64,000 bases of DNA from Rhizobium etli CFN 42 (GTDB taxonomy: Bacteria > Pseudomonadota > Alphaproteobacteria > Rhizobiales > Rhizobiaceae). The DNA is taken from positions 307,255 to 371,254 of the forward strand of contig NC_004041.2 of NCBI RefSeq assembly GCF_000092045.1, read 5' to 3'. The notes under the pieces are model-generated. The model saw only the letters and a program-made list of their open reading frames with translations. It did not search any database and was not told the origin of the DNA. Position numbers and translations under genes: made by a program. Within the stretch, counting starts at the first letter, position 1; every line of letters starts with the position of its first letter. Positions 1-64,000 of this stretch are shown piece by piece.

Positions 1-205
1 CGCCGGAGGCGGCCATTGCCTTCATCGCTGCCGCCCTGGTGTTGAATTCCTGGCTGGCCACATAGGTGTTTTCCACGACGATGCCACTCCAGCTGGACGC
101 AGCATAGAAGGCCATGGTGGCGTTTACGGCGATCACTACGGCGAAGAATGCCGAGGTGGCAAGCAGCACGTGCAAGCCGGTAAAGCCCTGAGTAGAAGTC
201 TTCAT
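1..205 (-). CDS. fixH: FixH, N-terminal part (runs off the left edge)
   Basis: The reverse strand from 205 reads MKTSTQGFTGLHVLLATSAF and continues in frame to the window edge for 68 residues. It has one hydrophobic segment near residues 10-34, as expected for FixH, a small membrane protein needed with FixG, FixI and FixS to assemble the cbb3 oxidase. The start ATG overlaps the fixG stop (ATGA, 202-205), which indicates translational coupling. The gene is incomplete only because the window ends. Confidence 0.85.
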   Translation of the reverse strand, partial: MKTSTQGFTGLHVLLATSAFFAVVIAVNATMAFYAASSWSGIVVENTYVASQEFNTRAAAMKAMAASG

Positions 206-1776
206 TTCACGTCTCCCGGCGCGTTGAACGCCGCGCGATAGCTCGCCCGGTCGGCTTGACCTGCGTCTTGACCTATATCTTCGATGACGAAGAGGAATTC
301 GTTGATCTCTGCCCCGTCTGGGGCGCGCGTGACGAAGACCTTGAGCGTCGTGGCCGCGTCGGGTTCGACGTGAGCGGTGAAGCTGCGGGCATCCTGCCCG
401 CCGAACTCGGGAATGCGCATTGTGCCCCCCTCCAGCCCGACGAGGGTGATGGTCACGTCCCGCGGCTTCGGCACCATGTTGAGGACATGCAGCGTGTAGC
501 CGTTTCGGATGGAGCCGTCGCTTTCCAGAACATATTGAGGGTTCCGGTCGTGGATAACGTTGAGCCTGAGCCGATCGCGTAAGGCGAGATGGACGACCAT
601 GGCGACGCCGATCGATGCCCAGACGACACCGTAGAAGACAATTCTTCGGCGGAAGATGATGCGCCAGTCGAAATTCCGGACAGCTGGCATGAAGCTTCCG
701 TCGTCGTTTCGGACATTGGAGGGCTGGATGGCTGTCCGTCCTCCGTCAGTAGCAAGCGACATGTTGCTCGAATATTCCTTGAGCGTCGCATAGGCGATCA
801 GGCCGTGTGGCTTCCCGAGCTTGTCCATGACGCCGCCACAGGCGTCGATGCAGAGGGCGCATGTGATGCATTCCATCTGCTGGCCGTCGCGGATGTCGAT
901 CCCCATCGGGCAGACGGCGACGCAGGCATTGCAGTCCACGCAATCGCCCACCGGCAGACCCTGAGCCTTCTTGCCATGGCGCGACCGCTGCTCGCCCCGC
1001 CAGTCGTTGTAGGTGACAACAAGCGAATTCTCATCCAGCATCGCGCCCTGAATGCGCGGCCACGGACACATATAGGTGCATGTCTGTTCGCGCATGAGGC
1101 CGCCAAGCACATAGGTCGTCGCGGTCAGGGTGGCGATCGTGGCATACGCAGCGGCAGGAGCGCTGCCGTCAAACAGTGAAGCCGCCAGGCTCGGCGCGTC
1201 GGCAAAATAGAAGATCCATGCTCCGCCCGTGGCGATGGCGATCAGCAGCCAGATCGCGTGCTTGATCACCCGCTTCCTGAGCTTGTCGAAAGTGAAGGGG
1301 TCGGCATCGAGCTTCATCCGAGCGTTTCGGTCGCCTTCGACAGCGCGTTCGACGACGAGAAAGAGATCGACCCAGACGGTCTGCGGACAGGCATAGCCAC
1401 ACCAGGCGCGGCCGACAGCGGCGGTGAGGAGAAAGAGGCCGAAGCCCGCCATGACGAGCAGGCCCGCCACATAGTAGAATTCCTGCGGCCAGATCTCGAT
1501 GAAGAAAAAGAAGAAGCGCCGCGAGGCGAGGTCGACGAGGATTGCCTGATTGGGCGCATAGGGACCGCGGTCCCAGCGAATCCACGGCGCGAGGTAATAG
1601 GTGCCAAGCGTGAGCAGCATCAAGACCCATTTGAACCGGCGAAAGGGCCCTTCGGCTCGTTTCGGAAAGATCTTCTTGCGCGGCGCATAGAGAGGCTGGC
1701 GGTTGCGCCGGGCGTTGACGGGTTCGACGCGAACGTGGTCAATGTCATTTAGATTAGGGCGGGTATAGAGATTCAT
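202..1776 (-). CDS. fixG: FixG/CcoG, cbb3 oxidase assembly ferredoxin-like membrane protein
   Basis: The protein has 524 residues from the ATG at 1776 (MNLYTRPNLND). The frame stays open further upstream to 2163, but that extension overlaps fixP and the promoter region and is not credible. Several hydrophobic segments occur in the first half. A two-cluster ferredoxin domain follows, with the motifs CVDCNACVAVCP and CITCALCIDAC. FixG/CcoG is a membrane iron-sulfur protein involved in copper handling for the cbb3 oxidase CuB centre. The gene lies downstream of fixNOQP in the same orientation and is coupled to fixH. A FixK box sits 53 bp upstream of the start, so it probably has its own microaerobic promoter. 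Confidence 0.93.
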   Translation of the reverse strand: MNLYTRPNLNDIDHVRVEPVNARRNRQPLYAPRKKIFPKRAEGPFRRFKWVLMLLTLGTYYLAPWIRWDRGPYAPNQAILVDLASRRFFFFFIEIWPQEFYYVAGLLVMAGFGLFLLTAAVGRAWCGYACPQTVWVDLFLVVERAVEGDRNARMKLDADPFTFDKLRKRVIKHAIWLLIAIATGGAWIFYFADAPSLAASLFDGSAPAAAYATIATLTATTYVLGGLMREQTCTYMCPWPRIQGAMLDENSLVVTYNDWRGEQRSRHGKKAQGLPVGDCVDCNACVAVCPMGIDIRDGQQMECITCALCIDACGGVMDKLGKPHGLIAYATLKEYSSNMSLATDGGRTAIQPSNVRNDDGSFMPAVRNFDWRIIFRRRIVFYGVVWASIGVAMVVHLALRDRLRLNVIHDRNPQYVLESDGSIRNGYTLHVLNMVPKPRDVTITLVGLEGGTMRIPEFGGQDARSFTAHVEPDAATTLKVFVTRAPDGAEINEFLFVIEDIGQDAGQADRASYRAAFNAPGDVK

Positions 1777-1828
1777 AGGACCTGTCCGATTTTCACCACT
1801 CTTTTCCCAGCCGTGGCGGATCCGTTCC

Positions 1829-1842
1829 TTGATGCAGATCAA
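1829..1842 (-). promoter_or_regulatory. FixK/FNR-type box upstream of fixG
   Basis: TTGATGCAGATCAA is a TTGAT-N4-ATCAA palindrome, the classic FixK/FNR anaerobox. It lies 53 bp upstream of the fixG ATG inside the 364-bp fixP-fixG gap, which otherwise holds no convincing gene. It suggests microaerobic activation of fixGHIS independent of the fixN promoter. Confidence 0.85.
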
Positions 1843-2140
1843 GAACGACCGTGCAGAAGCGAAAAGGCCACGCCCCAGAGTAAGGGCGTGGCCGGAGGAC
1901 AGCGGCGGAGAAACCGCTGGGACGTCCTCCACAGGAGCTGAAACTATCGGCTCGTCTGCTTGTGGTCTTTGAGGCAGATCAAACTCACCATCGAATTGCC
2001 GATTTTTGCAGGGTCGTCCTGCTCCGAAGACGCAGGCATCTGTTGGGCGCGGGCTGAGACACGCGATCGGATAACAGCACGCGGCGCGCCGTAGAGAGGG
2101 AGGATCGGATTGCGGTCGTGGGCTGTCATGTCTCTTCTCC

Positions 2141-3004
2141 TTACGTGCCGCCGCCGAGCGCATGAACGAAAATAGTAAGCTCGTTTACCGTTGTGTCCCC
2201 CAGGCGCGCTGCCCAGGCAGGCATTACGCCATGTTTGGGAGAGGCAACCTGACGAAGGATGGCGTCTTCACCCCGCGACTTCAGCCAGATTGCGTCGGCG
2301 AGATCCGGCGCACCCATTTCCACCTTTCCTTTGGCGTCCTCGCCGTGACATGGGGCGCAATTGTCGAAGAAAACCTGTTTTCCGGCCGCCGCCAGACCGA
2401 CATCCGAGGGCGTATTGGTCAGCCCCCAGACAAAGGCGGCGACCTGCTTCATCTGGATGGGCTCCAGAACACCGGCAAAGGGCGGCATTTCGGAGGAATG
2501 GCTATCCGTATCGCCGTCGAAGCGGATGCCATGAGAGATCGTGGCCTGGATGGCATTCAGATCCCCGCCCCACAGCCAGTCGTCGTCGTTGAGATTCGGA
2601 AACCCCGGACCGCCGCTCGCTCCCGATCCATGGCAGGGCGCGCAGTTCACCTTGAAAGCGGATGCGCCGCCAGCGATCGCGAATTTACGAAGAGCAGGAT
2701 CCGCGTCGATCTCCTCCACTGTCTTGGCAGCGATCAGGTCATGGAACTCCGTCTGCGATGACTTAGCGAGATTGAGGTCCTGCTGCAGCTCGGCGCGCGT
2801 TGAATAACCGAGATAGCCGTTAGTGGCGGAAGTGATCATCGGGATGGCCGGGTAAGCGATGGCGTAGCCGATCGCCCAGAGGATCGTCACGTAGAAGGTC
2901 CAGATCCACCAGCGCGGCATGGGATTGTTGAGCTCTTGGATGCCGTCCCATTCATGACCCGTCGTTTCGACGCCGCTCAGTTCATCGATATGCTTTTGCG
3001 ACAT
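2141..3004 (-). CDS. fixP: FixP, dihaem cytochrome c subunit of cbb3 oxidase
   Basis: The protein has 287 residues, the usual FixP/CcoP size. A single transmembrane segment near residues 32-52 (WWIWTFYVTILWAIGYAIAY) anchors two cytochrome c domains, each with a CAPCH haem motif (around residues 121 and 217). FixP passes electrons from the bc1 complex to FixO/FixN in the high-affinity respiratory oxidase used in nodules. The start lies one base before the fixQ stop, typical of the compact fixNOQP operon. Confidence 0.95.
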   Translation of the reverse strand: MSQKHIDELSGVETTGHEWDGIQELNNPMPRWWIWTFYVTILWAIGYAIAYPAIPMITSATNGYLGYSTRAELQQDLNLAKSSQTEFHDLIAAKTVEEIDADPALRKFAIAGGASAFKVNCAPCHGSGASGGPGFPNLNDDDWLWGGDLNAIQATISHGIRFDGDTDSHSSEMPPFAGVLEPIQMKQVAAFVWGLTNTPSDVGLAAAGKQVFFDNCAPCHGEDAKGKVEMGAPDLADAIWLKSRGEDAILRQVASPKHGVMPAWAARLGDTTVNELTIFVHALGGGT

Positions 3005-3005
3005 C

Positions 3006-3158
3006 TCAATCGTCCTTCAAGGGAATATCGGCGGCATCTTTGGCCGTCTGCTTGCTACCTGGGCGAAGGGTGAGCATGACCGCGCCGACGAAGAATGCGG
3101 CCATTGCCAGGAGGCCCCAGCTGTCGGAGAAGTGTCTCATTGCAGTGTAAGTTTCCAT
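3006..3158 (-). CDS. fixQ: FixQ, small cbb3 oxidase subunit
   Basis: This 50-residue ORF on the reverse strand begins METYTAMRHFSDSWGLLAMA. It has a single transmembrane helix (about residues 11-32) and a charged C-terminal tail ending in LKDD. Its position between fixO (8 bp upstream) and fixP (1 bp downstream), its length and its topology are those of FixQ/CcoQ, which stabilises the cbb3 complex. It is short enough to be missed by length-filtered gene calling. Confidence 0.92.
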   Translation of the reverse strand: METYTAMRHFSDSWGLLAMAAFFVGAVMLTLRPGSKQTAKDAADIPLKDD

Positions 3159-3166
3159 GGATCACC

Positions 3167-3901
3167 TCACCGGTAGCCGGTCGCGTCGTCATAGGTCGAG
3201 AAATTAACCAGCGTTCCGAGCATCTGCAGGTAGGACACCAGCGCGTCCATCTCGGTCAGCCGGGTTGGATCGCCGTCGAGATCGCCGACATTCGCATTTG
3301 GGTAGCGCTTGAGTAGAGCCGCCGTGTCCGCGTTCGGATCGGCCTGGGCTCTCATGTCGGCCTCGGCATTCGCCAGCATGTCGTCGCTGTAAGGCACGCC
3401 CACGTCCTCATTGGCCTTGAGGTCCTCTCCGATACTCCTGACCGTCACCTCCTTCTCTTCGAGGAAGGCGTAGCTCGGCATGATTGATTCCGGCACCACG
3501 GCCCGCGGATTTGCGAGATGCTGGACGTGCCATTCGTTCGAGTAACGCCCCCCGACGCGGGCCAGATCGGGCCCTGTCCGCTTGGATCCCCATTGGAACG
3601 GGTGGTCGTACATCGATTCCGCGGCGAGCGAATAATGGCCGTAACGTTCGACCTCATCACGGAACGGCCGGATCATCTGGCTGTGGCAGAGATAGCAGCC
3701 TTCACGGATGTAGATGTTCCGTCCGGCGAGCTCTAGCGGCGTGTAGGGCCGCATGCCTTCCACTTTTTCGATCGTGTTCTGCAGGTAGAACAGCGGTGCG
3801 ATTTCAACGATGCCGCCAATGCTGACGACCAGCAGCGAGCCGACCAGAAGAAGCGTCGCGTTCTTCTCGAGGGTCTTATGTTTATCAAGTAACGATGCCA
3901 T
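3167..3901 (-). CDS. fixO: FixO, monohaem cytochrome c subunit of cbb3 oxidase
   Basis: The protein has 244 residues. An N-terminal membrane anchor lies near residues 15-40 ([20 protein letters not shown]), followed by the single haem motif CYLCH near residue 69 within the FixO-typical context [14 protein letters not shown]. It transfers electrons to FixN. It starts 8 bp after the fixN stop on the minus strand and is cotranscribed with fixN, fixQ and fixP. Confidence 0.95.
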
Positions 3902-3909
3902 GTCTCACC

Positions 3910-5532
3910 TCACTCGGCAGGCTGTGCCTGGGGCACCAAACTGGTCGGGATTGGCGCTTCGTCGCGCAGGTGGCCGCGGATCGTCATGAACACGTTCCAG
4001 GCCATGACGAGGCCACCCGCTAGGTAGAGTGCTCCGCCGACGGCACGCAGCACGTAATAGGGGATCATCGCCGCGACCGTTTCAGCGAAGGAATAGACGA
4101 GGAAGCCCTGGGAATTGTATTCTCGCCACATCAGCCCCTGCTGGATGCCCGCGACCCAGAGCACCGCGGCGTAGATCACGATCCCGAGCGTCGCGAGCCA
4201 GAAGTGCCAGTTGACCATCCGCAGGCTGTAGAGGCGCTCGCGCCCCCACAGTTTCGGCGTCAGGTAGTATATCGCCCCGAAGGTGATCATACCCACCCAG
4301 CCAAGTGCTCCGGAATGCACGTGACCGATCGTCCATTCGGTATAGTGGCTGAGCGAATTGACCGCCTTTATCGACATCATCGGGCCTTCGAAGGTCGACA
4401 TCCCATAAAATGCGATGGCGACGATCATCATCCGGATGATCGGGTCGGTGCGAATTTTGTCCCAGGCGCCCGAAAGGGTCATCAAACCGTTGATCATGCC
4501 GCCCCAGGAGGGCATCCAGAGCATGACGGAGAAGACCATTCCGAGCGTCTGCGCCCAGTCAGGCAGCGCCGTGTAATGCAGATGATGCGGGCCGGCCCAG
4601 ATATACATGAAGATCAGGGCCCAGAAGTGGATGATCGACAGCCGGTAGGAATAAACCGGCCGGTTGGCCTGCTTCGGCACAAAATAGTACATCATCCCCA
4701 GGAAGCCGGCGGTGAGGAAGAAGCCGACGGCGTTGTGGCCGTACCACCATTGGGTGAGTGCATCCTGGACGCCGGAGAAGAGAGAATAGCTCTTGGAGCC
4801 GAGGAACGACGCCGGAACAGCGAGGTTGTTGACCACATGCAGCATCGCAATGGTGACTATGAAGCTGAGATAGAACCAGTTTGCCACGTAGATATGCGGC
4901 TCTTTGCGCTTCAGGATCGTTCCGAGATAGACGGCCAGATAGGCGACCCAGACGATGGTAAGCCACAGGTCGACGTACCATTCGGGCTCGGCATATTCGC
5001 GCGACTGATTGATGCCGATCACGTAGCCGGTCGCAGCCATCACGATGAACAGCTGGTAGCCCCAGAAGACGAACCAGGCGAGTGTTCCTCCGAAGAGACG
5101 CGCGCGACAGGTGCGTTGCACCACATAGAAGGATGTCATGATCAGCGCGTTGCCGCCGAAGGCGAAGATCACCGCCGATGTGTGAACCGGCCGCAATCTT
5201 CCGAAATTCCAATAGGGCGCGATGTTGAGGTCGGGAAAGGCGAGCTGCAGCGCGATGATCACGCCGACGAGGAAGCCGACGACGCCCCAGAACACCGTAG
5301 CGATCAGGCCGTAGCGGATTACCTCGTCGCAATAGCCCGTAAGCTCTGTTTTGCGCTGTTGGCCCGTCGGCGAAAACTCTGCGTTTCTGACAAGCAGCAG
5401 CGTTCCCGCAACCAGGCAGAGGCAAAGTATACCCATATGGACTGCAAACAGATGATCGTGCGCGAATGCGGCCGCGAGCAGCGCCAGAAACGCTGCGACC
5501 GCGATCACCATCGTTTCTGTCGTGTAATTCAT
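3910..5532 (-). CDS. fixN: FixN, catalytic subunit I of cbb3-type cytochrome c oxidase
   Basis: The protein has 540 residues and many transmembrane helices. Histidine-rich segments typical of haem-copper oxidase subunit I are present: [26 protein letters not shown] and [12 protein letters not shown]. These place the low-spin haem, the high-spin haem and the CuB ligands. It reduces oxygen at very low concentration, allowing bacteroid respiration under leghaemoglobin-buffered oxygen. It is the first gene of the fixNOQP operon, and a FixK box lies 89 bp upstream. Confidence 0.96.
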
Positions 5533-5620
5533 GATGTCGTCTCCAGTGCGCAGACGACCGCCTCGCGGCCGGCTTTCTCGGATTTCGAGGCAGGACTGTC
5601 ACGAAGACGGGAACGGCTCC

Positions 5621-5634
5621 TTGATCTACATCAA
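5621..5634 (-). promoter_or_regulatory. FixK/FNR-type box upstream of fixN
   Basis: TTGATCTACATCAA matches TTGAT-N4-ATCAA. It lies 89 bp upstream of the fixN ATG, a normal spacing for a FixK-activated promoter. The 5533-5760 stretch otherwise holds no gene. Confidence 0.88.
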
Positions 5635-5764
5635 CAAGCGGACTGGAAGCGGTGGACGAACCGACGTTGTTACACTCTGTTGCAAACTTCCCCCTTTGGC
5701 ACCGCCCGCTTACTCCCGTGTGACGCAGCTGCTTTCTACCGCACCCACTGCCACAAGGGGCGAT

Positions 5765-6483
5765 GAAGATGCTGTGCAGAACAACCACGCGTTCGACAAT
5801 GGCGCGAAGGGGCGCGAAGCCATACATGCCGGCCAATCCCTCTCTTCGCTGTTCGTAGGCTCGGCGGCCGAGGCCGTCGCAGCCGGTAAGGCGATTTGGT
5901 GGGAGGGTGATAAGCAACCATCTTGTCCAGGTGGAAGAAGGTGTCGTGCGCCTGCTTCGTATCATCGGCGAAAGATCGTCGGGTGATAATCGCTCTTCAA
6001 TTCGCCGGCGATCTCAACGGCGCGTCGCTGCAAAACGATTTCCTATTTACGGCTGAGGCCGTCACGAAATGCAAGATCCGCCGGATATCGCACATGAGTT
6101 TCCACGGGGAAGTCGCTCGGTCTAATGCGCTCGCTCGACCTAGCTCTCGTTGCTCTGGCAGGAGGCGGCCGCTTCGCATGAACAGATGGTGCTGTTGCCG
6201 AAGAAGAACGCCGAGGAGCGCCCCTGCAGCTTCATCGTGAAGCTTGCATTCCGGCGCAACCCGCGTCCGCCAAGGTCCGTTGCGCGTTTCCATGAATCGT
6301 CAAGACATTGCGGATCATCTCGGCCTGACCATTGAGACCCTGGCCCACACCGTTACGAAACTTGCGTCGCGCAACATCGTTATTCCCGAGGGCAGGCACG
6401 ACCTGCGGAACGTCAATCTTGCCCGCTGGTACGGTTATCGGGCGACACTGATGATTTTTCCGAGGATTTCTGTCAGAGGGTAA
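5765..6483 (+). pseudogene. FixK/FnrN-type (Crp/FNR) regulator relic with several frameshifts
   Basis: Pieces of one Crp/FNR-family protein can be read in order, but in changing frames: LFVGSAAEAVAAGKAIWWEG (about 5840-5900), HLVQVEEGVVRLLRIIGE (about 5918-5972), LQFAGDLNGASLQNDFLFTA (about 5995-6055), WQEAAASHEQMVLLPKKNAE (about 6153-6215), and the DNA-binding helix-turn-helix [20 protein letters not shown] (6292-6351) ending near [10 protein letters not shown]. The order and content match the cyclic-nucleotide-like beta barrel, dimer helix and HTH of FixK/FnrN. At least three frame changes make it non-functional. It lies directly upstream of the fixN operon that such a regulator normally controls. 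Confidence 0.8.
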
Positions 6484-6711
6484 ACCTCAACACACGCGAC
6501 AAGCCGCGGGATCGACATTCATGCCCTCCGCGAACTTCTCGACGCGATATGAGCTCAGTCACGGCAATCCTAAGCTGTTCAGCAGCGCCGACGTTCGCCG
6601 AGCGTGCTTGTCCTTCGGTGATTCCTACATCGCTTGCAGGCTGCCATGTCCCTCGCAAGGGCGCTGGGCAAGCAGGCAAAAATTGGGACCTTCTGCCTTT
6701 TTTCCCCGAAT

Positions 6712-6725
6712 TTGACGGGCGTCAA
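6712..6725 (+). promoter_or_regulatory. FNR/FixK-type box upstream of pseudoazurin
   Basis: TTGACGGGCGTCAA is a perfect palindrome (TTGAC-N4-GTCAA) of the Crp/FNR class. It is 73 bp upstream of the pseudoazurin start, so low-oxygen or nitrogen-oxide-responsive activation by a FixK/FnrN/NnrR-type protein is likely. Confidence 0.8.
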
Positions 6726-6797
6726 AGAGCCCAATTCCGGCATCTGCTAAGACACATTCATGAGGCTGATTGGGTCTCGCAGAAAAGGAGCTTGCAA

Positions 6798-7241
6798 ATG
6801 CGGTTAAAATTCGGTCTGATCGCTGCAGCGGCAGCCTTGATTGTTTCGGCAGCGCCGTTGATGGCGGCCGACCACCAGGTTCGGATGCTCAACAAAGGCA
6901 CGGAAGGCGCGATGGTGTTCGAGCCTGGCTTCCTGAAGATCGCCCCCGGCGACACCGTCACCTTCATCCCCACCGACAAGGGCCACAACGTCGAAACCTT
7001 CAAAGGCCTCATTCCGGATGGCGTTGCCGACTTCAAGTCAAAGCCGAATGAGCTATATCGCGCGAAATTCGATGTTCCAGGCGTCTATGTCCTGAAATGC
7101 ACCCCACATTCCGGCATGGGCATGGTTGCCCTGATCCAGGTGGGTGACAGTCCGCCCAATCTCGAAGCGATCAAGACTGCAAAGGTGCCGAACATGGTGC
7201 GCAAGCGGCTCGATGCCGACCTCACAAACATCACCCAGTGA
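6798..7241 (+). CDS. Pseudoazurin (type I blue copper electron carrier)
   Basis: The protein has 147 residues, with the start at 6798 chosen because AAGGAG lies 8 bp upstream. A longer open frame back to 6549 has no support. The signal peptide is [20 protein letters not shown] with cleavage near LMA-ADHQV. The copper ligands are visible as His in DKGHNVET and Cys-His-Met in [11 protein letters not shown]. Pseudoazurins carry electrons in the periplasm to copper nitrite reductase, nitrous oxide reductase or oxidases. No denitrification gene is nearby, so the partner may be elsewhere or be the cbb3 branch. It has its own FNR-type box. Confidence 0.93.
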
Positions 7242-8206
7242 GACACAGCAGGTGCGGATGACCGCGCAGCCCATGACGATGGCTTTCGTGGCAGCTGTTT
7301 GCCTCGCCAGGAGCAGCTGATGCTCAGTGAGCATCGAGCAGAGCCAGGCGCTGTCAGGCAAGACGTCCAAGGCAGTGGTCGGACACGGTTGTCGGCAAAG
7401 CCGATGCCGAAACCTGGTGGGACCGTCGAGAAAGTGAATGTGGCCTGTGAAAAGAGCTATGATCTGCACGGCAGACCTGTGAAGGAACGCGTGGGCAAGA
7501 TCACTAGCCCGGCGGCAATCTCGCTGACGACGAATATAACGAGGTCGTTTTTTTGCGCGGCAGTCGCGAAGGAGATGCCAGCCAAAACCCGGGGTCTCGT
7601 TCTGGTTACCCAAGAATTGCACGGAAGGCGCCGTCGAACGTTTGATCGAAATCCCCGCGGCAGGCAAGTCCTACAACTAGGAGACCCCTGCCTCGTCCTT
7701 CGACGTGCTCGAACAACCGCGTTCGTGAGAGGGCGAGAGCCGTCGATCATGTGGCGCTCGGTAGCTCACCTCGCGAAAAGGCTCCTTCAGGCGCCTGCGC
7801 GGCCGCCATAATCGCGATGGGCACAACTCTGCGGACCGGCGCTTGCCCACGCCACCTTAAAGGTTCGACGTCAGTCGCCAACGATACCCTGGGCCAGGGC
7901 CTGCCGAGATCGAGCTGTATTTGAATGAGCCGAAAAGCTCGACGATAACGACCTCGACGTCCAGGCGGTGATACGGGCGCCCATCTACTTGTGACAGGGC
8001 GGCCCGATGACCGTATTTGTGAGTGCGCCCGCCCTGCTTCACACGAACTTGCGACGTCGATCCTCCTCGACGTGCCGTTGTCGACGGGACTCCTGGGAAG
8101 ATAACTGCAGGGTCCTCGATCGAGAAACGGGAACTCGATGTCTTCTCGCGCGGCCTTTGATGCGTTTCGTGTCGCCGGAACCGATGCACACTTCCGGCGA
8201 CAAGTA
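7242..8206. other. No recognisable gene between pseudoazurin and hemN
   Basis: This 965-bp stretch separates the convergent pseudoazurin and hemN genes. Open frames on both strands (for example 7299-7811 on plus and 7747-8316 on minus) have no family features I recognise and overlap each other. It is probably decayed sequence. Confidence 0.5.
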
Positions 8207-9559
8207 CTAGGCTGCCTTGCTGTGCGTGTGCCCGTGCGAGCTAAAATAGGCGTCGAATGCCGCCGCGACTGCACGGACCATGAAGCGCGCCTCCTCGCAT
8301 ACGACAATCCGCTCACCGCTGATCGTCACGACGCCGTCGGCCATGAGCTCGCCGAGACGGTCGTTGCGCTCGACAAGGAAGCCGGTGTCGAAACCCGATC
8401 CGCTGCTCAACTGGCCGAGATCGGCTTCGAAATCGCACATCAGCCTCTCGATGACCCTCGCCCGAAGCTTGTCCTCCTCGCTGAGAAGATATCCCTTGGC
8501 GGTCGGCAGCACCCCGAAGGCAATTCGCTCGGCATAGAGGCCGAGAGGCACGTGGTTCTGCATATAGCCGGCCGGCAGCCGCCCGATCGCAGATGCGCCG
8601 AGGCCGATCAGGCTATCGCAATCATCCGTGGTATAGCCCTGGAAGTTTCTCCTCAGCGTTCTGTTGCGCGCGGCGAGCGCCAACTGATCGTTCGGCAGTG
8701 CAAAATGATCGAGCCCAATGCGCAGATATCCGGCCTTCTGGAGCTCCTCGGCGATCACTTCCGCCTGCTCGTTCCGCTGTTTTGCGTCCGGCAGCGATGC
8801 TTCGTCGATCAGGCGCTGATGTTTCTTAAAAGCGGGTATGTGAGCGTAACCGAAAACGGCGAAACGTTCGGGACGCAGTTCTGCAGCCAGCCGGACCGTC
8901 TCGATGCAAGATTGGACAGTCTGTTTCGGAAGGCCATAAATTAGGTCGAAGTTGATGCTGCTGACGCCTGCTGAGCGCAACCCGGCGACCGCCCTTTCCG
9001 TCTGCTCAAAGGATTGCAGCCGCTTGATACCGGCCTGCACGATCGGATCGAAGCTCTGGACGCCGAGGCTTGCGCGGTCGACGCCGTTTTCGGCGAGCGC
9101 ATCGATCACGGGGGCGACCAATGTGCGAGGGTCGATCTCGACTGCGACGCCGGCTTTCGCTTCAAACGTGAAGGCACTCCTGAGCTTTGCCATTAGAGCC
9201 GAAAATTCCTGCGGCTTCATGACCGACGGCGTGCCGCCGCCGAAATGCACGTACTTGACGGGCACGTCGTTTCCGGCCGCAAAAGAGACGAGCTCGATCT
9301 CTTCCTTCATCACGTCGAGATAGTCGGCGACCGGAGCGTCTTGCCGGGTGATGGTCGTGTGGCAGCCGCAGTACCAGCATATCGAACGGCAGAACGGGAC
9401 GTGGAGATAAACCGAAACCGGGCCAGCCGCGGCGATATGGGCGAGATTGCCGGCATATTCATCCGGCCCCACGGCTGCAGAAAAAGCCGCCGCCGTCGGG
9501 TAACTCGTATAACGCGGAACCCGCGCATCGCCGTATTTGGCGATCAGATCATCAGACAT
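8207..9559 (-). CDS. hemN: HemN, oxygen-independent coproporphyrinogen III oxidase
   Basis: The protein has 450 residues. A radical SAM motif is present as CRSICWYCGC (CxxxCxxC plus the extra Cys characteristic of HemN), after YLHVPF and before the HFGGGTPS and YGLP motifs. It decarboxylates coproporphyrinogen III without oxygen, supplying haem for the cbb3 oxidase in microaerobic nodules. I place the start at 9559 (MSDDLIAKYG) because AAGGG lies about 7 bp upstream; an ATG at 9577 directly abuts that purine stretch and lacks its own site. A degenerate FNR-type box is upstream. Confidence 0.93.
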   Translation of the reverse strand: MSDDLIAKYGDARVPRYTSYPTAAAFSAAVGPDEYAGNLAHIAAAGPVSVYLHVPFCRSICWYCGCHTTITRQDAPVADYLDVMKEEIELVSFAAGNDVPVKYVHFGGGTPSVMKPQEFSALMAKLRSAFTFEAKAGVAVEIDPRTLVAPVIDALAENGVDRASLGVQSFDPIVQAGIKRLQSFEQTERAVAGLRSAGVSSINFDLIYGLPKQTVQSCIETVRLAAELRPERFAVFGYAHIPAFKKHQRLIDEASLPDAKQRNEQAEVIAEELQKAGYLRIGLDHFALPNDQLALAARNRTLRRNFQGYTTDDCDSLIGLGASAIGRLPAGYMQNHVPLGLYAERIAFGVLPTAKGYLLSEEDKLRARVIERLMCDFEADLGQLSSGSGFDTGFLVERNDRLGELMADGVVTISGERIVVCEEARFMVRAVAAAFDAYFSSHGHTHSKAA

Positions 9560-9615
9560 TTTCGCATCCCTTTTCAAAACAGGATGCTTTATGATCTCCG
9601 GCCGCGCCGGCTTCC

Positions 9616-9629
9616 TTGTCCCAAATCAA
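9616..9629 (-). promoter_or_regulatory. Degenerate FixK/FNR-type box upstream of hemN
   Basis: TTGTCCCAAATCAA (TTGATTTGGGACAA on the hemN strand) differs from TTGAT-N4-ATCAA at one position of one half-site. It is 57 bp upstream of the hemN start, a sensible activator position. Confidence 0.6.
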
Positions 9630-9794
9630 TGATGACGTCTCAGGCCAGAATCAGCCGGATCTTTGTCCGCTGTGAAAGTCAGCACTTTCGAACCCGCCTA
9701 ACATCTCGTTCTGACATGGGTCGAGCCGCGGTCCCGGCTGTTCGAAGAGACGTGCCACAAGGAAATGAGCAAGAATGACTGATACGCAAAACGG

Positions 9795-10268
9795 GTGAAA
9801 CAAATTGGTGTCCGCGTGCTGTCGCCGGTCGAGCCATCCCACGGTTTCGGCTCGCTCCATGCGCTGGCCCCCGGCGATAGTTTGTTGATCGCCAGTGGAA
9901 CTGGTGCCGGCCTAACGGCGGGAATCTCGAGCGAAGCCTACCGAAACGCGGAAGTCGTGGTCGTTTTCCAATTCCACAGGCCCTCGCCGCGGCCGCCGAC
10001 GTGATCGTCAAGGTGCGCCTCGATCAATGAGGTCGCCCTGCTGTCGCCTGAAAAGACGCTAATCGCTTTCTTCTATCCCGCAGCCAACAATGAGTTGCTC
10101 AAGCGGGCTCTGCATTCGGGCGCGAATATAAGCGCCATAGACATGGTCCCGCGCATCAGCCGTGCACAGAAGATGAATGGGAAAGATCGGGGTTACCGGG
10201 CGGTCATCGAAGCGAGTGCGAACTTCAGGTGTTTCTTCACCGGGCAGATCACCGCGCGGTATTTCTAG
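9795..10268 (+). pseudogene. Proton-translocating transhydrogenase alpha subunit (PntA-type) relic
   Basis: Fragments match the N-terminal domain of the NAD(P) transhydrogenase alpha subunit: KQIGVRVLSPVEP, SEAYRNAEVVV, then in other frames AAADVIVKVRL, ALLSPEKTLIAFFYPAANNE and AIDMVPRISRAQKM, and finally YRAVIEASANFRCFFTGQIT before a stop at about 10268. The frame changes near 9995-10030 and the protein ends after the first domain, so it is a truncated relic. Confidence 0.75.
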
Positions 10269-10281
10269 GGTCTCCTCAGTT

Positions 10282-10737
10282 TTACGTCGCCTTGAGGTCC
10301 GTCAGCACCTTGTCAAAAGCATCCTTGACCGGCTTTGAGATTTCCTCCACCGCCCTGCTTGAGAGCACCCGGACTTCCTTGGCGTGCTGCAAACTTGTCT
10401 CAACGCGCTTGCGGAAAAAGGTCGACTGCTGTTCGAGGATCTGCGACGGCGAATTCGCGCCCAGCAAAGCTTGCAAATGTGAGAAGCTGGCCTCGGCGTC
10501 GGCCTGCAGTGCAGCGATCGTCTTCCACCACAATTCGTTGCCGAATAGACTTGTCGTTTCGAGGATCGGAGGCAGCATTTTCTGTGTCGCTTCAGCGCCG
10601 GACGCAAGTTTCAAAAAAGCCTCTGTCACCTTCTTGTTCCCCTTTTCAACAGATGCGCCGAACTGATCTGGCACCTTGAGCGACGATGACCCCGGGTTTT
10701 CGATCGTTTCAAAGGATCTTTCGGAAATCTTGGTCAT
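10282..10737 (-). CDS. Phasin family protein (copy A)
   Basis: The protein has 151 residues. It is largely alpha-helical and rich in Ala, Glu, Lys and Ser, with the phasin-typical run of amphipathic helices (for example WWKTIAALQADAEASFSHLQ and STFFRKRVETSLQHAKEV). Phasins coat polyhydroxyalkanoate granules; R. etli-type bacteroids accumulate them. It differs by about 8 residues from the copy at 49792-50247. The sigma-54 promoter upstream suggests expression with the nif genes. Confidence 0.8.
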   Translation of the reverse strand: MTKISERSFETIENPGSSSLKVPDQFGASVEKGNKKVTEAFLKLASGAEATQKMLPPILETTSLFGNELWWKTIAALQADAEASFSHLQALLGANSPSQILEQQSTFFRKRVETSLQHAKEVRVLSSRAVEEISKPVKDAFDKVLTDLKAT

Positions 10738-10920
10738 TGCATTTTCCTTCTCTTTGAGTTGGTTGCAAGCTGTGACATCGGGATTGACCCTTCCGCCGGC
10801 GGATGCATGGCCGCTTGGTAGAACGCGGATCCGATGACGAACGGTCAGGTGGCCTCCGTTCCGTTCGTTTCATGAACCGGCATCATGCAGACTGCTTTCT
10901 GCCGCTTGTAACCAGGGATC

Positions 10921-10937
10921 AGCAAACACCATGCCAA
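10921..10937 (-). promoter_or_regulatory. Sigma-54 (-24/-12) promoter of phasin copy A
   Basis: On the minus strand this reads TTGGCATGGTGTTTGCT, matching TGGCACG-N4-TTGC with one change (C to T at the sixth base). It is about 185 bp upstream of the phasin ATG. About 95 bp further upstream there is only an imperfect NifA half-site pair (TGT-N10-ACG). Confidence 0.75.
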
Positions 10938-11118
10938 CTGCTCCGACGCGCCAAGAAGATGATTTTCTTTTATCAATGGGCGGGTTGAGGGCAGGTTGAT
11001 GTGTATTTGACGGAGAGACCGGCGAACAAAACGTTCCAATCACGACAAACCTGACAAAAGTGGCGGATGCCCGACATTTGCGAGAAATGTCGACGGTTGC
11101 GCTGGGGACAAGGGAATT

Positions 11119-11611
11119 AGCATGTAATTCAACCGCGCTCAGGATCGTCCTGTGTCGGATCGTATTGAGCCTGCGGGGTGGAAAGTGGCGTTGCGGTCCT
11201 CGCCGCAAGTGCCTCCGTCAGCTGCGCACTGGTGCTTACCTCGACGGTCAGCTTGCGCGAGACATTGCGTGCAATTGCAGTGCCTTCTTTGCACCGGCCG
11301 CCATTGATTAGAACCGCCGCATCCGCGGATCAGGCATGGGACACGAACGGCACGATCTGTGGCGATCCAATCGCGGGGCATCTGCCTTGGCAACCGGATA
11401 AGTTCATCGCCGAGGGCGACGAGACAGCGATCGCCACTTCGCGCTTTTAAAAAAGTCCTATTGAAAGAAGCGACGAACTAGCCACCATCGCAGCGCCAAC
11501 TTTGTGGATGGAATGCCACACGAAGTAACTACGTTCGTTCGTTTGCGCAGACGACGAGCAGCAGGAGACAACAAACGATCTGAAGGTAACAGCGTTGACT
11601 TGTTCGCGAGA
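11119..11611. other. No confidently identified gene between phasin copy A and fdxB
   Basis: Open frames exist on both strands (11178-11450 plus, 11139-11393 minus), but neither shows a family I recognise nor a convincing ribosome binding site. The stretch probably contains decayed sequence. Confidence 0.4.
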
Positions 11612-11929
11612 TCACGCAGTAACCTTGTCTGCCGCGACATGGGTCTGACAGTTCTTCGGGCAGACGCGCGCGCAGGCGCCGCAACCAATGCAGCGGCCGG
11701 CCTCATCGACAACCATGATCATACGATTGAGCTCGCCATCGAAGTCTTCCTCCTCGTCGTCGCAGATGCCGAGGATTTCACCCGCTTCACCGACGCCATA
11801 GAGGTGCATGACTTCGCGAGAGCAGGCTTTGAAGCATCGGCCACAGCCGATGCAGGTTGTAGCATCGATGCAGGTCAGGTACTCCGGCACCCAGCTGGAG
11901 CCGTCGCGCGTGACGAAAGGGCCAGTCAT
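11612..11929 (-). CDS. fdxB: Nif-associated 2[4Fe-4S] ferredoxin (FdxB, ferredoxin III)
   Basis: The protein has 105 residues. It contains two cluster motifs, CIGCGRCFKACS near residue 26 and CIGCGACARVCP near residue 80, separated by an acidic insert (CDDEEEDFDGEL) typical of the nif-linked ferredoxin III. It is thought to supply electrons for nitrogenase or cofactor assembly. Its start overlaps the upstream DUF683 stop by 4 bp (ATGA), so the two are translationally coupled. It is the last gene of the nif operon here. Confidence 0.9.
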   Translation of the reverse strand: MTGPFVTRDGSSWVPEYLTCIDATTCIGCGRCFKACSREVMHLYGVGEAGEILGICDDEEEDFDGELNRMIMVVDEAGRCIGCGACARVCPKNCQTHVAADKVTA

Positions 11930-12129
11930 CGTGAATTCTCCAATGCAGCGAGCTCTTCCTTCGCAGCGTTCAACTCGGCGAAGGCGTCGAACGTCTCTCC
12001 TGCAATGGTCTTGATTCTAGCCCAATTAATCGGAAGGTCCTCGGCAAGATCGTGCAACTCCATCTTCGCAGCGGCGGCGCGGGACTGCAGCTTGCGGACC
12101 TTTTTCAGCTGCTCCACAATGTCTGACAT
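11926..12129 (-). CDS. Small nif-linked DUF683 (Rop-like) protein
   Basis: The protein has 67 residues, all helical, and begins MSDIVEQLKKVRKLQSRAAA. It is the small Rop-like protein usually found between the NifX-associated DUF269 gene and fdxB in rhizobial nif operons. Its biochemical role is unknown. Gene order and 4-bp overlap with fdxB support the call. Confidence 0.82.
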   Translation of the reverse strand: MSDIVEQLKKVRKLQSRAAAAKMELHDLAEDLPINWARIKTIAGETFDAFAELNAAKEELAALENSR

Positions 12130-12153
12130 GATCTCTTTCCTCGAAAATTGATT

Positions 12154-12642
12154 TCATGATGCCCGCGCCACGTCGGGATAGGTTTCGATAACTTCAATAG
12201 CGTCATCGACCATTTTCGTGCCGGTCTCGGCGAGCTTGCCTAGCGTCTCAAAGCCGAACCGGTGGACATCGCGCAGGGTCTTCGACAGAACGACCAACCG
12301 TCCAGTCGTCAAAAGCAAGCGGCCGAAGCCCTCATGGCCGATCGTCATGATCGGCGATGCCAACAGGCCTGTGCACTCTTCGATCACAAGCCCCACGCAA
12401 CTGTAAAAGTTCTGTAGCCTCCACAGCACATCAGGATCCGGATCGCCTATGATCGGGATCTTACGGCGCTGCTCCTTGGTGAGGATGAAGTCGGCCAGCA
12501 GGTCAGTGTCCGATTTGCCTTCCCACGCCCCATGGGCATCCTGAGCGCGGATGAGCCTTATCAGGCATCTGAGAAAAGGGGTGGCGAGATCCCCATCTTC
12601 GTTGACAGCAGGGCCATTCGTACTTCCTGTCAATGTACCCAT
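12154..12642 (-). CDS. NifX-associated protein (DUF269), copy 1
   Basis: The protein has 162 residues, with family motifs ATPFLRCLIRLIRAQDAHG and HEGFGRLLLTTGRLVVLSKT followed by LRDVHRFGF. DUF269 proteins sit after nifX in most nif operons and are linked to FeMo-cofactor maturation; their exact function is unsettled. The start is 4 bp after the end of the nifE-derived reading frame. A diverged second copy lies at 43968-44453. Confidence 0.88.
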   Translation of the reverse strand: MGTLTGSTNGPAVNEDGDLATPFLRCLIRLIRAQDAHGAWEGKSDTDLLADFILTKEQRRKIPIIGDPDPDVLWRLQNFYSCVGLVIEECTGLLASPIMTIGHEGFGRLLLTTGRLVVLSKTLRDVHRFGFETLGKLAETGTKMVDDAIEVIETYPDVARAS

Positions 12643-12645
12643 TTC

Positions 12646-12978
12646 TTAGTCCTCCTCATCGAAAGGCTTCTTTTCAATGGCGCCTGCTTCGGTCAGCGCC
12701 GTGAAGCTCGTGCGCCAGAGCGTGGGACCTGAAGAAGCCGATCCGCGGTTGTCCCAGGAATTGCCCTCACAGCCGAGAGGCCCATGGATCAGGTGCGCGA
12801 CGTCGGTGATCGGCTGCAGCACGATCTTGGCGCCATCGAAAGCGCATCCGCCGGCTGCCGCCCCGGGGATCAGCGGCTTCGAACAGCCGTTTTTGCGCGC
12901 CTTGGAATCCTTGCTGCGGTTCTTCTCGCAGGCAGGCTCGTCAAAGACATCCTGGACTTTAGCATTGAGCAAGGGCAT
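12646..12978 (-). pseudogene. nifE: NifE N-terminal stub joined to a foreign tail (probable nifE-nifX deletion fusion)
   Basis: The start at 12978 (MPLLNAKVQDVF) has GGAG 6 bp upstream. Residues 1-92 are NifE-like, including the cluster-region Cys and motif HGPLGCEGNSWDNRG, up to TLWRTSF. The frame then changes character (TALTEAGAIEKKPFDEED) and stops after 110 residues, whereas NifE is about 450-550 residues. Next comes the DUF269 gene, which normally follows nifX. The simplest reading is an in-frame deletion that removed most of nifE, all of nifN and most of nifX; that the tail is NifX-derived is inference. NifEN must then be encoded elsewhere. Confidence 0.8.
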
Positions 12979-13001
12979 TGCGGTCTCCAAGTTCAGATGA
13001 A

Positions 13002-13029
13002 GGCGGCCGGCCTCACAAGGCCGACCGCC
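13002..13029 (-). terminator. Hairpin between nifK and the nifE stub
   Basis: GGCGGCCGGCCT and AGGCCGACCGCC form a 12-bp stem with one mismatch around a CACA loop. No T-run follows. It is more likely an mRNA-stabilising or processing hairpin, or an attenuator, than a full terminator. Confidence 0.55.
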
Positions 13030-13036
13030 GCCGCTC

Positions 13037-14578
13037 CTAGCGGGTCAGGTCGTAAGAATAGTCCGTCACACCCGGCTCGCTCGTCTCGCGATCGAGCTTG
13101 TCGAAGATCTTGTCGAGGATCGTCGTCAGGACGCGCAGGCCGCCCTGGTAGCCCATGAGCGGGAAACGGTGGTGATGGTGCCGGTCGAATATCGGAAAGG
13201 TCAGCCGGATCAATGGGGTGCCGGTGTCGCGCTCGAGATACTTGCCATAGGAATTGCCGATCATAAGATCAACCGGCTCGGTAAAGAGCAGCGAGCGCAA
13301 CGCCCACAGGTCCTTGCCCGCCCAGACCTGGGCATCCTTGCCGAAGGGCGAGGATGCGAGCAACGCCTTCATCTCGGCTTCCCAGGCCGACGTGCCGTTG
13401 GTAGCAAGGCAGTGGGTCGGCTCACCGCCGGTTTCCAAGACGAACCGGGCAACGGCGTAGACGAAGTCAGGATCGCCGTAGATCGCGTATTTCTTCCCGT
13501 GCAGCCAGGCTTGGCTATCTGCCATAGCGTCGACGAGACGGCCGCGTTCCAGGCCGATTGCCGGAGGAATTTCCTTGCCGGTAATCTCCGAGACCTTCAT
13601 CAGGAATTCGTCGGTCGCCTGAACACCCAGCGGATAATGGAACGAAGCCGTAACCTGACCGACCTCCTTGCAATATTCCAGCGTTTTGCGCGTGTTATAG
13701 TGCTGCAGCGACAGGGTCGCTTCGGCATTCAACGCCGTTTTCAAGTCCTCGATCTTCGTGCCGCCGTCATACATGCGGTACGTACCGTCAGACGGCGTGT
13801 CGAACTGGTCGGAGGCATCCTGGATGAAGATGTAGGATACGCCCATCATGTCGAGCAGGCGCTTCAGTTCGCGGTTGTTGCCGACGCAGAAGCCGTCGAA
13901 GCCGGGAATGATGTTGATGGCTTGAGCAACCTCCTTCCGCTCGTTGCCTTTCCAGAAGTTCTCCAGAATGCCCTTGATCATGCCGTCATAGCCATCGACG
14001 TGGCTGCCGACGAAGGCAGGCGTGTGGGCGAAAGGAACATCGAAGTCGTGCGGGACCGACCCTTCGTTCTTTGCGTTTTCGATGAAGCCGTGGAGGTCGT
14101 CTCCAATGACTTCGGCCATGCAGGTGGTCGAGACGGCGATCATCTTCGGATCGTAGAGCTTGTATGTATTGGCGAGCCCGTCGACCATGTTCTTCAACCC
14201 GCCGAACACTGCCGCGTCCTCCGTCATCGAGGACGAGACCGCCGATGAAGGCTCCTTGAAGTGACGCGACAGATGCGAACGGTAATAAGCGACGCAGCCC
14301 TGGCTGCCATGGACGAAGGACATCGTTTGCTCAAAGCCTGCGGCTGCGAAGACGGCACCGAGCGGCTGGCAGGCTTTGGCCGGGTTCACGACCAGGGCTT
14401 CGCGGCCCAGGTTCTTTTCGCGATACTCCCAGGTCTTCGTGAAGTCGTTTTGATCGGCAACGACCTGATCCGGGTGGGGGCATTCGAAATTGGCTTTCTT
14501 CTCGGCGAGCATCTGCCTGTATTCCGGCTCGCGGAACAGGGGAGCATGGTCGAGAACTTTTTCCGCCGACTGCGGCAT
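13037..14578 (-). CDS. nifK: NifK, nitrogenase MoFe protein beta subunit
   Basis: The protein has 513 residues from [13 protein letters not shown]. The start at 14578 is preceded by AAAGGTG; an upstream ATG at 14632 would add 18 unlikely residues. P-cluster cysteine regions are visible in [30 protein letters not shown] and [13 protein letters not shown]. It forms the alpha2-beta2 MoFe protein with NifD. It lies 123 bp downstream of nifD, with a perfect hairpin between them. Confidence 0.97.
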
Positions 14579-14665
14579 AGTAAGCACCTTTCTTTTCATC
14601 GCGCCGCACCGGTGGCGGCAATGGGATGTCATCTGTCACGAGTGCGGATCAAGTCCGATGGGAAG

Positions 14666-14700
14666 AGCCTGGCCTGCCCCTTCCCAAGACAGGCCAGGCT
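14666..14700 (-). terminator. Perfect hairpin between nifD and nifK
   Basis: AGCCTGGCCTG pairs perfectly with CAGGCCAGGCT (11 bp) around a 13-base loop, directly at the nifD stop. With no T-run, it probably protects or stages the nifHDK mRNA rather than ending it. Confidence 0.6.
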
Positions 14701-14701
14701 C

Positions 14702-16192
14702 TCATTCGGCCGCAACCGCCTCAGCTGGCGCGGCCTCTTTTTTCCAGGGGACGTCGTAGAGATCCCACACCGGATTATTGATGGCCAGATCCATGTCGCG
14801 GGCGAATATGGCGAAGCCGTCATAGCCGTGATACGGGCCGGAATAATCCCAGGAGTGCATCTGGCGGAAGGGGATGCCCATCTTCTGCACCGGATACTTC
14901 TCTTTAATGCCGGACCCAACAAGGTCGGGGCGGATGCCTTCGATGAACTTTTCCAGCTCGTAACCGGTCACGTCGTCATAGATCAGCGTACCCTTGTTCA
15001 CATAATGGCCGGTGCGCTGATAGTCGTCGTTGTGGGCGAACTCGTAGCCGGTGCCGACGATCCGCATGCCGAGGTCCTCATAGGCCGTGATGACGTGGCG
15101 AGGACGCAGGCCGCCGACATAGAGCATCACCGTCTTGCCTTCGAGGCGCGGCCGGTACTTGTCGACGACAGCATCGACCAGGGGCCGGTACTTGGTGATG
15201 ACAGCCTCGGTCTTGTCGACGATTTCCGGACCGAAGTGCTTGGCTATTTCGCGCAGGGAGGTTTCGATCTGGGACGGACCAAAGAAATTGTATTCCATCC
15301 ACGGGATGCCGTATTTTTCCTCCATGTGCCGACAGATGTAGTTCATCGAGCGGTAGCAGTGGATGAGGTTCAGCTTGGCCTTTGGCGCGCGCTCGACCTC
15401 AGCGAGCGTGGCATCACCCGACCAGTTGCCGACCACGCGCAGCCCCACCTCCTCCAATAGAATGCGCGTAGCCCACGCGTCGCCACCGATATTGTAGTCG
15501 CCGACGACGTTGACATCGTAAGGGCCGGTCTCAAACTCGACTTCGTTCTTGTCGAAAACCCAGTCACGGATGGCGTCGTTGGCGATGTGGTGGCCGAGCG
15601 ATTGCGAGACGCCGCGGAAGCCCTCGCAGCGTACCGGCACGATCGTCTTTTCGTGCTCCTTGGCCTTCTTGCGCGACACCGCCTCAATGTCGTCGCCAAT
15701 CAGCCCGATCGGGCATTCCGACTGCACGCTGATGCCGTTGTTGAGGGGGAAAAGCTCCTCGATCTCGTCGATGACCTGTTCAAGCTTCTTGTCGCCGCCG
15801 AACACGATGTCCTTTTCCTGGAAGTCTGAGGTGAACTGCAGCGTCACGAACGTGTCGATGCCCGTCAGGCCGACGTAGTAGTTGCGGCGTTGCGACCAGG
15901 AATAATGACCGCAACCGACCGGCCCGTGCGAGATGTGGACCATGTCCTTGACCGGCCCCCATACCACGCCTTTGGAACCGGCATAGGCGCAGCCGCGGAT
16001 CGTCATCACGCCCGGAATGGACTTGATGTTCGATTTGACGTCGCATTCGGAAAGGGCCTTCGGCTCGTCGCCGCTCGTTGCGACGCTGAGGTGCTTCTTG
16101 CGGCGCTTCGCCGCCTTGTCTGGATATTGCGCTAATACTTCCGCAATGAGCTGTTCATGCAAAACGCTGTCATTCTCGTAATCAAGGCTCAT
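14702..16192 (-). CDS. nifD: NifD, nitrogenase MoFe protein alpha subunit
   Basis: The protein has 496 residues from [14 protein letters not shown], with AAAGGGGG upstream. The frame stays open to 16270, but the extra N-terminal residues are unlike NifD. P-cluster and cofactor regions are visible: [41 protein letters not shown] and, near the C-terminus, [20 protein letters not shown] containing the FeMo-cofactor histidine. It binds FeMo-co, where N2 is reduced. It sits 107 bp downstream of nifH in the same operon. Confidence 0.97.
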
Positions 16193-16254
16193 GGGCCCCT
16201 GCCCCCTTTCAAGGTTCGGGTTAGGTCGTCGTCGCCGAAGCGGCTTTCTTGGAA

Positions 16255-16284
16255 GGACGCGCTGGCGCAAGGGCCAGCGCGTCC
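16255..16284 (-). terminator. Perfect hairpin between nifH and nifD
   Basis: GGACGCGCTGGC and GCCAGCGCGTCC form a 12-bp perfect stem with a 6-base loop, 15 bp after the nifH stop. Such hairpins are a known way to give more nifH than nifDK mRNA by stabilisation or partial termination. Confidence 0.65.
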
Positions 16285-16299
16285 TGTCGACAGCGGCAG

Positions 16300-17415
<1,116 letters not shown>

Positions 17416-17443
17416 TCACTTGCACCGCTAGAGCAAATCCTGC

Positions 17444-18438
17444 TCAATCTGGGTCATATCCAGCGGCCTTAAGGTAGTTTGCGCATTCTGCCGCAGTGAA
17501 GCGCGGTATCAAGGCCCCGACCGCATCCCATAGAGCATCGATCTTTCGCTCGGCTCGGCCTCGCAACATGGCTTTCAGCTTCGAGAATGCGTTCTCGATT
17601 GGATTGAAGTCCGGACTATAGGGCGGCAGGAACATGAGCTTGGCGCCGGCACGTTCGATGGCATCGCGGACACCGGCTATCTTGTGTGCAGGCAGGTTAT
17701 CCATAATGACGACGTCGCCGATCTCCAGGGGCGGCACCAGCACCTGTTCGACATACGCAAGGAAGACGTTGCCGTTCATCGCGCCATCGTAGACGAATGG
17801 GGCGGTCATTCCGCTGAGGCGCAACGCACCGGTGAAAGTCGTTGTTTTCCAATGGCCGTGCGGCACGCCGGCACGGCAAACGCTCACCTCGCAATGCACG
17901 TCCGCGCAGACGTGACATCTTGGTCGAGAGGCCGGTTTCGTCGATGAAGATCAGTTTCTCCGGATCGAGGTCCAATTGACCATCGAACCAGGCGCGCCGG
18001 CGCTTCAGGACGTCCGGTCGGTCCTGCTCCAGTGCGTGTGCGGTCTTTTTTTAAAGGTCCACCCACGGCCTCGAAGCCAGGCGCCAAGTGCGCTGCGGCT
18101 GATCTTCACCTGCCGCTCGACGGACAAGCGCTCAACCATCTCATCGAGCGTCACATCCCTACGCTCGTTGATCAACGCGACAACGAATTCCTCGTGTGCA
18201 TCCACTGCCGAAGGTCGTCTCCAGCTCTGTGGCAGAGCAGTTAACTCACCCTCTTTCGCTCTTCAATCCAGCGGATCGCCGTCGAAATCCCAACTCCGAA
18301 ACGAGCCGCAGCCTGTCGAGCCGACATGCCCGCCGCAGACGCTTTCAAAACCCGTATTAGGAGATCATCGCTCAGGGCCTGTCCCATCATCCACTTCTCC
18401 GCTGTGGATGTTGAATCAGCTTCGGTCGCTCTCGTCAC
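17444..18438 (-). mobile_element. IS630-family transposase, broken
   Basis: Read on the minus strand, the element begins with an HTH region (MGQALSDDLLIRVLKASAAG, 18241-18438). It continues with a second DNA-binding part (RRDVTLDEMVERLSVERQVK, 18005-18205) and ends with a DDE catalytic domain ([32 protein letters not shown], 17444-17899). Stops and frame changes separate these parts near 18240, 18030 and 17900, so the transposase is non-functional. It lies immediately upstream of the nifH regulatory region. Confidence 0.85.
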
Positions 18439-18614
18439 CTCACAATCGATTCATCAATCGCAGGACATGTCTAGGTCGACCGCGCGCCAGCGCGACCGCG
18501 ACCATCAGCAGGACAAAGAGCTTTGAAAACAGGAGACAATCGCACATCCCTGTAGCCAAGAGAGAAATGGCGTATCGCACGGGAGACGCTGCGAGCGCCC
18601 AGGTGATAGAGCTT

Positions 18615-19078
18615 CGCCTTGTGGCTGAACAAGCCAACTTCGATCGCGCAGGCCCGCCGCGCCCGACAGCTGGCCAAAAACAGCGCCAGGAGCTACGACT
18701 GGGGCCACGCACGTGAGTATGTCGAGGGCATGTCGCGCATGCTGCAGCAGGACAAACCGGATGGCCACGTCTTGGCGACCGGCGAGACGACGAGTGTCGG
18801 CCAATTTCTCGAGCGGGCTTTTGCCGACGTGAACATTACTTTGGAATGGAAGGCGTCCGGCGTCGACTGGCTACGACTCCGCGTCCGGTGCCTGCCTTGT
18901 TGAAGTCGATCCTCGATACCTCCGCCCGACGGAAGTTGATCTTCTGCCGGTGATCCGACCAAGGCCCGCCAGAAGCTGGGCTGGCAACACAAGGCCCCGG
19001 TTCAGGAGCTCGTCGCCGAGATGGTGCGCGAGGATGTCAAGCACTGGAAGGCCCTGAACAGCCGGGAAGAGCTCTGAG
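18615..19078 (+). pseudogene. noeL: GDP-mannose 4,6-dehydratase (NoeL-type) 3' relic
   Basis: Visible pieces are DWGHAREYVEGMSRMLQQDK and GHVLATGETTSVGQFLERAF, then after a frame change near 18870 VEVDPRYLRPTEVD, and lastly the C-terminal DPTKARQKLGWQHK-type region and EMVREDVKHWKALNSREEL before the stop at 19076-19078. These are the C-terminal half of GDP-mannose dehydratase, the first enzyme of GDP-fucose synthesis for Nod-factor fucosylation. The N-terminal NAD-binding half is missing and frameshifts are present. Confidence 0.85.
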
Positions 19079-19080
19079 TG

Positions 19081-19165
19081 TACGACTTGTCCAACAAGAA
19101 GATCTGGGTTGTCGGCCATCGCAGTATGGTCGGCAGTGCGCTTGTGCGCAGGCTCCGATGCCGTG
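19081..19165 (+). pseudogene. nolK: GDP-fucose synthase (NolK-type) 5' relic
   Basis: Directly after the noeL stop the frame reads VYDLSNKKIWVVGHRSMVGS then ALVRRL-like sequence, the NAD-binding N-terminus of GDP-4-keto-6-deoxymannose epimerase/reductase (NolK). Similarity ends after about 30 residues. The noeL-nolK gene order is that of fucosylating rhizobia. Confidence 0.75.
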
Positions 19166-19213
19166 CTCTGCGGCAGTGGCGTCAGTTAGCGGGTCGAACG
19201 AGGAGCGCGGATC

Positions 19214-19420
19214 GTGAACCCGCGAGCGCGCAAAAATACGGCATTAGCCGATGATGTTCATACTTCCACCAGGTGCCCGGATTGCGGTACCGAGGCTTCG
19301 GGGCATATGTTCCTGATGGTCCTGCTTGTCTCGAATATCTCACGCTTGACGTCTAAGCGTTCGCAGATCGAAAGGTGCGGGATGTGTCATCGTGTGGGTC
19401 GGTCCGTCATCGAGGGTTAA
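19214..19420 (+). CDS. Small hypothetical protein with two CxxC pairs
   Basis: This is a 68-residue frame with CPDC near residue 21 and CGMC near residue 55, a spacing that could form a zinc ribbon. There is no clear ribosome binding site and the context is decayed sequence between the nolK relic and nodA. It may be spurious. Confidence 0.3.
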   Translation: MNPRARKNTALADDVHTSTRCPDCGTEASGHMFLMVLLVSNISRLTSKRSQIERCGMCHRVGRSVIEG

Positions 19421-19487
19421 ATAGACGCACCGATCACTGGGCCGCCACCGTCTCTTCGGATAACTTCAGCTATGGGACCATGCTCTT

Positions 19488-20075
19488 TCATAGCTCAGGG
19501 CCATTCCGCTCGATCAAGGTCCCCGATGGCCAATCACTCATTGAGCATCCTATTGGGAATACTACCAAAATTACGTTTTCACAGCGCGTCGGCGGGAGGT
19601 TGAGATAAACATCGGCAAGGGTGGATCGCACGCGTACCCCTTCCAAAACCGTCGCAAGACCATTTCGGCAGAGCCTGAGAACAAGGTTGCGCAACGCCTG
19701 CCGAACACCGCCGAACGCAAACCGAACGCCAAGTTGCTGCAGCACTGGGTAAACAATGCGCATCGAATTAATGCCGTACCCCTCAAGATCTGGACGCACG
19801 CCCCACAATCCAAGCTCGCATACGAGTAGATCGACCTCGCCAACCCGAACGAAACGACGCAACAACCCCATGTGAGCGGCCACACCGTGCGCATCATAGC
19901 CTATTACGCGAAGCTCGGGCCTAGCTCCTGACCAACTACGAGCACCTTCGAATGGAAGGGCGTTGTAAGCTCCAGTTGGCCCATAGGTCTTCCGAAAGAA
20001 ATCTGCGAGCTCCGTGTGGTCAGAGAGCTCCAACTCGTTTTCCCAGCACACTTTCCACCGCACCTGAGGGCTCAT
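19488..20075 (-). CDS. nodA: NodA, Nod-factor N-acyltransferase
   Basis: The protein has 195 residues from [20 protein letters not shown], close to the usual 196. Conserved NodA stretches include [30 protein letters not shown] and the C-terminal [14 protein letters not shown]. NodA transfers a fatty acyl chain to the chitin oligosaccharide made by NodC and deacetylated by NodB. The frame extends to 20120, but 20075 fits family starts. A nod box lies 94 bp upstream. No nodB or nodC follows, so nodA is a separate transcription unit. Some conserved positions differ (for example [12 protein letters not shown]), but the frame is intact. Confidence 0.93.
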
Positions 20076-20168
20076 ACCTAAACCTCCACTTAATACTCTG
20101 TCCAGGCGTCGACAGAGCAACTACTTGATACGCACTCGTTGGGGCGCTTCTAATGGCACTGGTATAAG

Positions 20169-20213
20169 CTGGTGAAATCATTTGTTTGGATGGAACTCAT
20201 CCGTCCAATGGAT
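20169..20213 (-). promoter_or_regulatory. Nod box upstream of nodA
   Basis: On the nodA strand the segment starts ATCCATTGGACGGATG and, after a short spacer, continues ATCCAAACAAATGATTTCAC, matching the nod-box layout (ATCCAT...GATG then ATCNAAACAATCRATTTTACC). It is the NodD/flavonoid-dependent promoter site for nodA, with the 3' half somewhat degenerate. Confidence 0.85.
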
Positions 20214-20259
20214 GCGTTCCAATCAATCGGCCTGCCATCGGCTGCCGACGCCAGATGAA

Positions 20260-20955
20260 GCGGCCGGGCTCCAACTTCTTCGTGAACATGCCGCCTTGTC
20301 CATCATGCTGGATCATCTTGATCAGGCATCCAGGACATTGAACTGAAAAGTTGACCATGACTGAGAGGCTCGCTACTCAGGCAGAAGCAAGCCAAAGACG
20401 TTTTCGGCGATAATCAGGCAAATTGTCGAGATCACATTAGAACCATCGGCGGAACCGGGCTGGTCTATCCCGGCGTCGAAAGTCGTCGAACGACCCGACC
20501 TGGCGGAGGGGTTTTTTCGGAATGTTCGGTTTGCGACAGTCTGATTCCACACAAAATGGGACGCGGCGATAGGCAGCAGCATTCTCCTGTTGAATCTGAA
20601 AGGGGTTCCCCTCGCAAAACGCCCTGGTTCGCTTTGGCTATCGCAGCCCATGGACCGGCACGCTGGGTATCGGCGAAGATTGCCAGAGGACATACTTGCC
20701 TGGCGATCCCGACCTCGGGAGAAGATGATGGGTACAGGAATGGATTCGCAGATCAGTGCGTTTCCGGTGCAAGCTTTTAGGACCCCGGACACAGCAAACG
20801 CCTCCCAGGACTGGCGAGGCGGCCGCGAGATCGCAATTTTCTCCTAGATAACGGTATGAGGTGATCGTCATACCCTGGTCACCGGATGCCGATCGTCACG
20901 CACATGGTCTGGTACAGAGCCGGCGGCGCCGATGAGCCCCCGAGGAAATACTTAG
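20260..20955. other. No clear gene upstream of the metallopeptidase promoter
   Basis: Overlapping frames on both strands (20373-20792 minus, 20590-20847 plus) show no recognisable family or starts. It probably contains decayed insertion-sequence DNA. Confidence 0.4.
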
Positions 20956-20959
20956 TGAC

Positions 20960-20974
20960 TGGCACGGTTGTTGC
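20960..20974 (+). promoter_or_regulatory. Sigma-54 promoter upstream of the metallopeptidase gene
   Basis: TGGCACGGTTGTTGC matches TGGCACG-N4-TTGC at every consensus position. It ends 38 bp before the ATG at 21013. No TGT-N10-ACA NifA site was seen in the 150 bp upstream, so the activating partner is uncertain. Confidence 0.75.
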
Positions 20975-21012
20975 GTCGTCTCACGAAAGACAGCCGTTAA
21001 CGAGAGGTCACG

Positions 21013-21927
21013 ATGATGGATGTATGCTCGATGGGGATGGTGTTGTGCGGTGGGTACCTTCTTGCTGCATCCGCAGGCAGACTCGGCGGCGCTGAGAATG
21101 TCTTATCTGACTCGCCTTTGTCCGCGGCTGATGTATCGAGTTTCGAGACTTTCATAGTTCGCAGCCCACCGACATCACTCAATCTGGATCCATTTTATGC
21201 CAAATATGCTGACGCAGCGGGCATACCTATTATTTCGTCAAACAAGGTTCCAGACACGGCACTATTGATCTCACGTGACATTGTCCTCTACATGTTGTCA
21301 GAACGCCGTGATGTCCGCGATGCTTTAATCCAGGCTGGAGCGCGGGTGGGCGTCATGGCAATTGACGAGACGACGACTGATATTCCCGAGCAGCGGGATT
21401 GGAAGAAGCCTCTTCCCGATGATCCACGTCTCACCCCTGACGAGCGGCGGGATTACGCCAACACGATCGGCAAGATGACTGCCCGAGACTACTGGGCACA
21501 AAGGGCGCGCGGCATGGGCGGGCTCTACACGACGGGAGCTGTGGAGAATTTGATGGGCGTGCCGGGCACGCGGTATTACGGCGGGAACATTCTTGTTCAC
21601 GAATTCTCACATAATATTTTCAACGCGCTGCGCACGGTAGATCCTGATCTCGTTGCACGAGTTGAACGTGCCTATTCGCACGCCTACGAGAAAGGCCTCT
21701 GGGCGTGTTCCTATATGGAGAACAACGTCGATGAGTATTGGGCCGAGGGCACGCGATTTTGGTTCAATACGAACTTGGCTTACAGCCGAGGCAATCTCAC
21801 CATTGCCACATCAGAAGATTTCGAGGCTCACGATCCAAGCCTCTATAATATCATGGCCGAAGTCTACCGCCATGACCACCACATTCTGGCGGATGTCTAT
21901 TACCGGCATTCGGCGAAGTCGCAGTAA
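21013..21927 (+). CDS. Putative exported zinc metallopeptidase (HExxH gluzincin-like)
   Basis: The protein has 304 residues. The zinc motif HEFSH is at about residue 197 in YYGGNILVHEFSHNIFNAL, and about 37 residues later comes NNVDEYWAEGTRFWF, where a glutamate could be the third zinc ligand as in gluzincins. The N-terminus is weakly hydrophobic (MGMVLCGGYLLAASAG), possibly a signal sequence. The middle part (VPDTALLISRDIVLYMLSER, VRVGVMAIDETTTD-like) is a conserved non-catalytic domain I cannot name. AGAGG lies 5 bp before the ATG; a second ATG follows at 21016. A perfect sigma-54 promoter immediately upstream suggests symbiotic or nitrogen-linked expression. Substrate unknown. Confidence 0.7.
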   Translation: MMDVCSMGMVLCGGYLLAASAGRLGGAENVLSDSPLSAADVSSFETFIVRSPPTSLNLDPFYAKYADAAGIPIISSNKVPDTALLISRDIVLYMLSERRDVRDALIQAGARVGVMAIDETTTDIPEQRDWKKPLPDDPRLTPDERRDYANTIGKMTARDYWAQRARGMGGLYTTGAVENLMGVPGTRYYGGNILVHEFSHNIFNALRTVDPDLVARVERAYSHAYEKGLWACSYMENNVDEYWAEGTRFWFNTNLAYSRGNLTIATSEDFEAHDPSLYNIMAEVYRHDHHILADVYYRHSAKSQ

Positions 21928-22188
21928 TGTCCTTTGGTATTGACTGCCGGCCTCATGCTGCAATCCCGCTGGAGACCCGAACTATCGCTGATCGTCCGTA
22001 ATTTGTCAGAGCCAGCCATAAATTTGAGTTTCCGTTCAATTGAAGCGCCCATGTTGTTCCCACGGGTGCATACCAAGTACTTCGTGGCCGCTGGAATTGG
22101 CTCCTTGTGCAACATCGAGACCAAATGACCTGCCACTGCGAATTTCCTCCAGAATGGATTAGAGTCCGGCCCATTAAAGGACGGATGA

Positions 22189-22455
22189 ATGAAGAAGCAG
22201 AGATTTACGGAAGAGCAGATTATTGCGGTGCTGAAGGAGCAGGAGGCTGGCGCGAAGGTGGCCGACCTCTGCCGCAAGCACGGAATTTCAGAAGCAACAT
22301 TTTATAATTGGAAAGCCAAATACGGCGGCATGGAAGTCTCCGAGGCGAAGCGGCTGAAGGCGCTTGAAGACGAGAACGCGAGACTGAAGAAGCTGCTGGC
22401 CGAACAGATGCTGGATGCAGCCGCACTTCGCGAGCTTCTTGCAAAAAAATGGTAG
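22189..22455 (+). CDS. IS3-family transposase OrfA (HTH and leucine zipper)
   Basis: The protein has 88 residues: MKKQRFTEEQIIAVLKEQEA begins the HTH_Tnp_1 domain, and KRLKALEDENARLKKLLAEQ is a leucine-zipper-like coiled coil. It overlaps orfB by 7 bp, as is normal for programmed frameshifting in IS3 elements. Confidence 0.9.
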   Translation: MKKQRFTEEQIIAVLKEQEAGAKVADLCRKHGISEATFYNWKAKYGGMEVSEAKRLKALEDENARLKKLLAEQMLDAAALRELLAKKW

Positions 22456-23379
22456 GGCCTGCCGCCAAACGCGACGCCGTCGCGCATCTGAAGACCGTCA
22501 TGGGTCTTTCGGAACGGCGGGCCTGCCAGATTATATCTGCGGATCGGAAGATGGTGCGATATCGGTCCTGCCGACCGCCGGAGGTAGAATTGCGAGCGAA
22601 GCTGCGCGACCTCGCCAATGAGCGACGGCGTTTCGGCTACCGGCGACTGTTCGTCCTGCTTCGGCGGGACGGAGAGCCGTCCGGCGTCAATCGCATCTAC
22701 CGGCTCTATCGCGAGGAAGGTCTTTCCGTTCGCAAGCGGAAAGCCAGACGCCGTGCTGTCCGCACGCGTGCTCCGATTTCTGGTCGAGGCGAAGGCCAAT
22801 GCCCGCTGGTCGCTAGACTTCGTGCACGACCAGTTCGCTTGCGGAAGGAGGTTTCGCGTGCTCAACATCGTCGATGACGTAACGCGCGAATGCCTGGCGG
22901 CGATCCCGGACACATCCATCTCCGGTCGACGTGTCGCCCGAGAACTGACGACGCTGATCGAACGACGCGGCAAGCCAGGAATGATTGTCTCCGACAACGG
23001 CACCGAACTAACGTCGAATGCCATCCTTGCCTGGTCGAAGGATCACAAGGTCGAGTGGCACTACATCGCGCCGGGAAAGCCGATGCAGAACGGCTATGTC
23101 GAGAGTTTCAACGGTCGGATGCGCGACGAGTTACTCAATGAAAGCCTGTTCTTCGGCCTCGATCATGCCCGCAGCGCCATTGCTGAATGGGCGGACGATT
23201 ACAACCATTTCCGGCCGCACTCATCGCTTGGATACAAAACCCCGGCAGACTTTGCCGGGACCATCGCCGCAACCGGCTCCAACGCTGCGCAAGATGAAAG
23301 CTTCGCGTTTCCGCCGGTTGCTCACACCGCGCCACTTGGCGTACTCAAAACCGCCGGGGCTCTAGTCGCTGCTGGGTGA
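22449..23379 (+). pseudogene. IS3-family transposase OrfB, frameshifted
   Basis: The first part (VGPAAKRDAVAHLKTVMGLS to [10 protein letters not shown]) is in one frame. The catalytic core ([50 protein letters not shown], the D-D-E residues of the rve domain) continues in another from about 22771. This extra internal frame change is not the programmed site, so the copy is probably inactive. Confidence 0.85.
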
Positions 23380-23546
23380 AAGTACCGTGGCAGGTCACTC
23401 GGGCAGCGGCGTGTTTCAATCCGATGGAGAAACCTCCGCAGTCAGTGGGGACACGATGGTCTATATAGCGCCGCACCAAAAACACGCGATCAAAAATAGC
23501 AGCCCTCAAACCAGCTTAAAGTTCCTTTCGATATGGTGGGATTGAA

Positions 23547-25136
23547 TTGAGAGCAAACCAACATACTTTTTTTGCCTGCTCGGCGCCGCCGTGCCCGAAC
23601 GGCAAGCTGCATCTTGGGCATATAGGTGGCGTGTACCTTCTCGCCGACGTGTTCGTACGCTACCACCGCATGGTAGGCAACGCGGCCTATCACGTGACAG
23701 GTGCGGACGAACATGGCACTTACACGCTGGTGAAAGCCCGAAAGCTTGGCAGGCCGGTTGATGACGTCGCACACATGCACATTGAAGAAATTCTGCAGTG
23801 TCTGCGGTCAGTTGATATTGAACCGGACGTATTTGTAAGGACTTCAAGCGAAGACCACAAAGACCGCAGCTTGGCGATCTACGACCAACTAAGAGCGTCC
23901 GGCTACGTTGAGCTGCGCGACGGAGAGCAACTGTATTGCGGGACGTGCGAAGAGTTCGCCGCAGACTCACTCGCGGTCGGAGAGTGTCCAGCTTGTAACG
24001 CGCCAACAGATAGTAACCTTTGCGAAGATTGCGGCTCGGCGCTGCAACACAATCTACTACGCAACCCGATTCACACGACATGCGGCCAGAGCCTTATCTT
24101 GCGCCCGATTCGACAGGTTCATTTTGAGCTTGAAAAATTTGCTCCGGGGCTCGATCACGCCATTGAGGCGAGCGGATGGCCGGAATCCATAAAGCGCAAA
24201 GAACTTGACTGGCTACGGTCAAAACTGATGGCATTGCCGATGTCGCGGCATTTCGACCGTGGTGTGACTTTGAACTCCCCGGTGGAGGTGGCAGGCCAAA
24301 CTTTAATGACTTGGTTTGAAGGATTGTGGTGCTATGAGACAGGAATCGAACGCCTCTGCAAGCAAAATGGCGCAGATCTCGATGACACTATGCGCAACGC
24401 GAGCACGAGACTCGTATTCTTCATGGGTCAGGATAACCGGTTTTATTACACGATCGGCGTTACTGCTAGTTTGTTCTCGCGCGGTTATGCGATTCCATAC
24501 AACCATGCAATTCAGGACTTTTATAAGCTCGAAGGCGCGAAATTTTCTACTAGCCGTGACCACGCTGTGTGGGCTGACGAGGTGGCAGCAGATATCGACA
24601 CGAACGTGCTGCGCTACTATTTGGCTAGCATCGCCAAGCCATTTGGCGCAAACGACAACGATTTTCTGATCGAGGGGCTGCTTCAGACCGCGGCTAGAAT
24701 TCGTGCTTTCGAAACGGCTTTGCGCAAGTACGCCGGATGTAACGAGACGCTGACGGCCGACAAGCTGACAGTCGAGCAGAACCACAATGTTAAACGATAT
24801 TCCGAAGCGGTGCAGGACTTGCGCGTCTGGGATGCCATGGACGCCATAGACGCCTTTTTCGACGTTGCGTCTTTTTCAAGGGCAGATACCTCAGTCAGCG
24901 CAGCGGAAGTTTCCGTATTTCTAAGCCTTCTTAATCCTGTGACCCCGATGCTTGCGGCGCGGTATGGTGCTTTCTTTTTCGGAGCCGGATGGCGGCCGGG
25001 GCTCGATGGCGGCACTATCCGGCCAAGCACCGGCTTACGCAAACCGGTTGATTTCCCATTGTTTAGCGACCCGATTCCGGAAGCCTTCATAGAGGCTTAT
25101 GAAAGACGATTTAGGCAAGTCCGGCCGAATTCTTAG
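23547..25136 (+). CDS. Methionyl-tRNA synthetase paralogue (class I aminoacyl-tRNA synthetase)
   Basis: The protein has about 529 residues, starting at TTG 23547 with GGTGGG upstream. The class I HIGH motif is HLGH in PCPNGKLHLGHIGGVYL; zinc-knob cysteines follow (CGTCEEF, CPACN, CEDCGSAL); the KMSKS loop appears as KFSTSRDH. The order matches MetRS, without a C-terminal tRNA-binding extension. Divergence and location among nod genes suggest a special role (resistance to a MetRS inhibitor, or supply of an aminoacyl-tRNA or adenylate for a product) rather than the housekeeping enzyme. The KMSKS variant keeps Lys and Ser, so activity is plausible. Confidence 0.82.
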   Translation: MRANQHTFFACSAPPCPNGKLHLGHIGGVYLLADVFVRYHRMVGNAAYHVTGADEHGTYTLVKARKLGRPVDDVAHMHIEEILQCLRSVDIEPDVFVRTSSEDHKDRSLAIYDQLRASGYVELRDGEQLYCGTCEEFAADSLAVGECPACNAPTDSNLCEDCGSALQHNLLRNPIHTTCGQSLILRPIRQVHFELEKFAPGLDHAIEASGWPESIKRKELDWLRSKLMALPMSRHFDRGVTLNSPVEVAGQTLMTWFEGLWCYETGIERLCKQNGADLDDTMRNASTRLVFFMGQDNRFYYTIGVTASLFSRGYAIPYNHAIQDFYKLEGAKFSTSRDHAVWADEVAADIDTNVLRYYLASIAKPFGANDNDFLIEGLLQTAARIRAFETALRKYAGCNETLTADKLTVEQNHNVKRYSEAVQDLRVWDAMDAIDAFFDVASFSRADTSVSAAEVSVFLSLLNPVTPMLAARYGAFFFGAGWRPGLDGGTIRPSTGLRKPVDFPLFSDPIPEAFIEAYERRFRQVRPNS

Positions 25137-25159
25137 CTTTTAATGACGGCAACCGCTTT

Positions 25160-25415
25160 GACGATCCCGAGGCGAGTAACGCGGACGCCGACCGGATGAC
25201 GGCATCTCGATAGCGGAGAACGCAAGGCGGCAGTCGGGCGACCTACTTCGTTCCGAAAGGCCCACGACGGCTTTCTGGCGTGCGACGGCGTCGCGCTTGG
25301 CGGCGGGCCTTTCTATTTTTTAAGGAGCTCGGGAAGTGGGGCCGTATCCAGGATCTGCTCGGCGAGCAGTCTCTTCAGTGTGGCGTTCTCTTCCTCAAGC
25401 GCCTTCAGGCGCGTT
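25160..25415 (-). mobile_element. IS3-family remnant (OrfA tail and OrfB head)
   Basis: On the minus strand RLKALEEENATLKRLLAEQI and LPELLKK then a stop correspond to the OrfA C-terminus. Downstream, broken OrfB-like sequence (AAKRDAV-type) is followed by stops. It is a relic related to, but not identical with, the element at 22126-23397. The rest of 25416-25740 shows no gene. Confidence 0.65.
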
Positions 25416-25743
25416 GATCTTTTCATCACAAATTACTGGCACGCCACCAATATCTTGAACATGCTTCCAAACAGAAGGAGCCCGCCAGTCGATAGCCAGC
25501 GTACGGCAAAGCCTCTCCGGTATCGCGATATGATGAACCTACTTCCGCCCATCCGTTCACTAGCATTTCATGTCGCTCGGTGACGCCGCTCCACATCGCC
25601 TATTGCTAAGGTGCCATTCGATATTTAAAGTGGATTATCTGCAACTATAACGTCTATCGTAACTATGCGGCCTACTTAATTGATCACCAAACTAACCTAA
25701 GCCTTTTTGACGAACCTTCATTGGATCTATGCTGGAAGGTTCT

Positions 25744-25791
25744 GTACTGGAAAAATCGATTGTTTGGATATAAAATATCCGTTGTTTGGAT
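25744..25791 (-). promoter_or_regulatory. Nod box facing away from nodD
   Basis: On the minus strand it begins ATCCAAACAACGGATATTTT and continues ATCCAAACAATCGATTTTTC, a near-perfect nod box. It directs transcription leftward, divergent from nodD at 25802. The DNA to its left holds only an IS relic and intergenic sequence on that strand, so the operon it once controlled is gone. Confidence 0.85.
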
Positions 25792-25801
25792 GTGACTAAA
25801 G

Positions 25802-26758
25802 ATGCGTTTCAAGGGCCTTGATCTAAACCTGCTCGTTGCATTGGATGCGCTCACGACCGAGCGCAACCTAACGGCTGCCGCACGTAGTATCAATCTAAGT
25901 CAACCAGCAATGAGTGCCGCCATTGGTAGGCTTCGGGACTATTTCCGCGACGAATTGTTTACAATGAATGGTCGAGAACTTCGGCTGACGCCCCGTGCCG
26001 AAGGACTTGCCTCGGCAGTGCGTGAAACTCTCTTGCAGGTACAATGCTCAATCATCTCTTGGGAGCCGTTTAACCCGTCGAAGTCTGACAGATGCTTTAG
26101 AATAGTTCTGTCCGATTTCATGATGCTGATATACTTCAATAAAATCATTGAGCGAGTTGCTCGAGAAGCGCCCGCAGTCAGCTTTGAGTTGCTGCCTTTG
26201 GATAGTGATCCGTACGAGATGCTTAGCCGCGGTGACGTCGACTTCCTCATCGTGCCTGAATTTTTTCTCTCGGGAGCACACCCGAGCGCAAAACTGTTCA
26301 CAGAGAAGTTTGTATGTGTAGCCTGTTCGACAAATGTGGACCTACCTTCAGCGCTGACGATCGAGCAATATGTCTCCACGGGACACGTCGCTGCCGCGTT
26401 TGGGCGCTTTTTGAAGCCATCGGTCGAGGGCTGGTTCTTGCTCGAGAATGGTATTCAGAGGCGGGTGGAGGTCGTCGTGCAAGGGTTTAGCTTAATACCA
26501 CCAGTCCTGCGTGGCACGAACCGCATAGCTAACCTACCGCTTCGCTTAGTCGAGCATTACGAAAGTACTTTCCCTTTGCGGATCATCAACCTTCCGTTAC
26601 CGCTCCCCGTCTTCACAGAAGCTGTTCAATGGCCAGCGCTCCATAATGCCGATCCAGGGAGCATCTGGTTCAGGGAGATATTGGTTGAGGAAGCTTCCCG
26701 TATGATGTCCTCCAACGCACCTAAAATACATGGGTTGCTACAACAATCCGGTTCCTGA
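25802..26758 (+). CDS. nodD: NodD, LysR-type flavonoid-responsive regulator (first copy)
   Basis: The protein has 318 residues. The start [20 protein letters not shown] and [23 protein letters not shown] are diagnostic for NodD. The C-terminal inducer domain contains [20 protein letters not shown], a NodD-conserved stretch. It activates nod operons from nod boxes with flavonoids; the adjacent nod box at 25744-25791 is probably also its own operator. It is convergent with the second nodD at 27167-28075, with about 60-65 percent similarity by eye. Confidence 0.95.
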
Positions 26759-27166
26759 CCAAGGTTCCTGCTTGAGTAAGATCCGCCCGAGCCCGAATAA
26801 GTTCAACAGCCACCAAAGAGGCTTTTCAAAGGTATCCATCCGGGGAAGGCCGCTGACCTTGCCCCCAAGTTTTATCCAGTTTTGAGTTCGCTCCGACGGT
26901 TTTAGGTTGCTGTATTTGCGGCGGTAGCGGCGGGTTGCGGTGCGGAGCAATTGTGGTCCCCCAGCACCCTTCGATTTGCCGCCGAAGGTGCTAGACAGCA
27001 CGTCGCGCAATCGTCCGAAGGGCGGCCGATCGGCGACGGGCGTAGCGCTCAGCTTCGTCGATAAAATGGCCTGCGGGTCACTCACAGGTGGTGCCGTCTT
27101 CAGCTAATCGGCCGCGTCGCGGGTCGTCGCTCCCAATGCAGCCCAGCTTCCTAGGTTTCAGGATGG
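26759..27166. other. No clear gene between the convergent nodD genes
   Basis: A 115-residue minus-strand frame (26738-27085) overlaps the nodD end and has no recognisable features. A decayed transposase is possible but not demonstrable. Confidence 0.35.
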
Positions 27167-28075
27167 TCACGGCAATCGCGCTGCCTCCTGAACCATTATA
27201 TCTCGCATCCAGATATTTGCCGGATCTTTGTCGTGAAGTACCGGCCATTGGACTGCCTCGGTGAATGTCGGCAGCGCTATCGGGGGCGCAGTCATCCGCA
27301 ATGGTATCGTGTCCTCAAAAAGCCCAACTAGTCGTAACGGAACGGTTGCGATGCGATCGGTGCCCATTAGGGCGGCGGGGATCATGCTAAAGCTTGAAAC
27401 AACGACTTCGACCCGCCTCTTGAGGCCATGCTCCTGCAAGAAGCAATCTTCTATGGTAGGCTGCTGCGTCCGACCGAACCTAACTACCGCGTGCCCCATT
27501 GAAGAATACTCCTCGGCAGTAAGGGCTTCCTCAAGTTGTTTGTTATTACTGCAGCCGACGCAAGTCAGTCGTTCCTGAAATAGATCTATCTTAGGGTGCG
27601 CGCTCGACATGAATAGCGGTGGGCTAATAAGGAAGTCTACGTCGCCGCGTCGCAAAAGCTCGTCTGGATTGTCAGTAAGAGGCAGCAAGTCAAAACTAAT
27701 GCCGGGTGCTTCCCGCGCAAGACGCTCCAGTATCTTCTGAAAAAGAACAACTGTAACGAAATCGCATAAGCTTACTCGGAAATGACGATCTGATTGATCA
27801 GGAGTAAATTTATCCCAGGGTATGATATTGAGCCGAATATGCTGTAAAGCCTCACGAATCGCAGGCGCGAGGTCTTCCGCACGCGGAGTTGGAACGAACT
27901 CACGACCACGCATCGTAAATAGTTCATCGCGGAAATAGGAGCGGAGCCGGCGGACAGCTGCACTCATTGCGGGCTGGCTCAGATTAATGCTACGTGCCGC
28001 CGCAGTAAGGTTGCGCTCAATCATTAGTGCATCGAGCGCGACAAGGAGATTTAGATCGAGGCCCTTAAATCGCAT
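27167..28075 (-). CDS. nodD: NodD, LysR-type regulator (second copy)
   Basis: The protein has 302 residues. It opens with the same [20 protein letters not shown] and HTH as the other nodD, but the sensor domain is diverged (for example [20 protein letters not shown] and [20 protein letters not shown]). It is slightly shorter at the C-terminus than the first copy (ends EAARLP). Different NodD copies usually answer different flavonoid sets. No good nod box is visible upstream (28076-28226). Confidence 0.94.
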
Positions 28076-28226
28076 ATCTTTTAACTATCCAATAGTGCAG
28101 CCCATTCCACAATGGCTGTTCCTACGGCGATGGCTGAATTCGCCTTGACGCTCCTCAATCGATTTGAGGGCGCGGCCACAGAGACTTAATCTCTGTGATC
28201 GGAAAGCAACCTGAGGCCAGTCCAGA

Positions 28227-29252
28227 TTAAGCCATAACTCCAGAGTGAACGCTCGTTGCAGTGTAATAGGAAGCCTCCAATGGCAAATCACCAAACGCCA
28301 GCTGGCAAAGAAGATAATTAGCACCTGCTTCCTCGACATGATCGAGAAGATCTTGCCTAACTGAAGCAGCAGTACCAACTACGCACAACTGACAGTCTAC
28401 TGCTGCATCAAAATCCGGCGGGAGGTTCTGAGGAGTCTGTATCCCGTTAATCTCGTACAGAAACCTAAAGCTCCGAAGCCACCGTTGATAAGCCGGGGCC
28501 GCGAGCGAAATGGCATGCTTCGTCGTGCTGCCGGCCACCACCATTCGGACCAACCCAAGGAACGGCGCCCGTTTCCTGCCCCCGGCGGTACGTCTCTCGT
28601 GTGCTCGGTAGGCATCAGTGATCTGGCGAACAGCAGAAGCAGGGCCCCCGCAGGCAAGATTTGTATCGTTCTCAGCCGCCCAGCGCGCAACCTCAGGACG
28701 ACTGGTTGTAATCCATCTCGGAGGCTGAGGACGTTGGTGTGGCCGCAACATCAACGGGACTTTGTCTAGTTCAAAGTGGTCGCCTTTGTAGGAAAGAGCC
28801 TGAGCTCCTTCCTTCATCGCTTGGATGACGATCTCGCTGGCTTCGAGATAGCGCGATGTCGCCACCTCCTCATCAATACCGAAAAAGCTCCATTCGATTG
28901 GTAAGGAGCCGCGCCCCATGCCCAACTCGAGCCTGCCACCGCTCAGATGATCCAGCATGCAAATTTCTTCAAACGCACGTAACGGATGATAAAGGTTCAA
29001 CAGCATAACCAAAGGACCGAGACGAAGATGCTGCGTGCGCTGAGCTACGCTTGCTAGAAATAGATTCGGCGAAGGTCCTCTGCCGTGGGGAGTACAGTGG
29101 TGCTCTGCGACGTGATATCCATAAAAGCCAAGGCGATCGCAGACCTCTGCCAACTTCATCCGATCTTCATACTGGCGCCCAATCTCCCTTCCGTCTTCGT
29201 CCAAATGGTCGAAGATACCAACCATCAGCTTTGCGGGAAGAGAGTTTGTCAT
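28227..29252 (-). CDS. Luciferase-like (bacterial LLM family) flavin monooxygenase
   Basis: The protein has 341 residues and starts at ATG 29252 with GGAG 9 bp upstream. The LLM fold is indicated by the N-terminal VGIFDHLDEDG, GFYGYHVAEHH, and DHLSGGRLELGMGRGS motifs, the last typical of F420/FMN monooxygenases. Substrate unknown. A nod box about 520 bp upstream points toward this gene, suggesting flavonoid-inducible expression. Similar monooxygenase genes lie behind nod boxes in broad-host-range rhizobia; the link is by analogy. Confidence 0.85.
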   Translation of the reverse strand: MTNSLPAKLMVGIFDHLDEDGREIGRQYEDRMKLAEVCDRLGFYGYHVAEHHCTPHGRGPSPNLFLASVAQRTQHLRLGPLVMLLNLYHPLRAFEEICMLDHLSGGRLELGMGRGSLPIEWSFFGIDEEVATSRYLEASEIVIQAMKEGAQALSYKGDHFELDKVPLMLRPHQRPQPPRWITTSRPEVARWAAENDTNLACGGPASAVRQITDAYRAHERRTAGGRKRAPFLGLVRMVVAGSTTKHAISLAAPAYQRWLRSFRFLYEINGIQTPQNLPPDFDAAVDCQLCVVGTAASVRQDLLDHVEEAGANYLLCQLAFGDLPLEASYYTATSVHSGVMA

Positions 29253-29375
29253 TTAAATGTCTCCAAGTTTGGCGGCGAATTTTCGGTGACCAAGACCGGA
29301 GGGTGGCCCCGATGTCTTTCGCCAGGAATCATCGAAAAGCTGCTGGTTCTAAAAAACGATGCTGACGCCGATGAG

Positions 29376-29678
29376 CTAATCATAATGCTCACGTTGAAAT
29401 GACATTGAATCATTCGTATTCATGTATGACTTCGCGGTGGGTAACACCCCATCTCGCATACCCACAGCTCCGTTCACTTTTGAGAAGCCAAGGATTGGCA
29501 AGATCGGATAGTGGTTGTTCAGCTTTTGTGGCGACCCAAATGTGTTAAAGCTGGTATTCGGTTTAATGCGACGAGGCTCCTGCAGTAGGCGAAGAAAGGA
29601 CCCAGAGCTATGTCTCGGCGCTTGATTGGCAGACGAGAGCGCCTTCTGCAGTTCCACGTTGGCCATGTTCGTCTCCAT
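29376..29678 (-). CDS. Hypothetical small ORF downstream of a nod box
   Basis: This 100-residue frame begins METNMANVELQKALSSANQA. No family, membrane segment or signal is visible. It lies between the nod box at 29775-29821 and the monooxygenase gene in the same orientation, so it could be a first gene of that unit, but coding potential is uncertain. Confidence 0.3.
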   Translation of the reverse strand: METNMANVELQKALSSANQAPRHSSGSFLRLLQEPRRIKPNTSFNTFGSPQKLNNHYPILPILGFSKVNGAVGMRDGVLPTAKSYMNTNDSMSFQREHYD

Positions 29679-29774
29679 TTACCGGCCAGGTCTGTGACCT
29701 TGCCCTCGGCTGCTCTCGGTGGAGCAACATCATGGGGTCCCCAATTCATAATCGAGGTGTTTAATAACATCCCA

Positions 29775-29821
29775 TGGCTTCGTAAAATTGATTGTTTGTA
29801 TGGCATTGATCCACCAGGTGA
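29775..29821 (-). promoter_or_regulatory. Nod box upstream of the luciferase-like monooxygenase
   Basis: On the minus strand it contains GGTGGATCAATG then ATACAAACAATCAATTTTAC, matching the core ATCNAAACAATCRATTTTACC with one change. The 5' part is degenerate (CACCTGGTGGATC). It points to the left toward 29678 and 29252. The adjoining 29823-30075 shows no gene. Confidence 0.8.
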
Positions 29822-30152
29822 ATAACCAGGAATCTTCACCGTCAAAGGGTTGCTGATCGAACTAGCATACGGTCGACCCAGGCGAGATCACGGCCCCTTC
29901 CGAAGGTGGAAGGATCAGGAGCCAGTGCGGTTTTGGCCGCAGCGCAACAGCGCCGATACCAGAAATAGATGTGACGCAGTTGGCTTCCGCGTCTTTCGTG
30001 CACGCTGTTGTATGTCCTTAACATTCCCCATCTTAACTTCATAGGATCACAGGTTTTACGATAGGGAAATTGCTCTCAACCCTTCAAACTGGACCAATTT
30101 TGGTTAGAGTTTTCCGGTGCATTTTCCTGGCTGGGAAAAGGAACGGAACACG

Positions 30153-30419
30153 ATGAAGGCATCGCAGTTTTCGGACGCTCAGAAGGCGTTCATTTTGAAG
30201 CAGGGTGATGAGGGCGTCTCGATCGCGGAGATTTGTCGCAAGGCGGGGATCAGTCAGACGACTTACTTCAACTGGAAGAAAAAGTACGCCGGCATGTTGC
30301 CGCCAGAGATGAAGAGGCGCAAGCAGCTTGAGGACGGGAATTCGCGATTGAAGAAGATCGTCGCGGATCTGACGTTGGACCGTGAGATGCTGCAGGACGC
30401 CATCCGCCGAAAGCTCTAG
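30153..30419 (+). CDS. IS3-family transposase OrfA (copy 1)
   Basis: The protein has 88 residues from MKASQFSDAQKAFILKQGDE; an earlier ATG at 30117 is less likely. It has an HTH followed by the coiled-coil stretch KQLEDGNSRLKKIVADLTLD. It is nearly identical to the OrfA at 37690-37956. The stop codon is formed across the IS5 insertion point. Confidence 0.88.
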   Translation: MKASQFSDAQKAFILKQGDEGVSIAEICRKAGISQTTYFNWKKKYAGMLPPEMKRRKQLEDGNSRLKKIVADLTLDREMLQDAIRRKL

Positions 30420-31262
30420 GTCGTGTGGACAGTTATCTGATCCATAGCATTGTCGCCGCGATAGTGACGACGGCGAGGTAGTTTTCGGCGGTTTTCTCGA
30501 AGCGCGTCGCGACCCTTCTGAACTGCTTGAGTTTAGAAAAGCAGCATTCGATCAGGTGTCGCTGAGCATAGAGATGTTTGTCGAGCGGGTATTTTCGCGC
30601 ACTCGAAGGATTGTTGGGGATCACTGCCACGGCGCCCTTATCGGCGATGGCATTGCGCAGGTGATTGCTGTCATAGGCGGTATCGGCCATGATGATGTCG
30701 GCGGGTAGGCCCTCGATCAGGGCGTCGGCTTGCGGCGCATCGCCCTTCTGGCCTGCGGTCAATGTGAAGCGGACCGGGCAACCGAGACCCCGCACGGCCA
30801 TGTGGATCTTGGTGCTCAATCCGCCGCGGGAGCGGCCAAGGGCTTGATCTTCAGCCCCTTTTTTGCGCCGGCAGCGTGCTGATGGGCGCGGATGATGGTG
30901 GAATCAACAATCAAGTACTCGAAGTCTGGATCGTCCGCCATCGCCTCGAATATGCGCCACCAGATGCCCTTCCGGCTCCAGCGGCTGAAACGACGGAAGA
31001 CACTGTTCCACTCGCCGAACACTTCTGGCAGATCGCGCCAGGGCGAGCCCGTTCGCACAATCCAAAGCACCGCTTCCATAAACATGCGGTTGTCGCGGCC
31101 GGACGAACCGCGTGTGCGCTCGTCACCAATGATGTGGTGCGATATCCGCTCCCACTGCTCGTCCCGAAGGATCAGACGATCCAAAACACCCATGACTGCC
31201 TCCAAAAGACAGTCTTGAATCTGATTTGCTCAGCCTTGGGAATCCCAAGAGTCCACACCGCC
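30419..31262 (-). mobile_element. IS5-family (IS427-group) insertion sequence, about 844 bp
   Basis: The ends carry inverted repeats GGTCGTGTGGAC and (on the other strand) GGCGGTGTGGAC. The element sits between the two halves of the IS3 sequence. Comparison with the uninterrupted copy (CTCTAAGGCC at about 37690) gives a TA target duplication, the preference of the IS427 group. The small size and two overlapping frames also fit. Confidence 0.88.
30433..31193 (-). CDS. IS5-family transposase in two overlapping frames
   Basis: The first frame (31193 down to 30816) carries LILRDEQWERISHHI, GSPWRDLPEVFGEWNSVFRR and the first catalytic Asp in YLIVDSTIIRAHQHAAGAKK. The second (30819 down to 30433) carries IIMADTAYDSNHLRNAI and RHLIECCFSKLKQFRRVATR with the second Asp and Glu. 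They overlap by 4 bp, consistent with programmed frameshifting, so the element may be active. Confidence 0.88.
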
Positions 31263-31746
31263 TAAGGCCTGAGGGGTAGCGGGAGGTGGTGTCATGTGCC
31301 GCGATTGGGCGATCTCGATCCGGCGTGCCTGTGGCGCGTTGAACTTCGATCGGTCGACCGATCACTACATCTCTCGCCGCGCCGAGGCCGGTCTAGACCT
31401 GTAAGCGCGGGTGCGCTACGGCTATCGTCGCGTGCATGTGCTTTTGGAACGCGAGGGTTGGGGCACCAACATCAAGCGAACCTATCGCATTTACAGGGAC
31501 TTGGGACTGCAGCTGCGGAATAAGACTCGGAAGCGCCGTGTTAAGGCGAAACTTCGCGAGGATCGGCAAATGGCTGTCGGACCAAATGACGTGTGGGCGA
31601 TGGACTTCGTGCACGACCAGCTCGCAACCGGAAAGAAACTGCGGGTCCTGACGGTGGTCGCCACCTTCTCACGCTATGTTCCCGCGCTTGATCCGCCTCA
31701 CAGCTATCGAGGTGAAGATGTCGTGCAGACGTTGGGACGGGTGTGA
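31263..31746 (+). pseudogene. IS3-family OrfB, 5' part (copy 1)
   Basis: It reads CRDWAISIRRACGALNFDRS, then after an internal stop/frame break VRYGYRRVHVLLEREGWGTN and NDVWAMDFVHDQLATGKKLR, ending at VVQTLGRV. The last third of the rve domain is missing. Downstream, 31747-31898 shows no gene. Confidence 0.85.
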
Positions 31747-31898
31747 CGATTTTCGTTATAGTGCGCACTATGAGTCCGATTACGCAACATACGTATTGAA
31801 CCCTCATTCTCTAATCGAGGCGCCGTTACGTGGAACCGCATTTCCTTTCCCGAAGAAATAACCTACCTCACGGCATCTCTATGAAAGGTGACGAGGCG

Positions 31899-32420
31899 TT
31901 AGGTTTGACTGGCCCGTCCACGCGTCTGTAACGGCTGCCCGATCTTCCAAAGCATGCTTGTGTCGATCTCAAGCTCGACTCCAACCTTGCCCGCACCTGT
32001 GACTACGGTAGGATAAGAAAAAAGGGCGGTGTCGATCAGTACAGCGATCTTCTGGAGACCGAATGGTGATACGCTTCCTGACGGGTAGCCGAAGAGATCG
32101 AGTACCTGTTCTTTCTGAGCAAGCTCGGCTCGTTTCCATCCATACGTGCCAGCAACCGCTTTCATGTCAATCTTTGAAGGTGATGGCAGCAAAACGGCAC
32201 AAAGGTGGCGCGCAGGATGAGACCGGCGCATCACATCGTTCGCTTTCTGCTCGGCAATAATCATCGTCTTTGCAACGCGCCCCACGGGAACGCCGATAGC
32301 AGAGGCTAAATCGGAAGGAGATGTAATAGGGGTGGCGAACTCACTATAGCGCCACAATCGTACCGTCGACGCTCCGATCTGGTGCAGTTCAGCAAGTACG
32401 TTCGGATGAACGTCCAACAT
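31899..32420 (-). CDS. YbaK/ProX-type aminoacyl-tRNA deacylase domain protein
   Basis: The protein has 173 residues from the ATG at 32420 (MLDVHPNVLAELHQIG), preceded by GGAAGGAAA; an upstream GTG at 32441 is less likely. Features of the YbaK/EbsC fold are visible: VGRVAKTMIIAEQ, HLCAVLLPSPSKIDMKAVAG, and the glycine-rich FGYPSGSVSPFGL. Such stand-alone proteins hydrolyse mischarged aminoacyl-tRNA (Ala-, Cys- or Ser-tRNA). It is 85 bp downstream of the DUF6875-like gene in the same direction. Substrate not predictable. Confidence 0.82.
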   Translation of the reverse strand: MLDVHPNVLAELHQIGASTVRLWRYSEFATPITSPSDLASAIGVPVGRVAKTMIIAEQKANDVMRRSHPARHLCAVLLPSPSKIDMKAVAGTYGWKRAELAQKEQVLDLFGYPSGSVSPFGLQKIAVLIDTALFSYPTVVTGAGKVGVELEIDTSMLWKIGQPLQTRGRASQT

Positions 32421-32505
32421 AGTCGTTTCCTTCCGGTTCACCTGGTAGGACGATCGAGGATAGCTGTTTCAGCGACTGCGAGTACAGCCCTCTTGCGAGT
32501 AAGTT

Positions 32506-33201
32506 TCAGGCGGTTCGCTCCAAAAGCTGCCTAATGCGGCGGCGACCCTCGTTCCCAAAAATACTGAAGTAAGCCTCCAGGCACTTATCGCTATCGAGCA
32601 TGAAAGGAGCATCATATTTGGTGATATGCCGAATAGCCAAGGCTGGAACCGTTGTGTCGAGCGGTCGAAACATCCTGTTGTGCAAACCGGGCTCCGGGCA
32701 ACCTGGATAAAATTCACCGATCATGAAACCTTCCTGAATGAAGTCGGGCTTCAGCCGTTTTTGCAGTTGACCAATCCTGATGATCTCTCCTTCATCCTGT
32801 ATTCCAGGAAGGGCAATGATAATGGCCTTATAGATCCAGTCGCCCGTTCGATCGTTGAAGGACTTTACGGGTTTCATCTGGCTGAAGACGGCGAGCATAC
32901 GCGCCAAATCGTTTTCGATTTCGTCAACTGCAACAGCTTGCGACGCGGCAACCCGTAAAAGCCCCTTCGTCAGAGCCTCGGGAACGAAAGGGCAAACGCT
33001 CCCGTCCCGACCTAAATGAGGATGTGGATTGGAGAGGAATTCTGAGGCATACCGAGCAAATTTCTGAAGAGCTGCGTTTGCATACTCATCATAGGCGTTG
33101 TATCCCGCATCAATATTCTTTTCCAGAATTTCGCCCACTGTCATCAATGGACCAATCGTCCCGAAAGGTTGGCTGTAATCTTTCCAAATCTCTTTATTCA
33201 T
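32506..33201 (-). CDS. Conserved hypothetical protein (DUF6875-like)
   Basis: The protein has 231 residues from MNKEIWKDYSQPFGTIG (33201). The frame is open to 33345, but GGGATCC just upstream and the composition favour 33201. The hallmark motif is NPHPHLGRDGSVCPFVPEAL. Other notable features are GFMIGEFYPGCPEPGLHN and a C-terminal FGNEGRRRIRQLLERT. I believe this is the DUF6875 family, whose function is unknown; members occur near biosynthetic genes. It is cotranscribed with the YbaK gene and divergent from a putative regulator. Confidence 0.6.
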   Translation of the reverse strand: MNKEIWKDYSQPFGTIGPLMTVGEILEKNIDAGYNAYDEYANAALQKFARYASEFLSNPHPHLGRDGSVCPFVPEALTKGLLRVAASQAVAVDEIENDLARMLAVFSQMKPVKSFNDRTGDWIYKAIIIALPGIQDEGEIIRIGQLQKRLKPDFIQEGFMIGEFYPGCPEPGLHNRMFRPLDTTVPALAIRHITKYDAPFMLDSDKCLEAYFSIFGNEGRRRIRQLLERTA

Positions 33202-33349
33202 TTCGGATCCCTGGTTCGAAAAGCCACGTGCAAAACGGAAGGTCGGGCTCTTGCATGCCAGCTCGGGCGGCGGGCGAGCTGGTCGGGGGCCAATCAAGAG
33301 ACCGACCTTCCATCGGAAGCGAAGCTCCCGAATTTTTGATAGCACTCGT

Positions 33350-33367
33350 AGTTACACTTGTGTAACT
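33350..33367. promoter_or_regulatory. Palindromic operator-like site
   Basis: AGTTACAC-TT-GTGTAACT has 8-bp perfect arms. It lies in the divergent region between the DUF6875-like gene (start 33201) and the putative regulator (start about 33538), a typical place for a dimeric regulator to bind. It is followed by a T-run on the plus strand, so a weak terminator is the alternative; no plus-strand gene ends here. Confidence 0.55.
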
Positions 33368-33537
33368 GTTTTTTTAAATGGATGTGAAAACAAGAGCGGG
33401 GGCTCGTGCACGATGAAGGTTAGTCTCACGACCGCCCGCAAATTCTTATATTCGTCGTAGTTATGAAGACATACATATGATAAATGTCGCCGCGATGGGA
33501 TCCGGTAACAGGCTTTGGGTGAAAACAGAACGACCCA

Positions 33538-34098
33538 TTGCGCAGAGGCGTGGCCGTGGCGAAGACAACACGAAGAAAAATATATACGCCAGAACAGATC
33601 GACGTCGGCGTAAAGCATAAGCTTGAGAAAATTGACTCGTTTTTGTCAGATCTCTTTAGCGAAAATTCCGAAGAAAAACTATTCCTGAGGAATATTCTTG
33701 GATTGATGCTTAAAGTATATCATATGGACGCCAATAACAAACCCATGACGAAGATGCAGGCGTGTCGCTATCTGCCTTTCAAAAACCAGACTGTTTGCCA
33801 AAAGTATGTCGAGGCAGCGCATTTGCGTGGGTTCATCGACATCACTCGGGATAAAACGGACAAACGGCGTCTGATTGTTGTTCCAAAGGAGCCGTTGGTT
33901 GTCTATGTCAATGAATATATAGCTGACTTCCTTGATGACTGCCGTAGAGCGATTGACAGTGCCGCTCAAGTAGCTACGCTTCCTGAGGAAGGGATGGCAA
34001 CGGCAAGTTCTTCATCTATTGATAAATCGCCAGCGTCTTCTGGGGCACCTGTGGGTTCCTCTCAAAAGAGAGTCGATCGAAAAGCCAGGAAATTTTAG
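33538..34098 (+). CDS. Putative winged-helix transcriptional regulator
   Basis: The protein has up to 186 residues; start ambiguous (TTG 33538 or GTG 33550/33556). The central part, MTKMQACRYLPFKNQTVCQK then YVEAAHLRGFIDITRDKTDK and RRLIVVPKEP, reads as a MarR-like winged helix with a D-KR-R wing. The N-terminal helices are charged and the C-terminal tail (Ser/Ala rich) looks disordered. Divergent from the DUF6875-like/YbaK unit, with a palindrome between, so it is a candidate local regulator. Confidence 0.6.
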   Translation: MRRGVAVAKTTRRKIYTPEQIDVGVKHKLEKIDSFLSDLFSENSEEKLFLRNILGLMLKVYHMDANNKPMTKMQACRYLPFKNQTVCQKYVEAAHLRGFIDITRDKTDKRRLIVVPKEPLVVYVNEYIADFLDDCRRAIDSAAQVATLPEEGMATASSSSIDKSPASSGAPVGSSQKRVDRKARKF

Positions 34099-34300
34099 CG
34101 AGTTTTATTGTGGGAAAGCAAAAGTAAGAAGCCGGTCTCGCGCGCGTTTATCCTTTCATCAATCAAATGTTTCCTCCGTAAACAAGCTTCATCGAGGTAA
34201 CCCGCTTCGCTTAACCGGCCTGACGGCCGGTGCAGGCGCTGCTAGGGGGAGCGGCTGTATCGTCGTTTCGGCCAAGAAACTGCGCGGGAAGTTCGGCGGC

Positions 34301-34321
34301 ATGAGGTCTTTCCTCATTGTA
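34301..34321 (-). repeat. Short IS3 fragment left of the serine-recombinase element
   Basis: This 21-bp piece is identical (reverse complement) to the IS3 orfB segment encoding YNEERPH, which is missing from the copy on the other side of the recombinase element. Further left (34099-34300) an OrfB-like tail of a different variant may follow; no gene is visible there. Confidence 0.65.
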
Positions 34322-34657
34322 CAACACGACGACAGAACACCCACGGGACCGAGGTTCGCGAGCTTCTGTATCCGTGGCATCCCTGGTCCGGACGGCTTGT
34401 TCACGTGCATGAGGCGGTGTCTAAAGGGACGCATATTTTCCGCTGCAGCCTTTCTGGTTCTTCTTCTGGTCGACTTCTTGAGGTCCCGTCGTGGATGTTC
34501 GACCGATCAGTGAGTGGTTGTTGGCGCAGCCTGGCGGTCCCGCACGTCGATCTCGCAAGCCTGCATTCTTTGGCAAGATTGCTGAAGGACGCTGATGCCT
34601 CATCGCAATCTTCGGTAATGGGCGCAGCATTGGTCTCTCACGAAACGAGTCGGAGAG

Positions 34658-34861
34658 ATGTTCATGCCTCGCCAGCCCATGACATGCCAGTTCGATCTGT
34701 TCTCGGCCCCGCAGCGGGGGAAGACGGCAGGGACGCCGCAATGGTCGGAGTTGCCGGAGGAGACCCGCCAAGCGTTGACGGTGCTCATCGTGCGGCTGTT
34801 CGTCGATCACGCAAAGTGCGGACATGCCTGCCAACAGAAGGAGGCCGGTCATGATGCATGA
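34658..34861 (+). CDS. Small accessory ORF upstream of the serine recombinase
   Basis: The protein has 67 residues: MFMPRQPMTCQFDLFSAPQR, then TPQWSELPEETRQALTVLIV and RLFVDHA. It overlaps the recombinase start by about 11 bp. Small proteins with the PxWxxLPxxTRxxLTxLxxRL pattern commonly precede recombinases or transposases in such elements. Its function is unknown. Confidence 0.65.
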   Translation: MFMPRQPMTCQFDLFSAPQRGKTAGTPQWSELPEETRQALTVLIVRLFVDHAKCGHACQQKEAGHDA

Positions 34862-36914
34862 GAAGATCGCGCCGCATCATCTGGAGCGGAAGGCCATCCT
34901 CTATGTTCGGCAGTCCTCGGCTCACCAGGTTCTGCACAATCGAGAGAGCAGCGCCCTCCAGTACGCCATGCGCGACCGTCTGGCAGCGCTTGGATGGTCA
35001 CATATAGAGACGGTGGATGACGACCTTGGTCGTTCGGCCGCCGGCGGCGTGACCCGCGCTGGATTTGATCGGATGGTGGCGGAAGTCTGCCTTGGCAAGG
35101 TAGGCGCCGTGGCCGCGCGTGAGGTATCGCGCTTCGCCCGGAACAGCCGCGATTGGCAGCAACTCATCGAGATGTGCCGCGTTGTCGATACCGTCCTGGT
35201 CGACCAGGAAGCAGTTTATGCGCCCCGCCAGGGCAACGACCGCCTGCTCTTGGGTTTGAAGGGCAGCCTCAACGAGTATGAACTCGATCTCTTGCGTCAG
35301 CGTTCCCTTTCCGCCCGCTATGAGAAGGCTCGCCGCGGTGAACTCGTCGTCACTGTTCCGGCCGGCTTCGTAAAGGCCGGTGACAGGATCGAGAAGGATC
35401 CCAATCGGCGCATCCAGGAAGCCATCGCACTCGTCTTCGACAAGGTCACCGAACTCGGGAGTGCCCGGCAGGCCTTGCTATGGTTCCTTGAGCAGGGATT
35501 GGACCTGCCCGTCAGGTGCGCCAACGGTGACGTCATCTGGCGCAGGCCAAATTATGCCACCATCCACCGGATGATTGCGAACCCGATCTACGGCGGCGCT
35601 TATGCTTATGGTAAGAGTCGTTCCGTACCAGGATACGATGGCCGATCTGGAATTCGCCGCAAGGCGCGTGATGAATGGCTGGCGCTGATCCCGGATGCGC
35701 ACGAAGGTTACATCAGTTGGGAACGGGCGGAGGAGATCCGCAAGATGGTCAGCGACAATGTACCGGCCAGTCGCCATCATGGAGCGCCGAAGCATGGCGG
35801 CGCTCTGCTTGCCGGCCTGTTCCGCTGCAAAAGGTGCGGCCGGAAGCTGACGGTTCGTTACACAGGAGCCAACCATAACATCCCGCGCTATTCCTGTTGG
35901 CGAGGGTTGCTCGACAACGGCGAACCACGTTGCATCGCCTTCGGCGGTCTGCGGGTCGATGACGCGATCGAAGAGGCACTTCTCGGCGTGGTCGAGCCAG
36001 GAGCCATTGCCGCCGCCGTCGAGGCGGAACGCAATATGGCCAACCAACGCGATCAGGTTCAGGATGCCCTGATGCGCGACCTCGAGGCAGCACGCTATGT
36101 AGCCGACCGGGCATTCCGGCAATATGACGCGGCTGATCCGGAGAATAGGCTGGTGACGTCGGAGCTGGAAGCACGCTGGAACAAGGCGCTGACTGGCGTC
36201 GGTGAGATCGAGGCCAAGATTGCCAAACATCGGACAGTTACGCCGCATCCGTTCCCCATGTCCGCATCACAGGTAACCGCACTTGCGGGAAACCTTCGCG
36301 CCGTCTGGACGGCGCCGACAACCGATGCAAGGCTGAAGAAGCGCATCGTGCGCACGCTCATCAATGAAGTGGTCGCCGATCTCGATGATGGAACCTCTGA
36401 GATCGTCCTCGTCATTCATTGGGTTGGAGGCGTCCACACCGAACTGCGCCTGCCGAAGCGACACCGTGGCCAAAGAAATGCGACCCCTGACGACATTGTC
36501 GACGCTGTGAAACAGCTCGTCTTGATCGCCAATGATGATGTGATTGCCGGTGTCCTCAATCGCAACGGACTGACGACCGGCAATGGCAATCGCTGGACAC
36601 GGGAGCGGGTCACCGCGCTGAGGTCATATCGCAAGATTCCGGTCTTCCGTCCGCAGATCGACGGGGTTGAGCCATGGCTTAATCTGGGCGGTGCGGCGAA
36701 GTTACTCGGGATATCGCCAAAGACGCTGCGTCTGGCGGCCGAGGCTGGCGATATTAAGGGGGCTCATCCGCTACCCGATGGCCCATGGATCTTCAGCCGT
36801 TCCAAACTCGCGACCCCGCAAGCACGTCAGATTCTCGATCGTGTACGGAAGAACCCTCGCCACCCCGCGGGATCGCCTCCAGATCAGGAAAATCTATTCC
36901 TTTCGATGACATAG
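34851..36914 (+). CDS. Large serine site-specific recombinase
   Basis: The protein has about 687 residues. The start at 34851 has AGGAGG 8 bp upstream. The N-terminal resolvase domain has the catalytic serine in ILYVRQSSAHQV, plus REVSRFARNSRDWQQLIEMC and the arginine-containing GSLNEYELDLLRQRS. A recombinase domain (NYATIHRMIANPIYGGAYAY) and a zinc-ribbon domain (CKRCGRKLTVRYTG, CWRG) follow, then a helical region. A C-terminal HTH (LNLGGAAKLLGISPKTLRLA) is unusual and may aid target recognition. It appears intact. Confidence 0.93.
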   Translation: MMHEKIAPHHLERKAILYVRQSSAHQVLHNRESSALQYAMRDRLAALGWSHIETVDDDLGRSAAGGVTRAGFDRMVAEVCLGKVGAVAAREVSRFARNSRDWQQLIEMCRVVDTVLVDQEAVYAPRQGNDRLLLGLKGSLNEYELDLLRQRSLSARYEKARRGELVVTVPAGFVKAGDRIEKDPNRRIQEAIALVFDKVTELGSARQALLWFLEQGLDLPVRCANGDVIWRRPNYATIHRMIANPIYGGAYAYGKSRSVPGYDGRSGIRRKARDEWLALIPDAHEGYISWERAEEIRKMVSDNVPASRHHGAPKHGGALLAGLFRCKRCGRKLTVRYTGANHNIPRYSCWRGLLDNGEPRCIAFGGLRVDDAIEEALLGVVEPGAIAAAVEAERNMANQRDQVQDALMRDLEAARYVADRAFRQYDAADPENRLVTSELEARWNKALTGVGEIEAKIAKHRTVTPHPFPMSASQVTALAGNLRAVWTAPTTDARLKKRIVRTLINEVVADLDDGTSEIVLVIHWVGGVHTELRLPKRHRGQRNATPDDIVDAVKQLVLIANDDVIAGVLNRNGLTTGNGNRWTRERVTALRSYRKIPVFRPQIDGVEPWLNLGGAAKLLGISPKTLRLAAEAGDIKGAHPLPDGPWIFSRSKLATPQARQILDRVRKNPRHPAGSPPDQENLFLSMT

Positions 36915-36940
36915 GAAGATGGGAGTTATGAAACAGGATT

Positions 36941-37669
36941 GTAGTATCTACGCCAATCCTCCATCTTTTCGCGGGCATCCGCAAGGGTCAGGAACCAATG
37001 CTGGTTCAGGCATTCTGCACGGAAGCGGCCATTGAACGCTTCGATGAAAGCATTATCAGTCGGCTTGCCGGGGCGTGAGAAGTCCAACGTCACACCCTTG
37101 GAATAGGCCCACAGGTCCAAGTCGCGCGACACGAACTCGGTCCCTTGGTCGACACGGATCGTTTTCGGATAGCCGGCTTTTTGGCACACCCGTTCAAGGG
37201 TTTGCACAACGTCTTCGCCTCTATAGCTATGACGTGGATCAAGCACCGGCACGTAGCGCGAGAAGGTGTCGACCACCGTCAGCACGCGCAGTTTCTTACC
37301 CGTTGCGAGTTGGTCGTGAACGAAGTCCATCGCCCAGACGTCGTTGGGTCCGACGGCCATGTGCCGATCCTCGCGAAGCTTGGCTTTTACCCCCCGCTTC
37401 GGTGTCTTGTTCCGCAACTGTAGCCCCAAGTCCCTGTAAATGCGGTAGGTTCGCTTGATGTTGGTGCCCCAACCCTCGCGTTCCAACAGCACATGCACGC
37501 GGCGATAGCCGTACCGCACACGGATCTCGCAGATCTCGCGAATACGACGTTCCAGACCGGCCTGATCAGCACGGCGAGAGGTATAGTGGTGAGTTGATCG
37601 ATCGAAGTTCAACGCTCCACAAGCACGTCGGATCGAGATCGCCCAATCGCAGCACATGCCTTTCACCAT
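36941..37669 (-). pseudogene. IS3-family OrfB, 3' truncated (copy 2)
   Basis: The rve integrase core has catalytic Asp in NDVWAMDFVHDQLATGKKLR, the second Asp in TIRVDQGTEFVSRDLDLWAY, and Glu in FIEAFNGRFRAECLNQHWFL. The C-terminus is replaced by a few residues from the inserted element, so the frame ends early. The sequence is otherwise nearly identical to the 43115-43598 copy. Confidence 0.88.
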
Positions 37670-37689
37670 CTCCCGCTTCCGAGCAGGCC

Positions 37690-37956
37690 TTAGAGCTTTC
37701 GGCGGATGACATCCTGCAACATCTCGCGGTCCAGCGTCAGATCCGCGACGATCTTCTTCAGGCGCGAATTCTCGTCCTCGAGCTGTTTCAGCCTCTTCAT
37801 CTCCGGTGGCAGCATGCCCGCGTATTTTTTCTTCCAGTTGAAATAAGTCGCCTGGCTGATCCCCGCCTTCCTGCAGATTTCAGCAACCGACACGCCTTCA
37901 TCACCTTGCTTCAGAATGAACGCCTTCTGAGCGTCCGAAAACTGCGACGCTTTCAT
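37690..37956 (-). CDS. IS3-family transposase OrfA (copy 2)
   Basis: The protein has 88 residues from MKASQFSDAQKAFILKQGDE. HTH VSVAEICRKAGISQATYFNW is followed by coiled coil KQLEDENSRLKKIVADLTLD. The frame is intact although the element is broken. Confidence 0.88.
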   Translation of the reverse strand: MKASQFSDAQKAFILKQGDEGVSVAEICRKAGISQATYFNWKKKYAGMLPPEMKRLKQLEDENSRLKKIVADLTLDREMLQDVIRRKL

Positions 37957-38033
37957 CGTCTTCTGGTCCCTTTCCCAGCCAGGAAAATGCACCGGAAAAC
38001 TCTAACCAAAACTGGTCCAGTTTGAAGGGTTCA

Positions 38034-39303
38034 GATCAAAGTGCACAAGATGGTGGCGAATGGGAACGTAGGGTCGTCGCCTCGATCGCCAAGAAATTGA
38101 AAAGGGGCCAGCGAGGAGCGCCTTTTGGCTCGCATCGCCGGGTCCGCGATCAAGGCCCTCGACGGAGCGGTGCCGAAATTGCCGAACAGGCGATACTTTC
38201 GGCTCTGGTCCGCAAATACGAGACTGGCGGTTCCTAAGCAGCGAGCCCAGGCGGTGCCACGTTCCTCCTACGGCATTTCATTATCCACGCATGTTGCCGA
38301 GGCTGCTGAGCCTGCTCGAATTCCGGAACAATGCAGCACATCGGGTCCGCCATCGCGGCGCTGGAATGGCTCAAGCGTCTGATCGACGAGGACGACAGAC
38401 GGATCGACCCGTATCGATCCGAGACCTGGCTGTAGGCCTGAAGGCCTAGCATCCTGCCGTATTTCACGTTTACCAGGGCGTGGCCTTGTCCCTATTGGCA
38501 GATGCTATGGCCGGATGTGTCAAGTAAAAGATCCACCGGATGCGAAAAGAAACACGAGACCTATTGGGCAATGCTTGGGCGGGTCCCGACGCTATGGCGA
38601 TCTCAGACCTGCACTTGTTCCGGCCCAGGCTGTGGCCGACAGCGATCGTCTCGCGGGGCCGTTGCGACAGGAGGATAGCTGGCAAATCTCAAGCTCACCT
38701 CGACATCCGGTTACGCGAGCTTGGCCGCGCCAGCTCGGGCTGTTACGATTCCGGGCGGCTCGATTGCGAAGGCGACGTCCAGACGTGGATGCTGCGACTG
38801 GCTTCTGCGAAGCATTCAGTCATCTGCGTACAGGAGCGCCCTGCGATGAACGTCATCCTCGCAGAAGAGACTAGCTTTGGCCTGCGCATGATGGCCGATG
38901 CCACAGACACCCACACCTTGTGGGTGTTAATCCGTGTTCGACAGTGGCATGTCGAGAGCGAAGCCTACGACCGGGCGCTAGCCAGGGTGGTCGAGGCGCA
39001 GGCGGGGTTACCGATCCATGGGCACTCCGGCTTCGAGCGACGGCCTATTATTTGCCGCCACAGCGCAAGGCGACGGCCCGCGGCACCAAGCGGCGCATCC
39101 GCGCCCACTATCGTGCGGAGGGCCACCAACAATTCACCAGGTTTCAGAGTGAATCAGCAGCAACAAAAATCGACGGCAAACTCGATGGGGGCTACGCGGA
39201 TGGGGGCGCGCTTACTGAGCGCCGAGTCTCAACTGTACCGTCGCCACCGAACTTTGGAGCTGTCGATCCTGTTCAGGACGTTCATTCAGAACCCTACTCG
39301 GTT
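38034..39303. other. Long stretch with no intact gene
   Basis: Overlapping frames up to 261 residues exist on both strands, but none has family motifs, credible starts or consistent composition. A short in-frame piece at about 38329-38435 (IGSAIAALEWLKRLIDEDDR) looks protein-like and may be a relic. The stretch is probably decayed insertion or plasmid DNA upstream of the peptide cassette. Confidence 0.5.
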
Positions 39304-39319
39304 TGTCGTGCTTGCGACA
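39304..39319 (+). promoter_or_regulatory. NifA upstream activator sequence of the peptide-export cassette
   Basis: TGT-CGTGCTTGCG-ACA fits TGT-N10-ACA exactly. It lies 94 bp upstream of the -24 element at 39413, nearly the same spacing as at nifH in this window (91 bp). Confidence 0.8.
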
Positions 39320-39412
39320 GCGTGATGTGCGGTTTGGCACGTCTCGGCGCTCTAGGGCAGCCATTGAATAACATACAGAACAGTTTTCTGATGCTTTTCG
39401 CTCCTTCTGCAT

Positions 39413-39428
39413 TGGCACGAATCTTGAA
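39413..39428 (+). promoter_or_regulatory. Sigma-54 promoter of the peptide-export cassette
   Basis: TGGCACGAATCTTGAA is TGGCACG-N4-TTGAA. The -24 part is perfect; the -12 part has the same GA variant (TTGAA) as the nifH promoter at 17266-17282. It lies 79 bp before the peptide ATG. Confidence 0.78.
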
Positions 39429-39506
39429 CCTTTTTGTTGCGCGCCGCTAGGAGCTCCCAACGGGGACCTTGGCATCTTCTCAATCCAGCTCTGAACGGAG
39501 ACACCA

Positions 39507-39632
39507 ATGATGAACAACATGGCAGCCTATCGTGTAACCGAATTAACCCCTCAAGAAGCAGCTGAAACCTCCGGAGGTTGGTATTTTTGGGTTTACTTGT
39601 TTTTGCGACGTTACGGACACTTGTTTGGTTGA
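39507..39632 (+). CDS. Double-glycine leader peptide precursor (bacteriocin/RiPP-like), 41 residues
   Basis: The frame starts MMNNMAAYRVTELTPQEAAE, continues TSGG, then WYFWVYLFLRRYGHLFG and stops. The first 24 residues look like a double-glycine leader (acidic, ELTPQEAAE, ending in GG), which a C39 peptidase would cut. The predicted mature peptide is 17 residues: 8 aromatic residues, two arginines, one histidine, no cysteine, strongly hydrophobic and cationic, plausibly membrane-active or a signal. GGAG lies 6 bp before the ATG. The HlyD gene follows after 18 bp and the C39 ABC exporter after that. Too short for normal gene calling. Antibacterial versus plant-directed role cannot be told from sequence. 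Confidence 0.8.
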   Translation: MMNNMAAYRVTELTPQEAAETSGGWYFWVYLFLRRYGHLFG

Positions 39633-39650
39633 TAAGCGAGCTGGCTCTCG

Positions 39651-40832
39651 ATGGCTCCTAGTGACTACAGACTAGCAGTTCCCCTTTCTGCTGAAACGGC
39701 CAGCTGCATCGCAGAAAGCATACTGGCGCGACGATCAGGACGATCCTTGAGCATTTATAGGGCGATCTTGCTCTTCGTCGCCGCGGCATTTGGCTCACTG
39801 CCACTCGTTACCATACCGGTCTCCATGCAGAGTGTCGGTACTATTCGCCCGATCGTGGAGAAGACGCCCCTGATAGCGCCCGTCTCCGGACGCATCTCCC
39901 GTGTCCTTGCCTTTGAGAACGATGTCGTTGCTAAGGGGAAGGAAATAATCGCCTTTGACGATCATGTAATCGAGGAAAAGCTCAGCGGGGTTTTAGCCGA
40001 CATTCATGCCAAGAGCGATCTTGCCCATGACTTCCAAACGCTGATTTCTTCCGGCGCAAGGCTCAGCGTCTCGCCCCCCCTCCAAACCGAATCCGCGACG
40101 GCTGAAAGGGTGCATTTTCTCAACTTGCTGCGCGAGAACCAAAATGCGCGCAGTAACGCCGCGGCGGAACTCGACCGCGCAAAGCGACTTGTCTCGGCTG
40201 CTGCGGCGCCGGCGAAGACCGTTGACGAGAAGGCTTTCGCTCTCCAAAATATCGAGGTCCAAGGCGAGATCCTCGTGCGACGCAAAACCGCTGATTGGAA
40301 CCAGAAGCTCCTTGATGCTAACCTGCGCTTAAAGGAACTCACGGCCACCTTGCATCAGCTCGAGCACGAACGGGACCTGCACCGCATCCGCGCCCCAGTA
40401 TCGGGTGCTCTCGAGCAGTTCTCCGGCCTCGCGCACGGAAGCTACGTGCAGAGCGGGCAAACCGTTGGTTGGATCTCGCCGAACGACGATCTGGTGGCGG
40501 AAATCTACGTCTCCCCCAACGACATTGGCTTTGTGCAGCCTGGTCAGCCGGTGCGGCTCCAAGTGGATGCCTTTAACTACAACCAATGGGGTGTCATCAA
40601 AGCAAGGGTGGTCGAGGTGGCGCAGGACTTCACTCTGCATGACGGGAACCCGGTCTTCAAGGTCCAGTGCGCGCTCTCTCGCAGCGAACTCGCGCTGAAA
40701 AGCGGGGCCATCGGCCACCTGAAGAAAGGCATGACCGTGCGGGCTCGCTTTCTGTTGGCCAATCGCACTCTCCTGCAACTGCTCTACGACGAGGCAGACG
40801 ATTGGCTCAACCCGATGCTGGCGGGGCGCTAA
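39651..40832 (+). CDS. HlyD-family membrane fusion protein (peptide exporter adaptor)
   Basis: The protein has 393 residues. A cytoplasmic N-terminus is followed by one transmembrane helix (about residues 38-60, IYRAILLFVAAAFGSLPLVT). Then come the lipoyl half-motif (TPLIAPVSGRISRVLAFEND), a long coiled coil (about 100-240) and the second half (HRIRAPVSGALEQFSGLAHG). A beta-barrel domain (GQPVRLQVDAFNYNQWGVIK) precedes the C-terminus. This links an inner-membrane ABC exporter to an outer-membrane channel, which is not encoded nearby. It is the middle gene of the peptide cassette, 27 bp before the ABC gene. Confidence 0.9.
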   Translation: MAPSDYRLAVPLSAETASCIAESILARRSGRSLSIYRAILLFVAAAFGSLPLVTIPVSMQSVGTIRPIVEKTPLIAPVSGRISRVLAFENDVVAKGKEIIAFDDHVIEEKLSGVLADIHAKSDLAHDFQTLISSGARLSVSPPLQTESATAERVHFLNLLRENQNARSNAAAELDRAKRLVSAAAAPAKTVDEKAFALQNIEVQGEILVRRKTADWNQKLLDANLRLKELTATLHQLEHERDLHRIRAPVSGALEQFSGLAHGSYVQSGQTVGWISPNDDLVAEIYVSPNDIGFVQPGQPVRLQVDAFNYNQWGVIKARVVEVAQDFTLHDGNPVFKVQCALSRSELALKSGAIGHLKKGMTVRARFLLANRTLLQLLYDEADDWLNPMLAGR

Positions 40833-40859
40833 TATTGTCCCAACAGCCAGCGAGCCTCC

Positions 40860-43007
40860 ATGTCGAGTAAGGCCATTAAGTTCAAACAGCGTGACATCAC
40901 GGATTGCGGCGCCGCCAGCCTCGCATCTGTCGCAGCCTTCTATGGCTACAAGTTGCCATTGGCGCGCATCCGCCAGTATGCGTCGACCGACCGCTCCGGT
41001 ACGAGTGTGCTGGGGCTCACGGAAGCGGCGCAGAAGCTGGGCTTCATCGCGAAAGGCGTCAAAGGTGGCTTCGACAGCCTGTACAAGATCCCCAAGCCCG
41101 CTATCGCGCACGTCGTCAAGGAGGACCTGCACCATTTCGTAGTGGTCCATGCGATCGACGCCAAGTGGGTCATCGTCATGGACCCGGCCTTGGGCGAAAT
41201 CTGCAAAGTGCCGCATCAGGAATTCATGGAGCAATGGACCGGCGTTCTGGTTTTGCTGGTTCCGGCAGACACATTCAATCGTCGAGACGAGACCACGTCG
41301 CCCCTCGCCCGATTCGCCCGCCTACTCGCGCCACACCGCACGGTGATGGCGCAGGCTCTCGTCGGCGCTCTTGTGACGACCGTCCTCAGTCTCTCGACGG
41401 CGATCTACGTTCAGAAGATCGTTGATCACGTGATCCCAGCGGGAAACCGCAACCTGCTCAACTTGATGAGCATCGCAATGCTGCTGATCCTAGCGATACA
41501 GATCCTGATCAACCTCCTAAGAGGCCGACTCGTCCTGCAGACGGGGCAGAAGATCGACGTATGCTTGATCCTCGGCTATTACAATCACATCCTGGCCCTG
41601 CCCCAGAAGTTCTTCGATAGCATGCGCATGGGAGAAATCGTGTCGCGCATGAACGACGCTGTGAAAATCAGGAGCTTCCTGAACGACGTTTCGATAAACA
41701 TGTTTGTTGACATTTTAATGATACTGTTCTCGTTCGGAATGATGTTCATCTATTCCTGGAATATTGCTTTGATCGTGGCGCTCGCCATTCCAATGTACAT
41801 CCTGGTATATTGGGCCATCAATCGGATGAATCGAAATCTCCAACGAGTCATCATGGAAAATGACGCCAAACTCGAGGCGCAACTGGTAGAATCACTCGGA
41901 GCTGTCTCCACCATTAAGACTTCCGGCGTCGAGAGCTTCGCAAACTTCAAAATGGAGACCCGCTTCGTAAAGATGCTGCATTCCGTCTACAGCTCCGGGC
42001 TGATCTCAATCTGCGGCGACAACGCCTCGACGTTGCTGTCGGTCCTGTTCACCATCGTGCTGATGTGGTTTGGAACCACGCTTGCGCTCGAACAGGCCGT
42101 CACGCCCGGCGAATTGCTGTCCTGCTATACGTTGCTTGGCTATATCACCCGGCCGGTCGCCCGCCTGATCCAGACCAACCGGATCGTTCAAGACGCGTTT
42201 ATCGCGGCGGATAGACTTTTCGAGATCTTTGAACTGGAGTCGGCAAGCAGCAGCGGCATCGATGCTACGAAGACCGATCTCGGAGATATTCGCCTGGAGA
42301 ACGTCACATTCCGCTATGGCGCGCAGGCGGAGGTTTTCAGCGATCTAAGCGTCTCCTTTCGCCAAGGAGAGTTGACGGCCGTCGTGGGTGAGAGCGGCTC
42401 GGGCAAAAGCACCCTTGCGGCTCTGCTGCAGAATGTCTACCAGCTTGAGGATGGATGCATTCGGATCGGCCAATATGCCCTCCAGGATTTCTCGAGCGCA
42501 TCACTGCACAAGGTCATGGCTGCAGTACCGCAATCGATAGACGTCTTCTCCGGTTCCGTGATCGAGAACATCGCCCTGGGCGAGTTCGAACCGGAGTTCG
42601 ATAAGATCGTACGCATCTGTGATCGAATAGGACTGCGGGAGTGCATCGAGCGCTGGCCCGGGCGGTTCCAGGCCCATCTGGGCGAGAACGGGGTTCGCCT
42701 CTCCGGAGGTGAGAAGCAGCGCCTCGCATTGGCTCGGGCCCTGTACCGGGATCCCGACGTTCTAATCCTTGACGAAGCGACCTCCTCTCTGGACTCGGCA
42801 GCCGAAGAATTTGTGCTGCGGGTTGTTGAGGATCTGTCTCGCGCTGGGAAGACCATCATAGTCATCACTCATCGGTTGAGCACCGTTCGTGGGGCGGACA
42901 ATATTGTGGTCCTGGACAAGGGGCGGGTCATTGAGGAGGGAAAGCACGCTGACCTAGTGAGAACTGATGGCCCTTACGCTCGATTATGGCGGGCGCCAAG
43001 GTCGTGA
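40860..43007 (+). CDS. C39 peptidase-containing ABC exporter (PCAT, bacteriocin-type)
   Basis: The protein has 715 residues. Residues 1-135 form a C39 peptidase: Gln10, catalytic Cys16 in ITDCGAASLAS, His91 in DLHHFVVV and Asp108 in VIVMDPALG, all present, so leader cleavage should occur. A six-helix exporter membrane domain covers about 155-430. The ATPase domain has Walker A GESGSGKST, signature LSGGEKQR, Walker B VLILDEATSSLD and the H-loop ITHRLSTV. PCATs cut double-glycine leaders and export the mature peptide. The small precursor gene and HlyD gene directly upstream complete the set. Confidence 0.95.
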   Translation: MSSKAIKFKQRDITDCGAASLASVAAFYGYKLPLARIRQYASTDRSGTSVLGLTEAAQKLGFIAKGVKGGFDSLYKIPKPAIAHVVKEDLHHFVVVHAIDAKWVIVMDPALGEICKVPHQEFMEQWTGVLVLLVPADTFNRRDETTSPLARFARLLAPHRTVMAQALVGALVTTVLSLSTAIYVQKIVDHVIPAGNRNLLNLMSIAMLLILAIQILINLLRGRLVLQTGQKIDVCLILGYYNHILALPQKFFDSMRMGEIVSRMNDAVKIRSFLNDVSINMFVDILMILFSFGMMFIYSWNIALIVALAIPMYILVYWAINRMNRNLQRVIMENDAKLEAQLVESLGAVSTIKTSGVESFANFKMETRFVKMLHSVYSSGLISICGDNASTLLSVLFTIVLMWFGTTLALEQAVTPGELLSCYTLLGYITRPVARLIQTNRIVQDAFIAADRLFEIFELESASSSGIDATKTDLGDIRLENVTFRYGAQAEVFSDLSVSFRQGELTAVVGESGSGKSTLAALLQNVYQLEDGCIRIGQYALQDFSSASLHKVMAAVPQSIDVFSGSVIENIALGEFEPEFDKIVRICDRIGLRECIERWPGRFQAHLGENGVRLSGGEKQRLALARALYRDPDVLILDEATSSLDSAAEEFVLRVVEDLSRAGKTIIVITHRLSTVRGADNIVVLDKGRVIEEGKHADLVRTDGPYARLWRAPRS

Positions 43008-43114
43008 TCCGTGTAGGCCCTGTCGGCTCGAGGATTGAAAACGGTTGTGAACGTCACGGTTAAGCAGCATGGCAACATTGTCGGCTGTGAACTTGAAGCG
43101 GCGGTGATCGGAAC

Positions 43115-43650
43115 GTGGGCGATGGACTTCGTTCACGACCAACTCGCAACGGGTAAGAAACTGCGCGTGCTGACGGTGGTCGACACCTTCTCGCGCTACG
43201 TGCCGGTGCTTGATCCACGTCATAGCTATAGAGGCGAAGACGTTGTGCAAACCCTTGAACGGGTGTGCCAAAAAGCCGGCTATCCGAAAACGATCCGTGT
43301 CGACCAAGGGACCGAGTTCGTGTCGCGCGACTTGGACCTGCGGGCCTATTCCAAGGGTGTGACGTTGGACTTCTCACGCCCCGGCAAGCCGACTGATAAT
43401 GCTTTCATCGAAGCGTTCAATGGCCGCTTCCGTGCAGAATGCCTGAACCAGCATTGGTTCCTGACCCTTGCGGATGCCCGCGAAAAGATGGAGGATTGGC
43501 GTAGATACTACAATGAGGAAAGACCTCATGGTGCGATCGGCAACAAGGTGCCGATCTCGTTGGTGAATTCGGGAGGCGCAACCAGCCCGCCTCCCTGAAT
43601 GAAGCCGGAAAACTCTAGCATCCGGTGGTCCAACGTTTGGGAGCGGTTCA
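43115..43650 (+). mobile_element. IS3-family element copy 3, 3' part only
   Basis: It carries the orfB core and C-terminus from WAMDFVHDQLATGKKLRVLT through WRRYYNEERPHGAIGNKVPI to the stop at 43598, then the right inverted end (TGAACCGCTCC reverse complement, ending at 43650). The 5' half is missing; the junction near 43115 abuts unrelated DNA downstream of the exporter gene. Confidence 0.87.
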
Positions 43651-43660
43651 GAAATTCTCA

Positions 43661-43701
43661 GTGGCAGGTCAGACGCCGGATGAAAATTCGGTGACAGGTC
43701 A
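43661..43701. repeat. Isolated IS3-type inverted-repeat ends
   Basis: GTGGCAGGTCA (43661-43671) equals the right end of the IS at 22126-23397, and a variant GTGACAGGTCA follows at 43691-43701. No transposase belongs to them. The rest of 43702-43967 shows no gene. Confidence 0.5.
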
Positions 43702-43967
43702 TTTGAAGGCCAACCACCTACCTTCCTGCCGAACACTGGCAGACCAGAAAACAAGGGGCGCAGCCAATACACGTCGCTTGATCAGTGCTTGTGAGATACG
43801 CCGGAGCCAAAGAGGAGCCGTAGTGAGTAGTGAACGCACTGTCATGCAGGTTCCTCCATGTCGCCCCCCCCCCCCGCGCCAAGAACGCTAGGGCACACCC
43901 CCGGATTGCTTGATTGCTGGGCAGATTAGCGAAGAATTCCGCCCTATATGAGCCGTTTCAACCGCAC

Positions 43968-44453
43968 TTAAACGCGCGCTACATCTGAATAGGTCTTAAT
44001 TGTTGTTAAGCCATTATCGACCAGGCCAGTTCCCGCCTCGGCGAGCTTTTGGAGGTTGTCGAAGCCAAATCGATGTACGTCGCGGAGCGTCTTCGAGAGT
44101 ACTACGAGCCGCCCCGCCGTGAGTAATATCCGACCGAATCCCTCATGGTTCACAGTCAACACCGGTGACGCCATCAGTCCGGACTGCTCCTCTATAGCAA
44201 GTGCTACGGCGGCATAGAAGATCTCAAGCCGCCACTGCACCTCTAGGTCAGGTCCCCCGATGAGAGGAATCGCCCTACGCTGCTGCCTCGTCACGATGAA
44301 ATCACAGAGCAAATCGGTGTCCGATTTCTCTTGCCACAATTCAAAGGTGTCTTGAGCACGCATCAGACGCAAGAGGCACTTAATGAAAGGCGTGGCGAGA
44401 GCATCTTTCTCATCTAATCGAGCATTGTTGGGGACAGGGGTGACGTTTGACAT
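43968..44453 (-). CDS. NifX-associated protein (DUF269), copy 2
   Basis: The protein has 161 residues, similar along its length to the copy at 12154-12642 but clearly diverged (ATPFIKCLLRLMRAQDTFEL, HEGFGRILLTAGRLVVLSKT). The frame is intact. It stands alone with only a nifH stub beyond it, no nifX, so it looks like a survivor of a second nif operon. AGGAGG is present just upstream of the start (44453). Confidence 0.85.
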   Translation of the reverse strand: MSNVTPVPNNARLDEKDALATPFIKCLLRLMRAQDTFELWQEKSDTDLLCDFIVTRQQRRAIPLIGGPDLEVQWRLEIFYAAVALAIEEQSGLMASPVLTVNHEGFGRILLTAGRLVVLSKTLRDVHRFGFDNLQKLAEAGTGLVDNGLTTIKTYSDVARV

Positions 44454-44699
44454 CAGTTAAAATCCTCCTGAGTGTTGGATGCGGTTTGACTAAGGGCCAC
44501 ACCCGCTTCCGGTAACACCATCCCTTAAAATGGTGCGGCAGATGGGACCTGTGGCGACGCAACTTGGCCCGGACGAATGACATGGCCCCTCGAAACGGGG
44601 CGGCCGCAACAACAACGGCAAGCGGCGGGCAACGCTGGCGGGCTTGACGAAAAGCGCTTCACAAGCGAGATTCCCGTCGCGATAGTCCAGTGGCGGTAG

Positions 44700-44893
44700 G
44701 TTTCGCCGCGAACTCCACCCTCAACCAACCTATTCGCCGCCAGGTGTAAAACCGTGTCTCGGGCTTTCGAATTGAGGATCAGGCGGGGGGTGGAATCAGC
44801 TTTTCGAGGTCGACAAGGACAGTGAGAGTATCTTGAGAGGCCGTGTACTTGCCGATACCCCCTTTTCCGTGCGAACTGATGCAGACCTGCCAT
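44700..44893 (-). pseudogene. NifH 5' relic
   Basis: On the minus strand the start MAGLHQFARKRGYRQVHGL is a frameshifted echo of the NifH start and P-loop. It is followed in frame by [17 protein letters not shown], which matches the NifH stretch [17 protein letters not shown] in this window. Similarity then ends. No promoter resembling the functional nifH one was found upstream. It marks a deleted second nif copy together with the DUF269 gene at 43968. Confidence 0.75.
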
Positions 44894-46131
44894 GTATTTT
44901 CCCTTCAAGGTTCAAATCGACTTCGACCGGACGCCACACGTTCCACCAGGCGATTGCCCGCCGCGTAGTTCTGGGAGTTCAAGACTCATGCCAGTCTCCT
45001 CCGCTGAGGTTCGGAACACGGCATCTGTATTGTTTCCAGCTTCTTAGCTAGCCCATGAAGAATTGATCGAGGACAACGTTGTCGTGAACCGGACAAGACG
45101 CGGTGGGGATCGAAGAAATGGCATCCCGGTGCAGCGGCGGAAGCCTATTCTCCGGCCACGTCAGCAACAAATGACACCCGCCGAAGCCGCTCCGCTCTCA
45201 ATTCGCGGATTGGGCGCAATGTCCGGCCGCTTGCCGAGGTGCAGCCGGTCGATCTTCTTTGCTTGGCGATCACAGCGCCTCCCAGTGATGGACTCCGAGA
45301 CCCGCATGCATCACTGGCTGGAGCTCCCTTCCTCGACAGTTAGCGCCGTCATTTGGGGGAATGCCGCGGGCAAATGGAATGCGGCATAGGCCCCCGCGAC
45401 GCCGGCGACAGCTCAACAACGCTCTGAATTTCCACAGTGAACGGCTGTTAGACGTAGCCGGCAAAGGGGAAGCTCACGAAGATCAGATGGCCCTTCAGGG
45501 CCGGGTCCTGGTCCGATGCCCACCGGATCGACCGGCCGCAAGGTTTTAGGACCGTTTCAACAACCAGCCCCTGGGCGCCTCGCCGGCGTGTATCTTAAGT
45601 TGCCGGCGTGCGTCGGCCGCGTTCACTCTCTATCCGCACCAGAACACGGCACCCGGGGGATCATGCTGCCGGCACGACCTAGCTGGCCGGTACCGTCGGC
45701 GCCGGCAAGAGGATGACTGTGGCAGCGGCCGTCATGGAGCAGTGCTGCCTCGGTGTGACCGCTGAGGCGATACTCGCTGTTTCCGGTCATTGCTTAGCAC
45801 AGGCCGGAAAAGCGTTTCTGGTACCTTAGCGAACGCTCGCGATTTTAGCAGGGACAACGGGACCTGGCGGCAAGCGGACCCCAAACAAGTGCGAAGCAAA
45901 CCGAATCTTTGGCAACCTCAAAGAGGGTGGAGTCGATACCCTGGGGGTCAAGCGCCCGCGTCGTCGCGGAGCATTGGGCGCGAGGGGTTTGCGGATTCTC
46001 GATACGTGATTGGCACATCAGTCGGACCTCAGCCGATCTTCGTGCAAAAGGATCCTTTAAAAATGGGCCCCTTAACGCGTGCCTTGGCATGCTTGCTTGC
46101 TGACGAAGTTTAGGTTGAGAATTGAACACCG
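44894..46131. other. No intact gene identified
   Basis: About 1.2 kb of frames shorter than 110 residues with many stops. Some pieces look formerly coding (for example near 45063-45390 and 45790-46113), but I cannot assign a family. Confidence 0.45.
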
Positions 46132-47310
46132 CTAGTTATTCGCAGGATTGCTCGGCAAACGAACGAGGCGGGGTGGCGTTCCAAGCATGAGCTGGGACAG
46201 ATAGGGAATGTCGCGCACGCTCCAGCGAACTGCTAGTGCTACGGCAATGATCATCGTCCCGAGAATTCCCGCCGCGCCAGACCTCATTGTGGGAGCCCAT
46301 TGTTCTCCGTATTGTATCAAATCCATGAGACGGAATACCGTAGCCTGCACCAGGTACAACACGAGCGTGCTCTGCCCCACTTCCACGGCGATAAAGCGAA
46401 CCACCCGGTTCGAGCGTCCAATTTTCCAGGATTGAAGCAGAATCTCGATCATCACTGCAGAGGCCACTGTCGAGCCAAAAAACATCAGAAGGATATCTTT
46501 TGCCGACTGCAGATCCTGGATTAAGGCGAGATTGTTGTAGACATAGGTGTCCTCGCGCCACGCCATGAAGCACAAGCTAGCCGCGATAGAGGCGGACATC
46601 ATCAGGAGTGGCTTATGATACCGCATTATGCTCGTCCACCAATCTCTCGACTGCGCAAATGAAAATCCCATGCAGAAAAAGGGATAGGTGTACTTTATGA
46701 GAGGGAATATAGAAAACGTCACGGGGGCAACTGCGACCAGTATGGATGAGACAAGCAAAGAGCGTGCCGACCCGGAGTTGAAGATCGAAATAAGTTTGAC
46801 CAAAAGAAAAGAAGCAAACGCAGCCCAGATGAACCAGTATGTGCCGACGAAATCGTGCATGAATTGCAACAGGTTGCCAGGTGCGTCCGGCGGCCGGGGA
46901 AACATGAGCAATTTGACTGCCTCCAAAAGGGTGCACCAGAACAGCGTCGGCACCAGGAGCTGCAGCGCGCGATCACCGATGGCTTGCCTGAACGATTTGC
47001 CTAGTAGCCCTGATCTAGAGAGATATCCGCTTATCGCCATAAAGAGAGGCATGTGAAACATGTAGATCGATTTGAAGCATGCCGAATCCCAGAAGCCATC
47101 ACCCTCGTAAAAGATATATTGTATCAGGTGACCGAAAATCACCAAGACAATGAGTATTCCTTTGGCGAAGTCTAAAGCTAGATCGCGATCGTCGGCCTCT
47201 GGCGCCTCAGGCACTGTCTTTCCACCTACAATTCTTGCTCGCATTCTCAACATCTCACGATGCCTACGGGAGCCTTTGAAAGCGGCATTTTCCAACCTCT
47301 CGTTCATCAT
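46132..47310 (-). CDS. Acyltransferase-3 family membrane protein (NodX/OafA type)
   Basis: The protein has 392 residues and about ten transmembrane helices. Family features are DRDLALDFAKGILIVLVIFG with the catalytic-type His in FGHLIQYIF, and FHMPLFMAISGYLSRSG. Such enzymes O-acetylate carbohydrates, including Nod factors (NodX) and exopolysaccharides. No nod box is seen upstream, and the next gene is 800 bp away, so the substrate is open. Two ATGs are adjacent at 47310 and 47307. Confidence 0.82.
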   Translation of the reverse strand: MMNERLENAAFKGSRRHREMLRMRARIVGGKTVPEAPEADDRDLALDFAKGILIVLVIFGHLIQYIFYEGDGFWDSACFKSIYMFHMPLFMAISGYLSRSGLLGKSFRQAIGDRALQLLVPTLFWCTLLEAVKLLMFPRPPDAPGNLLQFMHDFVGTYWFIWAAFASFLLVKLISIFNSGSARSLLVSSILVAVAPVTFSIFPLIKYTYPFFCMGFSFAQSRDWWTSIMRYHKPLLMMSASIAASLCFMAWREDTYVYNNLALIQDLQSAKDILLMFFGSTVASAVMIEILLQSWKIGRSNRVVRFIAVEVGQSTLVLYLVQATVFRLMDLIQYGEQWAPTMRSGAAGILGTMIIAVALAVRWSVRDIPYLSQLMLGTPPRLVRLPSNPANN

Positions 47311-48117
47311 GCAGGCTAATCCAGCTTCCGATCAGCGCTCCGACTTCGGCATGCTGAACGACGGCCAACGGTCATACAATTTGCCTGGGTTCCAAGTTCA
47401 CAGGGCGACCGTGGCGACTTAGGCCCAGTAGCCGTTTTCGGCGTGTCCATTGGCTGTTTTTCGCCGCAACGTACGCCCCGCCTAAACTCGCTGCCGCGCA
47501 ACTGCTTGGGCTGCCACGTCGTCGAAATCTTCTAACGGACATTTGCGCGTATGCAAGTAGCGCTGCTTGACTCTGCACTCGGCTATTGTTGCGATTGCAT
47601 ATGATTCTCCATGCCAAACTTGCGCGACACCGTATCAAAAGAACATATTGCCGATTCAATGGCTCCTAGCCGCTGTGGGTATCGTCTATCACCTACCGGC
47701 GCTTGGGTGTGGATCGGCACCCCAGCGCAACCCCCCAGACGCTGGAGATTTGCTCCATTAGATCCGCCGCCCAACGTGTCCTATATGGCAGCCTCACCAT
47801 TGTAAAATTCATGCTCCTAATGACACGCATCTGCGGTATGGATGAGTATCGCGGACCCTTGACAACCTTGAGCGGAAGGTCGGTGAGTATCGCGATACAC
47901 GAGGCTTTGGCCGCGATCGCCGCCGTTTTGGATCGCCGCCAATGATAGCTGGACGTTGGGCTGCCATTGTCGATCCGTATGCGACGTTTGTCGATACGTC
48001 AGAGACGACCGTGGTCCCAATCCGTAGGAAGATCGCAGTAAGCGTCAAGATATGCGGGATGCAACGGCGAGTGTCTGGGGATGCGCTCCCCTGTCAAGGT
48101 CGAGACCCCCTCCTCGA
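47311..48117. other. No clear gene between the acyltransferase and aquaporin genes
   Basis: Only short overlapping frames on both strands are present, none recognisable. Confidence 0.4.
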
Positions 48118-48891
48118 TCAGTGGCTTTCCCTTTTTGGGATACCTCTCCTTCGGTGGCGAAAGAATGAAACCGGGCTGGATATGTCGCTGGTCATTTCGC
48201 GCGATTCAAATTGGCGCAGACTTTGCGGCTCGCTTGACGCGACGATCCCCCTGAGCTGAAGAAGGCCGGCCGCAATAGCGCCGAGCATTGGCGCACATAT
48301 ATAAAGCCAGAGTTGAGAGAGTGCCGCCCCTCCTGCGAAAAGTGCTGGGCCGATCGATCGTGCTGGATTCACAGAAGAACCCGAAACGGTGATACCGCCA
48401 AGGTGGATCGCAACTAAGGCAAGTCCAATCGCCAATCGTGCAACAGCGCCGCGTCCAGCCGTGCATTTGAGGAATACAGTTACGAACAGGAACGTGGCGA
48501 TAAACTCGAATAGGAACGCAGCTCTCCATCCGTAGACTACCCAGCCGGTTTGGGCGAAACCTTCTAGGGTGATATCGTAACCGCCGACCTTGTTCATAGC
48601 GATAAGGTAGAGCGTGCCTGCCGCCGCGATAGCTCCTGCACATTGGGCGGAGACATACGCGAGAAAGTCCCACACTCTCAATCGGCGCGACACGAGGAAA
48701 CCCAGGCTGACCGCCGGATTGAGATGCGCGCCCGAGACTGGGCCAATCGTGTAGGCCATTGCAACCACGGTCGTCCCGAAGGCTAAAGCGACACCCAACA
48801 GGCCCACCTCTTGACGCATATAAAGCAATGTGCCGCAGCCGAGGAAGACAAGTGTGAAGGTCCCGAAGAATTCGCAAACATACTTTTTCAT
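48118..48891 (-). CDS. Aquaporin Z-like MIP channel
   Basis: The protein has 257 residues, six transmembrane helices and the two NPA signatures: SGAHLNPAVSLGF near residue 64 and SGSSVNPARSIGPAL near 184. The arginine after the second NPA and the small aromatic-rich selectivity region fit a water channel rather than a glycerol facilitator. The C-terminal tail is longer than in E. coli AqpZ (231 residues) and polar. Role on a symbiotic plasmid not evident; osmotic adaptation in the nodule is possible. Confidence 0.9.
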   Translation of the reverse strand: MKKYVCEFFGTFTLVFLGCGTLLYMRQEVGLLGVALAFGTTVVAMAYTIGPVSGAHLNPAVSLGFLVSRRLRVWDFLAYVSAQCAGAIAAAGTLYLIAMNKVGGYDITLEGFAQTGWVVYGWRAAFLFEFIATFLFVTVFLKCTAGRGAVARLAIGLALVAIHLGGITVSGSSVNPARSIGPALFAGGAALSQLWLYICAPMLGAIAAGLLQLRGIVASSEPQSLRQFESREMTSDISSPVSFFRHRRRGIPKRESH

Positions 48892-49405
48892 TTTTCACTC
48901 CATTGATTTGACCCCACGTACTTTTCGGTGTCATCCTCGTGCCGCCAAGCGTTCCGCATGCACCGAACCAATCATCGTGTCAGGTCCCGAAAACCTCCGT
49001 AGTTGACTTCAATTGCGTCCTTGTCCGACGAGATCGGCATCAGAGCCTATGGTCAACCAGCGTCACCGATCACCAGCAAACGTCGTACCAAATGAAATAT
49101 GTTGCGCATCACAGCGATCGCTCTGATGACGTTCGGTCTTATGTTCGAAAGTGCCGTGAACAGGATAGGCAGGCGAACCGTACCGAGACGTATGGACCCG
49201 AGCTGGGCTACGAACAAATCGCCAAGCAGCCCATCCTCAAATTATCGAAACAACGACCCTCTTCATGGCTCCAAGCGGAAGGTGGTGCAAAGCAGGAACC
49301 AGGACAAGGGTTGATAAGACCGCCAGGGACGTTCACGAGAAGTCGAGTAACGCCCCTTAGCCACGAACAGGCACATGATCCTTGGCGCGATTTGAAGTCC
49401 ACGTG
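48892..49405. other. Intergenic stretch before phasin repeat copy B
   Basis: A 71-residue plus-strand frame at 49099-49314 begins with a hydrophobic segment (MLRITAIALMTFGLMFESAV), but it lacks a clear ribosome binding site or family. Otherwise nothing is recognisable. Confidence 0.35.
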
Positions 49406-49587
49406 AATTCCCTTGTCCCCAGCGCAACCGTCGACATTTCTCGCAAATGTCGGGCATCCGCCACTTTTGTCAGGTTTGTCGTGATTGGAACGTTTTGTTC
49501 GCCGGTCTCTCCGTCAAATACACATCAACCTGCCCTCAACCCGCCCATTGATAAAAGAAAATCATCTTCTTGGCGCGTCGGAGCAGT

Positions 49588-49602
49588 TGGCATGGTGTTT
49601 GC
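49588..49602 (+). promoter_or_regulatory. Sigma-54 promoter of phasin copy B
   Basis: TGGCATGGTGTTTGC matches TGGCACG-N4-TTGC with one change. A near NifA site, TGT-N10-ACG, lies at 49477-49492, about 96 bp upstream of the -24 element, with one mismatch. Confidence 0.75.
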
Positions 49603-49791
49603 TGATCCCTGGTTACAAGCGGCAGAAAGCAGTCTGCATGATGCCGGTTCATGAAACGAACGGAACGGAGGCCACCTGACCGTTCGTCATCGGATCCGCG
49701 TTCTACCAAAGCGGCCATGCATAGTCCGCCGGCGGAAGGGGTCAATCCCGATGTCACAGCTTGCAACCAACTCAAAGAGAAGGAAAATGCA

Positions 49792-50247
49792 ATGACCAAG
49801 ATTTCCGAAAGATCATTTGAAACGATCGAAAACCCGGGGTCATCGCCGCTCAAGGTGCCAGATCAGTTCGGCGCATCCGTTGAAAAGGGGAACAAGCAGG
49901 TGACAGAGGCTCTTTTGAAATTTGCGTCCGGCGCTGAAGCGACACAGAAAATGCTGCCTCCGATCCTCGAAACGACAAGTCTATTCGGCAACGAATTGTG
50001 GTGGAAGACGATCGCTGCACTGCAAGCCGACGCCGAGGCCGGCTTCTCACATTTGCAAGCTTTGCTGGGCGCGAATTCGCCGTCGCAGATCCTCGAACAG
50101 CAGTCGACCTTTTTCCGCAAGCGCGTTGAGACAAGTTTGCAGCACGCCAAGGAAGTCCGGGAGCTCTCAAGCAGGGCGGTGGAGGAAATCTCAAAGCCGG
50201 TCAAGGATGCTTTTGACAAGGTCCTGACGAACCCCAAAGCGACGTAA
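49792..50247 (+). CDS. Phasin family protein (copy B)
   Basis: The protein has 151 residues from MTKISERSFETIENPGSSPL, with AGAAGGAA upstream; the frame is open from 49651 but that part is promoter sequence. It is nearly identical to copy A, with changes such as GSSP for GSSS, NKQV for NKKV and LTNP for LTDL. It coats polyhydroxybutyrate granules in related bacteria. Both copies keep intact frames and promoters. Confidence 0.8.
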   Translation: MTKISERSFETIENPGSSPLKVPDQFGASVEKGNKQVTEALLKFASGAEATQKMLPPILETTSLFGNELWWKTIAALQADAEAGFSHLQALLGANSPSQILEQQSTFFRKRVETSLQHAKEVRELSSRAVEEISKPVKDAFDKVLTNPKAT

Positions 50248-50248
50248 A

Positions 50249-50533
50249 GTAGACTCGGCACTAAGATCAGGGCTGGACGAATCATGATCGGAGCCGCTTT
50301 CGAGGAGACAACATTATGCGGCCGACTGATGTTTCATCTGTTCGCGGCGCTGGCGAATTCCGGCGTGATCTGGTCAGAGAGCGGACCCGTGCCGGCCCGG
50401 AGGAACGTGGTAGGCGCGGCGGCGGCCGCCGCTGATAAGCTTGCCAGGGCCTCATCTGGTGGCTGGCCACAAAGTGCGCGAGGCCATCGCACCTTACGAG
50501 GCTCTTAGATGGTTACATGTGGGGGATAGTAAA
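50249..50533. other. Intergenic stretch upstream of the biosynthetic cluster
   Basis: No gene or convincing FixK, NifA, sigma-54 or nod-box site was found in these 285 bp. Confidence 0.4.
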
Positions 50534-51088
50534 ATGATTGTAGCTGTTCCAAATAGCGGGGCGTCACGGATTAACCAATCCGGTGTAGAAGCATTACGAG
50601 AATTTCCTAACTTTCCGATAGGCGGGATCTTGTTCAAGGATATAGCGCCTATGCTGGCTGGTAGAGGTGCATTGGGCGAAGTCGTTTCTACCGTCGCAAG
50701 CCAAGTGTCGGGAACAGAAATCGATGCCATTTTGGCGGTTGATGCGCGTGGTTTCATCTTGGGCGCCTCATTGGCTGATAGGCTCGGTTGCGGTTTCATC
50801 ATGGTAAGGAAACCCGGTAAACTGCCGGGGGACGTCCTCTCATTTGAATACAGCTGTGAATACTGCTCCGGAACCCTGGAGGTAACTGCCGGCCTCATCG
50901 GTGACGGCCTGCGATGCCTGATTGCTGATGACCTTCTAGCGACGGGTGGCACTGCTCGGGCGACTGGGAATTTTGTCAAGTCCCAAGGCGGAGAGATCGC
51001 CGGATACGCATTCATACTCGAAATCGAAGTTTTGAAAGGCAGGCGTCAATTGGACGACGCACCAGTGATCAGTGCGATGACGTGCTAG
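50534..51088 (+). CDS. Adenine phosphoribosyltransferase-like protein
   Basis: The protein has 184 residues from MIVAVPNSGASRINQSG. The PRPP-binding loop is LIADDLLATGGTA, the standard type I phosphoribosyltransferase signature. Further APRT-like features are FPIGGILFKDIAPML, AVDARGFILGASLADRLG and FIMVRKPGKLPG. It would join a base to PRPP. As the first gene of a cluster that also has a PRPP-synthetase homologue, it may act on a special base rather than in salvage. The radical SAM gene starts 31 bp downstream. Confidence 0.85.
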   Translation: MIVAVPNSGASRINQSGVEALREFPNFPIGGILFKDIAPMLAGRGALGEVVSTVASQVSGTEIDAILAVDARGFILGASLADRLGCGFIMVRKPGKLPGDVLSFEYSCEYCSGTLEVTAGLIGDGLRCLIADDLLATGGTARATGNFVKSQGGEIAGYAFILEIEVLKGRRQLDDAPVISAMTC

Positions 51089-51119
51089 CGCAGCAACATA
51101 GACGTAAGGAGGCAAGCGC

Positions 51120-52388
51120 ATGAATACCCCTGATTGGCTTTCGACACCGCAGGACGTGCATGTAGCCAGTCAGACGCTACAGGCCCTCGTCACAAGTGAA
51201 CTTTCGAAACGAGTCGTCTCGGAAAACGAAATTAAAACGATCTATCTGTTTCTAACCCGCAAGTGCAATTTGGGATGCCACCACTGTTATATCGCAGGCG
51301 TCGGGCCCAAGGCCAAGGGCATTGATTTCAACCTGGAGGCGATCCAAGGACTGATCGAGCAAGCACTACCCAATGGGCTGCGCAAGGTTAAGGTTTCCGG
51401 GGGTGAACCGATGGTTCACAAGGAATTCATGGCAGTCATGGAATATCTCGCATCCTGTGGGCTGAAGGAGCTGGTTTTCGAGACGAATGGAACCCTCTTT
51501 GACGAGTTCACGATCGAGCAGCTAAGTAGGCTCCCCAATTTGACGGTCTTCATCAGCCTCGACCATTTCGACCCAGAGGCGCACGACGCTTTCAGAGCAA
51601 AATCGGGTGCGTTCGCCAAGACTGCGATTGTCCTGCAGCGGCTTGGAAAAACTGACATCTCTACGGTGGTAACGACGACTGCCTATCGCAACAACTATGA
51701 CAAGGTGATTTCGATTATAGATTTGGTGCTCGGCTGGGGCATCAAGAAGCATCGGACGCTGCTCAACATACATCCGATGGGCAACGCGCGCAGCCATGAG
51801 GACAATGCGATAAGCTTGGAGGAATGCAAGCTACTGATAGGCGATCTTTTGAAATCTCCCCATTTTGAGAGTGGCGCTGCATACATGACTCTGCCGCCGG
51901 CTCTGATGCCTCTCAAGTATCTGAACGGCGTGCATACTTGCGGTTGGGGCGACAACGTACTGGGCATACTGTCGAACGGACAAGTTTCGATGTGCAGTGC
52001 CTCCTACGATGATCCGGAAATGATCGCCGGCAATGCCTTCGAAATGCCCTTGATGGAAATCTGGCGCAACAGCCCGTTCTTCCATGAGCTACGCGAGGTG
52101 GTGAGTGGCGAGGTTAAGGGCGTCTGCGGCAAGTGCGTGTTTTATCCAGTCTGTCGCGGCGTCTGCAAGATGAGTAGCTGGTCGCACTATGGTGAAAAGG
52201 ACGCGCCCTATCCGCTGTGCCAGGAACTTTACAATAACGGAGGTTTTCCGGAGTACGCCCTGGTGGACCCGACGAAAGATTCCACCTACCGCCGCGGAGT
52301 TATAGCGAAAGAGCGTCGGCCCGCCGCCGAAGCTCCTGTCTATAACTTCTCGGAGGAAATCGCGGCTGCTGCGCAACACACTCACTAA
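51120..52388 (+). CDS. Radical SAM/SPASM enzyme
   Basis: The protein has 422 residues. The radical SAM motif is CNLGCHHC near residue 54 in LFLTRKCNLGCHHCYIAGVG, followed by VSGGEP. The C-terminal SPASM region has cysteines in HTCGWGD, QVSMCSAS and CGKCVFYPVCRGVC for auxiliary clusters. The SPASM subfamily includes peptide-modifying maturases and some aminoglycoside or cofactor enzymes. Good ribosome binding site (AAGGAGG). No obvious substrate peptide adjoins, though two small proteins follow. Whether it also acts on the double-glycine peptide at 39.5 kb is speculation. Confidence 0.9.
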   Translation: MNTPDWLSTPQDVHVASQTLQALVTSELSKRVVSENEIKTIYLFLTRKCNLGCHHCYIAGVGPKAKGIDFNLEAIQGLIEQALPNGLRKVKVSGGEPMVHKEFMAVMEYLASCGLKELVFETNGTLFDEFTIEQLSRLPNLTVFISLDHFDPEAHDAFRAKSGAFAKTAIVLQRLGKTDISTVVTTTAYRNNYDKVISIIDLVLGWGIKKHRTLLNIHPMGNARSHEDNAISLEECKLLIGDLLKSPHFESGAAYMTLPPALMPLKYLNGVHTCGWGDNVLGILSNGQVSMCSASYDDPEMIAGNAFEMPLMEIWRNSPFFHELREVVSGEVKGVCGKCVFYPVCRGVCKMSSWSHYGEKDAPYPLCQELYNNGGFPEYALVDPTKDSTYRRGVIAKERRPAAEAPVYNFSEEIAAAAQHTH

Positions 52389-52487
52389 CGCAGGAGGCGC
52401 GACGTAATAATTGCTGTGTCGACGACGTAATTTAACCAGGTCAACAAAAATAACGTGGAGGATTGAGGATGAGCAGAGCTTTCCGAG

Positions 52488-52961
52488 GTGCGGCGGGTGT
52501 GGCGCACACACTTGCGAACAACGATACGATCCGGCAACAAAGCAGCCGCCCAGCAAGCCCAGGTGATTTCTCGTCTTGCGGAAGGACTCGCCCGGCTGCA
52601 GGCGGGTTTGGATGACCAAGCTCAGCAATTGACGGCTGGCCTTGTAAAATTAGAGCAATCGCTAAAGGTGTCACGCAGATCGCAACGGTCGAAATCCGGC
52701 TCACTCGCTGCTAACGGCGAACTACAAGACTACTACGTTGATATAACCGCCTCGAAGAAATTTGGCAAAGCCAATTGGCCGCGCGCCGCCGATTCAGGTC
52801 TTGTAGGACGCCGCATTGGGCGAGGACCGGTTAGGATGACTGGTTCCGACACACAATCGGCAAAGGCGGTTACCGCCGCATTCGCCAAACTTCTCTCGGC
52901 TCAGGCACAATTGCTGCAGATACGCAGTGAAGTGGAAGACCTCAAGAAGGTTCAGAGGTAG
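52488..52961 (+). CDS. Hypothetical helical protein, start uncertain
   Basis: The frame codes for up to 157 residues. The core SRLAEGLARLQAGLDDQAQQ and LTAGLVKLEQSLK is an amphipathic coiled coil. The best ribosome binding site (GGAGGATTGAGG) precedes an ATG at 52469 in another frame (MSRAFRGAAGVAHTLANND), so a one-base frame error or a real frameshift near 52520 is possible. It is part of the row of genes between the radical SAM gene and the next ORF at 52967, 5 bp away. Confidence 0.55.
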   Translation: MRRVWRTHLRTTIRSGNKAAAQQAQVISRLAEGLARLQAGLDDQAQQLTAGLVKLEQSLKVSRRSQRSKSGSLAANGELQDYYVDITASKKFGKANWPRAADSGLVGRRIGRGPVRMTGSDTQSAKAVTAAFAKLLSAQAQLLQIRSEVEDLKKVQR

Positions 52962-52966
52962 CGGCA

Positions 52967-53296
52967 ATGGCTAGTTCCCGACTGTTTGGCTACGCCGTTG
53001 ACGAAGAGGATGGCAAGCTGGTAATCGTGATTGACGGATTGCTTGCCGAAAGTTGCATCCGGCAAATTCGGGACAGCGCCCAGACGGGCCGCGGTGGTGA
53101 ACTCTTGTCGCGATTGCTGCCGGTAAGTTCGGTTTACAAGCTTATGTCTGGACAAGAGGAACGCGCTGAAGAAACGCTCAGCCTTGAACAGTTGCTTGGA
53201 CAAAACGTCGACCAGAGTTTCGCTTCCTTCGAACAACAGTTCGCCGACCTGAGGCAGACACTAGCCGAATTCGGCAGCCCGGAAAGTTCGAAATAA
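52967..53296 (+). CDS. Hypothetical protein in the biosynthetic cluster
   Basis: The protein has 109 residues, beginning MASSRLFGYAVDEEDGKLVI. It is acidic and mostly helical at the C-terminus (SFASFEQQFADLRQTLAEFG). One cysteine; no membrane segment. No family recognised. Tight spacing on both sides (5 bp before, 29 bp after) indicates operon membership. Confidence 0.6.
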   Translation: MASSRLFGYAVDEEDGKLVIVIDGLLAESCIRQIRDSAQTGRGGELLSRLLPVSSVYKLMSGQEERAEETLSLEQLLGQNVDQSFASFEQQFADLRQTLAEFGSPESSK

Positions 53297-53325
53297 ATCA
53301 CGCAGCCGTATCAGGAGTCTCCGCG

Positions 53326-53422
53326 ATGCTTCGGTTGTCACCAGAAGACTCTATTTTGCTGATCACCTGCCGGGCCTACCTACGACCCGAGGATGAAGAG
53401 CGTTTGGTCCGTCTCTGCAAGG
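53326..53422 (+). pseudogene. 5' end of a nucleotidyltransferase-family gene cut by IS66
   Basis: The ATG at 53326 follows CAGGAG. The frame reads MLRLSPEDSILLITCRAYLR and PEDEERLVRLCK, then is cut by the IS66 element at 53423. Joining base 53422 to 55928 restores an uninterrupted frame into EPVNWPYVVWRAEHNRT, giving a 371-residue protein. The remainder is described at 55879-56946. Confidence 0.85.
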
Positions 53423-53506
53423 GTAAGCGACAAGCAGACCCCATCTGGCGAAGCAGCTTAGCGGTCGGCTATCGGTAGCGGACACGATGAACTGCTGTGA
53501 GCTTCT

Positions 53507-53890
53507 ATGTCTGCGCCTAGCTCTGGAACTAGAACTTTTCATATGATCGAGGCTGTTGCGGACCGATTTGAGGGCGCGCCTCGGCAGCTTCGGCGGCGCT
53601 GGTCGGACGATTTTAAAGCGCGTGCAGTTGCAGAGGCACTCGAGCCTGGCTCGAGCGTGTCAGCGATCGCACGTCGGCTTGATATCCATCCGTCACAACT
53701 GTTTGGCTGGCGTCGCGCCGCCCTGGGCTCTCACAAGGAGAACATAGCGCCGATCGGTCATAAGGCAGTCACGCCATCTGCCGACGGCGCGATAATCGAA
53801 GTTCTGATTGGCGATGTCGTCGTGCGCGCTCCCGCCGATGTGGACGAAGCTCATCTGCAGCGTGTCATCCGGGCAGTTCGCTCAGCATGA
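53507..53890 (+). CDS. tnpA: IS66 TnpA (HTH protein)
   Basis: The protein has 127 residues; the HTH region is RRWSDDFKARAVAEALEPGS followed by VSAIARRLDIHPSQLFGWRR. It is the usual first IS66 gene, needed with TnpB for transposition. It overlaps tnpB by 4 bp. Confidence 0.9.
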   Translation: MSAPSSGTRTFHMIEAVADRFEGAPRQLRRRWSDDFKARAVAEALEPGSSVSAIARRLDIHPSQLFGWRRAALGSHKENIAPIGHKAVTPSADGAIIEVLIGDVVVRAPADVDEAHLQRVIRAVRSA

Positions 53891-54231
53891 TCCCCGCAGG
53901 TGTAAAGGTCTTCCTCGCCAGTCACCCCATCGACTTTCGTAAAGGGCCGGACAGTTTGCTGTCGCTGGTGCGCGACGCCGGCAGTGATCCGTTCAATGGC
54001 TCGCTTTATGTCTTCCGGGCGAAGCGGGCGGACCGGGTCAAGATCGTCTGGTGGGATGGATCAGGGGTCTGCCTCTATTCCAAGCGGTTGGAGAAGGCGC
54101 AGTTCTGCTGGCCGCGGATCGGCCACAACCGGGTGCAGCTCAATCACGCTCAGCTCATGGCGCTCGTTGACGGCATGGACTGGAAACGGGTGCGCTCAGT
54201 GGCGGTGAAGCCGCCGGAGATTGTTGGGTAA
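53887..54231 (+). CDS. tnpB: IS66 TnpB (Orf2)
   Basis: The protein has 114 residues. It has the family stretch VKVFLASHPIDFRKGPDSLL and FRAKRADRVKIVWWDGSGVC. The start overlaps the tnpA stop. Accessory IS66 protein of unknown activity. Confidence 0.92.
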   Translation: MIPAGVKVFLASHPIDFRKGPDSLLSLVRDAGSDPFNGSLYVFRAKRADRVKIVWWDGSGVCLYSKRLEKAQFCWPRIGHNRVQLNHAQLMALVDGMDWKRVRSVAVKPPEIVG

Positions 54232-54304
54232 AGGGCTGCGGCGAAGTGAATCAACCGCCTGAAAAGGCAGGAAAACCGGAGCAAATTGTGCTCTGGTAGG
54301 CCTC

Positions 54305-55897
54305 ATGACGCCGCCCGATCTACAGCTCCCGGATGATGTAGAGACCCTGAAAGCCATGGTCCTTGCCATGGCCGAGAAGGCAGCGCGCACCGATGCTCTC
54401 GAGAGCGAGGTCGCAGACCTGAAAGCCAGAAACGCCGATGCCGACGAACGCATCGAGCGACTGACCCAGATCCTGAAAGCCTTCGATCGCGCCCGCTTCG
54501 GCCGGCAATCGGAAAAGCTCGGCTCTCCGGGCATCGATGATGAGCAGCAGGCTTTTGTCTTCGAGGAAATCGAGACCGGTATCTCGGCAATCCGAGCCAA
54601 GGTAAACAAGGGTGCCGCTGATCCCGATGCGAAACGTGCACCCCGGCCGCGCAAGGGCTTTGCACCTCATCTGGAACGAGTCGAAGTGGTGATCGAGCCG
54701 GATGAACTGCACGAACACATCGGCAAACAGAAGGTGCTGATCGGAGAAGACGTCTCGGAGCGACTGGACGTCGTGCCGGCGAAGTTCCGCGTCATCGTCA
54801 CCCGGCGGCCGAAGTATGCCTTCAAGAACGAAGACGGCGTCATCCAGGCAGCCGCGCCCGCGCACATCATCGAGGGTGGCATTCCAACGGAAGCGCTTCT
54901 CGCCCAGATCGCTGTCTCGAAGTATGCAGATGGCCTTCCGCTCTATCGACAGGAGGCAATCTATGCACGCGACAAGGTTGAGCTTGACCGGAAGCTGATG
55001 GCCCAATGGATGGGCAAGCTCGGCTACGAGCTCGATATCCTGGCCGACTACATCCTCGCCGAGATCAAGAAGGCTGAGCGCATCTTTGCGGACGAGACGA
55101 CATTGCCAACGCTCGCGCCCGGATCCGGATCGGCAAAGACAGCCTGGCTATGGGCTTATGCGAGGGATGATAGACCCTTTGGCGGTAGTGGCCCGCCGAT
55201 GGTCGCCTATCGCTTCGAAGATAGCCGCGCTGGCGATCGCGTCGCCCGGCATCTGAATGGCTATCGCGGTATCCTTCAGGTGGACGGGCATGGTGCCTAC
55301 AACAAGCTTGCCCGATCTGACGGCGGCAATGACGGCGTGATGCTGGCCGGCTGCTGGTCCCATAGCAGGCGCAAGTTCTACGAACTCCACGCCTCGGACA
55401 GCTCCAAGATAGCCAGCGAGACGGTGGAATTGATGGCAAAGCTCTGGGAGGTGGAAGCGGCGGCCCGGGGGCAGAGCCCTGACGCGCGTGTCGCGGCACG
55501 TCAGGCGACATCTGCTGCAGTTGTCACTGAGCTCTTCGCCCTGTGGCAAAAGACCCTGCCGCGGATCTCCGGCAAGTCGAAGCTCGCAGAAGCGATCCGC
55601 TATGCCACCTCGCGTCGCTCCATCTTCGAACGCTTCCTTACCGACGGCCGCATCGAGCTCGACAGCAACATCGTTGAGCGTGCCATCAGGCCCCAGACGA
55701 TCACGAGAAAGAACAGTCTCTTCGCCGGCAGCGATGGCGGTGGAAGGACCTGGGCGACTATCGCCACGCTCCTTCAGACGGCGAAGATGAACAACGTGGA
55801 CCCGCAGGCTTGGCTCACCCAAACACTTGAGCGGATCGCCAACGGCTGGCCGAGCAGCGATCTCGATGCACTCATGCCGTGGAATTACGCGCGCTGA
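54305..55897 (+). CDS. tnpC: IS66 TnpC transposase (DDE)
   Basis: The protein has 530 residues: an N-terminal coiled coil and zinc-binding-type region (ARFGRQSEKLG), then the DDE domain with ADETTLPTLAPGSG, LQVDGHGAYNKLARSDGGND and a Glu region (IELDSNIVERAIRPQTITRK). It is full length and probably functional. Confidence 0.93.
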   Translation: MTPPDLQLPDDVETLKAMVLAMAEKAARTDALESEVADLKARNADADERIERLTQILKAFDRARFGRQSEKLGSPGIDDEQQAFVFEEIETGISAIRAKVNKGAADPDAKRAPRPRKGFAPHLERVEVVIEPDELHEHIGKQKVLIGEDVSERLDVVPAKFRVIVTRRPKYAFKNEDGVIQAAAPAHIIEGGIPTEALLAQIAVSKYADGLPLYRQEAIYARDKVELDRKLMAQWMGKLGYELDILADYILAEIKKAERIFADETTLPTLAPGSGSAKTAWLWAYARDDRPFGGSGPPMVAYRFEDSRAGDRVARHLNGYRGILQVDGHGAYNKLARSDGGNDGVMLAGCWSHSRRKFYELHASDSSKIASETVELMAKLWEVEAAARGQSPDARVAARQATSAAVVTELFALWQKTLPRISGKSKLAEAIRYATSRRSIFERFLTDGRIELDSNIVERAIRPQTITRKNSLFAGSDGGGRTWATIATLLQTAKMNNVDPQAWLTQTLERIANGWPSSDLDALMPWNYAR

Positions 55898-56946
55898 ACG
55901 GTCTCAGCTTGCCGTTTACCTGCAAGGAGCCTGTCAACTGGCCCTATGTGGTATGGCGCGCCGAGCATAATCGGACGGTGCCGCTGCTTGAGAATCACTT
56001 GCGCCGCCTCGATTTGTTGACACTATTGCCTACTGAGGCGGCGCATTACGTTCAGTGCTGGACTGTCATGTCAAAGGTCAGGTCCGCACTCGAATTTCGC
56101 AATCTGCCAGAAATCATGGATGCGCTGGATCGGGCCGGCATCGCCTGGTTCCTGGTGAAGGGACCAGATCTCGCGCTTCTCCACTATCCCGATCCACTCC
56201 TACGGCCGATGACCGATCTCGACATCATGGTCAAGCCCGCTGACGCGCAGCGCGTGCAGCGGCTCATGTTCGATCTCGGCTACCGGCACGGTATTTTCGA
56301 CCCTTCAAATGGCAACTGGCATCCGGAACGAAAGGAACTCGATGACGAAACCTTCCGCGAAAGCTATTCCTTGCCGGTGTTTGTAAGGATAGAATCCGTT
56401 GAATCTCCGTTCCCTGGTCCCGCGGTGCCACGCCAGCTGCGCTACCGCCACGTAAAGGGATACATCGATTCCGCGAAGAAGCTGCACATGCCCATCTTCA
56501 TTGATATGCATGTAAATCTCTCCGTCGGCATCGATGTCGAAGACATATGGTCAGGCGTGCGTCTTGCAAACGGTCTAGGCCGCATATTGCAGGTCCAATC
56601 CGCGACTGGCGCCGTCTGGTTCCTTTCGGCCAGGCTTTATCACGAGGCCTTCCTTTATAATTCGCTTCGACTATTGATGTTCGGCGATCTTCATGCGGTT
56701 CTACACAAAGAAATGGCGAATATTAGCTGGGCGGAGGTCGCTGCGATAGGTTACAAATACGAGATGAGGCCGGCGTTATATTTCGTCCTGACGCAGATGA
56801 AGCGCATCTGTGGGATAGACATACCGTCCGAGTTCCTAGAGCTCATTCGACCTGATCAAACCGAGGTACCACTTCAACATGATTGGGGCGACGTGTTGCC
56901 CAAACTGCTGTCTATTCCCACTGTTAACGATCTTGAGCTGGCGTAA
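55879..56946 (+). CDS. Nucleotidyltransferase-family protein (NTP_transf_5-like), 3' part
   Basis: The native part begins at 55928 (EPVNWPYVVWRAEHNRT); the open frame now starts inside IS66 at 55879. The nucleotidyltransferase-like core has WFLVKGPDLALLHYPDPLLR then PMTDLDIMVKPADAQRVQRL, with the D-x-D metal pair in TDLDIMV. This is the layout of the uncharacterised NTP_transf_5 family (PF14907), several members of which lie in peptide natural-product clusters. Helical C-terminal half. The IS66-start frame might give an N-terminally altered but stable product. PRPP-synthetase homologue starts 2 bp after the stop. Confidence 0.78.
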   Translation: MELRALNGLSLPFTCKEPVNWPYVVWRAEHNRTVPLLENHLRRLDLLTLLPTEAAHYVQCWTVMSKVRSALEFRNLPEIMDALDRAGIAWFLVKGPDLALLHYPDPLLRPMTDLDIMVKPADAQRVQRLMFDLGYRHGIFDPSNGNWHPERKELDDETFRESYSLPVFVRIESVESPFPGPAVPRQLRYRHVKGYIDSAKKLHMPIFIDMHVNLSVGIDVEDIWSGVRLANGLGRILQVQSATGAVWFLSARLYHEAFLYNSLRLLMFGDLHAVLHKEMANISWAEVAAIGYKYEMRPALYFVLTQMKRICGIDIPSEFLELIRPDQTEVPLQHDWGDVLPKLLSIPTVNDLELA

Positions 56947-56948
56947 AT

Positions 56949-57890
56949 ATGGCGCCCGAGTCACCATATCGTACAGATCCTGCGGCGAACGACCTTCGTA
57001 TCGCAGCAACCGAAACCTCTGCAAAGTTTGCGTCAACAGTCCATCGGGCCCTCACGCGGTCAGGAATAACGATCCTAAACACGCAGGTGTTCAGCAATGG
57101 CCAGATGGCTGTCACTCCGCGCGACGGCGGGCTTGGCGGAAATGTGGTGGTCGTGCAAACATTTCCTGACAGCGTTCATGATCGTCTTTTCGAGTTGTTC
57201 CTAGCGCTTGGTGCCGTGCGGGCGCGGGGTCCCCGCACGATTACCGCTGTTCTTCCCTACCTCCCATATTCGCGTTCGGATCGCCCTGCCTTCGACGGCG
57301 GACCTGTACCGGTGCGAATCCTTGCGGGGATTATCGAAACGCTCGGTATAGATCGGCTGATAACTTTCGAACTCCATGTTCCTCAGCTGTGCGCCGCATT
57401 TGCCTGTCCTGTCGTCAATCTTCAGTTCGCTCCCGCCCTAGTTCGCCATCTCGGTTCTGCGGCCGTCGATGGCGACATGGTCGTTTCACCGGACTTCGGC
57501 GGAGCGAAGCGAGCTGAGCACTTGGCGGCCCTGCTCGGCTGCCCATTCGCTGTCATGCGCAAGCACCGCAGAGACGATGATGACTTTCGGGAGAGCGTCG
57601 AGATTCTGGGGGACGTTGCTGGCCGGACGATCATCCTGATTGACGACGAAATCAACAGTGGTCAGACGGCTTTTTCAGCCGCCGCACATCTCAAAGCGGC
57701 AGGCGCTCGCAAGATAACCCTTGCCGCAGCCCATGCCATATTCACGCCGTCGCTGAACGAAAACTGGGGACGGTCTCAGATCGACCGCATCGTTGTGACC
57801 GACAGCGTCGGACGTACCGACAATTTCCCCGACAGTGTCGAAGTAGTCTCGATCGGCAACGAAATTGCAGGCGCGCTGCAGGCACGCTGA
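56949..57890 (+). CDS. Ribose-phosphate pyrophosphokinase (PRPP synthetase) homologue
   Basis: The protein has 313 residues. PRPP-synthetase hallmarks: LPYLPYSRSDRPAF (ATP/flag region), FELHVPQLCAAF, VVSPDFGGAKRAEHL, then MRKHRRD (catalytic lysine loop, normally K-R) and the PRPP loop IILIDDEINSGQTAFSA, which departs from the usual VDDMIDTAGT. These differences suggest a specialised paralogue. It starts 2 bp after the nucleotidyltransferase stop. With the phosphoribosyltransferase at 50534 it could give a dedicated PRPP supply. Confidence 0.85.
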   Translation: MAPESPYRTDPAANDLRIAATETSAKFASTVHRALTRSGITILNTQVFSNGQMAVTPRDGGLGGNVVVVQTFPDSVHDRLFELFLALGAVRARGPRTITAVLPYLPYSRSDRPAFDGGPVPVRILAGIIETLGIDRLITFELHVPQLCAAFACPVVNLQFAPALVRHLGSAAVDGDMVVSPDFGGAKRAEHLAALLGCPFAVMRKHRRDDDDFRESVEILGDVAGRTIILIDDEINSGQTAFSAAAHLKAAGARKITLAAAHAIFTPSLNENWGRSQIDRIVVTDSVGRTDNFPDSVEVVSIGNEIAGALQAR

Positions 57891-57896
57891 GAAGCA

Positions 57897-58931
57897 TTAC
57901 CTGAAATCTAGCATCACGCGATTAACACGTGGATCGAGCGCCTGCTCGAATGCCTCTTGGGCGTTTGACGAGGGCCAAAGATTGACCTGCAGCACGTCGA
58001 AGCGTGCGGCATGTTCAACGATGGTTCGAATGGCATTTCTCACGTCGTCCGCGCTTTGGGCTATGGTGCCGATCAGTTCAATTTCCCGGTAATGCAGAAA
58101 GTTAGCGCCTACCGATAACAAATCGGACGTCGGAATCGATTGGTAGAGTACAATCCTGGCACCGCGTGACGCCGCAGCTATGGCCCCCTGAATGCCTCTG
58201 ACACCGAAGCGCGTGCAAAAGATGCAGTCGAAGCCCCAGCCATCCGTTAATTTCTCGACGAGTTTCGGATCAGACAGAGAATGAACTGACCCCGTTGCAT
58301 GGGCGCCGGTCGACATCACAGGCCCATGCGTTGCCACGTCGTCATCGAAAAGGTAAACGTCGCATCCTTTGGTTGTCAGAAGTATCGAATGGAGAAGGCC
58401 CATCGTGCCTCCGCCGATGACGGCCACAGTGTCTCCAGCCTTTGCACGCGCCCTATTTATGCCGCGTGCCACGCAGGCGACAGGTTCAACTAACGCGGCA
58501 CGCTCGGGAGCCAAAAAGGAAGGTACGGAAAAAACCTGATAGGCGGGTACGCCCACAAAATTGGCCAATCCCCCCGGCCCCTGCGGCACCCCTCCTCTCG
58601 CTTTAGGATTTAAATATGCACAGTGGTTGTCCAGTCCGAGGCGGCAGGCACGACATTGGCCGCATCTGCGCATTAAAAGCACCGCAACGCGGTCTCCTAC
58701 GCGCAGGCCATCCGGTACATCGTCCGGCAGAGACACGATCGTGCCTGACAACTCGTGCCCGCCCCAATAGGGGTAAGTCGGCTTGGCGCCCCGATAAACG
58801 CGTTGCTCCGGTGTGCAGAGTCCACACAACTCTATCCGCACACCGACTTCGGACGATACGGCGAGTGGAACCGACAATGTCCATTCTTCAACCTTGCGGG
58901 GGCAAGTAATTACGAGTCCACGAACCTCCAT
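57897..58931 (-). CDS. Zinc-type medium-chain dehydrogenase (alcohol/sorbitol dehydrogenase-like)
   Basis: The protein has 344 residues from MEVRGLVITCPRKVEEW (58931), preceded by AGAGG. The catalytic Zn ligand region is ELCGLCTPEQRVYRG with His in YWGGHELSGTIV; structural zinc cysteines are CGQCRACRLGLDNHC. The Rossmann motif is VAVIGGGTMGLLHSI. The frame runs to 59006 but the extra residues are unlikely. It converges on the PRPP-synthetase gene with a 6-bp gap, so it may or may not belong to the same pathway. Confidence 0.9.
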   Translation of the reverse strand: MEVRGLVITCPRKVEEWTLSVPLAVSSEVGVRIELCGLCTPEQRVYRGAKPTYPYWGGHELSGTIVSLPDDVPDGLRVGDRVAVLLMRRCGQCRACRLGLDNHCAYLNPKARGGVPQGPGGLANFVGVPAYQVFSVPSFLAPERAALVEPVACVARGINRARAKAGDTVAVIGGGTMGLLHSILLTTKGCDVYLFDDDVATHGPVMSTGAHATGSVHSLSDPKLVEKLTDGWGFDCIFCTRFGVRGIQGAIAAASRGARIVLYQSIPTSDLLSVGANFLHYREIELIGTIAQSADDVRNAIRTIVEHAARFDVLQVNLWPSSNAQEAFEQALDPRVNRVMLDFR

Positions 58932-59030
58932 ACGAGACCTCTCGCTCCCCGACACACCGACTATCCTAATATGTACACTTACTTGCATCCAGAATCTAGC
59001 CAACAACCACAGGCGGCAGTCAGAAAGCTG

Positions 59031-59171
59031 ATGAAATCACGTGCCTTGCTGGCGGGCTTGCTTATGTCCTGGGTCTTGACAAGCTTCTCGGAGATATCGT
59101 CGGCGCAAACGGCAAAGGACGTTTCAAGCGGCAGAAGTGTTCCCTTGCGCAAGGAGCGACGAAACTATTGA
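59031..59171 (+). CDS. Short signal-peptide-bearing ORF
   Basis: The frame codes for 46 residues: MKSRALLAGLLMSWVLTSFS then EISSAQTAKDVSSG, with a plausible cleavage after SSA. It ends RKERRNY. It may be the 5' stub of a lost secreted protein. The following 59172-59400 contains nothing clear. Confidence 0.35.
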   Translation: MKSRALLAGLLMSWVLTSFSEISSAQTAKDVSSGRSVPLRKERRNY

Positions 59172-59399
59172 AGGTAGAGTGGAGCGCTTGGGCCGCGTCA
59201 ATGCCACCAGCCTCAAACACGAGCCGCGGTTTACCAGCCCGTTCTTCGATGCATCCTCATCTCTGCGAAGATGCCATGTCGCCTTCCCTCATCTGCCCGC
59301 GCGAACCCTCCTAAGAGCCTATCGCCACATCGTCCAAAGCTTCATCCTTCGTGGCGCACCGGTTCGAACCGAACAGACCAACAATCCGAGTCGCACCGA

Positions 59400-59990
59400 G
59401 AAGGATGACGGCAACTAGATCGGTAGTTGGGCGGCCGCAACATCAGAAAGGTCTCAGCGTTTGCTGGACGCGTGCCTGCGATGGCGGTGGTGGCAACGAT
59501 CTTCTCTGGCTGCCCCAAGCGCGGGAGAGGCCATTCGACGCTAGCAAGAGTTCGCTCGAACCTGATATCCGTTACCGCAACGACTTCGCTGAGACCACCT
59601 CCCAGGCACCATTCTACGATGCCGGCGAACAAGGTCAGCGTTGCCTCGTGAACGGAACCATCTCCCCTCCCCTCCCCTCCACTCTTCGAGGTGTCGACGC
59701 AAAAGCGAGAACTCTAGACCATCAGGGGATTGGCGTTCAGGCGGCCCTTCGGGAGCAGAGACGGAAATACGTCTACCAGCATGGTCGGTCCCATCGCAGA
59801 CAAATCGCGTGCACATCCTGCAAGTGGTCCAGCCGCGGTGACATCCAGGATGGCAGTCGGGGCGAGAGCGTCAACCCCATCTGCCTCGCACTCGTCGACT
59901 ACTTCTACATCCCAAGTGCGAGTGGAAAAGATCCTCGCACGTAGCCTATGATCGTCCTGAAGCAGCTACGCTTCGTAGTAAATTTTTGGT
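59400..59990 (-). pseudogene. traI: TraI-type N-acyl-homoserine-lactone synthase relic
   Basis: On the minus strand RARIFSTRTWDVEVVDECEA (about 59950-59890), SSRFCVDTSKSGGEG (about 59715-59670) and TLFAGIVEWCLGGG, EVVAVTDIRFERTLASVEWP, RLGQP, TAIAGTRPANAETF (59632-59430) follow the order of TraI. Stops and frame changes break it at several points. traI normally lies beside repABC as the quorum-sensing gene of conjugal transfer. Transfer via this route is lost in the window. Confidence 0.8.
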
Positions 59991-60338
59991 GTCGAGATCG
60001 CGAATACCTGCATGAATTTCTCCGCCGCCGTTAGGCGCCGGGAACTCTGCACGAATTGGAATCGGGCGTCCGTTGTCGAATGCTTACGGTTTTGTGCGAG
60101 TGAGTCGCGGCAAGGGGATCACCGACTTTGCCGAGGTCTTCTGCTTTTCGTCTAAATCGCCGGGGCACATTTGTAGGATTCACAATAAAACACACCATGA
60201 CCAATCGGTACCGCGGTCTTGCTAAGCTGCAGGATATAAACGGAAAAATCCATTTACTCTACGTTCCGGGTTTATCCACGTTAGCCTTTCGTTAACCTAA
60301 AACCCCTTGCTCAAAATGCAGAATCGGCTCTAATAGCT

Positions 60339-60379
60339 AGTGGCGGAACTTTAGCGCTTTCGCGAAAAGTTCCGCCACT
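60339..60379. promoter_or_regulatory. Large palindrome just upstream of repA
   Basis: AGTGGCGGAACTTT and AAAGTTCCGCCACT form 14-bp perfect arms around a 13-bp centre (60353-60365). It lies 9 bp before the repA ATG at 60388, where the RepA autorepression operator of repABC plasmids is expected. It does not have the GTTNNCNGCNGNNAAC parS pattern. Confidence 0.7.
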
Positions 60380-60387
60380 TGCAGGAA

Positions 60388-61614
60388 ATGGATTTTGAGA
60401 TGGCGAAAACCGCAGCAAACACAGCGCCGGTCGTCGAAGGGTTGACCGCATTGATGGAGCGTCATGCTGACGCTCTCTCCAGCCAACTTCAAGCACATCA
60501 TCTCAAGGTCTTCCCGCCGACGTCCGAAAAGGGCATTCGATCCTTTGCACCGTCAGAAGCCTCAAAATTGCTTGGCATCGGTGAGTCTTATCTTAGACAA
60601 ACTGCTTCGGAAATGCCTGAACTGCACGTTAGTATGAGCCCTGGCGGTCGACGCACGTTCACGATCGAAGATATTCATTCAATCCGTAAGCACCTGGACC
60701 TGATTGGCCGCGGGAACCGGCGCTACCTGCCCCATCGTCGCACGGGGGAGCAGCTTCAAGTCGTCTCGGTGATGAATTTCAAAGGCGGCTCGGGCAAGAC
60801 GACGACAGCCGCGCATCTGGCACAGTACCTGGCAATGCGTGGCTACCGGATTCTCGCGATTGATCTTGATCCCCAAGCAAGCCTTTCCGCACTCTTCGGC
60901 AGTCAGCCAGAAACTGACGTTGGTCCGAACGAAACACTCTATGGCGCCATCCGGTATGATGACGAGCAGGTCCCAATCGAGCAGGTTGTCCGAGGAACGT
61001 ACATCCCGGATCTTCATCTAATTCCTGGCAATCTTGAACTGATGGAGTTTGAGCACGATACCCCGCGCGCGCTTATGAACCGGAAGGAAGGTGACACGCT
61101 TTTTTACGGTCGGATCAGTCAGGTCATCGAAGACATCGCGGACAACTACGATGTCGTCGTTATCGATTGCCCTCCCCAACTTGGCTATCTCACGCTTTCA
61201 GCTCTGACCGCCGCAACCTCGATCCTCGTCACCGTCCATCCCCAGATGTTGGATGTAATGTCGATGAACCAGTTTCTGGCGATGACCTCGAATCTCCTTC
61301 GGGAAATCGAGAACGCAGGCGCCCAGTTCAAGTTCAATTGGATGCGCTACCTCGTCACTCGTTTTGAACCGAGCGATGGCCCGCAGAACCAGATGGTGGG
61401 CTATCTGCGTTCGATCTTCGGCGAAAATGTCCTCAATTTTCCGATGCTCAAGACGACCGCCGTTTCGGACGCTGGCCTGACGAATCAAACCCTCTTTGAG
61501 GTTGAGCGCGGACAGTTCACGCGCTCGACCTATGATCGGGCCTTAGAGGCGATGAACGCCGTCAACGACGAGATCGAAACTCTAATCAAAAAAGCATGGG
61601 GTAGAACCACATGA
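60388..61614 (+). CDS. repA: RepA, plasmid partition ATPase (ParA family)
   Basis: The protein has about 408 residues. The start is taken at ATG 60388 with AGGA upstream; ATG 60400 or TTG 60379 are alternatives. After a DNA-binding N-terminal part (FAPSEASKLLGIGESYLRQT) comes the ParA ATPase with deviant Walker A MNFKGGSGKTTTAAHLAQYL, DLDPQASLSALFG and VVIDCPPQLGYLTLSAL. It partitions the plasmid with RepB and represses the operon. The stop overlaps repB by 4 bp. Confidence 0.96.
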   Translation: MDFEMAKTAANTAPVVEGLTALMERHADALSSQLQAHHLKVFPPTSEKGIRSFAPSEASKLLGIGESYLRQTASEMPELHVSMSPGGRRTFTIEDIHSIRKHLDLIGRGNRRYLPHRRTGEQLQVVSVMNFKGGSGKTTTAAHLAQYLAMRGYRILAIDLDPQASLSALFGSQPETDVGPNETLYGAIRYDDEQVPIEQVVRGTYIPDLHLIPGNLELMEFEHDTPRALMNRKEGDTLFYGRISQVIEDIADNYDVVVIDCPPQLGYLTLSALTAATSILVTVHPQMLDVMSMNQFLAMTSNLLREIENAGAQFKFNWMRYLVTRFEPSDGPQNQMVGYLRSIFGENVLNFPMLKTTAVSDAGLTNQTLFEVERGQFTRSTYDRALEAMNAVNDEIETLIKKAWGRTT

Positions 61615-62636
61615 GTCGGAAGCACCTCCTTGACGTCACCACGGACGCGCCCGACAGCTCATCAGCTGCTGAACACAGAGCGGCAAAGACTCGCTCCATG
61701 CCGCTTCTCGGCGTGACCAGAAAAGAACGAGATCCAGCGACGAAGCTGACTGCAAACATCGGTAACGCGTTGCGCGAGCAAAATGATCGTCTTGGTCGTG
61801 CCGAGGAGATCGAGCGGCGTCTCGCCGAAGGTCAGGCCGTGGTTGAACTGAACGCGTCGTCAATCGAGCCGTCCTTCGTTCAGGATCGCATGCAAGGTGA
61901 TATCGAAGGACTTCTTGCATCCATCCGCGAGCAAGGACAGCAGGTCCCAATCCTTGTGAGACCTCATCCCGTTAAACCCGCGCACTACCAAGTTGCCTTT
62001 GGACACCGCCGGCTGCGCGCCGTTTCGGAGCTAGGACTGCCGGTCAAGGCGGTTGTTCGAGACTTGACGGACGAGCAGTTGGTTGTCGCACAGGGTCAGG
62101 AAAACAATGAGCGCGAAGACCTCACCTTCATCGAAAAGGCACGTTTCGCACACAAGCTAAACAAGCAGTTTCCACGAGAAATCGTCATCGCGGCTATGTC
62201 AATCGATAAAAGCAACTTGTCGAAGATGCTCCTGCTTGTTGACGCCCTCCCCTCTGAATTGATCGATGCCATCGGCGCCGCTCCAGGCGTTGGACGCCCA
62301 AGTTGGCAGCAATTGGCAGAGCTGGTTGAGAAAGCATCGCCTCCGGCAGGCGCTGCGAAATATGCTGCCTCGGAGGAGGTGCAGGCGCTGCCGTCGTCGG
62401 AACGGTTCAAGGCAGTGATCGACCATCTGAAACCGCGTCGGACTGCGCGCGGGTTGCCAGACGTCCTGTCGACCCCCGATGGCGACAGGCTTGCGCAGGT
62501 CACGCAGAGCAAGAGCAAGCTAGAAATTACCATTGACAGGAAAGCCACGCCGGATTTCGCGGCTTTCGTACTCGAGCATTTGCCGGCGCTTTACCAGGAG
62601 CATCGCGCAAAGCATCAACGGAAACAGGGAGTGTAA
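61611..62636 (+). CDS. repB: RepB, plasmid partition centromere-binding protein (ParB family)
   Basis: The protein has 341 residues. The ParB box region is VPILVRPHPVKPAHYQVAFG with HRRLRAVSELGLPVKAVVRD. It is followed by an HTH (FPREIVIAAMSIDKSNLSKM). It begins ATGA over the repA stop, showing translational coupling. It would bind parS; no parS was spotted in the window. Confidence 0.95.
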   Translation: MSRKHLLDVTTDAPDSSSAAEHRAAKTRSMPLLGVTRKERDPATKLTANIGNALREQNDRLGRAEEIERRLAEGQAVVELNASSIEPSFVQDRMQGDIEGLLASIREQGQQVPILVRPHPVKPAHYQVAFGHRRLRAVSELGLPVKAVVRDLTDEQLVVAQGQENNEREDLTFIEKARFAHKLNKQFPREIVIAAMSIDKSNLSKMLLLVDALPSELIDAIGAAPGVGRPSWQQLAELVEKASPPAGAAKYAASEEVQALPSSERFKAVIDHLKPRRTARGLPDVLSTPDGDRLAQVTQSKSKLEITIDRKATPDFAAFVLEHLPALYQEHRAKHQRKQGV

Positions 62637-62791
62637 CCCGCAAAAGAAAAGAGCTCCCTCAACGTCGCCGTCGTGGAAGCCCTTCTGTCTCTGTAGCAAG
62701 AACAGAATCGCATTTCCTCGAATCCTCGTCAAGAGTCTTTGGCGCCGTTTTGGTGAGCGAATTTCCTTTGCCTGCTGAAAGGTGAGAGACA
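62637..62791 (-). ncRNA. repB-repC intergenic region, probable incompatibility antisense RNA
   Basis: In repABC plasmids this interval encodes a small counter-transcribed RNA on the opposite strand that represses repC. The 155-bp spacing and lack of an ORF fit. On the minus strand GGGAGCTCTTTTCTTTT near 62640-62660 could form part of the RNA terminator. The assignment is by position, not by a determined promoter. Confidence 0.55.
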
Positions 62792-64000
62792 ATGCAGTCG
62801 GGGAATGTAGCGACGCCGTTCGGGCGGCGGCCAATGACGCTTGCGCTCGTGCGGCGCCAGGCGGCAATGGAAATCAAGCATGGAAAAGCTGCCGATAAGT
62901 GGAAAGTGTTGAGAGACGCTTCCGCCGCGATGGAACTGCTCAAGATCCAGTCGAACAGTCTGGCTGTTCTTGACGCACTTTTGAGTTTTTATCCTGACAA
63001 TGAGTTGCGTCAGGATGCACAATTGATTGTCTTCCCCTCGAATGCCCAACTGGCGCTTCGGGCGCATGCAATGGCGGGCGCAACGTTGCGGCGGCATATT
63101 GCCATTCTGGTGGAGTCGGGGTTGATCGTCCGTAAGGATAGCGCCAATGGCAAGCGCTTCGCCCGCAAGGGCGACGATGGCCAGATCGAGAATGCTTTTG
63201 GCTTCGACCTGTCGCCCCTCCTGGCGCGATCGGAAGAGTTGGCGATGTTGGCGCAAAGAGTGGCGGCCGAGAGAGCCTCGCTCAGGAAAGCCAAAGAGAG
63301 CCTTACAATTTGCCGGCGGGATGTTCGCAAACTTATTACTGCTGCAATGGTCGAGGGCGCCGACGGCGATTGGAAGACGACCGAGGACATCTACATTGCG
63401 CTCGCGAGCAGAATTCCGCGCGTTCCGACCCTTGAAGGGGTCACTAGCGTTCTCAATGAAATGGAGATGCTCCGTGAGGAAGTGCTTAATCGTTTGGAAA
63501 ACCTCGAGAATGCTGAAAAAATTAGCACCAATGCTGCTCATATCGAGCAGCACATACAGAATTCAAAACCCGAATCCGTAAATGAATCTGAACCACGCTC
63601 CGAAAAGGAGCAGGGGGCAAAGGCGAGCTTGAGCCTTCAGCCGAAGAATGAATCGCAAAGGGCGTTCCCCTTGGGATTGGTGCTCAAGGCGTGCCCGATG
63701 ATCAGCGACTATGCACCGCGCGGCGTGGGAAGCTGGCGAGATCTGATGTCTGCCGCTGTGGTGGTTCGATCTATGCTGGGGGTAAGCCCTTCCGCCTACC
63801 AGGATGCCTGCGAGGCGCTAGGACCGGAGAATGCTGCGGTGGCAATTGCGTGCATCCTGGAAAGGGCTAACTTCATCAACTCTCCTGGAGGCTATCTGCG
63901 GGATCTAACGCGCCGAAGTGAGCGCGGTGAATTCTCGCTTGGCCCGATGATAATGGCGTTGTTGAAGGCCAACGGGCAAGGCGGTTTGAGGGCTGGGTAA
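62792..64000 (+). CDS. repC: RepC, replication initiator
   Basis: The protein has 402 residues and ends exactly at the window edge with TAA. The conserved N-terminus MQSGNVATPFGRRPMTLALV, the HTH stretch AGATLRRHIAILVESGLIVR then KDSANGKRFARK and the long helical region are typical of RepC. It is the replication initiator, with oriV expected inside its own coding sequence. AAGGTGAG precedes the start. Confidence 0.96.
   Translation: MQSGNVATPFGRRPMTLALVRRQAAMEIKHGKAADKWKVLRDASAAMELLKIQSNSLAVLDALLSFYPDNELRQDAQLIVFPSNAQLALRAHAMAGATLRRHIAILVESGLIVRKDSANGKRFARKGDDGQIENAFGFDLSPLLARSEELAMLAQRVAAERASLRKAKESLTICRRDVRKLITAAMVEGADGDWKTTEDIYIALASRIPRVPTLEGVTSVLNEMEMLREEVLNRLENLENAEKISTNAAHIEQHIQNSKPESVNESEPRSEKEQGAKASLSLQPKNESQRAFPLGLVLKACPMISDYAPRGVGSWRDLMSAAVVVRSMLGVSPSAYQDACEALGPENAAVAIACILERANFINSPGGYLRDLTRRSERGEFSLGPMIMALLKANGQGGLRAG

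What the first reader, a model, noticed from the sequence alone, without database searches (positions are those of the whole stretch)
39304..43007. Peptide secretion cassette under apparent NifA/sigma-54 control
Seen: TGT-N10-ACA at 39304, a -24/-12 promoter at 39413, then a 41-codon double-glycine-leader peptide gene, a HlyD-type adaptor and a C39-peptidase ABC exporter with all catalytic residues. Known: C39 exporters cut GG leaders and export bacteriocin-like peptides. Inference: the peptide is made and secreted when nitrogenase is expressed, that is inside the nodule. A peptide delivered there could act on the host or on rival bacteroids. UAS-to-promoter spacing (94 bp) and the TTGAA -12 variant both resemble the nifH promoter in this window.
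Basis: partly seen in the sequence, partly recalled or inferred. Interest (0 to 1): 0.95.

Follow-up and report, generated by a model that had tools for sequence, protein, structure and literature searches.

The report
Nodule-stage secreted peptide cassette of rhizobia
A symbiotic plasmid of Rhizobium that also carries nitrogenase genes holds a three-gene cassette, found in five genera of legume symbionts, that is predicted to switch on together with nitrogenase and to cut and secrete a small, fast-changing peptide that would act inside the root nodule.

Summary
A 41-codon double-glycine-leader peptide gene, an HlyD-type adaptor and a C39 ABC exporter lie behind a NifA-type UAS and a perfect -24/-12 site. 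Homologous cassettes occur in Rhizobium, Sinorhizobium, Mesorhizobium, Bradyrhizobium and Microvirga, with a conserved 24-residue leader and a variable core. Of 55 distinct peptide genes, 39 have a -24/-12 site within 160 bp (0.4% per gene in shuffles), 29 of these also a UAS; of the 14 genes outside an exporter operon, 10 have the site. Exporter and leader genes occur in the same 13 of 100 related genomes; all 13 have nifE, and none of the 71 genomes without nifE has either (16 nifE genomes lack both). No conserved immunity or modification gene was found. Best reading: a NifA/sigma-54-controlled peptide-secretion system of nitrogen-fixing symbionts. Regulation, cleavage and export are inferred from sequence; the target is open. 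A 2021 paper reports that what is almost certainly this operon helps R. etli coexist with yeast; the parts I read name neither peptide nor promoter. New variant of a known kind; interest 0.8.

The parts
39304..39319 (+). NifA-type upstream activating sequence TGT-N10-ACA
   Evidence: the same element in 27 of 38 dereplicated homologous promoters
39413..39427 (+). -24/-12 sigma-54 promoter TGGCACGAATCTTGA, 94 bp before the peptide start codon
39507..39578 (+). conserved 24-residue double-glycine leader of the peptide gene
39579..39632 (+). variable 17-residue core WYFWVYLFLRRYGHLFG and stop codon
39651..40832 (+). HlyD-type adaptor (the start may instead be at 39747)
40860..43007 (+). C39-peptidase ABC exporter (peptidase domain residues 9-136)

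Best explanation
The cassette encodes a small double-glycine-leader peptide with a C39 ABC exporter and an HlyD adaptor, and it is likely transcribed by NifA and sigma-54 alongside nitrogenase, so that the exporter would cut off the leader and secrete the core from nitrogen-fixing bacteria. Shown from sequence: the genes, the UAS and -24/-12 site, the conserved peptidase residues, the shared leader and promoter across five genera, and the co-occurrence of leader genes and exporter in the same 13 of 100 relatives. Inferred: NifA activates the operon at low oxygen; the exporter cuts after GG; an outer-membrane channel supplied in trans (not searched for) completes the route; the core reaches the symbiosome space. 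Leader genes elsewhere in some genomes, mostly with the same promoter, would feed the same exporter. The confidence below is for regulation plus peptide export. For the end target, which the data do not settle, I commit to a host-facing role in the symbiosome (about 0.5) over killing rival rhizobia (about 0.3) and signalling to siblings (about 0.15).
For: Leader genes near the exporter at 22 of 23 representative rhizobial loci. 39 of 55 distinct peptide genes with a -24/-12 site of at most one mismatch within 160 bp, 29 of them perfect, against 0.4% per gene in shuffles; 29 of the 39 with a UAS, gaps mostly 74-93 bp. In 38 dereplicated promoters information averages 1.39 bits per motif position and 0.29 in the flanks. 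Exporter and leader genes in the same 13 of 100 relatives; nifE over cut-off in all 13, and in 29 of the 100. nifE in 36 of 36 rhizobial carriers and 0 of 7 non-rhizobial exporter relatives tested. nifA on the same contig, C1. Leader pN/pS 0.27. Closest solved relatives are peptide exporters, PCAT 4ry2 and ComA.
Against: No expression or peptide data here. 16 of 29 nifE-positive relatives lack the cassette, and 65 of 69 nifE-positive genomes of the order lack leader genes, so it is not needed for fixation. nifH passed its cut-off in only 8 of 13 carriers, which I put down to multi-copy nifH in draft assemblies. 16 of 55 peptide genes have no promoter within 160 bp (several are second genes of an operon) and locus L082 shows none. 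An IS481-type element lies between UAS and promoter in L047 and L058. The window's own core is short and lacks the hydrophobic stretch of most cores.
Confidence: 0.8

Rival explanations
1. It is a class II microcin or bacteriocin system: the core kills competing rhizobia in mixed nodules, infection threads or low-oxygen biofilms, and producers resist by some unlinked means.
For: Exporter and adaptor of the kind used for microcins; 30 of 51 cores net positive and 37 of 51 with a hydrophobic 15-residue stretch; fast-changing cores; one Sinorhizobium peptide is auto-annotated as a class IIb bacteriocin.
Against: No third gene is conserved beside the cassette at 23 loci, so no adjacent immunity gene was seen, though one under 40 residues or fast-evolving would be missed. 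Nif-coupled expression would peak where neighbours are mostly clonal (inference).
Confidence: 0.3
2. It is a peptide pheromone system in which bacteroids signal their nitrogen-fixing state to siblings.
For: Double-glycine peptides with C39 exporters serve as pheromones in Gram-positive bacteria (ComA; function recalled).
Against: No conserved sensor or regulator gene beside the cassette; cores too varied for one receptor.
Confidence: 0.15
3. The operon is a detoxification pump, as the authors of PMC8479133 suggest for a yeast sophoroside.
For: Operon RHE_PD00332-00333 partly restored mixed biofilm with yeast to a strain cured of two plasmids.
Against: Peptidase residues are invariant and a leader peptide gene travels with the exporter; neither is needed for small-molecule efflux. 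The passages read do not consider the peptide.
Confidence: 0.05
4. In the bean lineage the peptide is a shortened, decaying relic and the cassette no longer works.
For: Core of 17 residues against a median of 29; 8 core differences in 51 bases between window and L038; IS elements upstream in L047 and L058; exporter match ends at residue 630 in strain C104, whose annotated gene stops next to an IS21 gene. A shortened core beside a longer one is seen in L043 and L065.
Against: Promoter, leader, adaptor and exporter are intact in the window, and 37 plasmid records hold at least 80% of the region.
Confidence: 0.08

Closest known systems
Peptidase-containing ABC transporters (PCAT, PDB 4ry2; ComA, PDB 8hf4; TIGR01193)
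   Same: Full-length match to 4ry2 (E 4e-145) with the peptidase residues aligned; over the TIGR01193 cut-off.
   Different: Gram-negative setting with an HlyD adaptor; a shared leader family; a NifA-type promoter.
Class II microcin export (CvaA/CvaB type; recalled)
   Same: GG-leader peptide, HlyD-type adaptor and C39 exporter.
   Different: No adjacent immunity gene found; nif-type promoter; antibacterial activity unknown.
RaxX/RaxABC of Xanthomonas (PMC4216712, abstract and passages; RaxX itself recalled)
   Same: C39 exporter predicted to release a leader-bearing peptide towards a plant.
   Different: Rax has a sulfotransferase in the operon; none is conserved here.
R. etli operon RHE_PD00332-00333 (PMC8479133; abstract, passages, sections 7 and 9)
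   Same: Almost certainly this adaptor and exporter: the only C1 match covering the whole exporter.
   Different: Studied for coexistence with yeast; the parts read mention no leader peptide and no NifA promoter.
NifA-RpoN regulons of R. etli and M. loti (PMC3538637, passages; Salazar 2010 not held)
   Same: UAS and -24/-12 promoter of the nifH kind.
   Different: The M. loti passages show no such exporter; I could not check whether Salazar 2010 lists this operon.

Membership tests
C39 peptidase-containing ABC transporter (TIGR01193) | N-terminal C39 peptidase, membrane and ATPase domains in one protein, over the family cut-off | tested here: met
   (524.6 against 523.85 bits, a narrow pass)
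C39 peptidase-containing ABC transporter (TIGR01193) | Cys, His, Asp and oxyanion Gln of the peptidase | tested here: met
   Q10, C16, H92, D108 invariant in 10 of 10 and aligned to 4ry2
C39 peptidase-containing ABC transporter (TIGR01193) | Cleavage of a double-glycine leader | not testable with these tools
   leader present; no assay
NifA/sigma-54-dependent operon | -24/-12 promoter with TGT-N10-ACA upstream | tested here: met
NifA/sigma-54-dependent operon | nifA in the genome | tested here: met
   C1:243145-244812, over cut-off
NifA/sigma-54-dependent operon | NifA- and RpoN-dependent transcript | not testable with these tools
   Salazar 2010 not held
Class II microcin | GG-leader peptide with HlyD adaptor and C39 exporter | tested here: met
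Class II microcin | Immunity gene beside the peptide gene | tested here: not met
   no further conserved ORF of 40 aa or more at 23 loci; a shorter or diverged one would be missed
Class II microcin | Antibacterial activity | not testable with these tools
   needs an assay
Class II microcin | TolC-type outer-membrane channel | not tested
   not searched for
Enzyme-modified peptide (RiPP) system | Conserved modifying enzyme in the cluster | tested here: not met
   none conserved at 23 loci

The most novel reading that the evidence does not exclude
Nitrogen-fixing rhizobia of several families own a NifA-wired secretome of hypervariable peptides, one kind of exporter serving up to nine leader-sharing peptide genes in a genome, released by bacteroids into the symbiosome to act on the legume cell: a bacterial counterpart to the plant's own nodule peptides and a hidden layer of host compatibility.
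Probability: 0.4. Interest if true: 0.95.

Novelty: new variant of a known kind. Interest (0 to 1): 0.8.

Why it matters
Some legumes send peptides to their bacteroids; a conserved, nitrogenase-coupled route for peptides going the other way would be a new channel in the symbiosis. Because leader, promoter and exporter are shared and the cores are not, the system makes direct predictions: one exporter deletion should silence all peptides of a strain, core exchange between laboratory strains tests specificity, and promoter reporters show when it fires. If the peptides prove antibacterial instead, they would bear on nodule occupancy, a practical problem for inoculants.

Tried and rejected
nifH as marker of nitrogen fixation: only 8 of 13 carriers passed the cut-off; three others show only fragments, and nifH is multi-copy here. 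Replaced by nifE (13 of 13).

Protein searches: the peptide P0001 found 2 proteins and a Mesorhizobium peptide 10 at E up to 10, because cores differ; the leader profile reached the family instead.

Script errors: the promoter scan returned zero because of an index error of mine; corrected. One search stopped on a script error; rerun.

Rejected readings: TGT-N10-ACA alone as evidence; a multidrug pump (peptidase residues and co-inherited peptide); a modified RiPP (no conserved enzyme).

Limits: the leader profile and alignment A2 were built from leaders first found beside these exporters, so their recovery at those loci is partly circular; the absences and the genes found elsewhere are not. 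Searches use a loose first look that can miss weak leaders. The 39 pairs are not independent and were limited to cores at least 50% identical, which lowers the core ratio; dN above dS in a few close core pairs is suggestive only. Genomes are related, so counts are not independent events. One of 56 peptide genes was dropped for having under 100 bp upstream. One search labelled 19 genes 'elsewhere'; holding them against contig lengths I found that five of these (four in L161, one in L174) lie in exporter cassettes, so I report 14, of which 13 are on another contig or more than 20 kb away and one is on the opposite strand near the exporter of L046. This mended count did not change my odds.

Literature: ten searches, several showing only the top rows of long lists, brought up no paper that, in the listings and passages I saw, describes a NifA-controlled GG-peptide exporter in rhizobia. 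Salazar 2010 and two older open papers on the RpoN regulon and on plasmid p42d, asked for by DOIs from memory, were not held. Dirix 2004 and Michiels 2001, seen only as references, may include relatives. Supplementary tables could not be read.
Full report
What the window is. It is G000:C1:307255-371254, the end of a 371,254-base contig of a 6.53 Mb Rhizobium genome in seven contigs. I recall these sizes as R. etli CFN42 and its symbiotic plasmid p42d; no call names it. nifH (three copies) and nifE lie on the same contig. The cassette region matches 67 plasmid records, 37 over at least 80% of the query; the best place is 99% or more identical in 35 records, and 35 of the 40 rows listed name Phaseolus vulgaris as source.

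The observation. The UAS ends 93 bp before the -24 box; the nifH pair has 90. Only three such pairs exist in the window, against a mean of 0.02 in 150 shuffles.

The family. I fetched nine plasmid relatives of the exporter and scanned the genome collection (226 relatives, best 80 kept). Of these 80 loci 38 are rhizobial: 37 at 73-100% identity and Bradyrhizobium aeschynomenes at 60%. The other 42, Deltaproteobacteria and Bacteroidota, lie at 52-57%. The window, the nine plasmids and the 37 loci make 47, or 23 representatives below 97% exporter DNA identity. Leader genes lie near the exporter in 22 of 23. The exception is L073, where a -24/-12 site stands directly before the adaptor and leader genes lie on another contig of the same genome. 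B. aeschynomenes has one too. The 42 non-rhizobial loci gave two marginal hits of about 8 bits; one of them, L084, has GG peptides with a different leader.

Leader and core. The 22 leaders align without gaps. Cores run from 4 to more than 40 residues, from membrane-like to Cys/Pro-rich; the few very long ones may be read-through of a frame. Of 51 cores of 12-60 residues, 37 have a hydrophobic 15-residue stretch, 30 are net positive and 7 have two or more Cys; the window's own core is not in the hydrophobic class. Over 39 non-independent pairs the pooled pN/pS is 0.27 in the leader and 0.59 in the core. Between the window and L038 the 51-base core has 8 differences, 7 of them non-synonymous (my count of the printed sequences; six lie within nine bases and may be one event), the 72-base leader 1, the adaptor 21 in 1179 and the exporter 16 in 2145.

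The promoter. Of 55 distinct peptide genes with at least 100 bp upstream, 39 have a -24/-12 site within 160 bp of the start codon (29 perfect), and 29 of these have a UAS in the 180 bp before it, mostly at 74-93 bp (outliers 30, 53, 54); shuffled upstream regions give 0.4% per gene. Split by place, corrected against contigs: 29 of 41 genes in line with an exporter, and 10 of 14 outside an exporter operon, have the site; 21 and 8 have the UAS as well. Of the 23 loci scored, 19 have a site. Of the other four, L039's first gene was counted under its duplicate in L174, L041 and L061 have the site farther upstream, and L082 has none. In 38 dereplicated sites the information sits in the motif (1.39 bits per position, flanks 0.29), and 27 of 38 have a UAS.

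Distribution. The exporter at 87% identity or more is in 13 of 100 relatives, the next best match being 31%. Leader genes are in the same 13. nifE is over its cut-off in 29 of 100, including all 13; 16 nifE genomes lack the cassette, and none of the 71 others has it. Of 397 genomes of the order, 4 have leader genes and all 4 are among the 69 with nifE. All 36 rhizobial genomes have nifE; 0 of 7 non-rhizobial ones tested do. Leader genes were found in 26 of 26 rhizobial genomes searched, at best E of 3e-11 or lower, and in none of 6 non-rhizobial ones below E 0.5. Numbers per genome reach nine in B. neotropicale.

What is missing. Clustering ORFs of 40 residues or more at the 23 loci shows the exporter, the adaptor, the peptide and their shadow frames, and nothing else shared widely: no immunity protein, modifying enzyme or regulator.

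Prior work. PMC8479133 (abstract, passages, sections 7 and 9) shows that R. etli operon RHE_PD00332-00333 partly restores coexistence with yeast to a strain cured of two plasmids, and that the nifH promoter is active in such co-culture. It is almost certainly this operon. The authors propose detoxification; peptide secretion fits the gene content better. Of the other papers I saw listings or passages, and of PMC6421345 also one section.

Judgement. That this is a peptide-secretion cassette under NifA/sigma-54 control is very likely. It works like a C39 exporter system and meets each feature of that family tested here. I do not file it as a microcin, because the immunity gene was looked for and not found. 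What the peptide does is open; missing immunity, fast cores and confinement to nif-bearing symbionts tilt me to a host-facing role.

Noticed in passing
window 43968-45095 (minus strand): A third UAS/-24/-12 pair (promoter 44993, gap 86) precedes what looks like a nifH fragment and an ORF that a near-identical plasmid annotates as NifX-associated.
   Followed up: partly
window 10922 (minus), 20960, 49588: Further -24/-12-like sites without a UAS at 60-130 bp; the last lies upstream of the place of the phasin gene of the near-identical plasmid.
   Followed up: no
L047, L058, L192: A 1041-base IS481-type element sits between UAS and promoter in L047 and, in the other orientation at the same place, in L058; an IS481 transposase gene also lies just upstream of the peptide gene in strain C104.
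   Followed up: partly
L079, L080, L081: Bradyrhizobium barranii subsp. apii 1S5 carries three cassettes, one on the chromosome and two on one plasmid.
   Followed up: no
L085: Bradyrhizobium aeschynomenes has a cassette with only 60% exporter identity, a family leader and a -24/-12-like site.
   Followed up: partly
L191: In Rhizobium sp. Pop5 the adaptor is not annotated between peptide and exporter; the gene table is incomplete, so a broken gene is only a guess.
   Followed up: no
L083-L126: Exporters at 52-57% identity in Bacteroidota and Deltaproteobacteria; L084 has two GG peptides with another leader.
   Followed up: no
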